From Aquipuribacter hungaricus (GTDB lineage: Bacteria > Actinomycetota > Actinomycetes > Actinomycetales > JBBAYJ01), in NCBI RefSeq assembly GCF_037860755.1, contig NZ_JBBEOI010000006.1:1-49666 (forward strand): DNA of 49,666 bases, read 5' to 3'. Positions within the stretch are counted from its first letter, which is position 1. Each line of letters begins with the position of its first letter. Made by a program: the position numbers and the translations under genes. The notes beneath the pieces were generated by a model. The model worked only from the letters and a program-made list of their open reading frames with translations, had not been told where the DNA came from and did no database searches. Shown one piece after another: positions 1 to 49,666 of this stretch.

Positions 1-1062
1 GTCCATGCGACTCTCCGTACGGTCCGGGCCTGACGCACGAGCAGGCAGGCAGCAGGTCGAATGAGCCAGGTGAGCCACGACGGTCCCATGTCTCACGCAC
101 CGCGGCCCCGGCGTCCCGAAACGGGGGCCCCGTTCGCGCGGTCGTAGGTCGCACCGGCCGAGCAGGGCTCAGGCCCTCAGCGCTGTTACGTCGTCAAGCT
201 CGACGTCGTGGGCCAGCCCGTCGGTCTTGGCTCGCGTCCCTGCCGCCGAGCGGTGCTCGTAGGGGCGCCCTAGCACGACCGCGACGTCGCTGATCGATCG
301 ACGCTGGCACCGCCACCAGTCGCTCTGCAGCTCACGGCGGTGCCCACCGCCCCGTAGCGGCCAGCAGGTCGGTGAGCGCAGTGCGGAACGCCCGTTCCCC
401 GTGCGCGCCGCGTAGGCGCGGAAGGCGGACCTGCCAGCGCAAGCCCTCACTGCGGCTGAAGTCGGCCGTCTGCCTGACCCTGATATGTCGAGACTCCCGC
501 TGGCCTCCATCCGCATGAGCGCGAGAAGCGGGGACGAACAGCTCGAGCAGCGGGACGCTGGGCGCGGGCGTCGATGGCCGAGTTTAACGCTCCTATCCAC
601 GCATCACACTGGGTGGCCGGCAACCCATAGTCGAGGCCGCACAGTCAACGACTGTGGTCGGCCGGGTCCGTCTCGTCGGCAGACAGCGCCTCGAGGCGCT
701 GGAGGTCGAAGGGATGCAGTTCGGACTGCCCGCGCAGGGCGTCGAGCAGAAGTGAGTTCCGTAGAGTGGATATTACTTTCTGCCTCGTGAAAAACAAGAG
801 AGCACTTCGGGTTCTCGTGTGACCCGTCTCACACGACGGGGCAACAGGTTGGTGTTCCGCGGTCAAGCAGCCGCGCTGCAGGTACCGATCCCGTACAGGG
901 TGGTCGGGCGCGCCCGTCGCTGCTCACCACCGGCTGCGCGTCGTCCTGCGCGACCGGGGCCACCAGGCCGTCGGCGGCGTGCCCTCGAGTCAGGTCGAGG
1001 GGGGACCGTCCTCGACCGGTCCAGCGGGGCCGAAGACCCTGACCCGGGGTATCAGCTCCGCC
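1..1062. other. Stretch without a convincing gene
   Basis: About 1 kb with open frames on both strands but none with recognisable protein motifs, a good ribosome binding site and consistent codon use together. On the minus strand near 170-430 two different frames each give short plausible peptide stretches (LTDLLAATG in one, VVLGRPYEHR in the other). This could be a decayed gene. A relatively AT-rich patch lies around 755-815. I cannot assign a function. Confidence 0.4.
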
Positions 1063-2376
1063 TCAGGACGTCGCCGTGCTGATGCCGTCCGGGGTCCCTT
1101 GTGCTGAGCTCCTAGCGCGGGGGGCGCTGGCGGCGGTCGCGATGCGGGAGCAGACGCGCACCAGCGGGGTGCTGGCGGACTCGTCGCGGGGGATGGCCTG
1201 GTGGGCGATGTCGGCGATGGCGCCGGGACGGAAGACCAGGCACATGGTCGAGCCGCCAAACTGGAAGTAGCCGATCTCGTCGCCCTTGGTGACGTGGGCG
1301 CCGGGGGTGACGGCTTGGTCGATGACGCAGGAGGAGACGTCGGCCATCCCGACGAAGACGACGGCCAGGAGCCCAAGCGCCGGGTGGTCGGCGCGGATGA
1401 GGACGACGGCGCGGGCGGCGACGTGGGCCATGTAGCCCTGGCTGGCCTGGGGGACGGCGGCATCCGCTCCTTCGGTGTCGGCGTCGGAGTAGTAGGTCCC
1501 GCCGATCGTGTATGCCCGTTCGATGGTGCCGGAGACGGGGGCGTGCCAGCGGTGGTAGTCGGTGGCGCTGAGGTAGGCCTGGTAGACGGTGCCCCCGACG
1601 AGCTCGTCGACCGCGGGATCGCCGGCGAGCATGTCCTGCAGGGAGTACGGCTGGCTCTTGAGCCAGAACTGGTCCTGCCGCTGGACGTCGCGGGCGAGGG
1701 CGTAGGGCGTGGACTCGCAGGGGCTGACGACGACGCCGTCGTCCTCGGGCGCGGCGACGGGCCGCTGACCCTCGCGGAAGCGTCGGGTGAAGAAGTCGTT
1801 CCAGGACGTGAAGCCCCAGTGCTCGTCCTGGGGGTCGTGCTGGTACTGCTCGATGCCGATCGTGCTCGCCGCGGAGTCCGACATCCAGCCGGCGTCGGAG
1901 GTGTTGAGGACGGACAGGGAGGCGGGGCTGTCCAGGTGCTCGCACCAGGCGGTGAGGACCTTGGCGAGCATCGCGTTCACGGTCGGGTTGCGGTACGCCT
2001 GCAGCCCGGAGGGGGTGGCGGTGGTCTGGTCCAGCAGGGCCTGCACGGGCGTCATCACCATCGAGTCCCGGCTGTACTCCGGGGCCAAGGACAGGACGGC
2101 GTTGAGCAGCCGGAGCAGCTCGGGCAGGTCCCGCAGGTGCCGGGGGCGGTGCTGCTCGTCGTCGGGGACCTCGAGGATCATCCGCTCCAGCTGCATCCGC
2201 ACCAGGGCGTCGTGGTCGAGCAGCTCCCGGAACTCGCCGATCACCGGGTGCCAAGGCACCTCCCCAGCCTCGGCGACCTCCCGGCGGAGGTCCTCGACCC
2301 ACGCCTGCACGCTCTGGGCGTCGGGCAGCCAACCCCCGTGGCGCCGGGCGTCGGTGCCCGAACCCAGGTTCGTCAT
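1063..2376 (-). CDS. Phosphatidylserine decarboxylase family protein (PsiD-like architecture)
   Basis: A 437-residue pyruvoyl-dependent decarboxylase family protein. The first ~190 residues match the helical N-terminal extension of long-form PSD-like proteins. The C-terminal half is the PSD catalytic domain, with DYHRWHAPVSG around residue 277 and FGGSTMCL around residue 375. In this family the chain cleaves itself between the G and S of that last motif, and the serine becomes the pyruvoyl group. Canonical members make phosphatidylethanolamine at the membrane. The same N-terminal extension and total length also occur in fungal PsiD-type aromatic amino acid decarboxylases, so the substrate is open. 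The gene lies 203 bp downstream of a cardiolipin synthase on the same strand, which favours a phospholipid role. Start is the ATG at 2376; its ribosome binding site is weak. Confidence 0.85.
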   Translation of the reverse strand: MTNLGSGTDARRHGGWLPDAQSVQAWVEDLRREVAEAGEVPWHPVIGEFRELLDHDALVRMQLERMILEVPDDEQHRPRHLRDLPELLRLLNAVLSLAPEYSRDSMVMTPVQALLDQTTATPSGLQAYRNPTVNAMLAKVLTAWCEHLDSPASLSVLNTSDAGWMSDSAASTIGIEQYQHDPQDEHWGFTSWNDFFTRRFREGQRPVAAPEDDGVVVSPCESTPYALARDVQRQDQFWLKSQPYSLQDMLAGDPAVDELVGGTVYQAYLSATDYHRWHAPVSGTIERAYTIGGTYYSDADTEGADAAVPQASQGYMAHVAARAVVLIRADHPALGLLAVVFVGMADVSSCVIDQAVTPGAHVTKGDEIGYFQFGGSTMCLVFRPGAIADIAHQAIPRDESASTPLVRVCSRIATAASAPRARSSAQGTPDGISTATS

Positions 2377-2579
2377 ACCGACAACGTAGGAGCACGGTGG
2401 CCACGCCGCCCGACTGCGCCGCTAGGACCGGGATCCCCCCTGGCACCGGGACCAGACCCCGGCGTCTGGGCTCGACCTGCCCGGGGGCGCCTAGATGACC
2501 GGTCAACACGCCTTCCGTCCGGCCGGCGTAATGATTGGGTGCGACCGCGGGGGAGCGGCTGGGGGGCCGGCTGTCCGGG

Positions 2580-4061
2580 TCATTGCACCGCCGAGGTGAG
2601 CCGGGCCAGGCCGTCGACGACGCGGTGGCCAAAGCCGGTGCGCGACCACTCGGTGAGGGTCAGCTCCCGGCTGGCCGCCCGGTACTCGTCCTCCACCGCC
2701 CGCATCTGCTCGGTGAGGTCGCGCCCGCACGAGACCAGCGACAGCTCGAGGTCGAGTGCGAAGGAGCGGATGTCCATGTTGGAGGAGCCGACCACGGTGA
2801 CCAGCTCGTCCACGCTCATGTGCTTGGCGTGCAGGATCGCCGGACCCGGGTACAGCCAGATGCGCACCCCGGCCTCCAGCAGGGCCCGGTAGTAGGAGTG
2901 CTGGGCGTGGAAGACGAAGAACTGGTCGCCGATCGCCCCGACGAACAGCTCCACGGCGACCCCGCGTCGGGCTGCGGTGGTGATCGCGACCAGCAGCGAC
3001 TCGTCGGGCACGAAGTAGGGGCTGGTGATGCTGAGCCGGCGCTGGGCGTAGTAGATGAGGGTGTTGAACAGCACCAGGTTGTTCTCCACCTCGAAGCCCG
3101 GGCCGCTGGGCGCTACCTGGCACAACAGGTCCCCGGCGTCGCGGGCGGTGTCACGCTCCCGGGAGGTGCCCAGCAGCTCGTCGGTCTCGGAGTACCAGTC
3201 GGTGACGAACAGGGCGTCGACCTCGTGGACCACCGGGCCCTGCACGCGGGCGAGCAGGTCGCGCCACCGCAGCCCCCGACGGCGGTTGCCGCGCTTCTGG
3301 TAGCCGGGGTCGATGAGGTTGAGCGACCCCACCAGGGCGACCTCGCCGTCGGCGACGAGCAGCTTGCGGTGGTTGCGCAGGTCCGGGCGCTGGTAGCGGC
3401 CCCGCAGGGGCTGCACGGGCAGCATGAGGTGCCACTGCACCCCGATCCGGTCCAGCTCCTTCTTCGTGGCCCTGTACCCGGGGTAGCCGCGGCAGCCGAG
3501 GTGGTCCAGCAGCACCCGGACGGTCACCCCGCGGGCGACCGCGTCGGCTAAGGCGGCGAAGAACGGGGCGGTGGTCTCGTCCAGGGACAGGATGTAGAAC
3601 TCCACGTGCACGTACCGGCGCGCCCCCTGCACGGCCTCGACCAGGGCGGTGAGCTGCTGCTCGAAGTGCGGCAGCAGGTGGGCGTCGTTGTCCTCCAGCA
3701 GGGGCATCGCGCCCACGGCCTGGTTCAGGCGCACCACCGAGGGCCACCACGGCGGGGCATGGTGGTCCTCGCTGAGCGGCCCGACGTCGCGGGTGGCCTC
3801 CACGATGCGCTGGTCGATGCTGGCCTGCTTCTCCCGGCGCGCCCGGGGCAGCTTGGGGCTGCCGATCACCGCGAAGAGCACCGCCCCTGCCACCGGCAGG
3901 ACCACGATCAGCAGGATCCACGCCAGCGCCGAGGACGGACGCCGATCACGCGGCACCACCACCAGAGCCAGCAGGAACAGGGCGACCTCCAGGTACAGGA
4001 GGACCCCGGAGGCGGACAGCCCCAGCACCCCCAGGCGTGACCAGTCGACGCCCACGACCAC
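2580..4061 (-). CDS. cls: Cardiolipin synthase (phospholipase D family)
   Basis: About 493 residues, the usual length for bacterial ClsA-type enzymes, which join two phosphatidylglycerol molecules to form cardiolipin at the membrane. Two N-terminal membrane segments come first (LLYLEVALFLLALVVV and ALAWILLIVVLPVAGAVLF). Two PLD domains follow, each with an HxK(x)4D motif: HRKLLVAD near residue 230 and HAKHMSVDE near residue 411, the latter followed by GSSNMDIRS. The open frame extends to 4220, but that extension is Arg/Pro-rich and unlike the family. A purine-rich ribosome binding site (GGAGAGGGAGGG) sits just before GTG codons at 4061 and 4055; the GTG at 4055 has the better spacing. The PSD-family gene follows on the same strand. 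Confidence 0.9.
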   Translation of the reverse strand: MVVGVDWSRLGVLGLSASGVLLYLEVALFLLALVVVPRDRRPSSALAWILLIVVLPVAGAVLFAVIGSPKLPRARREKQASIDQRIVEATRDVGPLSEDHHAPPWWPSVVRLNQAVGAMPLLEDNDAHLLPHFEQQLTALVEAVQGARRYVHVEFYILSLDETTAPFFAALADAVARGVTVRVLLDHLGCRGYPGYRATKKELDRIGVQWHLMLPVQPLRGRYQRPDLRNHRKLLVADGEVALVGSLNLIDPGYQKRGNRRRGLRWRDLLARVQGPVVHEVDALFVTDWYSETDELLGTSRERDTARDAGDLLCQVAPSGPGFEVENNLVLFNTLIYYAQRRLSITSPYFVPDESLLVAITTAARRGVAVELFVGAIGDQFFVFHAQHSYYRALLEAGVRIWLYPGPAILHAKHMSVDELVTVVGSSNMDIRSFALDLELSLVSCGRDLTEQMRAVEDEYRAASRELTLTEWSRTGFGHRVVDGLARLTSAVQ

Positions 4062-4274
4062 CCCTCCCTCTCCGCCGCTCTCGCCCCGCGGCCCGTCCCG
4101 CTGTTCGTCCCGCCGCCCGGTCGCGGTGGGCCAGCCTCGGCGCCGTCGGTGGTGCGGGCACGACGCTATCGACATGACGCTGTGATTCCCTGACCCCGCC
4201 CGTGCCCGTGCCGGTGCCATCCCGTGGTCACTGTCGCCGGGGGATGGGCGGGTCAGTCCTGCGCCCGCTCCGGC

Positions 4275-5753
4275 TCAGTCCCCGGCCGCAGCAGCCTCGT
4301 CCTCGGCGTAGGAGGAGGCGTCGTGCCGCTCGAGGGTGACCGAGCGCTGGCCGGGGCCGCTGAGCGTGACGTCGTCGACGGCCAGCAGCTCGCCCTCGCC
4401 GGCGTCGAAGTGCAGCACCGACATGGTCAGCGGCAGTGCCTGCCCGGAGTCGAAGGCGCGCAGCCCCGCACCCCCGGACGAGCCTTGGGTCAGCTCCAGG
4501 GTCCCCTCGACCACCTGAGAGCGGCGCTGGTGCACGTGCCCGTCCAGGACCAGGGGCACCACCCCGTGCAGGGGCCCGGCCATCCTGGGCTCGTGCACCA
4601 CCGCCAGGTGCACCGGGCGCCCGGCAGCGGCCGAGGCCTGCACCGCCTCGGCCAGTGCCGCTCCGGCACCGGCCAGCTCCTGCTCGGAGCCGGTGTCGAC
4701 CTGCAGCTGCTTGACCGGGGTGAACTCGGGGTCACCGGTGCCGGCGATCCGCAGCCCCGCGACCTCGGTGATCGCACCGTCGTCCAGGACGGTCACCCCG
4801 GGCAGGGTGACCATGTACTCCTGGGTGCGGTTCGAGTCGTGGTTGCCGCGCACCCACACGTAGGGCACCCCGAAGCCGCTCTTCGCCGTGTGCAGGGGGT
4901 TCTCGGCCGGGGTGCCCAGGTCGGTGGAGTCCCCGCTGTCGATGATCGCAGCGACGTCGAAGCGCTCGACCAGGGTGCTCATCACCTCGTAGGCGGCGGG
5001 GTTGTTGTGGATGTCGGAGACGAACAGCACCCGCACCGCGTCGCTGGGCGGGTCATCCTCCGGCTCCGAGAGCACGGTGTACAGCTGGGCGATGTCCCCG
5101 GTCAGCTCGCCGAGCCGGCGCGCGTGGGCCTCGGCGGCGTCACCGGTGTCCGCGACAGCGCTGATGACCGCCGGGGCCCTGGTGAGCAGCCCGGTGAAGG
5201 TCGGCTCGGTGACGGCCCCGGTGCGGAACGTCGCGGTGGCCACGACGGCGCAGATCCCCAGCGCGACCGCCGCCGCGCCCGCTCCCACGGCCACGGGCCG
5301 CCACCGGCGGAAGACCAGCGCGCACGCCCCGACCGCTGCGAGGAGCCCGACCAGAGCGCACCGCACCGCCAGATCTTCTACCGCGGTGCGCAGGTCCGCG
5401 GTGACCTGTTCCCGCGCCTGCCCGCTGGTCAGCCCCTGCTCGACGAAAGCGCCCACCTCGCCGGCTCGGACGTCCTCCACCCGCGCCCGCAGCCCCAGCG
5501 GCCCCGCGTGGGTGGGCAGGTCGATCCGCCCCAGCGGGGCCAGGTCCACCTCGGTGCCGCCGCCGGGCGAGAGGACGACGTGCAGCTGCGCGGTCAGCGG
5601 CCCCACGTCGGCGTCGACGCCGCCGAACCCGACGACCGCGGTACCCGCAGCAGCGACCCCGAGCAGCGCGGCGCAGACGACCCGCCCGGCGCGGGTGGTC
5701 CATGGCCGCGTCCGGGTCCGGTCCGGGGTTCGGGTAGGTGCGGTGGGCGGCAT
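4275..5753 (-). CDS. Membrane-anchored metallophosphoesterase, last gene of the urease operon
   Basis: About 492 residues. One N-terminal membrane segment (VVCAALLGVAAAGTAVVGF) precedes an extracytoplasmic stretch. Two further hydrophobic segments (CALVGLLAAVGACALVF and VALGICAVVATATF) precede the calcineurin-like domain. That domain carries VSDIHNN (~245), DSGDSTD, RGNHDS (~300), VVHEP and DGHVHQ (~403), so the two-metal site is complete. Substrate unknown. An ATG at 5774 overlaps the ureD stop as ATGA. The ATG at 5753 is preceded by a strong GGAGGAG at 7 bp spacing and is the likely start. The gene is translationally close to ureD and probably co-transcribed, but I know of no urease function for this family. 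Confidence 0.85.
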   Translation of the reverse strand: MPPTAPTRTPDRTRTRPWTTRAGRVVCAALLGVAAAGTAVVGFGGVDADVGPLTAQLHVVLSPGGGTEVDLAPLGRIDLPTHAGPLGLRARVEDVRAGEVGAFVEQGLTSGQAREQVTADLRTAVEDLAVRCALVGLLAAVGACALVFRRWRPVAVGAGAAAVALGICAVVATATFRTGAVTEPTFTGLLTRAPAVISAVADTGDAAEAHARRLGELTGDIAQLYTVLSEPEDDPPSDAVRVLFVSDIHNNPAAYEVMSTLVERFDVAAIIDSGDSTDLGTPAENPLHTAKSGFGVPYVWVRGNHDSNRTQEYMVTLPGVTVLDDGAITEVAGLRIAGTGDPEFTPVKQLQVDTGSEQELAGAGAALAEAVQASAAAGRPVHLAVVHEPRMAGPLHGVVPLVLDGHVHQRRSQVVEGTLELTQGSSGGAGLRAFDSGQALPLTMSVLHFDAGEGELLAVDDVTLSGPGQRSVTLERHDASSYAEDEAAAAGD

Positions 5754-5770
5754 GCTGTTCTCCTCCGGGT

Positions 5771-6730
5771 TCATCCCTTGCGCAGGTCCGGGGCCGGGAC
5801 CCCGATCAGGCGGCGGCGGGCGGCGTCCCAGGTGGTGCGCACCGCGGCGGCCACGGCGGCCGAGGTCATGCCGAGGACGCGCACCGAGGCCCCGCAGCCA
5901 GCGGGCAGCTCGCTGGCGCCGGCGAGGACGTCGTGAGCGCCCGCCAGGGCGGCGGCGAGCAGGTTGCAGAGCTCGTCGGCGGGCGCCTGCTGGGTGATGA
6001 CGTGGACGGTGGCGTGCACCTGGTAGGGGCCGAGGCGGGCGGGGGAGCCGGGGTGGGCGATCGGTGGGGTCAGGTGCAGGGTGTCGGCGAAGAGCAGCCG
6101 CCCGTCGGGGTCGCGGGCGTGGACCTCGCTCCAGTACAGGTCGTAGGCGTGGGCCTCCCCGGAGGCGACCCGCCCGGGCAGCAGGGTCTCGGCGAGGATG
6201 ACGGTGGCCCCGGGGTCGACGGTGACGGTGGTGCGCCCGTAGAAGCGCGAGCCGGCAAAGGGGATGACCGGGTCGGGCAGGTACTCCAGCACCGCCCCGG
6301 GCCCGGCGTGCAGGTGCACCACCTGGGTGGCGATGTCCTGCGGCATCCGGAAGACCTTGGTGGCGGACTGGCTGGTGACGTGGACCGCCGCGCCGGGCGC
6401 GGCGCGCACGTCGATGCGGTACCGGTCGCCGTGGACCATGCCCTCCCCGGACTGCAGCAGGTACAAGAACGCCATGTCCGGGCGGGCGGGGTCGACGTGG
6501 ATGGGACGGAACAAGAACAGCGGGGTGCGCTGGTAGTGGCGGACCGCCCGGGTCACCCCGCCCACCGGGGAGAGGTCGACCTCCAGCAGGCCGACCTTGC
6601 CCGCCCGCCTGCCCGCGCGCTCGGGCAGGGCCAGGGCGGCGACCTCGGCGGGCAGGTCGGGCGGGGTGTACCAGGTCACGTCGTCCCGGTGCCCGGTCCG
6701 GGGGCGCCACGCCGGTGCGGGCAGGCTCAC
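5771..6730 (-). CDS. ureD: Urease accessory protein UreD
   Basis: 319 residues, usual for UreD/UreH, the scaffold that binds apo-urease and recruits UreF and UreG for nickel insertion. Family-like stretches include [51 protein letters not shown] and [10 protein letters not shown]. The start is a GTG at 6730 that overlaps the ureG stop in a GTGA arrangement, so the two are translationally coupled. The stop is followed at once by the metallophosphoesterase gene. Position last among the urease genes is common in actinobacteria. Sequence is divergent, as is normal for this family, but the gene order leaves little doubt. Confidence 0.93.
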
Positions 6731-7461
6731 CTCGCCCCGGTCGCGGCCGGCTGGGGCATCGCGGCGTAGATGTGGTCCAGGACCTCGCTTAGCCCGGTGC
6801 CGGAGAAGCAGTCGGTGAGCACGAAGGGGCGGCCCTCTCGTACCGCGGCCGCGTCGCGCTGCATGACGACGAGGTCGGCGTGCACGTACGGGGCGATGTC
6901 GATCTTGTTGATGACGAGCAGGTCGGAGGTGGTCACCCCGGGGCCCCGCTTGCGGGGGATCTTGTCGCCCTCGCCGACGTCGATGACGAAGATGAAGTAG
7001 TCGGCCAGGGCGGGGCTGTAGGTCAGGGTCAGGTTGTCCCCGCCGGACTCCAGCAGCACCAGGTCCGCGTCGGGGAAGCGGGTGGTCAGCTCCTCGACCG
7101 CGTCGAGGTTCATCGTGGGGTCGTCGCGCACCGCGCTGTGCGGGCAGGACCCGGTCTCGACCCCGACGACGCGCTCGGGGTCGAGCACCCCGGCCAGGGT
7201 GGCGCGCACGTGCTGGGCGTCCTCGGTCGTGAAGATGTCGTTGGTGACCACGACCGGGCGGTGCCCGTCGGCGACCAGCATCGGGACCAGGGCCTCGATC
7301 AGGGCGGTCTTGCCCGAGCCGACCGGGCCGCCCACCCCGATGCGGGGCACCGGTCCGCCCAGGCGGGCGAGCTCGGTGGCGGGGGCCCAGTCCACGGCCA
7401 GCTGCCCGTGAGAGTGCCCGTGAGAGTGCCCTTGGTCGTTTCCGTGGGTGTGGGCGGTCAT
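6727..7461 (-). CDS. ureG: Urease accessory GTPase UreG with His-rich N-terminus
   Basis: 244 residues. This cytoplasmic SIMIBI-class GTPase powers nickel delivery to urease. Visible motifs are the P-loop [10 protein letters not shown] (~residue 45), [13 protein letters not shown] with the conserved Cys-Pro-His metal site, LESGGDNL, and the guanine-specificity motif [10 protein letters not shown]. The first 17 residues hold six histidines ([16 protein letters not shown]). Such a tail can bind nickel and may stand in for UreE, which is absent here. The ATG at 7461 has a GGAGG 7 bp upstream. The open frame runs further upstream, but the added sequence is not family-like. Confidence 0.96.
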
Positions 7462-7556
7462 CGTGGTGCCTCCGTCGGTTCGGGTGGGCGGGGTCGCTGA
7501 GTCGATGGGCGGGTTGGTGGGCGCGGTCAGGGTGGCGGGGTGCTCGGCCGTCGGGG

Positions 7557-8375
7557 TCAGCTGGAGAACAGGCGCAGCTCGGCGCGCTCGTGCCGCATCG
7601 CCATCACGTCGACCAGCGGGGTGCAGCTGCGGATGTCGTCGACGCTGGCGGTCGTGGCGGTGACGGTGGCGGACTCCAGCAGGGGTCCCAGCCGGTGCAG
7701 GACCAGCTGAGCGACGCGGTGGTCGGTGACCGACAGACGCACCGCGGCCGCCAGCCACCCGGACGCGAAGGTGTACAGCTCCCCGGCGACCGCGTGGGCC
7801 AGTGGGACGCCCAGGACGGCGCTGACCAGCCCGAGCGCGACCGCGGCGTTGCCCGGGTGGGTGCCCGCGCGCACCTCCGCGCAGTAGCCGGTCACCGCAG
7901 GGGAGTCGAACGCCGCCGCGGCGGTGGTCAGCAGCTGGCGCCCGGTGCGGGCCGAGGACTGCCGGGCTTCGCGGGCCAGCTTCACCGCGCTCAGGCGGGC
8001 ATCCACGGCGCCCACCGCTGCCAGGCCCGCCGCCAGCTCGACCGGGACGGTACCGGTGACGGAGCCAGGAGAGGCGGTACCGGTGGTAACGGTGCCGGTG
8101 GGGGCGGCGCGGTGGGCGCAGGCCAGCGCCGCCGCGTCGGCCGGGGCGGTGCCGTGGCGGATCTGGTCGCCCAGCAGCGCCAGGAGCTCCTTAGGAGGGC
8201 TGGACCTGGTGATGATCCCGGCCTGGACGAAAGCCTCGAGCCCGTAGGAGAGGGTGTAGCGCCCGCTGGGGAACGCCGAGTCGTTGAGCTGCAGGCTCGC
8301 CAGGAACCCCACCAGGCCGTCCGCCCCACCCGGCGCGCACGGGGACCCGAACGCCCGGGCGTCGGTCGGCGTCAC
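7557..8375 (-). CDS. ureF: Urease accessory protein UreF
   Basis: About 272 residues, somewhat longer than most UreF proteins. UreF is the all-helical factor that bridges UreD and UreG in the urease activation complex. The N-terminal family signature [20 protein letters not shown] is clear, and [19 protein letters not shown] and [12 protein letters not shown] continue it. Around residues 105-120 a Gly/Thr/Val-rich insert ([18 protein letters not shown]) is encoded by near-repeats of GGTACCGGTG and may be a species-specific loop. Start is a GTG at 8375, 25 bp after the ureC stop; no strong ribosome binding site was found, so translation may depend on ureC. A 95-bp gap separates it from ureG. 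Confidence 0.92.
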
Positions 8376-8400
8376 CAGGTCACCACGGTCGTCTCCGCGC

Positions 8401-10128
8401 TCAGACGATGTTGTACAGCTGCGACATCGGTACCGAGTCGGCCGGCTCGACGTCGACCAGCTCCCCGTCGACGTAGACCTGGTAGGTCTCGGGGTCCACG
8501 CGGATGTCGGGGGTGGCGTCGTTGCGGACCATCGCCGCCTTGCCCAGGGTGCGGCACCCGCGCACCGGCTCCACCCACCGCTCCAGGCCCAGGCGCTCCG
8601 GGACACCGGCGTCGATGGAGGCCTGGGACACGAACGTCATCGAGGTGCGCCCCACCGCCTTGCCGATGGTGCCGAAGCTGGGGCGCAGGAGCACCGGCTC
8701 GGGGGTGGGGATGGAGGCGTTGGGGTCGCCCATGACCGACCAGGCCACGAACCCGCCCTTGAGGACGTACTTGGGCTTGACCCCGAAGGTGTTCGTCGGC
8801 CACAGCACGATGTCGGCAACCTTGCCCGTCTCCAGGGACCCGACCAGGTGGGCGATGCCGTGGGTCAGCGCCGGGTTGATTGTGTACTTGGCCAGGTAGC
8901 GCAAGATCCGTTCGTTGTCGTGCTCGCCGGACCCGCCCGGGTCCCCGGGCAGCTTCCCGCGCTGGCGCTTCATCTTGTCCGCGGTGCGCCAGGTGGTGGT
9001 CACGGTGTCGCCGATGCGTCCCATCGCCTGGGAGTCCGAGGACATCATCGAGATCACCCCCATGTCCTGCAGCACGTCCTCGGCGGCCTCGGTCTCCCCG
9101 CGGATACGGGACTGGGCGAAGGCGACGTCCTCGGGGTTCTGCGGGTTCAGGTGGTGGGTGACCATGGTCATGTAGAAGAGGTTGTCGGTGGTGTCGGTGG
9201 TGTACGGCCGGGTCGGGTTCGTCGAGGACGGCAGCACGTTGGGCAGGGCGGCGATGGCCATCACGTCCGGGGCGTGCCCACCGCCGGCGCCCTCGGTGTG
9301 GTAGCTGTGGATCACCCGCCCGTCGATGGCGTCGACGGTGTCGGCCAGGTACCCGGACTCGTTAAGGGAGTCGGTGTGGATGGCGACCTGCACGTCGTGG
9401 GCGTCGGCCACCGACAGGGCGCAGTCGATGACCGCCGGGGTCGCCCCGTAGTCCTCGTGGACCTTCAACCCGCACGCACCGGCCGTGAGCTGCTCGACCA
9501 GGGTCGCCGGTGCTGAGGAGTTGCCCTTGGCGAGCAGGCCCACGTTGACCGGCAGCGTGGCGGTCGCCTCCAGCATCCGGGCGATGTTCCACGGGCCCGG
9601 GGTGGCGGTCACGCCCTTGGAGCCGTCCGCAGGGCCGGTGCCGCCGCCTATCAAGGTGGTCACACCGGCGGAGAGGGCGTGAGGGACCTGCGCGGGGGTC
9701 ACGAAGTGCACGTGGGGGTCGATGGCGCCGGCGGTGGCGACCAGGCCCTCACCGCTGATCGCCTCGGTGCCGGCACCGACGACCAGGTTCGGGTGGACCC
9801 CGTCCTGGACGTAGGGGTTACCGGCCTTACCGATACCGGCGATCCGTCCGTCCTTGATGCCGATGTCGGCCTTGACGATCCCCAGCACCGGGTCCATCAC
9901 CACCACCGCGGTGATCACCGTGTCCAGCACACCGTCGGCGTTGCGCAGCCCCGGCACCTGGCCCATCCCGTCGCGCAGGGTCTTCCCCCCGCCGTAGATG
10001 GTCTCCTCCCCGGGCACCAGCAGGCTGGCCTGCACCTGGGCGATCAGGTTGGTGTCGGCCAGCCGGAAACGGTCCCCGGTGGTCGGCCCGTACAGCGCGG
10101 CGTAGGTGCGCCGCGGGATCGAGGTCAC
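8401..10128 (-). CDS. ureC: Urease alpha subunit (catalytic)
   Basis: 575 residues, typical for UreC, which hydrolyses urea to ammonia and carbamate at a di-nickel centre in the cytoplasm. Nickel ligands are intact: HVHF (~138), the lysine in GLKVHEDYG that becomes carbamylated (~222), [15 protein letters not shown], and SSDSQAMGR. The active-site flap reads MVTHHLNP near residue 325 where most ureases have MVCHHL, so the flap cysteine is threonine. Both flap histidines remain. The start is the GTG at 10128, which overlaps the ureB stop (GTGA) and gives the family N-terminus ([17 protein letters not shown]). The open frame upstream of it is only shadow. Confidence 0.98.
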
Positions 10129-10556
10129 CGCTCGCCCCCGGGCACCCGGCGGGCCACGACGTCGGCGCGTTCCTCGCGCCAGGACTCCATCCCGGCGAAC
10201 CCGTGGTGGGCGGCCCGCTCCAGGGCCAGCTCGATGGTCCACCGGGCGGTAACCGCCCCGTCGACCAGGCCCGCGAAGCCGAGAACCCGGCGCATCCCGG
10301 CGAACTCCACCAGCTCCACGTCCTTCTCGTCACCAGGTTCGAAGCGGATCGCCTGACCGGCCGGGACGTTCAGCCGCATCCCGAGCGAGGCGGGCCGGTC
10401 GAAGTCCAGGACCCGGTTGACCTCGAAGAAGTGGTAGTGCGAGCCCACCTGCACCGGTCGGTCACCGGTGTTGCGCACCCGCATCGGCGCGGTGCGCCGC
10501 CCGACGTTGATCTCCACGTCTTCCTGCGACAACAGCCACTCACCAGGAACGGGCAC
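10125..10556 (-). CDS. ureB: Urease beta subunit
   Basis: About 143 residues. UreB is a small beta-rich structural subunit of the (UreABC)3 enzyme. Family features are [17 protein letters not shown] at the N-terminus, [39 protein letters not shown] and VRFEPG-like [14 protein letters not shown]. It is longer at the C-terminus than the usual ~105 residues. A GTG at 10556 preceded by GGAGG with 5 bp spacing gives the classical UreB N-terminus and was chosen. A GTG at 10589 is possible but lacks a good ribosome binding site. The stop overlaps the ureC start by 4 bp. A 141-bp gap separates it from ureA. Confidence 0.95.
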
Positions 10557-10697
10557 GAGAACCTCCACACCAGGACCCCGCAGGGGCACCTGACAACGAC
10601 GACGGACAGGACCGAGCAGGAACGGGCAGCGCCACCACCGGCCGCGCGGACGCGCGAAGAGACGCCCGCCCTGCCGCGGGCCGGAGCGGGGGAACGG

Positions 10698-11159
10698 TCA
10701 CGAGATCGGGTCCGGCACCGAGACCAGCTGGGTGCCGGTAGCGAAGGTGGCCTCGACCTGGACCAGGGTGACCATGTCGGGCACCTCGGGCATCACCTGC
10801 TCGCGGGACAGCACCTGCTTGCCGATCTCGATGGTGTCGGCCACCGAGTGCCCGTCACGGGCCGACTCCAGCAGTGCCTCGCAGATCAGCGCGATAGCCT
10901 CAGGGAAGTTGAGCTTCACCCCCCGGTCGAGACGCCGGCGCGCCAGGTCCGCGACCTGGTAGATCACCAGCTTCTCGGTCTCCCGCGGCGTCAGCATCAT
11001 CGAGGAGATCCACGTCTCCGTGCCCGGCGCCGACGCCGAGTGCATCGCGCCACCGGAGCCCGGGCGTACCGGCGCGGCTGCACCGTCACCGTGGTCGCTG
11101 CCCTGGTCCTCTCGGCGCGGCTCGTCGCCTGCTGGGTCGCTGTCCTCCGGCTCGGGCAT
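10698..11159 (-). CDS. ureA: Urease gamma subunit with N-terminal extension
   Basis: 153 residues, of which about the last 100 are classical UreA (MMLTPRETEKLVIYQVADLA, LNFPEAIALICEALLE, VMPEVPDMVTLVQVEATF). UreA is the smallest structural subunit of urease. The first ~53 residues are an acidic, Gly/Ser/Pro-rich extension with no family match. The ATG at 11159 has an excellent ribosome binding site (GTAGGAGGAGG, ~5 bp spacing). The ATG pair that would give the classical start, near 11000, has none. I therefore favour the long form. First gene of the operon, divergent from the urea transporter gene. Confidence 0.93.
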   Translation of the reverse strand: MPEPEDSDPAGDEPRREDQGSDHGDGAAAPVRPGSGGAMHSASAPGTETWISSMMLTPRETEKLVIYQVADLARRRLDRGVKLNFPEAIALICEALLESARDGHSVADTIEIGKQVLSREQVMPEVPDMVTLVQVEATFATGTQLVSVPDPIS

Positions 11160-11475
11160 CCCCGCCTCCTCCTACCATCTGCTCACGACGGGGACGATCG
11201 TCAGCTGCGCAGCTGGCGGGGTCACCGGCACCCGATATGTCTCGGTACGTCAGCAACTACCCCACCAAGGCGGGTCAAACCTCGTCGGGCGGGTATTTCC
11301 GCCAGGGCGCCCGGCTCAGCCGGGACCGCCAGGGCGGGCTCAAGGACCCCCGAGCCCGTCTGGGCGGGGATGGCGCGGACCATGGCGGTGACACCCCACC
11401 AGCCGGGTCCGCGAAGACCGGCGCGGCGACCACCATCACGGTGCGTTCTTCCGTCGTGAGCGGAAGGCTCTGGTG
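11160..11475. promoter_or_regulatory. Divergent promoter region between ureA and the urea transporter
   Basis: This 316-bp gap must hold the promoters of the urease operon (leftward) and the urea transporter (rightward). I see no clear sigma-70 pair, GlnR box or riboswitch that I would defend. It is GC-rich with short repeats of the CGCCAGGGCG type around 11300-11335. Only the gene arrangement supports the call. Confidence 0.4.
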
Positions 11476-12558
11476 ATGAGCCAGGCCACGATCCTCGGAC
11501 GCGCGGCGCGCGGTTGGACGCGGGCGGCCTCGGCCACCCCGATGGTCGGCGTGGTGGACGTCCTGCTGCGAGGCCTCGGACAGGTCATGCTGCAGAACAA
11601 CCCCGCCACCGGGCTGGTCCTCGCCGCCGGGGTCCTCGTCGGTGACCCGCTCCTGGCGGTTGCCGGCCTGGTAGGGCTGGGCAGCAGCACCTTGGCCGCC
11701 CACCTGCTCGGCGCCGAGCACGGCCTGATCCGGGACGGCCAGTTCGGGTTCAACGGTGTCCTCGTGGGGATCGCCCTGGCGGCGAACCTGCGCCCTGACA
11801 GCTTGCTGGTCCTCTACGTCATCGCTGCGGGTGCCTCGTCCACGCTCGTGCTGCTGGCTCTGGGCCACCTCCTCGGCCGGTACCAGGTGCCGGTGCTGAC
11901 CGCCCCCTTCGTGCTCGTCACCTGGGCCGGCCTGCTCGCCGCCGACCGGCTCGACCACCTGGACCCCGACGGTCCCGGCGTGCCGGCCCCCTCGCGGGCG
12001 GGCACCTTCGAGGGCTCGTTCGCGGGCTCGTTCGAGGCGTTGCTGCGGGGCATCAGCCAGGTGGTGCTGCAGGACAGCTGGGCGACGGGGCTGCTTCTCC
12101 TCTTCGGGGTCCTCCTCAGCTCCCGCATCTCGGCGCTGTTCGCTGTCGTGGGCTCCACGGTCGGCGCGGCTACCGCGCTGGCCCTGGGCGGTCAGGACCC
12201 CTCGGTCGTCCACGGGGTGTTCGGCTTCAACGCCGTGCTGAGCGCCATCGCCGTGGGCGGGCTGTTCTTCGTGCTCACCTGGTGCTCGGCGCTCCTCGCC
12301 GTGCTGGCGGCCGCAGGGGCAGCGGCGCTGACGGCGGGGATGGCGGCGGTGCTGGCCCCGTCCGGGGAACCGGCGCTGACAGCGCCCTTCGTCCTGGTGA
12401 CCTGGCTGTGCGTGCTGGCCGGACGCGCCGTCCCCGCGCTGCGCCCGGTCGCGCTGGCGGACGTCATTACCGCGGAGCAGGTCCGCCGCGACCACCGGAC
12501 CGGCGGCGGCACCCCGCCGACGCCACCCGGGTCCGACCCTCCGCCTGTGACCCGGTGA
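11476..12558 (+). CDS. Urea transporter (UT / SLC14 family)
   Basis: About 360 residues, mostly hydrophobic, with the internal two-fold repeat of the UT family. The paired half-signatures are LLRGLGQVMLQNNPATGLVL (~36) and LLRGISQVVLQDSWATGLLL (~190). Each is followed by a GFN motif (GQFGFNGVLVGIALA and GVFGFNAVLSAIAVGG) and a LTAPFVLVTW motif. UT proteins form trimeric passive urea channels in the inner membrane. The gene diverges from the urease operon, so uptake and hydrolysis are likely linked. GTG at 11473 and ATG at 11476 are adjacent; GGAAGG lies 8 bp before the ATG. The C-terminal ~25 residues are a Pro/Gly-rich tail. Confidence 0.9.
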   Translation: MSQATILGRAARGWTRAASATPMVGVVDVLLRGLGQVMLQNNPATGLVLAAGVLVGDPLLAVAGLVGLGSSTLAAHLLGAEHGLIRDGQFGFNGVLVGIALAANLRPDSLLVLYVIAAGASSTLVLLALGHLLGRYQVPVLTAPFVLVTWAGLLAADRLDHLDPDGPGVPAPSRAGTFEGSFAGSFEALLRGISQVVLQDSWATGLLLLFGVLLSSRISALFAVVGSTVGAATALALGGQDPSVVHGVFGFNAVLSAIAVGGLFFVLTWCSALLAVLAAAGAAALTAGMAAVLAPSGEPALTAPFVLVTWLCVLAGRAVPALRPVALADVITAEQVRRDHRTGGGTPPTPPGSDPPPVTR

Positions 12559-12776
12559 CCTGCCCCGGGGCCACCCGGGTCCGCTGCCTGCAGCGCCCCA
12601 CTGCGGCTAGTCCAGCGAGGCCGTCAGCAGCAGGTGCTGCCAACCATCCGGCGCCCTCTGACCACCTCCGCGCGACGTGCGAGACGTCACGTATCAGGCG
12701 ACGCCGGGGACCGCCAGATCGATGGACGCGGTCAAAAGCCACCAGGGACGGTGGAAATCCCGGTGGGAGGGTTCGA

Positions 12777-13109
12777 ATAAACAAGTCGTCTCTCACCGCC
12801 TTGGCCCGCCAGCAGCTCGACATCGCGCGGAGGGCTTCCAGCGGGCGCAGCGCAGACACCGTCTACGGCGGCCACGAGCACGTCCTGCGCCAGACCCTGA
12901 TCGCCCTCGCCGCCGGCCGCAGCCTCGACGAGCACGAGAACCCCGGCGAGGCGACCGTCCACATCCTGCACGGACGCGTCCGCCTCAATGCCGGGGAGCA
13001 CTTCTGGGAAGGCTCCCCAGGAGACCTCCTCATCGTGCCCGCTGCACGCCACAGCCTCGAGGCACTCGAAGACTCCGCTGTCCTGCTCACCGTCGCCAAG
13101 ACAGCCTGA
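12777..13109 (+). CDS. Small cupin-domain protein, apparent ATA start
   Basis: About 110 residues forming one cupin barrel: TVYGGHEHVLRQTLIALAAG, SLDEHENPGEATVHILHGRV, and GSPGDLLIVPAARHSLEALE. The His/Glu pattern of the cupin metal site is visible (H-E-H, then D-E-H-x4-E, then H in ARHSLE). It is a cytoplasmic protein of unknown role. The family normally starts a few residues before SLTALARQ. The codon at that place is ATA at 12777, with GGGAGGG about 5 bp upstream. No ATG, GTG or TTG exists in frame there until TTG at 12801. Start is therefore uncertain. Confidence 0.75.
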   Translation: MNKSSLTALARQQLDIARRASSGRSADTVYGGHEHVLRQTLIALAAGRSLDEHENPGEATVHILHGRVRLNAGEHFWEGSPGDLLIVPAARHSLEALEDSAVLLTVAKTA

Positions 13110-13512
13110 CCCGGGCCAGCGCCAGCTCTGCCCCGGCCGCCCCGCAGTCCGAGAGCGACCCTCCTCGCCCTCCTCGAGGTCCGCGCCCCGCGACACCGGG
13201 CTAGGAGGCTGGTGGCGTGCGGGCCAGGGGTGGCCCAGCGGTACGGTCTTGGGGGCGTCCGGTGTCTCGGTGGGCTCTCGGGGAACGGCCCGAAGACGTC
13301 GCCCCCGGGTGCCAGTCAGGCGAGGGGTGGCCGTGGTGGTCTGGCGCGGTACGTTTCGGCGGAGGCATGGCCGATGGGCCCAGCCGCGGTGGTCCTGTCG
13401 CGGGTGCTACGCACGGTAAGCAGGCTTTCGGCTGCGCCCGGACAGCGCCACAGGCGTCACTCGGAGGCGGCGAAGGGCTGCACGGGCGATGGGCTGCACG
13501 GGCGATGGGCTG
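13110..13512. other. Intergenic stretch with a short tandem repeat
   Basis: About 400 bp between the convergent cupin and deaminase genes. Several open frames exist but none resembles a protein I know. At the right end a 16-bp unit (GGGCTGCACGGGCGAT) is repeated twice and then starts a third time at 13475-13512, abutting the deaminase stop codon. Confidence 0.5.
13475..13512. repeat. 16-bp tandem repeat, about 2.4 copies
   Basis: Two exact copies of GGGCTGCACGGGCGAT at 13475-13490 and 13491-13506, then GGGCTG. It ends directly at the deaminase stop codon and may be a small slippage-born repeat. Confidence 0.85.
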
Positions 13513-14052
13513 TCAGCCTGGGCTCGCCCCTGGCCCCGGTGCGCTGGCTCCCTGTGCTGGGGGCTGCTGGTGGAACTGCAGGTGCAGCCGGTGCATCTGC
13601 TCGGCCAGTTCTGGGACCGGTCCGTCGACGGGTACGCCGGGCGCCACGTCGCCGGCCGGGATCGGCCGGACGGGTCCGGTGGGGAGTCCGAGGTCGGCGA
13701 GCCAGCCGGCGTGCTGCTGGGCCGAGTGCACGTACACGATGCGCCCGAGCCCGACCCAGCCGTGCGCGGCCGCGCACATCGGGCAGTGCTCCCCGGAGGT
13801 GTAGACCGTGGCCTGCGTCCGGTCCTCCTCGCTCAGGTGCTCAGCGGCCCAGCGGGCCAGCGCGAACTCCGGGTGCCGGGTCGGGTCCGCGGTGGACAGC
13901 ACCTGGTTGCGTTCCTCGACCAGGCGGGACCCGTCCGCGTCGACCAGCACCGAGCCGAACGGTTCGTCGCCGGCTGCCAGGGCCTGCCCGGCCAGCTCGA
14001 CGCAGCGCCGCAGATGGCCCCGCTCCGCGTCCGTCAGGTCTAGACCGTCCAT
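13513..14052 (-). CDS. Nucleoside deaminase (cytidine/deoxycytidylate deaminase fold)
   Basis: 179 residues. Zinc-dependent deaminase of the CDA superfamily, closest in pattern to guanine/adenosine deaminases. Zinc and catalytic motifs are HPEFALARWAA (His plus the proton-shuttle Glu) and SGEHCPMCAAAHGW (the two Cys). The usual Pro before the first Cys is His here, as in a subset of guanine deaminase-like proteins. EPFGSVLVDADG marks the substrate-side N-terminus. The C-terminal ~30 residues are Pro/Gln/Gly-rich, and the tandem repeat lies just past the stop. Substrate not determinable from sequence. Confidence 0.88.
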   Translation of the reverse strand: MDGLDLTDAERGHLRRCVELAGQALAAGDEPFGSVLVDADGSRLVEERNQVLSTADPTRHPEFALARWAAEHLSEEDRTQATVYTSGEHCPMCAAAHGWVGLGRIVYVHSAQQHAGWLADLGLPTGPVRPIPAGDVAPGVPVDGPVPELAEQMHRLHLQFHQQPPAQGASAPGPGASPG

Positions 14053-14110
14053 GCCCTGCTTCCTTCGACCCTGACCGTGGGTTGCTGAGGGCCGCTGCGG
14101 GGCGGTGTGG

Positions 14111-14500
14111 CTAGGTGCTGGTGAAGAACTCCAGGGCGTTGCCGTCGGGGTCGGTGAAGCTCAGCGCCGTGCCGTAGGCGGCGTCCTGGACCCCGCTGTG
14201 CGCGACCCCGACCCGGTCCAGGTGCTCGGCCCACGCGGTGACGTCGTCGCGGGTGGCGCAGGCCAGCCCGACGTGGTCCAGGCCGGGGACGGTGGCGTCG
14301 AAGCGCCCCCCGCCGGCCTGGTCGTGCTGGGTCAGCCCGAGGCCCTGGCCGCCGGGCAGGGTGAACACCCGTCGGGTGAACGGGCCGTCGGTCATGGTTA
14401 CGGCCGGTGCCATCTGCAGCACCTTCTCGTAGAAGGCGACGCTCACCGCCAGGTCGGTGACGGTGAGAGCGACGTGATGGATGCCGGAGAACATCGGCAC
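14111..14500 (-). CDS. VOC family protein (glyoxalase/bleomycin resistance fold)
   Basis: About 129 residues with two beta-alpha-beta-beta-beta modules of the vicinal oxygen chelate fold: IHHVALTVTDLAVSVAFYEK at the start and LDHVGLACATRDDVTAWAEH in the middle, ending with SFTDPDGNALEFF. Metal-ligand candidates are the His in IHHVAL, the His in LDHVGL and the Glu in ALEFF. Function could be a dioxygenase or a lyase; this cannot be told from sequence. GTG at 14500 and ATG at 14494 both follow a GGAGG. It is upstream of the deaminase on the same strand with a 58-bp gap, possibly one operon. Confidence 0.88.
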   Translation of the reverse strand: MPMFSGIHHVALTVTDLAVSVAFYEKVLQMAPAVTMTDGPFTRRVFTLPGGQGLGLTQHDQAGGGRFDATVPGLDHVGLACATRDDVTAWAEHLDRVGVAHSGVQDAAYGTALSFTDPDGNALEFFTST

Positions 14501-14636
14501 AGCACCTCCAGAGGGGTTAGTCGGGACAGGCGGGTCATCATCCGAGCAGCACCAGACGTCGACGGTGGGTCAGCACCCGGTGCCCGGTGCCGAGGCTCCG
14601 GCCGGAGCGTAGATCAGTGGCTGCCGGTCGGCGGGG

Positions 14637-15407
14637 TCAGCCGACGTCGGGGCCGGTGGCCACCACGGCGCCGGTCGCGGCGTCGACGAGCACGGTGGTC
14701 CCGTCGTCGTCGCCGAAGTCGACCTGCCACACGACGGTGTCCCGGTCGATGGTGTCGATCTCCACGGCGGTCAGGTCACCGGCGCCCTGGGCCTGCCCGG
14801 CCGCGGTGGCGACCGCGTCCTCTAGGCCCACCTGGGCGCCCTGGAGCTTGGCCACGTCGTCGTCGGGTGTGGGGTCCTCGTCGTTGGACAGCACCGAGCT
14901 GCCGTCCTGGGCGATGTCGAGGGTGAACTGGCGACCGTCGGGGCTGGCGACCCTGGCCTTCCACAGCCGCTGGCCGCCCTCCACCTCGTCCTCCAGGTCG
15001 AACACCCGCCCGTCCTGCACCGCGCCCTGCGCCGCGGTGACCGCCGCCAGCGCGGCCTGCGTCTCCACCGGGCCACCGCCACGAACCCCGGCGCCACCGC
15101 TGCCGGTGGCGGTCGGGGCGGTGCCCGACGCGCTCGGGGTCCCCGACGGGGTCTGAGACGAGGTCCCCGACGAGGTGGGGGACGGGAAGGACCCGGCGGG
15201 GTCGGACGGCCCGCTGGTGTCCTGCGCCACGGCAGCGCCGGTGTCCACGTCGTCGAAACCGCTGCCGTCGTCGCTGTCGGTGCTACCGCAGCCGCCCGCC
15301 GCCACGGCGAGCATCCCGCTGAGGAGCACCGCAGCCGACCGGCGACCAGCCCCGTCCGGGCGCACGGTGCCCGCCCACCGCGGGCTGGTCCTACGAGTGA
15401 TCGACAT
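14637..15407 (-). CDS. Secreted lipoprotein with PepSY-like domain
   Basis: About 256 residues. A signal peptide with the lipobox LAVAAGGC points to a lipid-anchored extracytoplasmic protein. A Ser/Thr/Pro-rich linker of ~70 residues follows. The C-terminal part contains two PepSY-like repeats: ALAAVTAAQGAV..LWKARVASPDGRQFTLDI and VGLEDAVATAAGQA..VVWQVDFGDDDGTTVLVDAATG. PepSY domains are often linked to protease inhibition or extracellular binding; the role here is unknown. The ATG at 15407 has GAAGGAG 5 bp upstream. The frame stays open to 15440 without a comparable site. Confidence 0.82.
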   Translation of the reverse strand: MSITRRTSPRWAGTVRPDGAGRRSAAVLLSGMLAVAAGGCGSTDSDDGSGFDDVDTGAAVAQDTSGPSDPAGSFPSPTSSGTSSQTPSGTPSASGTAPTATGSGGAGVRGGGPVETQAALAAVTAAQGAVQDGRVFDLEDEVEGGQRLWKARVASPDGRQFTLDIAQDGSSVLSNDEDPTPDDDVAKLQGAQVGLEDAVATAAGQAQGAGDLTAVEIDTIDRDTVVWQVDFGDDDGTTVLVDAATGAVVATGPDVG

Positions 15408-15882
15408 GACGGCTCCTTCTACGTGAGCAGGTGCTGGCACCGCCGTCCGTGCGGTCCCGATGGGCTACGGGTGCAGCGGTGGCGCGACGGGTGGGTAAGG
15501 GACAATGCGCACGTACCCGGGCCTGGTGGTCTGACACCCGGGGACGCAAGCCGGGACTGCCTCCCACGTCGGCATCGCCTCGAGCAGGGTCCTCCGACGA
15601 CCCGGGCCACCCGCGCCCGACCGCATCGCCCGCTACGGGTGCCCAGACGTCAGGTCGGGTTCGCCGTTGACCTCTGGCCCGCGCCGGGTAGTCCCCACCT
15701 GCGTGCGAGCCCCCGGGGCACCGCTGCCGGGCAGCTCGCAGGACGACCCGAGGCTGGTGACGTGGACGCCGTACTCCAGCGAGAACCAGGCAGGGGCACC
15801 CCGAGGATGCCCGCTGCGACGACGGCAGGTCGCTCAGGCCTGGTGCCCGCCTCCGTGGCGGGGAGCCGGCACGCCGGACGCC
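15408..15882. other. Intergenic stretch, nothing recognised
   Basis: About 475 bp between two minus-strand genes. Open frames on both strands are Arg/Pro-rich and look like shadows. It should contain the promoter of the lipoprotein gene, but no clear -35/-10 pair stands out. Confidence 0.4.
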
Positions 15883-16224
15883 TCAGCGCGCGGCCCGGTC
15901 GGCGCAGTCGACGCAGGTGGTGGTCCAGCAGCGCAGCTCGAGCCGTTGCGCCGAGATCGGGCGGTCGCAGCCGGTGCAGATGCCGTAGCGGCCCTCGCCC
16001 AGCCGGGCCAGCGCGGTCCGCACGTCCTGCAGGTCGCGCTGGGCTCTGGCGCGGCGGGCGGACCGGACTGCGTCGAGGTCGGCGCCGGAGAGGGCCTGCA
16101 GCTGCCGGCTGCGCGTCTCCTCCAGGTCGGTGAGGTGCCGGAACAGGTCGGTGTCCGGGGTCGAGCGGGTGTCCAGGATCTGGGGGGTGAGCGGGGTCTG
16201 GGGGGTGAGCGGTGTCGTGGTCAT
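15883..16224 (-). CDS. DksA/TraR family zinc-finger protein
   Basis: 113 residues. Helical N-terminal half (LFRHLTDLEETRSRQLQAL, VRSARRARAQRDLQDVRTAL) and a C-terminal four-cysteine finger: YGICTGCDRPISAQRLELRC, then TTTCVDC. This is the dksA_traR finger. Proteins of the group bind in the secondary channel of RNA polymerase, although short actinobacterial members are poorly studied. The first ~20 residues are a Thr/Pro-rich repeat (TPLTPQTPLTPQ). The acidic tip residues of classical DksA cannot be confirmed. Confidence 0.87.
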   Translation of the reverse strand: MTTTPLTPQTPLTPQILDTRSTPDTDLFRHLTDLEETRSRQLQALSGADLDAVRSARRARAQRDLQDVRTALARLGEGRYGICTGCDRPISAQRLELRCWTTTCVDCADRAAR

Positions 16225-16652
16225 GGTCGGTCCTTCGTGACGGCCCGCCCCGGGCTGCCGGGGGAGCAGGTATTGCCAGCAACCCCGGAGGGTTGCTGGA
16301 CGGTGGTCGTCAGATCAGGACCGGGCGGGCGGGGCGCGGTCGATGCTGCGACGCAGCACGTCCAGACCACGGGTGCCGCGGGCGGTCTCGCTCAGCTCGA
16401 CGGCGAGCAGGGCCGCACCCGAAGGCACGTGCGACGGCATGTGGGAGTGACCGGCGACCGCCGGCTGCACGATGTCCCCACGTCCCCACACGATCCGGAC
16501 CATAACAGCGTCCGCGCTGGGCACGAGAACGGCATCCTGTCGGGTATCGCGCACTGTGCCGCGCGTTGTCCCGCCGCCTGGTGGGAGCGATTCCCGCAGC
16601 CCCCAGGGGGCACGACGGCAGGTCAGGACAGCACGCGAGGACAGGAGACGGC
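16225..16652. other. Intergenic stretch between divergent genes
   Basis: 428 bp upstream of both the DksA/TraR gene (leftward) and the DUF1622 gene (rightward). A minus-strand frame from ATG 16503 to 16315 could encode 62 residues, but it has no ribosome binding site and no known motif. I see no defensible promoter. Confidence 0.35.
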
Positions 16653-17078
16653 ATGAGGGCATGGGCGGGCATCGACGGATGGGCCCGGGCGGGTGCGGCT
16701 GCCGGCGAGGGCTTCCCTGCCTCTGTGCTGGCAGAGGACGTGCTGCGCCGCTACGTCGACCTGCTGGTCCGGCTGGTCGAGGCCACCGGCGCGCTGATCA
16801 TCTTCGTGGGGGCGGCGATCGCTGCCGTCGCGTTCGTCCGGACGCTGTTCAGCCGGCACTGCAACGGGGAGTTCGTCCCCATCAGGCTCAGGCTAGGCCG
16901 CTACCTGGCGCTGGGGCTGGAGTTCCAGCTCGCCAGCGACGTCCTGAGCACCGCGATCGCACCGACGTTCGAGGAGATCGGCAAGCTCGCCGCGGTCGCG
17001 ACGATCAGGACCCTGCTGAACTACTTCCTGGGCAAGGAGATCGAGAAGGAACGCTCCGAGCTCGGCAGCACCCCATGA
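16653..17078 (+). CDS. DUF1622 family membrane protein
   Basis: 141 residues. One clear membrane segment (GALIIFVGAAIAAVAFVRTLF), then RLRLGRYLALGLEFQLASDVLSTAIAPT and EEIGKLAAVATIRTLLNYFLGKEIEKE. The last two stretches are the conserved core of DUF1622, a small inner-membrane family of unknown function. The ATG at 16653 has GGAG 5 bp upstream. The frame is open upstream but that part is not conserved-looking. Its stop overlaps the next gene as ATGA, so the two are translated together. Confidence 0.88.
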   Translation: MRAWAGIDGWARAGAAAGEGFPASVLAEDVLRRYVDLLVRLVEATGALIIFVGAAIAAVAFVRTLFSRHCNGEFVPIRLRLGRYLALGLEFQLASDVLSTAIAPTFEEIGKLAAVATIRTLLNYFLGKEIEKERSELGSTP

Positions 17079-17458
17079 CCGGGCTCCTGCACGGTGCTGC
17101 CGTCCTCTGCTGCGCGGCCGGCCTGCTCGCCGGCGCGTGCGTGCTCGCCAAGGCAAGGGACGCGCGGCAGGCGCTGGCCGTCCTGCTGGACTTTCTCCTG
17201 GCGGCCGGGCTGCTCAGGCTCACCGCCACCGCCACCTGGACCGCCCTGGCGACCACGGCCCTGATCGTCCTCATCCGGAAGGGTGTCATGACGGTGGGGT
17301 TCGGTGGGGTTCGGTCGGGCGCGGTCGGGCGCGGTCGGGCGCGGTCGGACCCGCCGGCACCGCCGGCACCGCCGGCACCGCGCGGAAGCCGGGGAGTTCC
17401 TCGCCCCCCGCGTCGACCGGTGCGGGCTCAGGCTCCGCGGCGTTCGGCGGGGGCGTAG
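17075..17458 (+). CDS. Small membrane protein coupled to the DUF1622 gene
   Basis: 127 residues in the current frame. The first ~75 are convincing, with two hydrophobic segments (GAAVLCCAAGLLAGACVLA and ALAVLLDFLLAAGLLRLTATAT) ending in IVLIRKGVMT. The rest is encoded by short tandem repeats and is Gly/Arg then Pro/Ala-rich. That tail may be an extension produced by repeat growth over the old stop codon. The start ATG overlaps the DUF1622 stop by 4 bp. Function unknown; the two may act as partners in the membrane. Confidence 0.7.
   Translation: MTGLLHGAAVLCCAAGLLAGACVLAKARDARQALAVLLDFLLAAGLLRLTATATWTALATTALIVLIRKGVMTVGFGGVRSGAVGRGRARSDPPAPPAPPAPRGSRGVPRPPRRPVRAQAPRRSAGA
17293..17379. repeat. 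Cluster of short tandem repeats (10, 10 and 9 bp)
   Basis: GGTGGGGTTC twice (17293-17312), GGTCGGGCGC three times (17313-17342), then CCGGCACCG three times (17353-17379). All lie inside the 3' part of the small membrane protein gene and code for its low-complexity tail. Confidence 0.9.
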
Positions 17459-17624
17459 CACGCCCCCGGCGTCGGTAGCCCGTCCGCGCACGTGAGCAGG
17501 GGGCGACGGTGAGGGGCCAGCAGGGGGCACCCCGTTCAGTCACCGCGCCGCGTCGTCGCAGCGGTAGACCGAACCAGGTCGCGACCGCCAGGTGGAACAC
17601 CCCGACGGTGACTGGTATCGACAG

Positions 17625-17756
17625 TCATCTGGGGAAGAGCAGGTCGGTGATGAGGAGGACCACCGCGGTGAGTGCCACCGCGAGCAGGACGAGTGCGGTG
17701 ACCGCCCGGGTGGCGGTGCGGACCAGCCGGGCCTTGCCGTACGGCTTGCCCCGCAC
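17625..17756 (-). CDS. Possible 43-residue membrane protein
   Basis: From a GTG at 17756 the minus strand reads 15 basic residues (RGKPYGKARLVRTATR), then one hydrophobic helix (AVTALVLLAVALTAVVLLI), and stops after TDLLFPR. The shape is that of a single-pass small membrane protein, and third positions are GC-rich. No good ribosome binding site was found, and the frame is open upstream without ATG. Function unknown. Confidence 0.35.
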   Translation of the reverse strand: MRGKPYGKARLVRTATRAVTALVLLAVALTAVVLLITDLLFPR

Positions 17757-17869
17757 CTGGTGGTGGGTGCTCTGCCCGGTCAGGCAGATCAGGGCGAGGG
17801 CAGTGGCACAAGAAGGCGGTGGAGCGTGCTGCCCCCCGCTGGGGGGTGGTCTGACCCGGTGATGCTGGT

Positions 17870-19189
17870 CTAGGGGCTGGTGGGTGCTGGCACGGGACGA
17901 TGCAGGTCACGGTCGGCGGGTTCGGCAGCTGCGCGCCCGGCCGGCCCCTGCAGCCGTCCAGGACGGGATGCCGCCTCGCCCCGGCTGTTCGTTCCCGGGC
18001 TGCGGGCGGTGAGCTTGTGCAGGTACATGGCCTGGTCGGCTCGCCGCAGCAGGGTGCTCAGGGTGTCCCCGTCACGGTGGTCGGCTGCGCCGACGCTGCA
18101 GCTCATCGCCAGCGCGCCGAGGCCGGCGACGGCGTAGGGCGCTGCCAGGGCGGCTTGTACGGCGGCGGCCACACCGGTCACGTCCTGGCCGTCATGACTG
18201 TGGGTGGTGGTGCTGCGGTGGAGCAGCACGGCGAACTCGTCACCGCCGAGGCGGGCGGGGGTGTCGTGCGGCCCGGCGAGGGCGGTGAGCCGGTGCGCGA
18301 CCTGGCGCAGCACCTCGTCGCCGACGGCGTGGCCGTGCACGTCGTTGACGGCCTTGAAACTGTCGCAGTCGACGAACAGCACGCCGACCGTGCCTCTGTC
18401 TTGTTCCTGCAGGTGCAGCGCCCGCCCGGCCCGTTCCAGGAAGAGGCGCCGGTTCGCCAGCCCGGTCAGCGGGTCGTGGCCGACCTCGTGCGCCAGGGTC
18501 GCCCTGGCAGCGAGCAGCTGCAGCAGCTGCCGGTGCGCGACCCCGGCCTGCAGGCCCACCGTGGTCGCGACCAGCAGCAGCACCCCGGCACGGAACCCCA
18601 CGCTGGACAGCAGCTCCTGCGGGCCCGCGCCCGGCAGGCCGTGCAGGTGCACGGCTGCCGTCTCGCGGAGCAGCAGCGCGGCGACGGCGACGGCCCACAC
18701 CACCAGCGCCCACCGCAGCCGTCCCACCAGCGCCGCTTCCAGCACCGGCACGACCAGCAGCACCCACACCGCCGAGGCCGGTTCGAAGGCGAACAGCAGC
18801 ACCACCACCACCACGACAGTGGTGTCCGCGCCCAGCAGCGCCAGGTCCCGCCGGGCAGGACGCGGCGACGCCGCCTGAAGAACGGCGGTGGAAGGCAGGG
18901 CGGAACCGGGCGAGGCAGCGTGGGACGAGGCAACCTGGGGCAGTGCGGGGTGGGGCGGGGTGGCGCGGGGCCGCTGCCGCTCGAGCAGCACGGCGCTGAG
19001 GTTGATGAGCACCGTCACAGCAGCCAGTCCGCTCCCGAGCAGCAGCAGCGGCCACGGCACCTGCACCGCGGGCCCAGGCACGTAGACGGCGAACTGCACG
19101 AAGCAGAACACCGCGGCACCCCACCGCACCCACCGCCACAGCGCCGCGACCCGACCGGCCGCCTGTACCTCGTCCAGCTGCTTCTCCAC
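17870..19189 (-). CDS. Membrane diguanylate cyclase (GGDEF)
   Basis: About 439 residues. The N-terminal half carries roughly six hydrophobic segments in two groups, separated by an Ala/Pro/Ser-rich cytoplasmic loop. A GGDEF domain follows from ~residue 230: DPLTGLANRRLF, VDCDSFKAVNDVHGH and RLGGDEFAVLLH. The active-site GGDEF is intact, so it should make c-di-GMP from GTP. At the inhibitory I-site the sequence is GPHD instead of RxxD, so product feedback may be lost. The chosen GTG at 19189 has AGGG 6 bp upstream; the frame runs to a TTG at 19225. The C-terminal ~40 residues are Arg/Gly/Pro-rich. Confidence 0.9.
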   Translation of the reverse strand: MEKQLDEVQAAGRVAALWRWVRWGAAVFCFVQFAVYVPGPAVQVPWPLLLLGSGLAAVTVLINLSAVLLERQRPRATPPHPALPQVASSHAASPGSALPSTAVLQAASPRPARRDLALLGADTTVVVVVVLLFAFEPASAVWVLLVVPVLEAALVGRLRWALVVWAVAVAALLLRETAAVHLHGLPGAGPQELLSSVGFRAGVLLLVATTVGLQAGVAHRQLLQLLAARATLAHEVGHDPLTGLANRRLFLERAGRALHLQEQDRGTVGVLFVDCDSFKAVNDVHGHAVGDEVLRQVAHRLTALAGPHDTPARLGGDEFAVLLHRSTTTHSHDGQDVTGVAAAVQAALAAPYAVAGLGALAMSCSVGAADHRDGDTLSTLLRRADQAMYLHKLTARSPGTNSRGEAASRPGRLQGPAGRAAAEPADRDLHRPVPAPTSP

Positions 19190-19755
19190 CCTGTTCCCTT
19201 CGGCAGCAACCACCTCGCACCTCAACCCCAGAACAGGAGACGTCGCGCCGCGTCATGGCCCCGCGCACCACAGCAGCGCCCGCGATGCCCGCAGCCGCCT
19301 CCGGGCGTCCCTCCCCCCCGGGGGGGGCAGGCTTACGCGAGCCCACTTTGCGGCCTGGAGCAGGTCCTCGCCGAAGGCGAGCAGCGTGGGCGAGACGCCG
19401 GCTGGTGATCTTGTGCTCGACAGTGCCTCGCCGTGGCGCAGGCAGGGTCGGCGTCGATGCCCTGGTCCCGCAGCGCTCAGCCGGCCGCGGCCACGCCCGG
19501 TCCTCCGACAGCCCTTCGCCGGGCGTCCTGGGCTCGGGCAATATCGTGGCTTGCTCTGGGTGGTGCGAGCCTCTCGCACAGGCGTGAGCCGTTGACGGTC
19601 AGCAACCCGGGGAGAGGCATCGAGGCATCGAGGCCGGCGTCGCGCGGGAGCGGAACTACCTGGACAAGAATCCGGCGCGAACGATCTGTCAATGCCTCGG
19701 ACTCAGTGTTGGCTTATAGCACTGACTGCTACGCCCCTCCTGGGGCTGCGGACGG
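19190..19755. other. Intergenic stretch with a small inverted repeat
   Basis: About 565 bp between two minus-strand genes. No protein-like frame. TCAGTG at 19703-19708 pairs with CACTGA at 19720-19725 around an 11-nt loop in a locally AT-rich patch. It lies ~30 bp beyond the response-regulator stop and may help end transcription, but there is no T-run. Confidence 0.4.
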
Positions 19756-20418
19756 CTAGTCGGGTCGTGCGGTTCGGACGATGTGGTGTTCGAGGGCGTG
19801 CGCGACGGCGCCGGCTCGGCTGTCCACGCGGAGCTTGGCGTAGATGTGGCTGAGGTGGGACTTGATGGTCGCCTCGCTGAGGAAGAGGTGGTTGGCCATG
19901 TCGCGGTTCGACCTTCCCTGGGCGAGGAGTCCGAGGATCTCGATCTCGCGGGGGGACAGGGCGGGCGCAGGGGCGCTGGCGCGTTCGGCGAGCCGGGCGG
20001 CGACGGTGGGTGCGAGGGTCATCCGTCCGTGGGCGACGTGCCGGACGGCGTGGAACAGCTCCGCTGGTGGTGCGTCCTTGAGCAGGAACCCGCGGGCGCC
20101 GGCCTGCAGGGCGGCGAGGATGTCGGCCTCGGTCTCGTAGGCGGTGAGCACCAGCACCTGCGGGGGGTCGGGGAGCTGGCGCAGCGCGGCGGTGGCAGTG
20201 GCGCCGCCGGGTCCGACGCCCAGCGCCAGGTCCATCAGCACGATGTCCGGGTTGGTGGCGGTGACCACCCGCTCAGCGCTGGTGGCGCTGTCGGCTTCGC
20301 CGACCACGCTCAGGTCGGGTTGGCCGTCCAGCAGCGCGCGCAACCCGGCCCGCACGACGGGGTGGTCGTCGACCAGGACGATCCGCAGTGGCATGGCGCT
20401 GGGGTCGGCGCGGGTCAT
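19756..20418 (-). CDS. NarL/FixJ-type response regulator
   Basis: 220 residues. Receiver domain: LVDDHPVVRAGLRALL (acidic pair), DIVLMDLALG (phospho-acceptor Asp), VLTAYE (Thr switch), FLLKDAPP (Lys). LuxR-type helix-turn-helix at the C-terminus: LSPREIEILGLLAQGRSNRDMA, SEATIKSHLSHIYAKLRVDSRAGAV. The ATG at 20418 overlaps the kinase stop (ATGA), so both proteins are made together. A second ATG at 20394, just before LRIVLVDD, is possible. It is the cognate partner of the adjacent kinase; targets cannot be read from the sequence. Confidence 0.95.
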   Translation of the reverse strand: MTRADPSAMPLRIVLVDDHPVVRAGLRALLDGQPDLSVVGEADSATSAERVVTATNPDIVLMDLALGVGPGGATATAALRQLPDPPQVLVLTAYETEADILAALQAGARGFLLKDAPPAELFHAVRHVAHGRMTLAPTVAARLAERASAPAPALSPREIEILGLLAQGRSNRDMANHLFLSEATIKSHLSHIYAKLRVDSRAGAVAHALEHHIVRTARPD

Positions 20419-21755
20419 CCCGGCCACCTGGCCAGCGCGCCGGGCGCCGAGGGGGACAGCGGCAGGGTGGCGGCGAGGGCGGTGCCGTGGCCGGGGGTGC
20501 TCTCCACCACCAGCTGACCGCCCAGCCCCTCGATCCGGTCTCGGATCGCCCACAGTCCCAGGCCCCGCCCGTCCCGGTGTCGCTCCTCTCGGCGCCGCTC
20601 GTAAGGACCCCGGTCGTCTCGGCCCCGGTCGTCCTGGCCCTGCCCGTGCCGGCTCGGGGGCCGGCTGGTCGGGGGCGGAAGCCCGCGGCCGTCGTCGCGC
20701 ACGTCCAGGCTGACCGAGTCGTCCAGGTAGGACACCGTCACGACGGCCCGGGTCGCGTCGGCGTGCTCGACGACGTTGGCGAGTGCACCGCGGGCGGTGC
20801 GCAGCAGCGCCGTGGCGACCTGCTGCGGCAGCGGCAGCACTGTGCCCGATGTCTGTACCGACACCGCCAGCCCCGACTGCCCGGTGACCTCACCGGCCAG
20901 CTGCTGCAGCACATCGGTCAGGGAGGAGTCCGGCGGGGTGTCGGGGCCCAGGTCGTGCACGACGCGGCGGACCTCGCTCAGCCCGTTGCGCGCGGTGGTC
21001 GCGGCTTGCTGCACGTGCTGCCGGGCGGCGGTGGGCCGGAGCGACCAGTCCTGCTCGCTGGCCTGCAGCAGCAGGTTGATGCTGGACAGGTCCTGCGCGA
21101 CGCTGTCGTGGATCTCTCGGGACAGCCGGTGCCGCTCGGCCAGGGCGCCCTGCCGGCGCTGCGCCGCGGCCAGCTCGTCCTGGGCGCGGTGCAGGTCCTG
21201 CAGCACCGCCTGCTGTGCCGCGGCGTGGCGTTCCAGGGCGCGGTAGGCCCCCACCGCCAGCACCGCCAGGCACGCCGGGCCGACCACCAGGGTGGGGTCC
21301 AGGGGGTCCGACAACCGCAGCCAGGTCCCCGACACCGCGGTGACCAGCGCCACGACGACCGCGACCGCGGCCCGGTAGGGCAGCACCCGCAGCGCGGCGA
21401 ACCCCAGCGCCACAGCGCACCAGCCGAAGCTCGGGGCCGCCACCACCAGACCCAGCCACACCAGGCAGACCGCCGCGAGCCAGGCGTCGCGGCGCGTCGG
21501 CGGCACCGCCCGCCCGGCCAGGTACACCCCGGCGAACACCAGCGCGGCGACCAGCACCCACGCCGTGCTCCCGGTCAGCGGGTGCCGGGTCAGGTAGCGG
21601 GCCGCGGACGCCGCCGCCAGCACCACCAGCACCAGTTCCACCGCTCGGTCCACCCCGGCGGGACCAGGCAGCCACCCTGACGTCCCCGCAGCACCGTGGT
21701 CCACCAGCGACATGGTCCGGCCACCGCCAGCGCCACGGCAAGATCGTGCGGTCAT
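20415..21755 (-). CDS. NarL-family sensor histidine kinase
   Basis: About 446 residues. The N-terminal ~160 hold several membrane helices with almost no external loop (VLVVLAAASAARYLT, WVLVAALVFAGVYLAG, AVAVVVALVTAVSGTWL). A coiled region precedes the HisKA_3 box LSREIHDSVAQDLSSINLLL with the phospho-His. The HATPase_c domain has LANVVEHADATRAV (N box), VRDDGRGLP (G1) and GRGLGLWAIRDRIEGLGG (G2). Between G1 and G2 lies a ~30-residue Arg/Asp/Gln-rich insert in the ATP lid, unusual for the family. An ATG at 21713 (MSLVDHG) is an alternative start. Confidence 0.93.
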   Translation of the reverse strand: MTARSCRGAGGGRTMSLVDHGAAGTSGWLPGPAGVDRAVELVLVVLAAASAARYLTRHPLTGSTAWVLVAALVFAGVYLAGRAVPPTRRDAWLAAVCLVWLGLVVAAPSFGWCAVALGFAALRVLPYRAAVAVVVALVTAVSGTWLRLSDPLDPTLVVGPACLAVLAVGAYRALERHAAAQQAVLQDLHRAQDELAAAQRRQGALAERHRLSREIHDSVAQDLSSINLLLQASEQDWSLRPTAARQHVQQAATTARNGLSEVRRVVHDLGPDTPPDSSLTDVLQQLAGEVTGQSGLAVSVQTSGTVLPLPQQVATALLRTARGALANVVEHADATRAVVTVSYLDDSVSLDVRDDGRGLPPPTSRPPSRHGQGQDDRGRDDRGPYERRREERHRDGRGLGLWAIRDRIEGLGGQLVVESTPGHGTALAATLPLSPSAPGALARWPG

Positions 21756-21958
21756 CCCTTCGGCTGAACCGGCAGTACAACCTCCAGCCAGCAGAACCCG
21801 TCCAGATGGCCCATGCCCGCGCCACGCCGCGCAGGCAGGCTCAGTGGCATGCAGCGACGGCGACCTCCTGGCACCCGACCAGCGGCTGTCGCGCCCGTCA
21901 CCGCGGTCGTCGCTACGACCCCCAGCGCCGTTCCGCCCACCTCGCCCAAGGAGAACCT

Positions 21959-22903
21959 GTGACCCGTCTCGTCCCTCGCGCCGCCGCCGCTGCCGCCGCC
22001 GTCCTCGTGCTCGGCGCCCTGCCGGTCGCTGCGGCGACCGCAGCGCCCAGCGGCGAGAGCGGCCCGGCCCGCACCTCGACGTACCTGCTGCCCGGGGACC
22101 GGGTGTTCCCGGAGGGCATCACCGTCCAGGGCGGCTTCTTCTACGTCAGCAGCACCACCGACGGCACGATCTTCCGCGGGAGCCTGAAGGGGTCGACCGC
22201 GGAGGTGTTCCTGCCCGGCGGGCAGGACGGCCGCACGACCGCCCGCGGCCTGGCCGCCACCGAGGAGCTGCTGCTGGTCGCCGGCGGCCCCACCGGCACC
22301 CTGTTCGTGTACGACCGGCACAGCGGGGACCTCCTCGGCTCGTTCGGCGCGGCGGGCGGGTTCGTCAACGACGTGCGCGTGGCCCGCAACGGCGACGTGT
22401 TCGCCACCGACTCCACCAACGACGTGGTGTACCGGGTCACCACCGACGACCTGCGGTCCGGGTCCGGCCGGCTCAAGGTGTTCTCACCCGGCAGCGTCGA
22501 CGACCCGCAGGGCATGTTCAACGCCAACGGCATCGCGATCAGCCAGAACGGCCGGTACCTCGTGGTGGTGCAGACCGACACCGGCCGGCTGTTCCGCATC
22601 TCCACCCAGGACCGCTCCGTCCAGGAGATCGACCTCGACGGCGCCACGGTCGGCAACGGCGATGGCATCGTGCTGCAGGGCCGCACCCTCTACGTGGTGC
22701 AGAACACCACCGGCACCGTCAGCGAGGTGCAGCTGTCCGCCCAGCTCACCCGCGGCCGGCTGGTGCAGACCGTGAGCGACCCGTCCTTCGCGTTCCCCAC
22801 CACCGCAGCGCTCACCCGCGGCCGGCTGCTGGTCGTCAACAGCCAGTTCAACCAGCGCAACAACCCGCAGCCCTTCACCGTCTCCTCGCTGCAGCGCCCA
22901 TAG
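21959..22903 (+). CDS. Secreted beta-propeller (SMP-30/NHL-like) protein
   Basis: 314 residues. The GTG at 21959 has AAGGAG 5 bp upstream and opens a clear Sec signal peptide (RAAAAAAAVLVLGALPVAAATAAP, likely cut after ATAAP). The mature part shows repeated blade-like stretches: DRVFPEGITVQGGFFYVSST, RGLAATEELLLVAGG, GFVNDVRVARNGDVFATDST, NANGIAISQNGRYLVVVQTD, NGDGIVLQGRTLYVVQNT. This matches SMP-30/gluconolactonase-like six-bladed propellers. Enzyme activity is not evident; it may bind or cleave a lactone or act structurally outside the cell. The longer upstream frame is shadow. Confidence 0.85.
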   Translation: MTRLVPRAAAAAAAVLVLGALPVAAATAAPSGESGPARTSTYLLPGDRVFPEGITVQGGFFYVSSTTDGTIFRGSLKGSTAEVFLPGGQDGRTTARGLAATEELLLVAGGPTGTLFVYDRHSGDLLGSFGAAGGFVNDVRVARNGDVFATDSTNDVVYRVTTDDLRSGSGRLKVFSPGSVDDPQGMFNANGIAISQNGRYLVVVQTDTGRLFRISTQDRSVQEIDLDGATVGNGDGIVLQGRTLYVVQNTTGTVSEVQLSAQLTRGRLVQTVSDPSFAFPTTAALTRGRLLVVNSQFNQRNNPQPFTVSSLQRP

Positions 22904-23125
22904 CCCAGCCCGCCGGGCGGCCCTAAACCCTGCCCTACGACGGGATGGCACGCGGGCGTGGGACGACGTGACGCTTCTCGTGTCAGTGCCATGAAAGCGG
23001 TGGCAGCACGCGGACTCATGCTGAACCAGTCGGCGACCCCGCGCCTTGCGGCTGCAGGTCACTGCTCACCCAGGTAGACGCCCAGCCGGGTGACGAGCAC
23101 GCGTCTACAGGCGCGCGCAGCATTG

Positions 23126-23887
23126 TCAGCTCGTCAGCGTCGGGAGGACGAAGTCGCAGAAGCGTTCGAGGTGCTTGCTGTGCACGCGGTGCCCGGCCTC
23201 GGCGACGAGGACGAGGGTGGCGGAGGGCAGCCGGTCCGCGACTCGTTGCTGCCGGGCGGTTGAGACGTGACTGGTCCTGCCGCCGCCCACGAGCAGCGTG
23301 GGGGCCGCGACGTGCGGCAGCGCGGCCCACCAAGCAGGGTCGGGGGTGCGGAGCACCTCGGTCAGGACCGGTCTGACCATGCGGACGTCGAAGCGGCGGG
23401 CCCGGCTGAGCAGCAGCAGCGACTGGCCGGTCAGTGCTGCCCGTTGCCGGCGGGTGCGCAGCGCTGAGTCCTGCATGGACGCCGGCGGTGGGGAGGCGTC
23501 CTCGACGACGAGGCGCCGGACCCGGTGCGGGGAGTGCTGGGCGAGCAGCATCGCCACGTGCCCGCCCAGGGAGTGCCCGAGCAGGTCGACCTGCTGCAGG
23601 CCGCGGTCGTCCAGGAAAGCGAGCACGTCGTCGCGCATTGCGGCACAGGTGTAGGAGCCCGGCCGTGAGCTTCCGCCGTGGCCGCGCAGGTCCAGCGCGA
23701 TCGTGCGGCGACCTTGTCCGGCCAGGCGTGCGGCGACCTGGTCCCAGGTGGCGGCCGTGCTGCACATGCCATGCAGCGCCACGACCGGCACGTCCTCGTG
23801 GGCGTCGACTGCTGTCTCCCGCCAGGCCAGCCTCACTCCGGAAAGCGCCACCACGCCGACACGCTGCTTCAAGGGGTTGGTCGACAC
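23126..23887 (-). CDS. Alpha/beta hydrolase
   Basis: About 253 residues from the GTG at 23887. Alpha/beta hydrolase fold with the oxyanion-side VVALHGMCSTAATWD, LDLRGHGGSSRPG, the nucleophile elbow LLGHSLGGHVAMLLAQ (Ser), and the catalytic His in VAEAGHRVHSKHLE. The acid is probably the Asp or Glu after VVEDASPP or near TLLVGGGR; the usual Asp in that second place is not obvious. Cytoplasmic esterase, hydrolase or lactonase; substrate unknown. The frame is open to an ATG at 24016, but that extension is low-complexity, so the start is uncertain. Confidence 0.85.
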   Translation of the reverse strand: MSTNPLKQRVGVVALSGVRLAWRETAVDAHEDVPVVALHGMCSTAATWDQVAARLAGQGRRTIALDLRGHGGSSRPGSYTCAAMRDDVLAFLDDRGLQQVDLLGHSLGGHVAMLLAQHSPHRVRRLVVEDASPPPASMQDSALRTRRQRAALTGQSLLLLSRARRFDVRMVRPVLTEVLRTPDPAWWAALPHVAAPTLLVGGGRTSHVSTARQQRVADRLPSATLVLVAEAGHRVHSKHLERFCDFVLPTLTS

Positions 23888-24054
23888 CTGCTGGACGCTA
23901 CCGGCGGGCCCACCCGGAGCCCTGCCTGCAGCACCCCGGTGAAGGGTGGCTGCCGTGGCGGTGGCTTGGTGGTCGCCCCGGGTGTCCGGGGCGGGTGCCG
24001 GGGTGGGTCTGTCCATCCCCGGGCACCCACCGTGAAGCTCGCGTCGGCGGTGTC

Positions 24055-24339
24055 TCAGCCGAGCTTGCGGGAGCCGAAGAGCAGCACCTCGCGCTCGAGG
24101 TCGTAGTAGGCCTCGTCGCTGGCCGAGAGCCAGTCGAAGAGGTTGTCGGCGTCGTCGACGGTAACGCTGAGGACGACCTCGCTGGCGCCGTTGTCCAGGA
24201 CAAGCTGGAACAGGTAGCTGCCGGGCTCCCCGGGCCCAGACGGGGAGAAGTTCGGCTGCCAGGCGGTGACCTTGCGGGTCTTGATGACGCTCTTGCCGAG
24301 GTCGCTGGCGCCCGGGCCCTGCTCAGTTGACGTAGTCAT
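24055..24339 (-). CDS. Conserved hypothetical protein
   Basis: 94 residues, no family recognised. An acidic, mixed alpha/beta-looking small protein: KVTAWQPNFSPSGPGEPGSY, FQLVLDNGASEVVLSVTVDD, ADNLFDWLSASDEAYYDLER, VLLFGSRKLG. Coding quality is good (strong GC3, sensible composition), and the ATG at 24339 is the only good start. No signal peptide or membrane helix. It lies between the hydrolase and a decayed kinase region on the same strand. Confidence 0.7.
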   Translation of the reverse strand: MTTSTEQGPGASDLGKSVIKTRKVTAWQPNFSPSGPGEPGSYLFQLVLDNGASEVVLSVTVDDADNLFDWLSASDEAYYDLEREVLLFGSRKLG

Positions 24340-24713
24340 GCCGCGGTCCTACCCACGCGCCCGGCGCTCAGACCGCGACTGCGCACTTACGCAGGCCGGT
24401 GGGTCGATCGGCCTGATGTCGCTACGTGCGGGTTGGCGTTGACCTATCGTTGTAACCCGGCAGCAGGCGGTAGGTAATGAGGTCAGGAAAACGAATGCGC
24501 CGACCCGGGCCGGGCCCGTACGACGACCTGGATCAGGTCGAGCATGCTGGCCGTCATGGCGCGCAGCCCGTCGCGACGAGCCCTCACCGACCGGACCGGG
24601 AGTCCGCATCCGTCGTGGGCGGGATGCGCACTCAGGGCTCGGGCGGGCCGAGGACATGGTTCTCGCAAGACCACCGTGTACGCCTCCCGGAGGTCTTGGG
24701 CGGGCTCACGCTG
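24340..24713. other. Intergenic stretch, nothing recognised
   Basis: About 370 bp. A plus-strand frame here (24477-24740) ends in a hydrophobic tail but overlaps the truncated kinase gene and has no ribosome binding site. A more AT-rich patch at 24425-24495 may hold a promoter, but no pair is convincing. Confidence 0.35.
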
Positions 24714-25172
24714 CTAGCGGTGCTCCTGTTGCTCTTCTGACGCGGCCCTGTCGTCGTCTTTCTTTGAAGAACGGTGAGGCCTGATCCCGAGGGGGGTCCC
24801 CTCTCGTCGGGTCTCGCGCCGATGGAGGAGCGGCTGAGCATCCGGCCAAGACGTGCCCTCGACCCGCACCGTGTCCAGGCCAGCAGGGACGTGGACCGCG
24901 CCCGGGCGGTCGTGCTGTGCCCAGGCGGGTAGACGGAAGCTGACCGCCTCGCCGCGACGCAGGGGGTGCAGCACCCCGTCGGCGAGCAGGTCGGCCCAGT
25001 CGAAGAAGGCGTCGTGCCAGGCGACGTCGTCGGTGTGCACGACCGCCGAGGCGGGCACGAGCGCGTGCAGTTGTTCCACGAGGGTGCTCTTGCCTGCGCC
25101 GCCTCTGCCGTCGACGGCCACGATCCGCGGTCCGGTCGTCGGCGTGCCGGCCGCCCGGTGCAGCCGCTCCAC
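24714..25172 (-). CDS. Truncated P-loop nucleoside-kinase-like protein
   Basis: 152 residues in frame from a GTG at 25172. The first ~110 match small uridine-kinase-like P-loop proteins of actinobacteria: VAVDGRGGAGKSTLVEQL (Walker A), VVHTDDVAWHDAFFDWADLL, LHPLRRGEAVSFR, LDTVRVEG (Walker B-like). After RVEG the similarity stops, and the last ~40 residues are a charged Arg/Glu/Gln-rich run. About 80-90 residues of the normal domain, including the lid, are missing. It is therefore probably a 3'-truncated gene and not active. It follows the frameshifted small gene on the same strand. Confidence 0.6.
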   Translation of the reverse strand: MERLHRAAGTPTTGPRIVAVDGRGGAGKSTLVEQLHALVPASAVVHTDDVAWHDAFFDWADLLADGVLHPLRRGEAVSFRLPAWAQHDRPGAVHVPAGLDTVRVEGTSWPDAQPLLHRRETRREGTPLGIRPHRSSKKDDDRAASEEQQEHR

Positions 25173-25189
25173 CAGCTCGCTGACCGGTG

Positions 25190-25331
25190 TCAGTTGCCCG
25201 GTATGAACTGCCAGGGCCCCGCCGCGGGCTCACCGGGCTCCAGCGGCAGCTCGACCGTCTCCACCGGCCCATGGTCCGTCAGGGAAGGCGAGCCGCTGCG
25301 GCGCCGCGCGCCAGCGGGCGGCCGCGGGCAC
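25190..25331 (-). pseudogene. Short gene interrupted by one frameshift
   Basis: From a GTG at 25331 the minus strand reads VPAAARWRAAPQRLAFPDG. It then loses sense, while the adjacent frame continues with PVETVELPLEPGEPAAGPW and ends at a TGA at 25190. Dropping one G from the GGG run at 25268-25270 joins the two into one ~46-residue protein. The junction then reads AFPDGPWPVETVELP. This supports a real small gene with a one-base insertion, or a sequencing error. Family not recognised. It sits between the 364-residue gene and the truncated kinase in the same direction. Confidence 0.4.
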
Positions 25332-25354
25332 CTGCGGGACGACCGGACCGGGGG

Positions 25355-26449
25355 TCAGGTGCGACGGCCTCTGCCGGACAGGCGTTCCTGGGCCTGGAAC
25401 AGGTAGGAGTAGGCGCTGGCGGGGTCGGCCTGGCGACGCAGCCCGAGCAGTGCGCCCGCGGCGGTGATGCCGGCGGCGGGGAGGTTGCCCGCGGCGAGGC
25501 TGACGGCGCTGCCGGCGATCCCCAGACCGAAGGTGGCCAGCGGCCGCCGCCATGAGGTGCGTGCGAGGCGACGGAGCTGGTCGGCGGTGTCGGCGAGAGC
25601 CTCGCGGCGGTCGGTGAGGGCCTGGTCGCGGGTGTCCTGGTCGAGGTCAGCGAGGTCGCGCACGAGGTGGCGGAGGTCGCGGGCGTAGGCGCGGTGGGCG
25701 GCGCCGTGCTGGCGGCGGAAGTCCAGGACCTCGTCCAGCGGCACCGGTGCCAGGTCGAGCGTGACCTGTTCGAGGTCGAGGGCCACGACGTGGCCTGCGG
25801 TCGGCAGGGCGTCGAAGCTGAGGGCGTCCTGCAGGGCGTGGACGTGGCGTGGTCGGGTGCTGGCCGGTTGCAGGGCGTAGCCGGCCCTCTCGGCGGGCAG
25901 TCGCAGGAGTTGGGGCAGGGCGACGAGGATGAACGAGCGCACCACGGGGTGCATCGGGACGGAGACGCCGTCGGTGCTGTGCCGGGCGAGTCCTCGGTCG
26001 CGGAGCTGTGCGAGCACCACTTCGGTGAGGCCGGCGTCGGCTGTGCCGCCGAGCCTGGAGTAGGACAGCTCGGCGAAGGCGCCGTGGCGCTCGAGGTCGT
26101 CGAAGGCCCCGGCGGTGAGCAGGTCGTCGAGCAGCTCGGTGAGGGCCTCGGCGGTGGACTGGTCGACCAGCGTCTCAGGGCTCAGCCGGTGCAGCAGTCC
26201 TTGGTCGGCCAGCGGTTGGGCCAGCGTCGGGTCGGTCTCTAGCGGCCGGTCGCGCATGTAGTCCGGGACGAGGACGGCCACCCCGTCGAAGAACAGCAGC
26301 AGGGTTTTGATCCAGTCACCGGTGGCAGGGCCCCAGTACGGCTCGTGGTGGTACGCCACCTCGCGCAGCGCCGCCCCGGTGGGCCCCGAGGGGTCCTGCG
26401 CGGGTTCAGCGGGCTGGGCGGGCTCTGGGGTGGGCGCGGGTTCCCTCAC
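25355..26449 (-). CDS. Hypothetical protein (DUF6236-like)
   Basis: 364 residues. An N-terminal Pro/Glu tail, then AYHHEPYWGPATGDWIKTLLLFFDGVAVLVPDY, similar in style to DUF6236 proteins, which open by placing a locus as a coloured region. The middle is helical and acidic. The C-terminal part has a long charged helix (RDLADLDQDTRDQALTDRRE) and a weakly hydrophobic Gly/Ala stretch (FGLGIAGSAVSLAAGNLPAA). No catalytic motif. Function unknown; members are often found in variable genomic regions. Coding quality is good over the full length. Confidence 0.75.
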   Translation of the reverse strand: MREPAPTPEPAQPAEPAQDPSGPTGAALREVAYHHEPYWGPATGDWIKTLLLFFDGVAVLVPDYMRDRPLETDPTLAQPLADQGLLHRLSPETLVDQSTAEALTELLDDLLTAGAFDDLERHGAFAELSYSRLGGTADAGLTEVVLAQLRDRGLARHSTDGVSVPMHPVVRSFILVALPQLLRLPAERAGYALQPASTRPRHVHALQDALSFDALPTAGHVVALDLEQVTLDLAPVPLDEVLDFRRQHGAAHRAYARDLRHLVRDLADLDQDTRDQALTDRREALADTADQLRRLARTSWRRPLATFGLGIAGSAVSLAAGNLPAAGITAAGALLGLRRQADPASAYSYLFQAQERLSGRGRRT

Positions 26450-26565
26450 GACGCCATCCTGCCGTCGGCTCGCTCAGACCGGGCTCTGTACCTGCGGTGG
26501 GATGAGAGAGAGGCGGGCGTGAATCGAAGGTGGCGGGGTCTTTCAGACTCAGGAGCGACCAAGCG

Positions 26566-27048
26566 TCAGGGGAGTTCGGCGCGGCGGCGGAAATCGGTGA
26601 CCGCACGGTGGCTCCGCCAGGCGGTGACGGCGGCGGCGGGGAGGGCAGCGGGGTAGAAGACCCAGAAGTCGGCCGCGACGGCGAGGCCGAGCGTGGCGAG
26701 ACCGACGACGAGGGCCGGCGCGAGCCACGCCGAGGTCCACGGGCTGCAGCTGGTGCGGCCCCACCGGACCACGACGCCTATCGACACCACGGCCAGGACG
26801 CCGCCGGCCAGTCCGAGGAGGGCACCCACCATGACCGAGGCGGTGAGCACGGTGACGAGGTTCTCGTCCACGACGGGACTTGCCCCGGGCTCGAGCAGCA
26901 CAGCCCCGAGGCCCGCGGCGAGCAGGACGCACGGGGCCAAGAGGGCGCCGGCGAGGAGACCCTCGAGCAGGCCCCTGCCGACCAGGTGCAGGCCAGCCTC
27001 GCCGCGACGCTCGTCGCGGTACCGGTGACCGACGCCTGGGGGACCCAC
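26566..27048 (-). CDS. Hypothetical four-helix membrane protein
   Basis: About 160 residues from a GTG at 27048; the frame continues to 27222 but that part is not protein-like. Four hydrophobic segments are visible: LLEGLLAGALLAPCVLLAAGLGAVLL, LTASVMVGALLGLAGGVLAVVSIGVVV, WLAPALVVGLATLGLAVAADF and FWVFYPAALPAAAVTAW. The end is basic (RSHRAVTDFRRRAELP). No family recognised. Start codon uncertain because the ribosome binding site is weak. Confidence 0.6.
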   Translation of the reverse strand: MGPPGVGHRYRDERRGEAGLHLVGRGLLEGLLAGALLAPCVLLAAGLGAVLLEPGASPVVDENLVTVLTASVMVGALLGLAGGVLAVVSIGVVVRWGRTSCSPWTSAWLAPALVVGLATLGLAVAADFWVFYPAALPAAAVTAWRSHRAVTDFRRRAELP

Positions 27049-27284
27049 GCCGACGAACCTATCCGCGGGAGGCTGCCCCAGACGGCCGTCCCGGGGCAGC
27101 TTCCGACCTGCACCTGGTGCCGCGCAGCCCGCCGGTCCTGAAGAGGGAGCCGTGCAGCCATCACCTCGGTGAGCCACCTGAACAGGGGCACGTGCCGCAC
27201 GCGCTGCAGTCAGGTATGCCACGGGAGTGGGGTGGCCGTAGCACGGACGGCCAGGTCAGCCCGTCCCGGGACCCGCGTCCGCGG

Positions 27285-28667
27285 TCACTGTGTGGGAAGT
27301 GACTCCCCGGCCAGGGCGCGGTCGAGGGCGTCGGGCGGGGGCTGGCGCCGCTGCAGGGTCAGGCTGGCGGCGGCGGCGGCGACGGCGAGTGCGCCCGCGA
27401 GCAGCCAGGCGGAGGTGTAGTCCCCGGACGCGGAGCGCAGCGCGCCGCTGACGGCGGCTGCGGCGCTGGCGCCGATCATGTGGGCGGCGAAGACCCAGCC
27501 GAAGATGATGCTGCCGCGGTCGGCGCCGAACGCCTCTCGGCACAGCACGACAGTGGGCGGGACGGTCGCGACCCAGTCCAGGCCGAACAGCGCGACGACG
27601 ACGAGCAGCGGCGGGTCGACGTTCGGGCCGAGCAGGGCGGGCACTGCGAGCAGCGCGAGGCCGCGCAGGCCGTAGTAGAGGGCGAGGAGCTTGCGCGGGT
27701 CCATGCGGTCGGTGAGCCAGCCGGAGCCGATGGTGCCGACGATGTCGAAGATCCCGACGACGGCGAGCAGTCCGGCGGCCGTGGTGGCGCCCATGCCGTG
27801 GTCGTGGGCGGCGGGCACGAAGTGGCTGCTGATGATGCCGTTGGTGGTCCAGCCGCAGACAAAGAACGTCCCGGCGAGCAGTAGGAACGGCCGGGTCCAG
27901 AACGCCTCGCGCAGGACGGTGACGGCGTGCCCGACCGCCGCGCGGGCGGTCGGTGGCGCCTGCTCCTGTCCGGCGGCCTCGGCGGCTTCGGCGGGCTGGC
28001 CGCCGTAGGGCAGCAGGCCGACGTCTTCGGGCCGGTCGCGCAGCACGGCCACGACGACGGGCAGGAGCAGCGCGCAGGTTCCCGCGACGGCGAAGGACGC
28101 GGCGCGCCACCCGAAGGCGTCGACGAGGGCTGCGAGCAGTGGCAGGAAGATCAGCTGCCCGGTCGTCCAGGCGGCGCCGAGGACGCCGACGACCAGGCCG
28201 CGGCGGGCCACGAACCAGCGGTTCGCGACGATCGCGCCGAAGACCAGCGCGACCGAGCCGGTCGCTGCGCCGATGAGCAGCCCCCACAGCACCGACAGCT
28301 GCCACGGGGCGGTCATGACCGTGGTGAGCAGGCAGCCGGCCGCGATGAGGAGCAGCGCGCCGGCGGCGGTGCGGCGGATGCCGACCCGTTCGAGCAGGGC
28401 TGCTGCGAAGGGTGCGGCGACGCCGTAGACGAGCAGGTTGAGCGACACAGCGATGGAGGTGTCGGTCCGTGACCAGCCCAGGTCGTCCTCGATAGGCACC
28501 AGCAGCACGCCGAGGCTGGAGCGGAACGCCGCCGAGGCGAGCAGGACAAGGAACGTCACCGCGACCACGAGCCACGCGCGGTGCAGCCGCCGCCAGCTCC
28601 CACCCGGGCGGGGGGTGTTTCCCGCGGCGGCGACCGCGGCCGCCGCCGGCGTCCCCATATCGGTCAT
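27285..28667 (-). CDS. MFS transporter
   Basis: 460 residues with about 12 membrane helices in two halves, joined by a central loop (LPYGGQPAEAAEAAGQEQ). MFS signature regions: GVAAPFAAALLERVGIRRTA after helix 2 and GSGWLTDRMDPRKLLA in the second half. The pattern resembles the OxlT/monocarboxylate-type group (FRSSLGVLLVPIEDDLGWSR at the start), so a small organic anion is plausible, but that is inference. Start ATG at 28667. It diverges from an Lrp/AsnC regulator, which probably controls it. Confidence 0.9.
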   Translation of the reverse strand: MTDMGTPAAAAVAAAGNTPRPGGSWRRLHRAWLVVAVTFLVLLASAAFRSSLGVLLVPIEDDLGWSRTDTSIAVSLNLLVYGVAAPFAAALLERVGIRRTAAGALLLIAAGCLLTTVMTAPWQLSVLWGLLIGAATGSVALVFGAIVANRWFVARRGLVVGVLGAAWTTGQLIFLPLLAALVDAFGWRAASFAVAGTCALLLPVVVAVLRDRPEDVGLLPYGGQPAEAAEAAGQEQAPPTARAAVGHAVTVLREAFWTRPFLLLAGTFFVCGWTTNGIISSHFVPAAHDHGMGATTAAGLLAVVGIFDIVGTIGSGWLTDRMDPRKLLALYYGLRGLALLAVPALLGPNVDPPLLVVVALFGLDWVATVPPTVVLCREAFGADRGSIIFGWVFAAHMIGASAAAAVSGALRSASGDYTSAWLLAGALAVAAAAASLTLQRRQPPPDALDRALAGESLPTQ

Positions 28668-28996
28668 GCCCTGCGCCCTGGACGGTCGCGGTGACGCGGA
28701 AGCAGGTGCTGGTGCAGCACCCGACCCGCACCGTGCGGTCCGGGTCTGCGCTGATGCCCATCTGGCCGGCGCGGCCGCGCTTGGTGCCCTGGGACGCCGT
28801 GAACGCGGTCGCGGCCGCGCCGCCGCCGGCGCGGGGTGGCGGAGGACACGTCCACCTGGGCAGACGGGCGGGCAGTCGGCACGGCAGGGCCTCCGGGAGA
28901 CGTGCTGTCTGGGTCACAGCAAGGCTAGGACGATCCAGGCGGGAGGTTCTCTCAACCTTGACCGCCTGCCGCTCCTGTCGTGGAAGGATTGCGAGC
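28668..28996. promoter_or_regulatory. Divergent region between MFS gene and Lrp/AsnC gene
   Basis: 329 bp containing the promoters of both genes. Long frames here are shadows. The AT-richer part near 28935-28960 (GGTTCTCTCAACCTTGAC) includes an imperfect inverted repeat, GGTT...AACC, and is a candidate Lrp/AsnC operator. This is a guess from position. Confidence 0.35.
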
Positions 28997-29449
28997 GTGG
29001 ACACGACCGACCGGCAGATTCTTACCGAGCTGCAGCGTGACGGGCGCCTGACCGTCACCGAGCTTGCCGATCGGGTCCGGCTGAGCCTGTCCCCGTGCCA
29101 CCGCCGGCTGCGCGCACTGGAGCAGTCGGGTGTGATCACCGGCTACCGCGCCGTCCTGGACCCCACGAGGCTCGGGCTGCGCTTCGAGGCCCTCGTGTTC
29201 GTGACGTTGGCCGTCGGCACCCGGGACCGGCTCGCTGAGTTCGACCACGCCCTCGCGCACGTCCCGGACGTCGTCCGGGCCCAGCGGCTGTTCGGTGACC
29301 CGGACTATCTGCTCACCGTCCTCGTGCGAGACCAGGACGCCTTCCAGCAGCTGTACGACGAACACCTCGCCGCTCTACCGGGCGTGCAGCGCCTGACCTC
29401 GACGCTGGTGATGAAGGACATCGTCACGGACCGACCCCTGCCAATCTGA
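28997..29449 (+). CDS. Lrp/AsnC family transcriptional regulator
   Basis: 150 residues, standard for the family. N-terminal helix-turn-helix: TDRQILTELQRDGRLTVTEL, RVRLSLSPCHRRLRALEQSG, VITGYRAVLDP. C-terminal RAM (ligand and oligomer) domain: FEALVFVTLAVGTRDRLAEF, VVRAQRLFGDPDYLLTVLVRD, LPGVQRLTSTLVMKDI. These dimer or octamer proteins sense amino acids. The GTG at 28997 follows GGAAGGA at 8 bp. Divergent from the MFS transporter gene, so an amino acid or related compound is likely the exported or imported substrate. Confidence 0.94.
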   Translation: MDTTDRQILTELQRDGRLTVTELADRVRLSLSPCHRRLRALEQSGVITGYRAVLDPTRLGLRFEALVFVTLAVGTRDRLAEFDHALAHVPDVVRAQRLFGDPDYLLTVLVRDQDAFQQLYDEHLAALPGVQRLTSTLVMKDIVTDRPLPI

Positions 29450-29678
29450 GGCACCGCCCACCCTGCCCAGCACCAGAACCCAGACCGGCAGACCGACTGG
29501 ACACGGACCCGTGGCCTCGTTCTCGACCCTCACACCGGCCCCAGGTCCGGGCGTCGTCGACATCCGGTCGCCGTTCGGCCACCGGGGCAGGCCGGGGGGT
29601 CTCGCCGGCCGACGACGCGAAGCGAAGCGCGACGGCCTCCCTCACCATCAGCCGCGGCAAGGCCAGGACACGGCAGCC

Positions 29679-30830
29679 TCAGGTAGTGGGGGACACGTAC
29701 CGCTTGATGGCGACAGCGGCCGCCCCGCGGGCCCAGCGGGAGCCGGGGGAGTGCTGGAAGACGATGTCGACGTCTGCGGCGTGGGGGTCGCGGAGCCTGG
29801 CGACCTCGCGGTGGACCCGGTGCTGGAGGAGCTCCGCCAGGGCCAGTCCTTCCCCGGAGACGGCCACGACCGGGACCATCGTGATATTGGCGACCATGGC
29901 GATCAGCCGTCCGAGGCCCACCGCGACGTGCTCGGCGATGGCGTCCACGGCCGGGTGCTGGCCGGCGAGGACGAGGTCGAGGACGTCCTCAGCATCCACG
30001 GGACGTCCCACGGCGATGCTGACCTGGTTCCGGATGCTGGCATCGGAGAGCACTGCGGCCGCACACCCGCGGTGCCCCAGGTCGCAGACGGGGCCGTGCA
30101 TGCCCAGCGGCAGGTGACCGACCAGACCTACGCCCGTGTCGGGTCCGGTGACGACGCGCCTGTCGTAAACCAGGCCGAGCCCGACACCGGTCCCGACCGT
30201 GACGACCGCGAAGGTCGGGTGCCGGGACCCGACCCCGAACCAGCTCTCGGCGGTGGTCAGCGCGACGATGTCGTTCGCCAGGGTGACCGGCAGGCCGGTC
30301 CGGTCCTCGAGCATGCGGCCGAACGGGACGTCGTTCCAGCCGAGGAACGGCGCCCGGACGACGATCCCGTGCCCGTCGACCGTGCCGCCGACGGCCACCC
30401 CGACACCCGCCACCGGCGGGGCTGACCGTCGCAGGCGCTCGACCAGCCGTAGGGCGGTGTCCGCCACCGCCTCGGGGGAGGTGTCCGGCAGCGGCGCGTC
30501 CACCGCGTCGACCGCGTCGGCCCGGAGGGTGGTCAGGGTGGCCCAGGCGTGCGTCCCCGCCACACGGAGACCTACCAGCTGCACGGCGTCGGTGGCCACG
30601 TGCAGCGGCCGTCCGGGGCGGCCCTCCGTCGTCTCGTACGGCCCGCCGCCCTCGACCAGGACGCCCGCGTCGAGCAGCGGCCGGCTCAGGCGGGTGACGC
30701 TGCCCGCGGACATCTCCAGCCGCCGGGCGACGTCGCTGCGGGACAGCGGTCCGTGCAGCAGCACCTCCAGTGCGAGACCGCGCGACGGTTCGCTCAGTCC
30801 GTGCCAGCCGCCAAGGTCCACGAAAGACAT
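29679..30830 (-). CDS. ROK family transcriptional repressor
   Basis: About 383 residues. A winged helix at the N-terminus (VLLHGPLSRSDVARRLEMSA, SVTRLSRPLLDAGVLVE) precedes a ROK sugar-kinase-like domain: VAGVGVAVGGTVDG, PVTLANDIVALTTAE and VVTVGTGVGLGLVYD. The ROK zinc motif CxCGxxGC reads CDLGHRGC, so one of the cysteines is Leu. It probably represses the divergent alpha-galactoside operon and releases DNA on binding the sugar. The ATG at 30830 is chosen to begin just before the helix-turn-helix; the frame runs to 30998. Confidence 0.9.
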   Translation of the reverse strand: MSFVDLGGWHGLSEPSRGLALEVLLHGPLSRSDVARRLEMSAGSVTRLSRPLLDAGVLVEGGGPYETTEGRPGRPLHVATDAVQLVGLRVAGTHAWATLTTLRADAVDAVDAPLPDTSPEAVADTALRLVERLRRSAPPVAGVGVAVGGTVDGHGIVVRAPFLGWNDVPFGRMLEDRTGLPVTLANDIVALTTAESWFGVGSRHPTFAVVTVGTGVGLGLVYDRRVVTGPDTGVGLVGHLPLGMHGPVCDLGHRGCAAAVLSDASIRNQVSIAVGRPVDAEDVLDLVLAGQHPAVDAIAEHVAVGLGRLIAMVANITMVPVVAVSGEGLALAELLQHRVHREVARLRDPHAADVDIVFQHSPGSRWARGAAAVAIKRYVSPTT

Positions 30831-30907
30831 CTTCCCTGGCCTACGCCGGCGGTGCGAGTTGCCACGTGGAAGCCCGATGGCCCGCAGTGGGGATCTGACC
30901 CACCACG

Positions 30908-30932
30908 CCGCCACCTCTCTTGCCAGTGGCGG
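30908..30932. promoter_or_regulatory. Inverted repeat, candidate ROK operator
   Basis: CCGCCAC (30908-30914) and GTGGCGG (30926-30932) are exact reverse complements around 11 nt. The repeat overlaps the proposed -35 box of the sugar operon, which fits a repressor site. An 8-bp palindrome, CCACGTGG, lies at 30862-30869 closer to the repressor gene. Confidence 0.5.
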
Positions 30933-30949
30933 TTCCGTCGCAATAGTCT
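30920..30949 (+). promoter_or_regulatory. Candidate sigma-70-type promoter of the alpha-galactoside operon
   Basis: TTGCCA at 30920-30925, an 18-nt spacer and TAGTCT at 30944-30949 (TAnnnT). Transcription would start near 30956, about 33 nt before the ATG of the binding protein. The inverted repeat lies over the -35 box. Confidence 0.45.
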
Positions 30950-30988
30950 CCCGTGACACCGCGAACCTCCCGTGGTGCAGGGCGACCG

Positions 30989-32254
30989 ATGGGATCAACG
31001 ATGATCTTCAGACGGGTGGCTGCGTTGACGGCCCTCACGATGCTGACGGCGGCCGGACTGGCCGGGTGCTCCTCCAGCTCTCAGACAGAGCTGCTGTTCT
31101 TCCAGTTCAAGCCGGAGGCCGTGGCCTTCTTCGAGCAGGCGGCGGCGGACTTCGAGGCCGAGAACCCGGACATCCGCGTCGTCGTGGACAACGTCCCGGA
31201 CCCGGAGACCGCGCTGCGGACCAGGCTCGTCAAGGGGGACGTCCCGGACGTCCTCACCCTCAACGCCAACGGCACGTTCGGCGAGCTCGCCTCGGCCGGG
31301 ATCTTCGCCGACTTCGCCGACGCCCCGGTGATGCAGACCGTGACCCCGAGCTACGCCGAGGTCATCGCCGACCTCGGGGCCTCGGCGCCGGGCGCGGTCA
31401 ACGGGGTCCCGTTCGCGGCCAACGCCAGCGGCGTCCTCTACAACGAGGAGATCTTCGCCGCGAACGGCGTCGAGGTGCCCCAGACCTGGGACGAGCTCAT
31501 CGCCGCCGCGCAGACGTTCGAGGCCGCGGGGATCACCCCGTTCTACGGGATGCTCGCCGACGCCTGGACCGCGCAGTCCCCGCTCGCACCCCTGACGGCC
31601 CAGACCGCCCCGGACGACTTCTTCGCAGCGCGCTTCGCCGGTGACACCACCTTCGAGCAGGGCTGGGAGGAGGCCGCGCTCAAGCTGGCCGAGCTGTACG
31701 AGTACACCCAGGACGACCCGGGTGCCTTCGGCTACCAGGAAGGCACCCGTGCCTTCGCCGAGGGCGAGTCAGCGATGCTGCTGCTCGGCAGCTACGCCGT
31801 CCCGCAGATCCGCACCTTCGAGCCCGAGTTCACCATCAGCAGCTTCGCCCTGCCCGCCACCGACGACCCCGCCGAGACGACCCTGGTCTCGGGTGTCGAC
31901 GTCGTCTTCACCATCGGCGCCGACACCCCCCACCGGGAGGAGGCGATGCGGTTCATCGAGTTCCTCATGGAACCGGACCGGGTCGCGGCGTACGCGGAGG
32001 AGCAGGTGGCCGTCCCGTGCGTGGAGGGCATCGAGAACGACGACCCGGCACTAGCCGGCGTCCAGTCCTACATCGACGAAGGGCGCATCGTGGGGTTCAC
32101 CGACCACCAGTTCATCCCGGCAGTCCCGCTGACCCAGCTGCTGCAGGAGTACCTCGCGACCGGCGACACCCGGGAGTTCCTCGTCGACCTCGACACCGCC
32201 TGGGACCAGGTCGCGCAGCGCCGGACCTGGGGCCTCGGGGCGGTGCAGGGCTGA
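30989..32254 (+). CDS. ABC transporter sugar-binding lipoprotein
   Basis: About 421 residues of the family 1 extracellular solute-binding type. The signal peptide ends in the lipobox LAGC (TMLTAAGLAGCSSSS), giving a lipid-anchored receptor. Typical stretches: FKPEAVAFFEQAAADFEAEN, LRTRLVKGDVPDVLTLNANG, VPFAANASGVLYNEEIFAANG, TWDELIAAAQTFEAAGITPF, FAEGESAMLLLGSYAVPQI. Ligand inferred as an alpha-galactoside (raffinose or melibiose type) from the linked GH36 enzyme. ATG at 30989; a second ATG at 31001 is possible. The stop overlaps the next start as TGATG. Confidence 0.93.
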   Translation: MGSTMIFRRVAALTALTMLTAAGLAGCSSSSQTELLFFQFKPEAVAFFEQAAADFEAENPDIRVVVDNVPDPETALRTRLVKGDVPDVLTLNANGTFGELASAGIFADFADAPVMQTVTPSYAEVIADLGASAPGAVNGVPFAANASGVLYNEEIFAANGVEVPQTWDELIAAAQTFEAAGITPFYGMLADAWTAQSPLAPLTAQTAPDDFFAARFAGDTTFEQGWEEAALKLAELYEYTQDDPGAFGYQEGTRAFAEGESAMLLLGSYAVPQIRTFEPEFTISSFALPATDDPAETTLVSGVDVVFTIGADTPHREEAMRFIEFLMEPDRVAAYAEEQVAVPCVEGIENDDPALAGVQSYIDEGRIVGFTDHQFIPAVPLTQLLQEYLATGDTREFLVDLDTAWDQVAQRRTWGLGAVQG

Positions 32255-33195
32255 TGGCCACCACCACCAGCACCGCAGCCCGGCGGGCCGCCCCGTCCCG
32301 CCGCTCCACGGCGCGCCGTCCCGGCGGGGAGCGGCTGCAGCCAGCCTTCCTGTGGATGGTGCTGCCGGCGTTCGTCCTGTTCTTCGTCTTCCACACCGTC
32401 CCCGTCCTGCAGGGCATCTTCTACAGCTTCACCGACTCACCCGGGTACGGGGAGTGGAACTGGGTGGGTCTGTCGAACTATGTCGCCCTGCTCAGCGACG
32501 CGCGCATCGGCTCCGCCTACCTCTTCACGCTCCAGTTCGCCTTCGTCACCACGATCCTGGTGAACGCGCTGGCGCTGGGGCTGGCGGTCGGCCTCAACGG
32601 CAAGATCAAGTTCAAGAACACCCTGCGGGGCGTCTACTTCATCCCCAACATCCTCGCCATCCTGGTCGTCGGGTACGTCTTCAACTACCTGTTCTCCAGC
32701 TCGATCCCCGCCATCGCGCGGGCGCTGGGCGCAGAGGGACGGCTGTCGACGTCCATCCTCGCCGACCCCCAGCTGGCGTGGATCGGCATCGTCATCCTGG
32801 CCGTCTGGCAGGCGACGGCGTTCAACATCATCATCTACCTGGCCGGGCTGCAGACGGTCCCGGGCGAGCTGTACGAGGCTGCGTCGCTGGACGGCGCGGG
32901 CCGGTGGCGGCAGTTCCGCAGCATCACGTTCCCGCTCATCGCCGGGTTCTTCACCATCAACATGGTGCTGTCGCTGAAGAGCTTCCTGCAGGTCTTCGAC
33001 CACATCGTCGCCATGACCAACGGCGGTCCCGGCACGGCCACGGAATCGGTCGGCCTGGTCATCTACCGCGGCGGGTTCCAGGGCGGGGAGTACGGCTACC
33101 AGATCGCTAACGCCGTCATCTTCATGATCGTCATCATCGTGTTCGCCATCGTCCAGCTCCGGGTCCTGCAGCGTAACGAGGTGTCCCCGTCATGA
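32254..33195 (+). CDS. ABC sugar transporter permease, MalF-type
   Basis: 313 residues, six membrane helices starting at LWMVLPAFVLFFVFHTVP. The cytoplasmic EAA loop that contacts the ATPase reads EAASLDGAGRWRQFRSITFP. The N-terminal ~25 residues are a basic tail. Pairs with the next permease to form the channel. The ATG shares a base with the preceding stop, and the last 4 bp overlap the next gene, so expression is coupled. Confidence 0.95.
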   Translation: MATTTSTAARRAAPSRRSTARRPGGERLQPAFLWMVLPAFVLFFVFHTVPVLQGIFYSFTDSPGYGEWNWVGLSNYVALLSDARIGSAYLFTLQFAFVTTILVNALALGLAVGLNGKIKFKNTLRGVYFIPNILAILVVGYVFNYLFSSSIPAIARALGAEGRLSTSILADPQLAWIGIVILAVWQATAFNIIIYLAGLQTVPGELYEAASLDGAGRWRQFRSITFPLIAGFFTINMVLSLKSFLQVFDHIVAMTNGGPGTATESVGLVIYRGGFQGGEYGYQIANAVIFMIVIIVFAIVQLRVLQRNEVSPS

Positions 33196-34124
33196 GCGCA
33201 ACCAGCATCACCGTCCCGACGTCGCGACAGGGGGGCCTCGGACCCGACGGCCCCGACCTGCCAGGGCGACCGAGCCGCCGCCGGCGCCCCCGCGACGAGT
33301 CAGACGAGGGGGGGAGGATCAACTGGTGGCTGACCGTCCTGCTCATGGTCCTGGCGCTCACCATCGTCGTCCCGCTGTACTTCACCGTCGTCACGGCGCT
33401 CAAGACACCCGACCAGCTCGGTGGCAGCGGGTTCGGGCTGCCGACCGAGGTCCGGCTGCAGAACTTCGCCGACGCCTGGACCCTGACGAACTTCCCGCGC
33501 ACGGCCCTGAACAGCGCCCTCATCACCGTCGGCGCGGTCGTCCTCACGCTGCTGACCAACTCCATGGTCGCGTACGCCATCGCCCGCAACATGCACCGGC
33601 GGCTGTTCAAGGTGCTCTTCTACTACTTCGTCTCCGCGCTCTTCGTCCCGTTCCCCATCCTCATGCTCCCCGTCGCCAAGCAGACAGCGGCGCTGGGGCT
33701 GGACAACCAGCTCGGGCTGGTCCTGCTCTACGTCGTGTACGGGCTGTCGTTCAACGTCTTCATCTTCGTCGCCTACATCCACTCCATCCCGCGCGAGCTG
33801 GAGGAGGCGGCCGTCGTCGACGGGGCCAGCACCTGGACGGTGTTCTGGCGGATCATCTTCCCGCTGCTGGCCCCGATGAACGCCACCGTCGGGATCCTCA
33901 CGTGCCTGTGGGCGTGGAACGACTTCCTGCTCCCGCTGGTCATCGTCTCCGACCCTGCCGGGGCCACGCTGCCGCTGGTGCAGTACGTCTTCCAGAGCCA
34001 GTTCAGCGCGAACTACACGGTCGCCTTCGCCTCCTACCTCATGGCGATGGCTCCGCTGCTGCTCGTGTACGTCTTCGCGCAGCGGTGGGTCATCTCCGGC
34101 GTGACCCGGGGTGCCATCAAGTGA
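33192..34124 (+). CDS. ABC sugar transporter permease, MalG-type
   Basis: 310 residues. After a charged ~40-residue N-terminal tail there are six helices, beginning WLTVLLMVLALTIVVPLYFT. The EAA loop reads EEAAVVDGASTWTVFWRIIF, and AWNDFLLPLVIVSD is the family signature near the fifth helix. The start overlaps the previous gene (ATGA) and the stop overlaps the galactosidase start (GTGA). No ATPase gene follows. In actinobacteria such CUT1 systems commonly share one MsiK-type ATPase encoded elsewhere. Confidence 0.95.
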   Translation: MSATSITVPTSRQGGLGPDGPDLPGRPSRRRRPRDESDEGGRINWWLTVLLMVLALTIVVPLYFTVVTALKTPDQLGGSGFGLPTEVRLQNFADAWTLTNFPRTALNSALITVGAVVLTLLTNSMVAYAIARNMHRRLFKVLFYYFVSALFVPFPILMLPVAKQTAALGLDNQLGLVLLYVVYGLSFNVFIFVAYIHSIPRELEEAAVVDGASTWTVFWRIIFPLLAPMNATVGILTCLWAWNDFLLPLVIVSDPAGATLPLVQYVFQSQFSANYTVAFASYLMAMAPLLLVYVFAQRWVISGVTRGAIK

Positions 34125-36307
34125 CCGACACGACGAAGGAGGACGTCGCCCACCTGCGGCGGGCCGGCACCAGCCTGCTGCTGCGCCTGCCCGCCGACGA
34201 GCTCCCGACCGTCCTGCACTGGGGGCCCGACCTGGGCGAGGCGACCCCCGGGGCGCACGAGCTGCTCACCGCGGTAGCGGTGCCGCTGACAGACAGCCAG
34301 CTCACGACCATGGAGCGCGTCTCCGTCCTGCCGCAGCACTCCACCGGGTGGATGGGGGTCCCGGGCCTGACGGGCAGCCGCGCCGGACGCGCCTGGTCCC
34401 TGGTGCTCGGCCCCGTCACCCACCAGGTCCAGGACGCCGGCACCGACTCGTGGCCCGACGGGCCGGAGGGCACCGCCCGGGTGCTCAGCACCGGCGTCGA
34501 CGCGCCCGGCGGCCTGCGGGTCACCAGCGAGGTGCACCTCGGGCCGACCGGCCTGGTCCGGGCCCGGGCGCGCGTGACGAACCTTCACGGCGAGCCCTAC
34601 GAGGTCGGCGCCCTCACGGTCAGCCTCCCGGTGCCCCCCCAGGCAGAAGAGCTGCTCGACCTCACCGGCCGGCACACCCACGAGCGGCACCCCCAGCGCC
34701 ACCCGTTCCCCGTCGGTGCCTGGGTGCGGGAGGCGCGCGGGGGGCGGCCAGGGCTCGACGCGGCCACCATGCTCTGCGCCGGCGTGGGCGGCTTCGCCTT
34801 CCGCTCCGGGCAGGTGTGGGGCGTGCACCTGGAGTGGAGCGGCAACCAGCGCCTCGTCGCCGAGCGGACCGTCACCGGCTGGCGCCTCCTGGGCGGCGGC
34901 GAGCTGCTGCTGCCCGGTGAGGTCCGGCTCGAGCGTGACGAGACGTACACCAGCCCCTGGCTGTGCGCGTCCTGGGGTGACGGGCTGGACGTCCTGTCCT
35001 CCCGCGTCCACCGCCACCTGCGACGGCGACCCCACCACCCCCGACGACCCCGGCCGGTCCTGCTCAACACCTGGGAGGCCGTCTACTTCGACCACGACAC
35101 CGACAAGCTGCTGCGCCTCGCGGAGAACGCCGCCGCCGTCGGGGTGGAGCGCTTCGTCCTGGACGACGGCTGGTTCCGCGGCCGCCGCGACGACCGCGCC
35201 GGCCTCGGTGACTGGGTGGTCGACCCCGACGTGTGGCCCGACGGGCTGACCCCCCTCGCCGGCCGCGTCCACGAGCTCGGGATGGAGTTCGGCCTCTGGT
35301 TCGAGCCCGAGATGGTCAACCTGGACTCCGACCTCGCCCGAGCCCACCCCGACTGGCTCCTCGGAACCCCGCACGGACCCGGGTCCCCGTCGCGCTACCA
35401 GCACGTCCTGGACCTCGGCCGGCCCGAGGCCTACGAGCACGTCCGCCACCAGATGTCGCAGGTGATCGGCAGGTACGGCGTGGACTACATCAAGTGGGAC
35501 CACAACCGCCCCCTGGTGGACGCCGGTCACCAGCCGGACGGGCAGCCCGCGGTCCGCGAGCAGACCCTCGCCGTCTACCGGCTGATGCGCGCGCTCAAGG
35601 ACGCCCACCCCGGCCTGGAGATCGAGTCCTGCGCGGCCGGCGGGGGGCGGATCGACCTCGGCGTCCTCGAGGTCGCCGACCGGGTCTGGGTGTCGGACTG
35701 CATCGACCCGCACGAACGGCACCGGATGGTCCGCTGGACCGGCCTGATCACCCCGCCGGAGCTCATGGGCACCCACATCGGCTCACCCGTGGACCACACC
35801 ACCGGCAGGACCCACACCCTCCCGTTCCGGGCCGCGACCGCCCTCTGGGGCCACCTCGGCATCGAGTGGGACATCGCCGACCTGGGCGCGGACGACCTCG
35901 CCGAGCTCACCGCCTGGGTGCAGCTCCACAAACGCCACCGGCAGCTGCTGCACACCGGCGACGTCGTCCACGCCGACACACACGCCACCGAGATATCGCT
36001 GGAGGGCGTGGTCGCCGAGGACGGCTCCGAGGCCCTCTTCCAGGTGAGCCTCCTCGAGCACCCGCTCACCTGGCCGCTGCAGCGGCTCCGCCTGCCCGGG
36101 CTGGACCCTCACCGCTCCTACCGCGTCACGATCGCCCAGCCGCGCGAAAGCAGACCAGCAGAGAGCCGGCTGCCTGCCTGGACCCGTGACGGCGCCGTGC
36201 TCACCGGAGCCATGCTGCACGGGCTGGGGCTCGCCGCGCCCATGCTGCGGCTCCACGAAGCCCTGCTGATCCACGTCTCAGCCGAACCACTCCCGACAGG
36301 CCCATGA
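34121..36307 (+). CDS. Alpha-galactosidase, glycoside hydrolase family 36
   Basis: 728 residues, the usual GH36 length. An N-terminal beta-supersandwich precedes the (beta/alpha)8 barrel. Catalytic residues: nucleophile Asp in YIKWDHNR (~467) and acid/base Asp in VSDCIDPHERH (~528). Barrel markers include LLNTWEAVYFDHD, FVLDDGWFRGRRDDR, GLWFEPEMVNLDSDL and ESCAAGGGRIDLG. No signal peptide, so it cleaves imported alpha-galactosides such as melibiose or raffinose in the cytoplasm, matching the transporter genes before it. GTG at 34121 overlaps the permease stop. Last gene of the operon. Confidence 0.96.
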   Translation: MTDTTKEDVAHLRRAGTSLLLRLPADELPTVLHWGPDLGEATPGAHELLTAVAVPLTDSQLTTMERVSVLPQHSTGWMGVPGLTGSRAGRAWSLVLGPVTHQVQDAGTDSWPDGPEGTARVLSTGVDAPGGLRVTSEVHLGPTGLVRARARVTNLHGEPYEVGALTVSLPVPPQAEELLDLTGRHTHERHPQRHPFPVGAWVREARGGRPGLDAATMLCAGVGGFAFRSGQVWGVHLEWSGNQRLVAERTVTGWRLLGGGELLLPGEVRLERDETYTSPWLCASWGDGLDVLSSRVHRHLRRRPHHPRRPRPVLLNTWEAVYFDHDTDKLLRLAENAAAVGVERFVLDDGWFRGRRDDRAGLGDWVVDPDVWPDGLTPLAGRVHELGMEFGLWFEPEMVNLDSDLARAHPDWLLGTPHGPGSPSRYQHVLDLGRPEAYEHVRHQMSQVIGRYGVDYIKWDHNRPLVDAGHQPDGQPAVREQTLAVYRLMRALKDAHPGLEIESCAAGGGRIDLGVLEVADRVWVSDCIDPHERHRMVRWTGLITPPELMGTHIGSPVDHTTGRTHTLPFRAATALWGHLGIEWDIADLGADDLAELTAWVQLHKRHRQLLHTGDVVHADTHATEISLEGVVAEDGSEALFQVSLLEHPLTWPLQRLRLPGLDPHRSYRVTIAQPRESRPAESRLPAWTRDGAVLTGAMLHGLGLAAPMLRLHEALLIHVSAEPLPTGP

Positions 36308-36318
36308 CGGGTGGGCGT

Positions 36319-36339
36319 ACCGGCTGGTGTCAAGCCGGT
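36319..36339. terminator. Stem-loop after the alpha-galactosidase operon
   Basis: ACCGGCT (36319-36325) and AGCCGGT (36333-36339) form a perfect 7-bp stem with a 7-nt loop, 11 nt after the stop codon. There is no T-run, as is common for actinobacterial terminators. Position at the end of the operon supports the call. Confidence 0.5.
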
Positions 36340-36510
36340 TGAGGCAGGTGGGCGTCAGCTGGTCTGTATGAGGGCCCCCCTGCCTGGGCTTGCGACCTGC
36401 AGGGATAGGTGGCGCAGTCTCACTGCGTCGCCATGTGGCCAACAGCCGGCGCGGCCGCCTTTCCGCGATCTTGTCCGTGAGGGTGGTGGCCCCCCGACTA
36501 ACGTCGGCGT

Positions 36511-37146
36511 GTGTCGCTGTCCAGTCTGTCGGCCTTCGTCGTCGTCGCTCTCGTCGTCGTGGCCGTTCCCGGGCCCAGCGTGCTGTTCGTGGTTGGCCGG
36601 GCCCTGACACTGGGCCGACGTGGCGCCCTGACCACCGCGCTGGGCAACGCCATAGGAACGCTCGTCCAGGTCATCGCGGTCGCAGTCGGAATTGGCGCCC
36701 TGGTCGAGCGTTCCGTCCTGGCGTTCACCGTGCTGAAGTTCGCCGGTGCCGCTTACCTGGTGTTCCTGGGCGTGCAGGCCTTCCGGCACCGTCGCGCCTT
36801 CGCCGTCGAGACCACCGTCGCAGCCGGACCCACCCGGGTCGGGCGAGTGCTGCGCGAGGGGTTCCTGGTCGGTCTCACCAACCCTAAGACGACGGTCTTC
36901 TTCGCGGCGGCCCTGCCGCCGTTCGTCGATCCCGCCGTTGGCTCGGTGCCGCTGCAGATGCTGCTTCTGGGGGTCGTCTTCTTGGGCATCGCCTTAGTGA
37001 CGGACAGCATCTGGGCGACCGGCGCGGGCGCGGCCCGCGGTTGGCTGGCCCGGTCGCCGCGGCGGATCGAAGGTATCGGCGCCGTGAGCGGCCTGGTGAT
37101 GATCGGCCTCGGTGTCCGGGTGGCGCTCACGGGCCGACCGAGCTGA
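36511..37146 (+). CDS. LysE family exporter
   Basis: 211 residues with about six helices, as expected for LysE/RhtB amino acid exporters. Markers: VVVAVPGPSVLFVVGRALTL at the start, ALGNAIGTLVQVIAVAVGIG, KFAGAAYLVFLGVQAFR, LREGFLVGLTNPKTTVFFAA (the most conserved stretch) and LPPFVDP. Exports amino acids or similar compounds from the cytoplasm; substrate unknown. GTG at 36511 gives the full first helix. No neighbouring LysG-type regulator. Confidence 0.92.
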   Translation: MSLSSLSAFVVVALVVVAVPGPSVLFVVGRALTLGRRGALTTALGNAIGTLVQVIAVAVGIGALVERSVLAFTVLKFAGAAYLVFLGVQAFRHRRAFAVETTVAAGPTRVGRVLREGFLVGLTNPKTTVFFAAALPPFVDPAVGSVPLQMLLLGVVFLGIALVTDSIWATGAGAARGWLARSPRRIEGIGAVSGLVMIGLGVRVALTGRPS

Positions 37147-37516
37147 CGGTCGCACGCGTCACCTGGAGCCGCGCCGATAGCGCACTCGCGTCGATGAGGG
37201 CGTCACCCGGGTGCCCATCACTGATGCGGCCGTTCGCCCACGACGACAATCAACGGGGGGAACGGCCAGCGGCACGCGATCACGGGGGAGTCGCACCCGA
37301 TGCCGGGCGCTCAAGTCCGTGGCCCGGTGGCCCGGTGGCCCTGCCGGTGTCGCATCCCGGTAGCGGGGAACGCAAGCGGGGCGTCTTGAAGGGCGGTCCG
37401 TAGACGATCGTCTGTGAGACACCCCGGGCGAGTCCTCCCACAGACCTCCGATCGAGTCTCGTGACCCGTGTCCGTAGACTATGCAACGGCAGGGACGTTC
37501 GCGTTACGGTCTGAGG
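37147..37516. other. Region upstream of the serine recombinase with palindrome and repeats
   Basis: 370 bp. The 12-bp palindrome AGACGATCGTCT lies at 37402-37413. GTCCGTAGAC occurs at 37396-37405, overlapping the palindrome, and again near 37470-37479. The arrangement resembles a recombinase binding (res-like) or operator region, but I cannot prove function. Confidence 0.45.
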
Positions 37517-38158
37517 GTGTCGTTGGTCGGGTACGCGAGGGTGTCGACGCGGGACCAGCATCCCGACGCGCAGACCGACGCCCTGGCCGCGGCCGGCTGC
37601 GAGAAGGTCTTCGTCGACCACGCCTCGGGGACCCTGGCCGCGCGGACCGCGCTGGGCGAGGCGCTGGGGTACCTGCGGGCCGGGGACACGCTGGTCATCA
37701 CCAAGCTGGACCGGCTGGGCCGGTCGGTGCGCAACCTCAAGCAGCTGTCCGATGAGCTGCAGGCCCGGCAGGTCGGGCTGCGGGCGCTGTCGCAGGGCAT
37801 CGACACCACGACGCCGGGTGGTCGGCTGTTCTTCCACATGCTCGCCGCGATCGCGGAGTTCGAGCACGACCTGATCGTGGAGCGGACCGTCGACGGTCTG
37901 GCCGCGGCCCGGGCCCGGGGCCGCAAGGGCGGGCCGAAGTTCAAGATGACGCCCAACAAGATCGCCCAGGCCCGGGCGATGTACGACGGCGGGAAGCACA
38001 CCGTGCAGGAGATCGCCGACACCTTCGGGGTGTCCCGGCCCACGATCTACCGCCACCTAGGATCGGCCCCACGGCCGTCCGCCGGTCCTGTGATGGGGTT
38101 CTCGGGACCGGCGGGCGCGCCGTCGACCGCACCCCCCGCCGCGCCTCGGGGGGCCTAG
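37517..38158 (+). CDS. Serine recombinase (resolvase/invertase family)
   Basis: About 213 residues. Catalytic domain: LVGYARVSTRDQHPDAQTDA with the nucleophile Ser, VFVDHASGTLAARTALGEAL, DTLVITKLDRLGRSVRNL and LRALSQGIDTTTPGGRLFF. A C-terminal Hin-type helix-turn-helix follows (TVQEIADTFGVSRPTIYRHL), then a Pro/Ala tail. Small resolvase/invertase, likely from a Tn3-type or similar element. GTG at 37517 and TTG at 37523 are both possible starts; GAGGG is better spaced for the TTG. The ATG at 37481 is less family-like. No transposase accompanies it. Confidence 0.92.
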   Translation: MSLVGYARVSTRDQHPDAQTDALAAAGCEKVFVDHASGTLAARTALGEALGYLRAGDTLVITKLDRLGRSVRNLKQLSDELQARQVGLRALSQGIDTTTPGGRLFFHMLAAIAEFEHDLIVERTVDGLAAARARGRKGGPKFKMTPNKIAQARAMYDGGKHTVQEIADTFGVSRPTIYRHLGSAPRPSAGPVMGFSGPAGAPSTAPPAAPRGA

Positions 38159-38271
38159 GGGGGCCATCCCGGGGACGTCCCTGGTGTGCACGGCGTCTGA
38201 CCCTGGTCTGAGCGCCGGGTGCTGAGGCGGGCCAGGCAGGGTTGGGTTGGGTCAGCGGAGGGTGGGCACCG

Positions 38272-38861
38272 ATGCCAGAGGACGCCCCCGACGGGCTACG
38301 CCAGCAGGCGCGGGCTGCGGCGATCGTGGCGCCGGGTCTGGCGGCCCTGGCCTGGCTGGAGGACACGCTCGCGGGCAGGTTCGAGGCCGCGTGGGGCGGG
38401 CTGGACCCGGAGTTCCGGCTGGCGCTCGTGCAGCAGTGGCTGTCCTCGGACCCTGGTGTGCTCGGGCTGGTCGAGGAGGACCGTGACGCCCTGGCCGGTC
38501 AGCTCGCCTCGGCCAGGCCCAGCCACTGGTTGTGGCGCGCCCACGGGCAGAAGGTGCTGCGCCGCGACGTCGAGCGTCTGTGGTCAGAGGTCTGCGCGGG
38601 GTCCGGTACGGGGTCGGGGCCAGACCGCGCCCCATCGCCCCGGACCTGCAGGCCGTGATCGTCTTCGACCCCAGCACCCTGCCCGCCGGCGGGACAGCGG
38701 TGCACCACCCACCGGCCGGTACAGGCAGGCAGACATACCCGATCGTGGTGCGGCTGGTGGGTGGTCGCCACGTCGTCCGCGGGGTCGGCACGGGCCTGCT
38801 GCGGCCGGGCTGGCCCCCCGCCCACGAACAGGTGCTCCACCGGGAGGACGAAAAGGCCTGA
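38272..38861 (+). pseudogene. Hypothetical gene split by a frameshift near 38593
   Basis: From ATG 38272 (GGAGG 10 bp upstream) one frame encodes an acidic helical protein: AAAIVAPGLAALAWLEDTLA, FEAAWGGLDPEFRLALVQQW, RDALAGQLASARPSHWLWRA, ending sensibly at DVERLWSEV. The frame then turns to low-complexity. The neighbouring frame continues RGVRYGVGARPRP, IAPDLQAVIVFDPSTLPAGG, YPIVVRLVGGRHVVRGVGTG and stops at 38861. One missing base near 38593 explains both. Joined, it would be ~195 residues. No family recognised. Could be real decay or a sequencing error. It lies just after the recombinase in the same direction. Confidence 0.55.
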
Positions 38862-39101
38862 CGGCGGATGCTCGGTGCCGCCCCGGTGTGCCTCCTGCCT
38901 CGGTGTGCCTCCCGCCGGTAACGAGGGCTCCGCTGTCCACGGCCCAACTGTGTGAACCGTGCCGAAAGGCCGTTCACCGTTGAACTAGGACCGGGTACGG
39001 TTCCGGTCCCCGGGGGAGAGGACCCGGGCGCGGCAGCCCTCAGGAGACGTCCGACCGGCCGCCGCCACCCACCCGCCCGTCCGTCAGTCGAGGAGGCTCG
39101 C

Positions 39102-39503
39102 ATGGCCAGCGGTACGCAGACCGACCAGCTCACCACCCCCATCGACCCCGGCCCGGTCGTCCTGTCCGTGCGCGTCGACCGGCCCTCGCCGCCCGGCGGC
39201 GGGGACCACGTCCGGGTGCACGTGGCCGGCGAGCTGGACCTGGCCACCGCGGGCGTGCTGAGCCGGGCTCTCCTCGACCTGATCCAGGAAGGCTGGCGAC
39301 GGCTGGACGTCGAGCTCGCGGGCGTCAGGTTCTGCGACGGCGCCGGGCTGGGTGCGCTGCAGTCCGGCGGACAGCGGCTGCGCGCCGCGGGCGGCACCCT
39401 GACCGTGCACGACCCGTGCTGGTCGCTCCGCTTCCTGCTGGACCTGTTCGAGCTGGACCAGCAGCTGCAGCCGCGTGGACCGGCGAGGCCAGACCACGCC
39501 TGA
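39102..39503 (+). CDS. STAS-domain protein (anti-sigma factor antagonist-like)
   Basis: 133 residues with one STAS domain: HVRVHVAGELDLATAGVLSR, LDLIQEGWRRLDVELAGVRF, CDGAGLGALQSGGQRLRAAG, LTVHDPCWSLRFLLDLFELD. In SpoIIAA/RsbV the motif is DSSGL with a Ser that is phosphorylated by the anti-sigma kinase. Here it is CDGAGL, without Ser or Thr, so control by phosphorylation at that site is unlikely. ATG at 39102 has GAGGAGG 5 bp upstream. A short hairpin (GTTCA, CCGT, TGAAC) lies ~130 bp upstream. No kinase or sigma gene is linked. Confidence 0.88.
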   Translation: MASGTQTDQLTTPIDPGPVVLSVRVDRPSPPGGGDHVRVHVAGELDLATAGVLSRALLDLIQEGWRRLDVELAGVRFCDGAGLGALQSGGQRLRAAGGTLTVHDPCWSLRFLLDLFELDQQLQPRGPARPDHA

Positions 39504-39582
39504 GAGGTCCGCACCTGCTCGGTGCTGGTCGCGAAAGTCGGCCCGACGACGAGTGAGTGAAACGCGGATTTCGACCTGACTT

Positions 39583-39630
39583 GTGAGACGACCGGCGCTC
39601 AGGCGGTGTCGAGGCCGGTGACCGTCTCAC
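39583..39630. repeat. Inverted repeat between convergent genes
   Basis: GTGAGACG at 39583-39590 pairs with CGTCTCAC at 39623-39630; adjoining ACCGG and CCGGT extend the pairing with a 2-bp bulge. It lies between the convergent STAS and GGDEF genes and could be a two-way terminator or a remnant mobile-element end. Confidence 0.5.
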
Positions 39631-39708
39631 GGTGGGCGTCTTAAAACCTTGGTAGTGAGACTGCGCTCGAGCCGGCTGGGTACGTCCGGTGGGGGAGGAT
39701 GTTCGTGG

Positions 39709-41010
39709 TCATGCCCGTCGTGGTTCGGCTGCCGGGCCCTCGTTCCTCGGCGCCGTCATGCTGCGGGGGTCGAGGGCGAAGGACACGCGGCCTCGTCCCG
39801 TGTGCTTGACGTCGTAGAGGGCTGCGTCCGCTTGTTCGAGAAGGCTGTGGAGCTGGTCGCCGTCTCTGGGGTAGCTCGCCAGCCCTACAGAGGTCGTGAT
39901 GCGCAGCGGCAGTTCCAGGCCGGGAGCCTCGATCGCCAGCTCAGCGGTCGCGGCGCGTAGGCGCTCACCCGCCTCGGCCACCGCGGCCCGCCCGGCCTGG
40001 GGGAACAGGACGACGAACTCGTCGCCACCGAAGCGACCCACGAGGTCGCTGTCACGAACGGCGCTCGTGAGTGCTTTGGCCGTGGCTTTCAGCACCTCGT
40101 CGCCCAGCAGGTGGCCATGCGTGTCGTTGACCGTCTTGAAGTGGTCGATGTCGACGACGGCGACACCCATGGGCTGATTGGACGACCTGCTGAGGGCGAG
40201 CTCTCGCTCGGCGCGGTCGCGCCACCCCGACGAAGAAGCGACTCCCGTCTTGGGGTCACGTGCCAGGGCGGTGACGAGTTGGCGGTGCTGGAGGCCGCGC
40301 TGCAAGAGCATCGCGATGGGCACACCCGCCGCCACCAGGAAAGGGTCCATCGACCCTGCCACTCCGATGAGGGTTCCGAGCGCGCACTGCGCCAGGGCGC
40401 CGCGCCAGTCGAAAGCCAGCTCCCGGAACGGTCGCCAGCCGACCCCACCGTGTGCGGAGACCACCGACCCCAGAAGGAACGACTCGGCGAGGTGCATGAC
40501 GGCGAAACCGGCGAGGGCAGCAACGAGGAGACCGCCCTGGTACGCGCCAAGCGGCGAGGCCGCGTAGGTCTGGATCACCACAGCGGCTCCCGTCGAGGAC
40601 AGCACCACCATGGAGATGTTGAAGACCACCCGGTGCAGCGGGATCCGGACACGGTCAGACGTGCTGAAGGCGTCACGGACGGAGACCAGGAGGGAGAGCG
40701 CGACCGCAAGCGCCACAACACCCGGCAACGGCGCCGCGACGACAGCGGCGAACACCCAGACGCTGTCGGTGCTGACCGTGATCTCGACCCGGTCCGTGCG
40801 CGCGCGCGATTCCGTCCTCCCGATGCCCACGTTGATCACCTCGGTGACCGCGCAGGCCATCGCGAGGACGCTCACCAGGAGCCAGCCGGTCTCGTCCGAA
40901 GTGGTCCCCACCGCGACCACTGCCATCACGGCTGCGGCAATGATCGTGAGTACGGTCGCCCGGGCCGCGCGCGGGAGCCCCCAGAACTCCCAGGAACGGA
41001 TGGTGGTCAC
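39709..41010 (-). CDS. Membrane diguanylate cyclase (GGDEF)
   Basis: About 433 residues. The N-terminal ~250 contain seven or eight hydrophobic helices (VLTIIAAAVMAVVAVG, VWVFAAVVAAPLPGVVALAV, GGLLVAALAGFAVMHLAE and others), resembling MASE-type sensor regions. The GGDEF domain is complete: RDPKTGVASSSGWRDRAE, VVDIDHFKTVNDTHGHLLGD, GRFGGDEFVVLF. The I-site RDSD (RxxD) is present, so product inhibition is expected. It should make c-di-GMP. GTG at 41010 was chosen; the frame runs to 41148. A perfect GCCGATAA lies 8 nt upstream, so transcription may start almost at the start codon. Confidence 0.92.
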   Translation of the reverse strand: MTTIRSWEFWGLPRAARATVLTIIAAAVMAVVAVGTTSDETGWLLVSVLAMACAVTEVINVGIGRTESRARTDRVEITVSTDSVWVFAAVVAAPLPGVVALAVALSLLVSVRDAFSTSDRVRIPLHRVVFNISMVVLSSTGAAVVIQTYAASPLGAYQGGLLVAALAGFAVMHLAESFLLGSVVSAHGGVGWRPFRELAFDWRGALAQCALGTLIGVAGSMDPFLVAAGVPIAMLLQRGLQHRQLVTALARDPKTGVASSSGWRDRAERELALSRSSNQPMGVAVVDIDHFKTVNDTHGHLLGDEVLKATAKALTSAVRDSDLVGRFGGDEFVVLFPQAGRAAVAEAGERLRAATAELAIEAPGLELPLRITTSVGLASYPRDGDQLHSLLEQADAALYDVKHTGRGRVSFALDPRSMTAPRNEGPAAEPRRA

Positions 41011-41018
41011 ATCCCGCC

Positions 41019-41026
41019 TTATCGGC
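41019..41026 (-). promoter_or_regulatory. FliA-like -10 box before the GGDEF gene
   Basis: On the minus strand this reads GCCGATAA, the exact sigma-28 -10 consensus. The expected -35 (TAAA or TCAA 15 nt upstream) is not present (TGGT instead). The box ends 8 nt before the GTG at 41010, which would give a leaderless or nearly leaderless transcript. Confidence 0.45.
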
Positions 41027-41056
41027 TCACGGCCCCGGCGCACCACGGGAACAGGG

Positions 41057-41118
41057 CGCGTCTCACCCGGGCGGGCTAGGGCCTCCAGACCGACACACGA
41101 GTCGAGGGATGAGACGCG
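41057..41118. repeat. Spaced inverted repeat CGCGTCTCA / TGAGACGCG
   Basis: CGCGTCTCA at 41057-41065 and TGAGACGCG at 41110-41118 are exact 9-bp reverse complements, 44 bp apart, upstream of the minus-strand GGDEF gene. Possible regulator site. The core TGAGAC recurs at several other intergenic places nearby. Confidence 0.5.
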
Positions 41119-41293
41119 TCGCCCGAGTAGGGGAGGGGCGTCCCGCACAGCGCCCGTTCCCGGTGACGAGGTGCGGGCGGGGCTACTGAGACGGGTCGCT
41201 CCGCCTCGACCGAGTCAGGCCGGCGACCTGGGGCGCTGTTAGTGGGGGCCCGTCATCCGGGGTACCGCTGGCGTTTTCGCGTAGTCCGACGCT

Positions 41294-41320
41294 TAAGAGT
41301 GTTTTGCTCACTGTCGATGG
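41294..41320 (+). promoter_or_regulatory. FliA-like promoter of the EAL-HDOD gene
   Basis: TAAG at 41294-41297, 15 nt, then GTCGATGG at 41313-41320, against the sigma-28 pattern TAAA-N15-GCCGATAA. Transcription would start near 41327, the GTG of the gene, again suggesting a leaderless message. Confidence 0.45.
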
Positions 41321-41329
41321 GGTCGCGTG

Positions 41330-42571
41330 ATGTCAGTTGCCACTCCTGGGGCTCCCGCGGCGCAGCTTCGTGCTGTGCGAGTTGGTCGTCAGGCCATACA
41401 CCGCGCCGGAGGTGGGGGTGTTGCCGGGTACGAGCTGCTGTTCCGGCAGTCGTCGGTCGACACTTTGGTCGATGAGGCCGCGCACGAGGCCGCGACCGCT
41501 CAGGTCATCAGCGCCGTGTTCGGTGAGTTCGGGGTCGCGAACCTTGCCGGGGACCTGCCGTTGTTCGTCAACACCACGCGGGCCTTCCTTGTGGGTGATA
41601 TCCCGCTTCCCGACGACCCCGAACGGCTGGTCATCGAGGTCCTGGAACATGTGTTGCTCGATGCCGAGGTCCTCGCCGGCATCGTCGCCTTGAAGCGGGC
41701 GGGCTACCGGATCGCCGCCGATGACTGGGACGGCACCAGGTCCCGTGATGGGCTGCTGCCGTTGTGCGACGTCGTGAAGATCGACCTGTCGGCCGTTGGA
41801 CATGCCGCGCTGCCGGGTCTCATCGCCGATGCTCGGAGGCTTTCCCCGGGTGTCAGCGTCTGTGTCGAACGAGTCGAGACCGCCGAGGACGCCGGGCTGG
41901 CCGAGGCTGCCGGGGCCGTGCTGCTGCAGGGCTTCTACCTTGATCGGCCACAGACTCGCACGACCCGCACCCTGACCGCATCTGAGGTGACGTGCCTGCG
42001 GTTGCTGGGTGCCCTGGCCAGTGAGGCGGACACCGGTGAGCTCGTCCGGCTGGTCAGTTCTGATCCTGGTTTGGCGATGCAGGTGCTCCGCATGGCGGCC
42101 AGTCCTGCAGGCGTCGGCCGGCCGGTGGCCTCGGTGAGTCAGGCCGTGGTCCTGCTGGGCCCCCGCAAGCTCGGTTCCTGGCTGGTGCTCGTGCTCTTAG
42201 GTGGTGCCTCGCGCGCATCCCGCGAGCACGTCGTCGCTGTCTTGGCTCGAGCTGGGGCCTGCGCTCTGCTGAGCCCGAGCAGCCGTGACGCTGCGTTCAC
42301 GGCCGGGCTGCTGTCGGCGGCGCTTGAGCTGCTGGGAGGTGAGCCCGCTGACGTCATGAGGGACAGCGGCGCCGACCCGGCGATAGCCGACGCCGTCCTA
42401 CGCGGGGGCGGGCCCGTAGGAGCCGCCCTTCAGGCAGTGATAGCCCACGAGCGCAACGACCCCGCGGCTGCCCTGAGCACAACTCATGACCCGTACACCG
42501 TGTCCCGTGCAGTTCTGCAGGCCGTTGTTGGCGCGAGGGCCGTCGCCGAAGCCATGAGCGACGAGCGGTGA
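41330..42571 (+). CDS. Degenerate EAL plus HDOD domain protein
   Basis: About 413 residues, YuxH/CdgJ-like. EAL-like domain ~20-205: VGRQAIHRAGGGGVAGYELLFR, RLVIEVLEHV, IAADDWDG, DVVKIDLSA, GAVLLQGFYLDRPQ. The EAL signature is ELL, and DDFG is DDWD, so phosphodiesterase activity is unlikely. HDOD domain ~215-400: LLGALASEADTGELVRLVSS, DPGLAMQVLRMAAS, VASVSQAVVLLGPRKLGSWL. Such proteins act as c-di-GMP or protein-binding adaptors, several of them in motility control. GTG 41327 and ATG 41330 are adjacent. Sits among GGDEF, EAL and chemoreceptor genes. Confidence 0.9.
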   Translation: MSVATPGAPAAQLRAVRVGRQAIHRAGGGGVAGYELLFRQSSVDTLVDEAAHEAATAQVISAVFGEFGVANLAGDLPLFVNTTRAFLVGDIPLPDDPERLVIEVLEHVLLDAEVLAGIVALKRAGYRIAADDWDGTRSRDGLLPLCDVVKIDLSAVGHAALPGLIADARRLSPGVSVCVERVETAEDAGLAEAAGAVLLQGFYLDRPQTRTTRTLTASEVTCLRLLGALASEADTGELVRLVSSDPGLAMQVLRMAASPAGVGRPVASVSQAVVLLGPRKLGSWLVLVLLGGASRASREHVVAVLARAGACALLSPSSRDAAFTAGLLSAALELLGGEPADVMRDSGADPAIADAVLRGGGPVGAALQAVIAHERNDPAAALSTTHDPYTVSRAVLQAVVGARAVAEAMSDER

Positions 42572-42732
42572 GCCGGACCGCCAACGGGGCGCTCGTGGTG
42601 CGCGAACGGCGGGCCCGCTCGGTTGTTATCGGCCGAGTGCACCGGACGCCGGTGAGCTGTGCGGCGTTCGCCTGCACCGCGGTTGGCGAACAACTCCCGT
42701 GCGAAGCCAGCATCCGGTTGGCCCACTGAAGA

Positions 42733-42759
42733 TAAAGAAGCAGCACCTGTTGCCGATGA
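42733..42759 (+). promoter_or_regulatory. FliA-like promoter of the DUF1059-EAL operon
   Basis: TAAA at 42733-42736, exactly 15 nt, then GCCGATGA at 42752-42759. This matches the sigma-28 pattern TAAA-N15-GCCGATAA at 11 of 12 positions. It ends 41 nt before the GTG of the small gene. No competing start lies between. Confidence 0.7.
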
Positions 42760-42800
42760 ATCGCAGCGGCGATACGGCTCGACAGAAGAGGGAGTGAAAC

Positions 42801-42974
42801 GTGAAGCGTTTCCGTTGTGGTGATGTGATTCCCGGATGCACGGCGCAGTTCGCCGGCACCGAAGAGGATATCCTCGCGCAGGTTGGGGCGCACGCCCGGC
42901 GCGACCATGGGGTGGCCGACGTGGGGCCGGAGCTGGTCGTCAGCGTCCGGGCGGCGCTGCAGGACGTTCACTAG
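42801..42974 (+). CDS. DUF1059 family small protein
   Basis: 57 residues. It opens KRFRCGDVIPGCTAQFAGTE and continues DILAQVGAHARRDHGVADVG, PELVVSVRAALQDVH. The FRCGDVxPGC start and the AHARxDHG helix are the hallmarks of DUF1059, small cytoplasmic proteins of unknown function. The two Cys and two His could bind metal, which is inference. GTG at 42801 has GGGAG about 6 bp upstream. The stop is followed two bases later by the ATG of the EAL gene, so the two form one operon under the FliA-like promoter. Confidence 0.88.
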   Translation: MKRFRCGDVIPGCTAQFAGTEEDILAQVGAHARRDHGVADVGPELVVSVRAALQDVH

Positions 42975-42976
42975 GG

Positions 42977-44101
42977 ATGTCCACTGAGCGGCGCGCGTCG
43001 GCGGCGCACGGTGCCCCCGGGCTGGGGGTGCCTGCACAGGCCGGCCGGCCGGTGCCGGTGCCGGTGCCGGCACCGGCACCGGCGGAGGCGGTTCGCGGGG
43101 TACGTGAGGACCCGGCCGCGTTGAGTCTGGTGGCGCAGCCGATCGTGGACCTCGCCACGGGTGAGGTGGCCGGGTATGAGGCGTTGGCCCGGCTGCCCGC
43201 GGCGTGGGGTGTCGCGCCGGACGTCTTCTTCGCCGAGGCCCACCGGGTGGGGTGTTCCGCGCAGGTGCAGGCGTTGGTGTGCGCGGCGGTGGTGGACCTG
43301 CTGCCGTCTCTGCCGGTGGACACGTTCCTCACCTGCAACGTGGACCCCAGCGACCTGGCCACCGAGGAGGCCATCGCCCCGCTGCTGGAGCAGCACTCGT
43401 TGTCGCGGCTGGTGGTGGAGGTCACCGAGCACGCTTGGCCTGAGGACCCGGCCCCGGTCGACGCGGCCTTGCGGCGGCTGCGTGCCAAGGGGGCGTTGGT
43501 CGCGGCCGACGACGTCGGGGCGGGCTATGCCGGGCTGAACCAGCTGATGCGGTTGCGGCCGGACCTGGTCAAGGTCGACCGCGCCTTGGTGGAGAACCTG
43601 GGCACCGACCCGGCCGCGGAGCTGCTGGTCAAGGTGCTCGGTGAGCTGTGCAGCCACCTGGATGCATGGGTAGTCGTGGAGGGCGTGGAGACCCAGACCC
43701 AGCTGGCGGCACTGGCCCGCCTCGGGGTCCCGCTCGGGCAGGGCTGGCTGCTCGGGCGACCTGCGCCGCCCTGGGCGCCCTCGGCGGCCGTCGACCTGGT
43801 CCGTCGCCGGGCGGCGATGGCGGTCGTGGAGGAGACCATCACCCCGCTGCTGGACACGAGCACCGTGCCGCACGTGCGTGACGCCGTCGGCCGGTGGTGG
43901 CTGCTGGCCGCCGAGGGCGCGCAGCCCGCGATGACCATGGCCCCGTCGACGTCGGTCGTCGAGGCTGCGGCCCGCGCGGTGGCCCGCCCGCCGGATCAGC
44001 GCTGGACCCCCGTGCTGGTGACCTCCCGTACCGGTGACGTCATCGGCCACGTCAACGTCGAGGCCCTTGTGCTGGCCCTGACCCGCACCGCCCGCCCCTG
44101 A
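42977..44101 (+). CDS. EAL-domain c-di-GMP phosphodiesterase
   Basis: 374 residues. After a ~45-residue linker containing a Pro-Val/Pro-Ala repeat comes a full EAL domain: AQPIVDLATGEVAGYEALARL (EAL), DTFLTCNVDPSDL (Asn), LVVEVTEHAW (Glu), VAADDVGAGYAGLNQLMRL (Asp pair), DLVKVDRALV (Lys), WVVVEGVETQTQL (Glu) and GQGWLLGRP (Gln). All expected catalytic residues are seen, so it should degrade c-di-GMP. The C-terminal ~100 residues look like an extra ligand-binding or CBS-like region (LVTSRTGDVIGHVNVEALV). Starts 2 bp after the DUF1059 stop; no membrane helices. Confidence 0.93.
   Translation: MSTERRASAAHGAPGLGVPAQAGRPVPVPVPAPAPAEAVRGVREDPAALSLVAQPIVDLATGEVAGYEALARLPAAWGVAPDVFFAEAHRVGCSAQVQALVCAAVVDLLPSLPVDTFLTCNVDPSDLATEEAIAPLLEQHSLSRLVVEVTEHAWPEDPAPVDAALRRLRAKGALVAADDVGAGYAGLNQLMRLRPDLVKVDRALVENLGTDPAAELLVKVLGELCSHLDAWVVVEGVETQTQLAALARLGVPLGQGWLLGRPAPPWAPSAAVDLVRRRAAMAVVEETITPLLDTSTVPHVRDAVGRWWLLAAEGAQPAMTMAPSTSVVEAAARAVARPPDQRWTPVLVTSRTGDVIGHVNVEALVLALTRTARP
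43054..43083. repeat. 30-bp perfect palindrome inside the EAL gene
   Basis: Repeats of GCCGGT on the left and CACCGGC on the right form 15-bp arms that are exact reverse complements with no spacer (centre between 43068 and 43069). It codes for the VPVPVPAPAPA linker. Confidence 0.9.
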
Positions 44102-44299
44102 CCAGGCCGCTTCCGTCAGGGCGGCCTCCGCTGACATGCGGTCCCTGCGTCGGGCACGCGGGCTGTCGGTCGATGCTGCGGTGCCGCTCAAGGGTGTCCT
44201 GGCCCGTGACGACATCGGGTGCGGCCCACTGCCTGCTAGAGGGCATCAGCCAAACCCCGCGCCCGGGGTCGAAGTCACCCGAAGGACGAGGAAACCACG

Positions 44300-44569
44300 A
44301 TGAGCAGCGAACACGCCGGCTCCAGCACCCGTGACGGGATCGCTCTGCTGATGGCCGCGATGCGTGACGACCCCGTGGCAGTCGCGCTGCTGCTGGAGGA
44401 CTGGAGTGCGAGGCAGACCCGGGACGTCGCGGTGTTCTGCGCCTACCTCGCTGCCGGGCACCTCAAGGCGGCAGAGACCCAGCACTCCCAACCGGGACTG
44501 TACGACGCGGCCCTGCACGACGTCGCCCTGCAACTCGCCGCCACCGGCCGCACCACCCTGACCGAGTAA
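44300..44569 (+). CDS. Hypothetical small protein in the chemotaxis/c-di-GMP block
   Basis: 89 residues, mostly helical: GSSTRDGIALLMAAMRDDPV, AVALLLEDWSARQTRDVAVF, CAYLAAGHLKAAETQHSQPG, YDAALHDVALQLAATGRTTL. No known family. The ATG at 44300 has GAGG 8 bp upstream, and codon use is strong. No signal peptide or membrane helix. It lies between the EAL gene and the chemoreceptor, all on the plus strand, with a 200-bp gap on each side. Confidence 0.7.
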   Translation: MSSEHAGSSTRDGIALLMAAMRDDPVAVALLLEDWSARQTRDVAVFCAYLAAGHLKAAETQHSQPGLYDAALHDVALQLAATGRTTLTE

Positions 44570-44585
44570 TCCTCCCGCAGCCCCC

Positions 44586-44612
44586 TCAACTTTGCGGCGG
44601 CTGCGCCGATCA
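44586..44612 (+). promoter_or_regulatory. FliA-like promoter of the chemoreceptor gene
   Basis: TCAA at 44586-44589, exactly 15 nt, then GCCGATCA at 44605-44612. This fits the sigma-28 pattern, in which actinobacterial motility promoters often have TCA at -35. It would give a ~145-nt leader before the ATG at 44762. Confidence 0.65.
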
Positions 44613-44761
44613 AGACGTGGCTGCTCCGGCTCCCGTTACGGAGCGATACACCCTCGAACGGTCACCCTCATCACCGTCACTGCCACACGTCGACCTGTCG
44701 GTCGATCGTCCTTTTCGTCCCAACCTCACCGCGCCCCCGCGCCCCCTGTTCAGGAGTCCTT

Positions 44762-46393
44762 ATGAGCATCACCGCCGCCGACCGTCACGAGGGTCTTGCT
44801 GTCGAGCGGTCCCGCCGTCGCGGATCCCGCCTGCTGAGCTGGTCGTTGCCGGTGAAGATCGGCGCGCAGGTCGCGGTGACCGGGCTGGCGTTCGGGGTGA
44901 TCCTGGTCAGCAACACGGTCATCAACGCGCAGCGGACCGAGGCCAACGCCGCCCAGCGGCAGGCCACCTCGGTGGTGGAGCACGTCCTGGGGCTGGAGGT
45001 CGCCAGCCAAGAGGTCAGCCAGGCCGTTCTGCTAAGCGTGGTCGACCCGGCTGCTTCCGCGTCGCGGTACGAAGAGGCACTGGCCCACCACACCGAGGCT
45101 GTTGAGGCGACGATGTCCGACGGTGAGGCCGCGCAGAACGAGCAGCTGGACACTCAGCTCGCGGGTCTGGCTGAGCAGGACGAGGCCTTCTTGGTCGAGG
45201 CCGACCGGTTCGTCGCCCTCGCCGGCAGCGAGCCCGCTGCCGCCGCCGCCGAGGTCGACACCATCAGCGTGTCACAGCAGGCCTACACCGACTACCTGGG
45301 TGAGCTGGAGTCCACCTTGAAGGAACGTGAGGCCGCCGCCACGCAGGCCGCCACCGCCGCCGGAGCGCTGGCCGCAACCGTGCTGTGGATCTCCTCAACC
45401 GTCGGGCTGCTGCTGGCCGGGGTGGCGGCGTTCGTGCTGTACCGCACCACCGGCCCGGCCCTGCTGAGCACCGTCCGCGCGCTGGAGACCCTCGCCGCCG
45501 GTGACCTACGGGTCAACGCCGAGCTCGGCCGCACCGACGAGGTCGGCCGGATCGGCACCGCCGTCGACGCCCTCGCGGTGAGCCTGCGCACCTCGCTGGG
45601 TCAGGTACAGGCCGGCGCCGGGCAGCTGTTCTCCTCCGCCGAGCAGCTCAACTCCGGTGCGAGCGAGGTCGCCGCCGCCGCGGACGAGTCCAGCCAGCAG
45701 GCCAACGTCGTGGCCGCGGCCGCGGAGCAGGTCACCCGCAACGTGCAGACCGTCGCCGCGGGTGTGGAGGAGATGGGCCAGTCCATCCGCGAGATCGCCC
45801 ACAACGCCCAAGAGGCCGCTCACGTGGCCGGAGACGCCGTCACCGTGGCCGGTGACGCGAACACCATCGTCACCCGCCTCAGCGAGTCCAGCCAGCTCAT
45901 CGGCGAGGTCGTCCGCGTCATCACCACCATCGCCGAGCAGACCAACCTGCTGGCCCTCAACGCCACCATCGAGGCCGCCCGCGCCGGAGAGGCCGGCAAG
46001 GGCTTCGCCGTGGTCGCCACCGAAGTCAAGGAACTCGCCTCCCAGACCAGCAAGGCCACCGACGACATCGGCAAGCGGGTCGCGGCGATCCAGGCCGACT
46101 CCGGTGACGTCGTCGGCGCCATCGACACCATCCAGACCACGATCGGGCGCATCCACGACATCCAGACCACCATCGCCTCCGCGGTGGAGGAACAGACCGC
46201 CGTCACCGCCGAGATGGGCCGCTCCCTGGCCGAAGCCGCCGCCGGCTCCGCCGAGATCGGCGCCGGCATCACCGCCGTCGCTGCCGCTGCCGAACAGTCC
46301 TCCGCCCAGGCCCAGACCAGCGCGGAGTACACCCGCGGCCTGACCAGCCTCAGCCAGGAACTGAACAGCACCGTGGCCCGGTTCACCCTGTGA
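44762..46393 (+). CDS. Methyl-accepting chemotaxis protein
   Basis: 543 residues. Membrane helix 1 ([21 protein letters not shown]) is followed by a ~150-residue helical sensor region, helix 2 ([24 protein letters not shown]), a HAMP domain ([17 protein letters not shown]) and a long coiled-coil signalling domain. The hairpin tip reads [20 protein letters not shown] followed by [18 protein letters not shown], the CheA/CheW contact site, so it is a true chemoreceptor. The sensor is a four-helix bundle type with no known ligand pocket. ATG at 44762 has AGGAG at 5 bp. Preceded by a FliA-like promoter. No CheA/CheW genes in the window. Confidence 0.97.
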
Positions 46394-46470
46394 CCCTTCG
46401 GCGGGCCCGGGTCGTCGACCTCGACGAGGTCCCCGGTCAGGCGCACATCGCAGCCACGACAGCCGACACC

Positions 46471-46532
46471 TAACCTAGGTGCACAACGGGGCCCGGGTGC
46501 CGGGCCGCGGCCGGGACGACTCCTTTAGGTTA
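46471..46532. terminator. Nested hairpins after the chemoreceptor gene
   Basis: GGCCCGG (46490-46496) and CCGGGCC (46500-46506) form a 7-bp stem with a 3-nt loop. It is enclosed by a wider inverted repeat, TAACCTA (46471-46477) and TAGGTTA (46526-46532). It lies 78 bp after the stop. No T-run, so a factor-assisted terminator or another structured element is possible. Confidence 0.45.
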
Positions 46533-46665
46533 ACCGGCAGTGCATCCCCGGCAGGCGGTCGTCATGCGGGTCAAGACCTCGATCTCTCCCGGGTGGGCGC
46601 CAGCGGGTCGCCATCGTGACCATGGTCCGACCGCCGCGGCGGGTACATGCTGAGGTTCAGTGGCC

Positions 46666-47283
46666 TCAGGATGTGGCGAGTTGGGCGACGTGACGCCGGA
46701 CGATGCCGTCGGCGCGGGCTGCCGGCATTCGTGCGGGTTCAGCGGCACGGGCGATGGCGAGACCGTCGAGGACGGCGAGCAGGTGTGCGGCCTCGAGATC
46801 GGCCTCACGGTCGGGGAACAGCTTCTCGATCCATCTGCGCAGGAACTGCTCGGTCTCTGACCATCCGGTGGCGAAGGCGTGGGCGACAGGACCCTGCTGG
46901 GTGGCCTTCGCGGCGTACCACAGCCAGACGACCGAGGGCGCGACGTCGTCGTCTGCGGCGTTGGCCAGGAGCAGGCAGAAGGCGAGGAAGGCAGCCGTCG
47001 CACCCTGCTGGTCCATGGCCTCGCGGGTGCGCTGCTCGGCCCGGGTCTTGAACTGCGTCGTCACGTGGTCGGCGGCCGCGACTAGCAGTGCGTCCTTGGT
47101 GCGGAAGTGGTGCTGGACCGCCCCGATCGACACCCCCGCCTCAGTGGCCACCCGCCGTACGGACAGGCCGTCGAGTCCGTCGCGGACCAGCACTCGCACG
47201 ACCGCGTCCATCACCAGCCGTTCACCACGCTCGCGGCGGGACGGCTTGTCCCCGGGACCCCGGCCCACTATCTTCACCGCCAT
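46666..47283 (-). CDS. TetR family transcriptional repressor
   Basis: 205 residues. N-terminal helix-turn-helix: RLVMDAVVRVLVRDGLDGLS, VRRVATEAGVSIGAVQHHFR, TKDALLVAAADHV. The rest is a helical ligand and dimer domain without known signature (FCLLLANAADDDVAPSVVWL and on). The ATG at 47283 lies inside an 18-bp perfect palindrome, so the protein probably represses its own gene. Diverges from the DUF998 gene 31 bp away, which should be its target. The frame continues to 47340 but that part is shadow. Confidence 0.92.
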   Translation of the reverse strand: MAVKIVGRGPGDKPSRRERGERLVMDAVVRVLVRDGLDGLSVRRVATEAGVSIGAVQHHFRTKDALLVAAADHVTTQFKTRAEQRTREAMDQQGATAAFLAFCLLLANAADDDVAPSVVWLWYAAKATQQGPVAHAFATGWSETEQFLRRWIEKLFPDREADLEAAHLLAVLDGLAIARAAEPARMPAARADGIVRRHVAQLATS

Positions 47284-47296
47284 ACGCTCGTATGGC
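47279..47296. promoter_or_regulatory. TetR operator candidate (18-bp palindrome)
   Basis: GCCATACG, CT, CGTATGGC: 8-bp arms that are exact reverse complements with a 2-bp centre. It covers the tetR start codon and ends 18 bp before the ATG of the divergent DUF998 gene. Size and placement are typical for TetR-family operators. Confidence 0.75.
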
Positions 47297-47314
47297 GAGC
47301 CTGGGAGGGTGGTC

Positions 47315-47998
47315 ATGGATCGACGGTACGCCGGGGCCATCGCCTGGGTGCTGAGCGCCGTGGTGCTGCCCGTGCAGCTGGTGGTGGCGCTGCGGTGGCC
47401 GGAGGGCTACTCGGTGACCGCCAACGCCATCAGCGATCTCGGTGTCACCGAGTGCGGGCAGTTCGACGAGGGCGGCGGCGAGCAGCGACGTCCGGTCTGC
47501 TCCCCGTGGCACGGGCTCTTCAACACCGCCCTGGTCGTCTCCGGGCTGCTGGTCGCACTCGGTGCCGCCCTGCTGCACCGCTGGTGGCCCGGGCGGTCCG
47601 GACACGCAGGCACCACCCTCCTGGTGATCGCCGGGGGGCTCGTCGCTGTCGTCGGCCTGGCGCCGTGGGACACCCACCCCGCCCTCCACGACATGGCCGC
47701 ACTCGGACAGGCCGCCGCCCAGTGGCTGGCCATGGGCCTGCTCGCCGCAGCGGCCGGCGCCGGCGCGTTCCGCCGCGTCACCATGGGTGCACTCGTGCTC
47801 TCGGTAGCCGGGTTCGCCGCGTTCGTGGCCGGGATCGAGGGTGCTGAGGTGCCCATCGTGGGGTTGGGCGGAGCCGAGCGGCTCTCCTTCGACACCCTCA
47901 CCCTCTGGACGGCCGGTGCCGGTGTCTTCGTGCTCGCCCGAAGACACGGCCACGTCCCAGACCCGGCACCACGACCGATCGGAGCGCGAGATGCCTGA
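47315..47998 (+). CDS. DUF998 family membrane protein
   Basis: 227 residues with six predicted helices: IAWVLSAVVLPVQLVVALRW, GLFNTALVVSGLLVALGAALL, TLLVIAGGLVAVVGLAPW, LAMGLLAAAAGAGAF, GALVLSVAGFAAFVAGI and LTLWTAGAGVFVLAR. ANAISDLGV and PWHGLFNTA are hallmarks of DUF998, an integral membrane family of unknown function. ATG at 47315 follows GGGAGG. Divergent from the TetR gene and probably under its control through the shared palindrome. Its end overlaps the next gene by 8 bp. Confidence 0.9.
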   Translation: MDRRYAGAIAWVLSAVVLPVQLVVALRWPEGYSVTANAISDLGVTECGQFDEGGGEQRRPVCSPWHGLFNTALVVSGLLVALGAALLHRWWPGRSGHAGTTLLVIAGGLVAVVGLAPWDTHPALHDMAALGQAAAQWLAMGLLAAAAGAGAFRRVTMGALVLSVAGFAAFVAGIEGAEVPIVGLGGAERLSFDTLTLWTAGAGVFVLARRHGHVPDPAPRPIGARDA

Positions 47999-48179
47999 AC
48001 AGTCCCGACCACGCCTGGCCATCGGTATTGGTGTCGGCCTCGTCGTACTCGGCGCGGTGCTGGCCCTGGCGTTCGCCGACGTGGAGACCCCTGTGATCGG
48101 GCTACGCCAAGCCGGCGTGGTCCTGATCGTCATCGGCGCCATCGACATCGTCGCGGTGCTCGCAGCCCGGAAGCGCTGA
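47991..48179 (+). CDS. Two-helix small membrane protein
   Basis: 62 residues: two hydrophobic helices, LAIGIGVGLVVLGAVLALAF and GVVLIVIGAIDIVAVLAAR, split by ADVETPVIGLRQ. The shape resembles DUF6458-type actinobacterial proteins; function unknown. ATG at 47991 has GGAG 6 bp upstream and overlaps the DUF998 stop by 8 bp, so it is the second gene of the TetR-linked operon. Confidence 0.8.
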   Translation: MPEQSRPRLAIGIGVGLVVLGAVLALAFADVETPVIGLRQAGVVLIVIGAIDIVAVLAARKR

Positions 48180-48278
48180 AGAAGCCCTCCCACTCACGGT
48201 CGACCCGGCCCCGCGCGATTCAGCCTGGCGCACCAGTCGACTCGACCCATTGACCTCCCTGCTTACGTCAGAACCTGA

Positions 48279-48503
48279 CGAGACGACACGGTCCTCGACC
48301 TGTCAGAGCATCACGGCGACGGCACACCGGGTTCGGTCGTCTGGGTCCCGGTGGACGACCTCCCGGTTCTCCATGCCGAGCTCGGGCAACGTCGGCACGC
48401 TGGCCTGCGACCCGGGATCGACCGCAGGGCACCGGGTGGCCCGACCATGGACGTCACCGACCCGTTCGGCAACGTGCTGCGCCTCTGCCAAGCCAACCGC
48501 TGA
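48279..48503 (+). pseudogene. 3' remnant of a glyoxalase/bleomycin-resistance-type gene
   Basis: The frame reads VLDLSEHHGDGTPGSVVWVP, VDDLPVLHAELGQRRHAG, then DVTDPFGNVLRLCQANR and stops at 48503. This is the C-terminal ~70 residues of a VOC (glyoxalase/bleomycin resistance) protein. An in-frame TGA at 48276-48278 blocks any extension, and no start codon gives the first ~45 residues. The 5' part has been lost. No matching piece was found upstream. Confidence 0.7.
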
Positions 48504-48645
48504 GACAACGAGCGGCCGCCGTGTGACGTGTTCCGGGCGACGATCGCCCTGCGGGACGCCGGCACGAGCTACGTGGAGGTCCGCAGCACCGCCCGGCTGG
48601 TCGCCGAAAGGCGGTCCCCACCTGCCGACCTGACAGCTGCGGTTG

Positions 48646-49170
48646 TCAGTCGGACACTCTCGGGGTGTCCAGGTCGGGCGCCGGGACTCGAGCCCCGCCA
48701 TGACCATCAAGAGGCGCCAGATCGAAGGGGCGACGGACCGTGCGCGAGGCGATCCGCCACACCCCGTCACGGCGCTGGTAGTGGTCTTCGTACACCCCTC
48801 CACCGACTACCCAGCGACCGTCAGGCAGTTGGACGGTGACCACCACGTCGCACCGCCCCACCGCCTGGTCCAGGTCATCCGTGTCCCGGTCCACGACGTG
48901 GTTGGTGGTGGCGTGCTGCATCCTCGAGAACGTGGCCCACTGCCCCCGCACCGCGGCGAGGATCGCCTCAAGGCCATGGAAGCGGTGCTCCTCGTCGTCT
49001 TCGAGGTCGTCACCGGCTGCGTCCCACAGCGCCCCGTCCGTCCACACGCCGGCGAAGCGCTCCAGGTCCTCCTGGTCTGCTCCGATGCAGTAGTCAGCTG
49101 CCAGTCGATGCAGGGCCAGCTGCGTCTCCACCTGCTCCAGTCGGGCTGCCAAGTCCTCGATCGTCACCAC
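48646..49170 (-). CDS. SnoaL-like (NTF2 fold) protein
   Basis: 174 residues. NTF2-like cone fold typical of the SnoaL_4 group: LAARLEQVETQLALHRLAAD, YCIGADQEDLERFAGVWTDG, LWDAAGDD, ATFSRMQHATTNHVVDRDTD, VVVTVQLPDGRWVVGGGVYE, YQRRDGVWRIASRTVRRPFD. Members include polyketide cyclases, dehydratases and dioxygenase small subunits; the catalytic His/Asp pattern cannot be fixed here. Tandem GTG codons at 49170 and 49167 are the only starts before the helix. Single gene. Confidence 0.85.
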   Translation of the reverse strand: MVTIEDLAARLEQVETQLALHRLAADYCIGADQEDLERFAGVWTDGALWDAAGDDLEDDEEHRFHGLEAILAAVRGQWATFSRMQHATTNHVVDRDTDDLDQAVGRCDVVVTVQLPDGRWVVGGGVYEDHYQRRDGVWRIASRTVRRPFDLAPLDGHGGARVPAPDLDTPRVSD

Positions 49171-49273
49171 GCGGCCACGCTAGGCGCCTGGTCTCGCGGC
49201 GGGCGTGCGCGAGACGCCCGAGTGGCGGGAGCAGTCCCACCAGCCGATCGGATATCGGTGCTGGTCTCGTCGC

Positions 49274-49603
49274 TCACCCGATAGTCGCGCTCTGATCGAG
49301 CAGGTCGATGGTCGTGATGCGTTGGTTGTCGGTCCCGTAGCCGGCGACGGTTGCCGGCTCACCCTCGCCGTCGAACGTTCCGAGGACCCACCCGTCCACG
49401 ACGACCAGGGGCACCACCTGGCCGCCGACCAGCCGCAGGTCGACGCGGACAGCGTCACCGGCTGACCCTACGAAGATCCCGGTGCTCACTCCTCGGGTGA
49501 CGGAGGAGACAGAGAACGCCTGATCGGTGATGTCACCTTGCGAGCAGGCAGCGCCCCTCTCCCCGGCGCTCGGGGAGTCACCGAGGCGTGTGAGCGCCGG
49601 CAC
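49274..49603 (-). CDS. Hypothetical protein, possibly truncated
   Basis: 109 residues in frame. The last ~75 look protein-like and beta-rich: RGVSTGIFVGSAGDAVRVDL, RLVGGQVVPLVVVDGWVLGT, DGEGEPATVAGYGTDNQRIT. This resembles the C-terminal beta domain of larger actinobacterial exported proteins. The first ~35 residues are not convincing and there is no signal peptide, so the 5' end may have been lost or replaced, perhaps by the element at the window edge. Function unknown. Confidence 0.5.
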   Translation of the reverse strand: MPALTRLGDSPSAGERGAACSQGDITDQAFSVSSVTRGVSTGIFVGSAGDAVRVDLRLVGGQVVPLVVVDGWVLGTFDGEGEPATVAGYGTDNQRITTIDLLDQSATIG

Positions 49604-49616
49604 CTGAGAGTGGGAG

Positions 49617-49666
49617 CGTGGTCTGGCCCCAGGGTGGCGGTCTGATTTGGCCCCACCTGCGGGGGC
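49617..49666. mobile_element. Possible insertion sequence end at the window edge
   Basis: GGTCTGGCCCC and GGTCTGATTTGGCCCC follow one another here, with AGGGTGGC between them. Spaced copies of a short repeat of this type occur at the ends of IS21-like elements in actinobacteria. The element itself would lie outside the window. Confidence 0.3.

Follow-up and report, generated by a model that had tools for sequence, protein, structure and literature searches.

The c-di-GMP phosphodiesterase YhjH (PdeH) of Escherichia coli is controlled by FliA and favours swimming. The account given for BifA of Pseudomonas putida is alike, in that a phosphodiesterase favouring swimming is driven by the flagellar sigma factor, FliA (PMC5300878). 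Among actinobacteria, the WhiG regulon of Rubrobacter radiotolerans places a promoter of the flagellar sigma clade (TAAA / GCCGATAA) before several diguanylate cyclase and phosphodiesterase genes, with type IV pili as targets and a sigma factor controlled by RsiG together with c-di-GMP (PMC8325347). Actinoplanes missouriensis, a motile actinobacterium with a zoospore regulon, is described in literature cited by two reports as having three FliA-family sigma factors and as directing its flagella genes through several such factors (PMC11064477, PMC8325347). Promoters of flagellar-clade sigma factors before c-di-GMP enzymes are, then, already known from both Rubrobacter (WhiG) and gammaproteobacteria. 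Work on c-di-GMP in actinobacteria has used non-motile species, and the flagellated ones have more c-di-GMP enzymes (PMC10746217); the control of actinobacterial swimming by c-di-GMP is nearly unstudied.

Here we analysed the whole of contig C6 of Aquipuribacter hungaricus (49,666 nt, referred to as the window), part of a 4.3 Mb draft genome in 547 contigs that encodes flagellin and ten chemoreceptor signalling domains. A first-pass annotation had read a stretch of it as the best candidate for a linked signalling system in which a GGDEF gene, an EAL-HDOD gene, a DUF1059-EAL unit and a chemoreceptor, all preceded by sigma-28-like boxes, would be co-expressed with flagella. The four box strings were read from the sequence at the positions in Table 1, and profile searches confirmed the domains assigned to the proteins (GGDEF, EAL plus HDOD, DUF1059, EAL, and HAMP plus MCPsignal), with the correction that DUF1059 and EAL belong to two genes and not to one protein. 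In contrast to Rubrobacter, the box found here is common to flagella and chemotaxis genes, and RsiG was not found with a strict pattern. Compared with the FliA-controlled phosphodiesterases of gammaproteobacteria, the enzyme is an actinobacterial EAL protein that lacks membrane and GGDEF domains and lies in an operon with DUF1059. The block is a neighbourhood rather than a system, and two of its units form an outpost of the flagellar regulon, of a kind already known. What is newer is the DUF1059-EAL pairing, which is met with repeatedly among bacteria and seems not to have been studied.

Table 1. Predicted features of the signalling block, in window coordinates; gene starts were called with a simple G+C-frame method and may be in error by some codons
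Feature	Position	Strand	Details
Membrane GGDEF diguanylate cyclase (predicted)	39709..41010	-	PF00990 E=8.9e-41; GTG at 41010
GCCGATAA string before GGDEF gene	41019..41026	-	no -35
Possible flagellar-type promoter TAAG-N15-GTCGATGG	41294..41320	+	EAL-HDOD
EAL-HDOD protein, 413 aa	41330..42571	+	PF00563 E=3.1e-9; PF08668 E=1e-9
Flagellar (sigma-28 class) promoter TAAA-N15-GCCGATGA	42733..42759	+	DUF1059-EAL operon
DUF1059 protein, 57 aa	42801..42974	+	Pfam PF06348 E=2.8e-20
EAL c-di-GMP phosphodiesterase (predicted), 374 aa	42977..44101	+	PF00563 E=5.5e-46
89-aa protein, no family	44300..44569	+	upstream neighbour of chemoreceptors
Flagellar-type promoter TCAA-N15-GCCGATCA	44586..44612	+	chemoreceptor; 2 mismatches, one of 11 genome-wide
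Methyl-accepting chemoreceptor, 543 aa	44762..46393	+	PF00015 E=1.2e-31; HAMP

The rarity of the boxes was assessed over the genome with the pattern TAAA-N15-GCCGATAA, allowing at most two mismatches after Schumacher et al. (PMC8325347) and not limited to intergenic regions. Eleven sites were obtained in 4.3 Mb. Only the box of the DUF1059-EAL operon departs from the pattern at a single position, and it is the best match in the genome; the chemoreceptor box is among the ten sites with two mismatches. The occurrence of two of the eleven within 6.7 kb has a probability of about 1e-4. A search for the box before motility genes had been suggested. Seven of the eleven sites are correctly oriented and within about 160 nt of the start of a gene for motility, chemotaxis or c-di-GMP turnover (P <1e-12 under random placement, assuming 100-200 such genes). 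These are the two sites in the window and those before a PAS-chemoreceptor (C30), an EAL gene (C82), cheA (C110), fliM (C199) and a response regulator (C319). Another search, with TMA-N16-GCCGATNA, matched 13 sites where the reversed pattern used as control matched 2; it brought in flagellin as well as a GGDEF gene of MASE1-like type on C322. The flagellin box itself is TCAG-N15-GCCGATCA, its -10 element ending 51 nt before the gene, and the flagellins of related genomes share its consensus. The pattern TMA-N15/16-GCCGATAA with a perfect -10 matched nowhere in the genome, which accordingly makes no use of the perfect consensus.

To avoid circularity, a scoring matrix was trained only on flagellin promoters (one from this genome and nine from related ones) and applied to the 250 nt 5' of every gene. 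The 98th, 99.5th and 99.9th background percentiles were 12.3, 15.3 and 17.1; they derive from chosen contigs (gene scan of 0.27 Mb) and are biased to motility loci, the genome-wide pattern counts being unbiased. In the window, the chemoreceptor box scored 19.1 (above the 99.9th percentile), the DUF1059-EAL box 15.8 (above the 99.5th), the EAL-HDOD box 12.8 (about the 98th) and the GGDEF box 6.7, compared with 19.7 for fliM, 18.2 for the GGDEF gene on C322 and 14.4 for cheA elsewhere. Strong boxes precede six of the ten chemoreceptor genes of the genome. Measured against the background, therefore, two of the four proposed boxes are strong, that of EAL-HDOD is borderline and that of GGDEF fails. 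On these promoter-like strings we consider it likely that the DUF1059-EAL operon and the chemoreceptor, and probably EAL-HDOD as well, belong to a dispersed regulon of a flagellar-clade sigma factor. Its other members would be flagellin, fliM, cheA, the majority of the chemoreceptors and a small number of further c-di-GMP enzymes. The genome supplies a concrete list of c-di-GMP genes with the flagellin promoter.

A stretch of 41 nt separates the -10 element of the DUF1059-EAL box from the start codon of the operon. The DUF1059 protein scores 72.7 bits against PF06348 (gathering score 21.1), and residues C6, C13, H31 and H36 are invariant among 21 relatives. Its structure is predicted with confidence as two strands and two helices (pLDDT 93.6), and comparison with solved structures gave no meaningful sequence match and no significant fold match. 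The pattern of invariant residues suggests that DUF1059 is likely a C2H2 zinc-binding mini-protein. The EAL gene begins 2 nt after the DUF1059 stop codon, so the two genes are probably co-translated. Its catalytic residues (E68, N121, E148, D178, D179, K199, E235 and Q255) are invariant among 21 relatives and its model matches the EAL phosphodiesterase structures 3n3t and 8arv, as would be expected of a catalytically intact c-di-GMP phosphodiesterase. Residues 272-374 form a further conserved C-terminal domain with no Pfam match, whose sequence, by our own reading, resembles half of a CBS pair.

In about 31 of 43 loci a DUF1059 gene is the neighbour of a gene of this EAL family, in either order and in organisms that include Myxococcota, Cellulomonas aerilata and Micromonospora pattaloongensis; three such pairs are present in the A. 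hungaricus genome (C6, C30 and C96). The literature searched, which lies outside most subscription journals, contained no paper on the pairing and only two incidental mentions of the DUF1059 family. The expectation that orthologues would carry the box was borne out in part: a strong box precedes the orthologous unit in only four other loci (L021, from M. pattaloongensis, L088, L096 and L025), where chance at the 99.5th percentile would give about 0.2 of 41, and it is absent from the nearest orthologue (G001, same genus, 71% identical), though the flagellin of that genome carries the consensus. Scores of at least 13 were obtained in 5 of 19 flagellated genomes and 1 of 21 without flagellin, an association that is suggestive only (Fisher P=0.08). 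We take this distribution to mean that membership of DUF1059-EAL in the regulon is real here and evolutionarily labile. Many genomes that lack flagellin have the pair as well, so that motility is not its only role.

The EAL-HDOD box lies 9 nt before the ATG, which would make the transcript nearly leaderless, and its -10 element is identical to that of the best site upstream of flagellin in relative G012 (TCAG-N15-GTCGATGG). A search of 297 genomes of the order found orthologues in 58. In other families they occur within flagellar or chemotaxis clusters: in G012 the gene is flanked by flgB-like and chemotaxis genes, and those of G027 and L163/L167 are beside cheY and cheX-like genes. Several orthologues carry TCAG-N15-GCCGTTGN or TCAA-N15-GCCGATGC, the former at a similar position in many members of one family, which are close relatives and not independent cases. 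In G001 and G002 the gene stands between grpE and dnaJ, inside the dnaK-grpE-dnaJ operon; the boxes there were set aside, the gene following grpE directly and the string falling at the gene junction. From this genomic context a role of EAL-HDOD in motility is plausible, and a flagellar promoter in the window is probable, with a box of borderline score.

The GGDEF protein of the window keeps the GGDEF motif and an RxxD I-site (RDSD). A flagellar promoter for its gene was rejected, the matrix score corresponding to about the 75th background percentile. The -35 position reads TGGT, and the AA of the box overlaps AAGG, a candidate ribosome-binding site; the GCCGATAA string is probably not a flagellar promoter, and it is the different GGDEF gene on C322 that carries the box. 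A flagellar-sigma promoter is supported for the DUF1059-EAL operon and the chemoreceptor, which share the flagellin box, and the proposed co-expressed pair of c-di-GMP maker and degrader within the block has no support, the GGDEF gene being without such a promoter.

Could the boxes be chance matches before constitutive genes? This is probably true of the GGDEF string, and the EAL-HDOD box by itself is borderline, but the sites are rare in the genome and concentrated before motility genes, and for the boxes as a whole we find the explanation very improbable. A different reading takes cyclase, phosphodiesterase, adaptor and receptor as a co-inherited signalling system that acts as a unit. The units are indeed adjacent here, and the two strong boxes fall within 2 kb. 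Against this, the block is kept in none of the other genomes examined, so a linked system is unsupported; the loci of relatives carry at most one of the units, the GGDEF gene has no promoter of this class, and the placement of EAL-HDOD within a chaperone operon in G001 and G002 is at odds with joint inheritance. A conserved block was rejected, as DUF1059-EAL travels alone and EAL-HDOD is placed elsewhere in relatives, and we regard a co-inherited system as scarcely credible.

Within the dispersed regulon, two flagellar-clade sigma factors are encoded in the genome, so the reader of the boxes would be either a FliA-like factor or WhiG. The FliA-like gene, on C49, lies directly 5' of flagellin, and its product falls in the FliA/WhiG subfamily with 158 bits, under the curated cut-off of 190. 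The factor on C243 is a clear WhiG orthologue (416 bits, cut-off 343; E=7e-111 to S. venezuelae WhiG). WhiG and FliA have a common promoter specificity, and in R. radiotolerans cyclase or phosphodiesterase genes follow 5 of the 12 mapped WhiG promoters (PMC8325347), so that a Rubrobacter-like WhiG regulon with such targets is possible, if somewhat doubtful, given that the same box stands at flagellin, fliM and cheA and that the FliA-like gene adjoins flagellin. The failure to find a twin RsiG motif also speaks against WhiG: a strict-codon DNA pattern searched over the genome gave 2 matches against 4 in the reversed control, one with Thr for Ser and the other standing alone in a stop-containing frame. 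A c-di-GMP switch on WhiG is therefore not in evidence with this pattern, though possible.

In cells building flagella, the flagellar-clade sigma factor, presumably one of these two, would switch on the genes for flagellin, FliM, CheA and chemoreceptors along with those of several c-di-GMP enzymes. The phosphodiesterase of the operon may then keep c-di-GMP low and motility on, much as BifA favours swimming in P. putida, the direction of this effect being our inference. DUF1059 could serve the EAL enzyme as a small zinc-binding partner, tuning it or setting its position. More broadly, and tentatively, DUF1059 might be a dedicated zinc-binding partner of an EAL phosphodiesterase family in Actinobacteria and Myxococcota, the pair having been recruited to the flagellar regulon in some flagellated lineages, where it would remove c-di-GMP in swimmers under the control of a zinc protein. 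The adjacent EAL phosphodiesterase offers a testable partner for DUF1059.

At the 3' end of the block, the chemoreceptor leader had no Rfam match over threshold, either to a structured RNA or to a c-di-GMP riboswitch, and boxes equivalent to that of the chemoreceptor occur at two paralogous loci. The 89-residue gene, which had been described as unknown, has no Pfam or NCBIfam match, and among 198 genomes of the order only one weak match was found. The matrix gave no convincing box in its own upstream region. The gene is a neighbour of chemoreceptors and not a partner of DUF1059: it has three copies in the genome, each directly 5' of a gene for a chemoreceptor, and in every case a flagellar box lies in the interval.

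The 89-residue gene and its neighboring chemoreceptor gene occur as a pair in three copies in the A. hungaricus genome, and in all three a flagellar box separates the two genes. A strong flagellar box also precedes a MASE1-like GGDEF gene, whose GTG start lies 7 nt past the end of the box, suggesting that its transcript would be near-leaderless; the start of fliM likewise lies 7 nt past its box. The genome harbors two DUF1059-EAL pairs additional to that of the block, and for the one on contig C30 a strong flagellar box was not found.

The CheA encoded on contig C110 displays an MshEN-like c-di-GMP-binding motif (NF053729, 40.3 bits against a cut-off of 38) at residues 151-203, flanked by the Hpt and dimerisation domains, with the arginine of its first RLG motif substituted. 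Inspection by eye did not reveal this stretch in CheA of the relatives G012 and G027. MshEN-CheA fusions have been mentioned previously (PMC5013675).

In two same-genus genomes an EAL-HDOD gene is flanked by grpE and dnaJ within a dnaK-grpE-dnaJ-hspR-like operon, whereas that of the window is placed elsewhere. Considering the nearby serine recombinase and the G+C content of the GGDEF/EAL-HDOD part (0.68, below the 0.70-0.75 of most surroundings), acquisition or rearrangement is possible. A 94-residue orphan protein is present in two near-identical copies, one in the window and the other near the chemoreceptor cluster of contig C11.

Coordinates of the features (C, contig; L, locus with its own coordinates)
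Feature	Position	Remark
CheA gene	C110, L137:6904-9252	own flagellar-type box
Region with EAL-HDOD between grpE and dnaJ, two same-genus genomes	L176:11029-14501; L177:7990-11452	
DUF1059-EAL pair	C96, L063:1-117	upstream region past contig end
DUF1059-EAL pair	C30, L062:846-1013	
89-residue gene/chemoreceptor pair, copy 1	window 44300-44762	
89-residue gene/chemoreceptor pair, further copies	L142:3987-6145; L142:9427-12196	
94-residue orphan protein	window 24055-24339; L142:18726-19001	
Serine recombinase, resolvase-like (by eye)	window 37517-38158	~1.5 kb upstream of block
Flagellar box, strong	C322, L140:1327-1353	upstream of MASE1-like GGDEF gene
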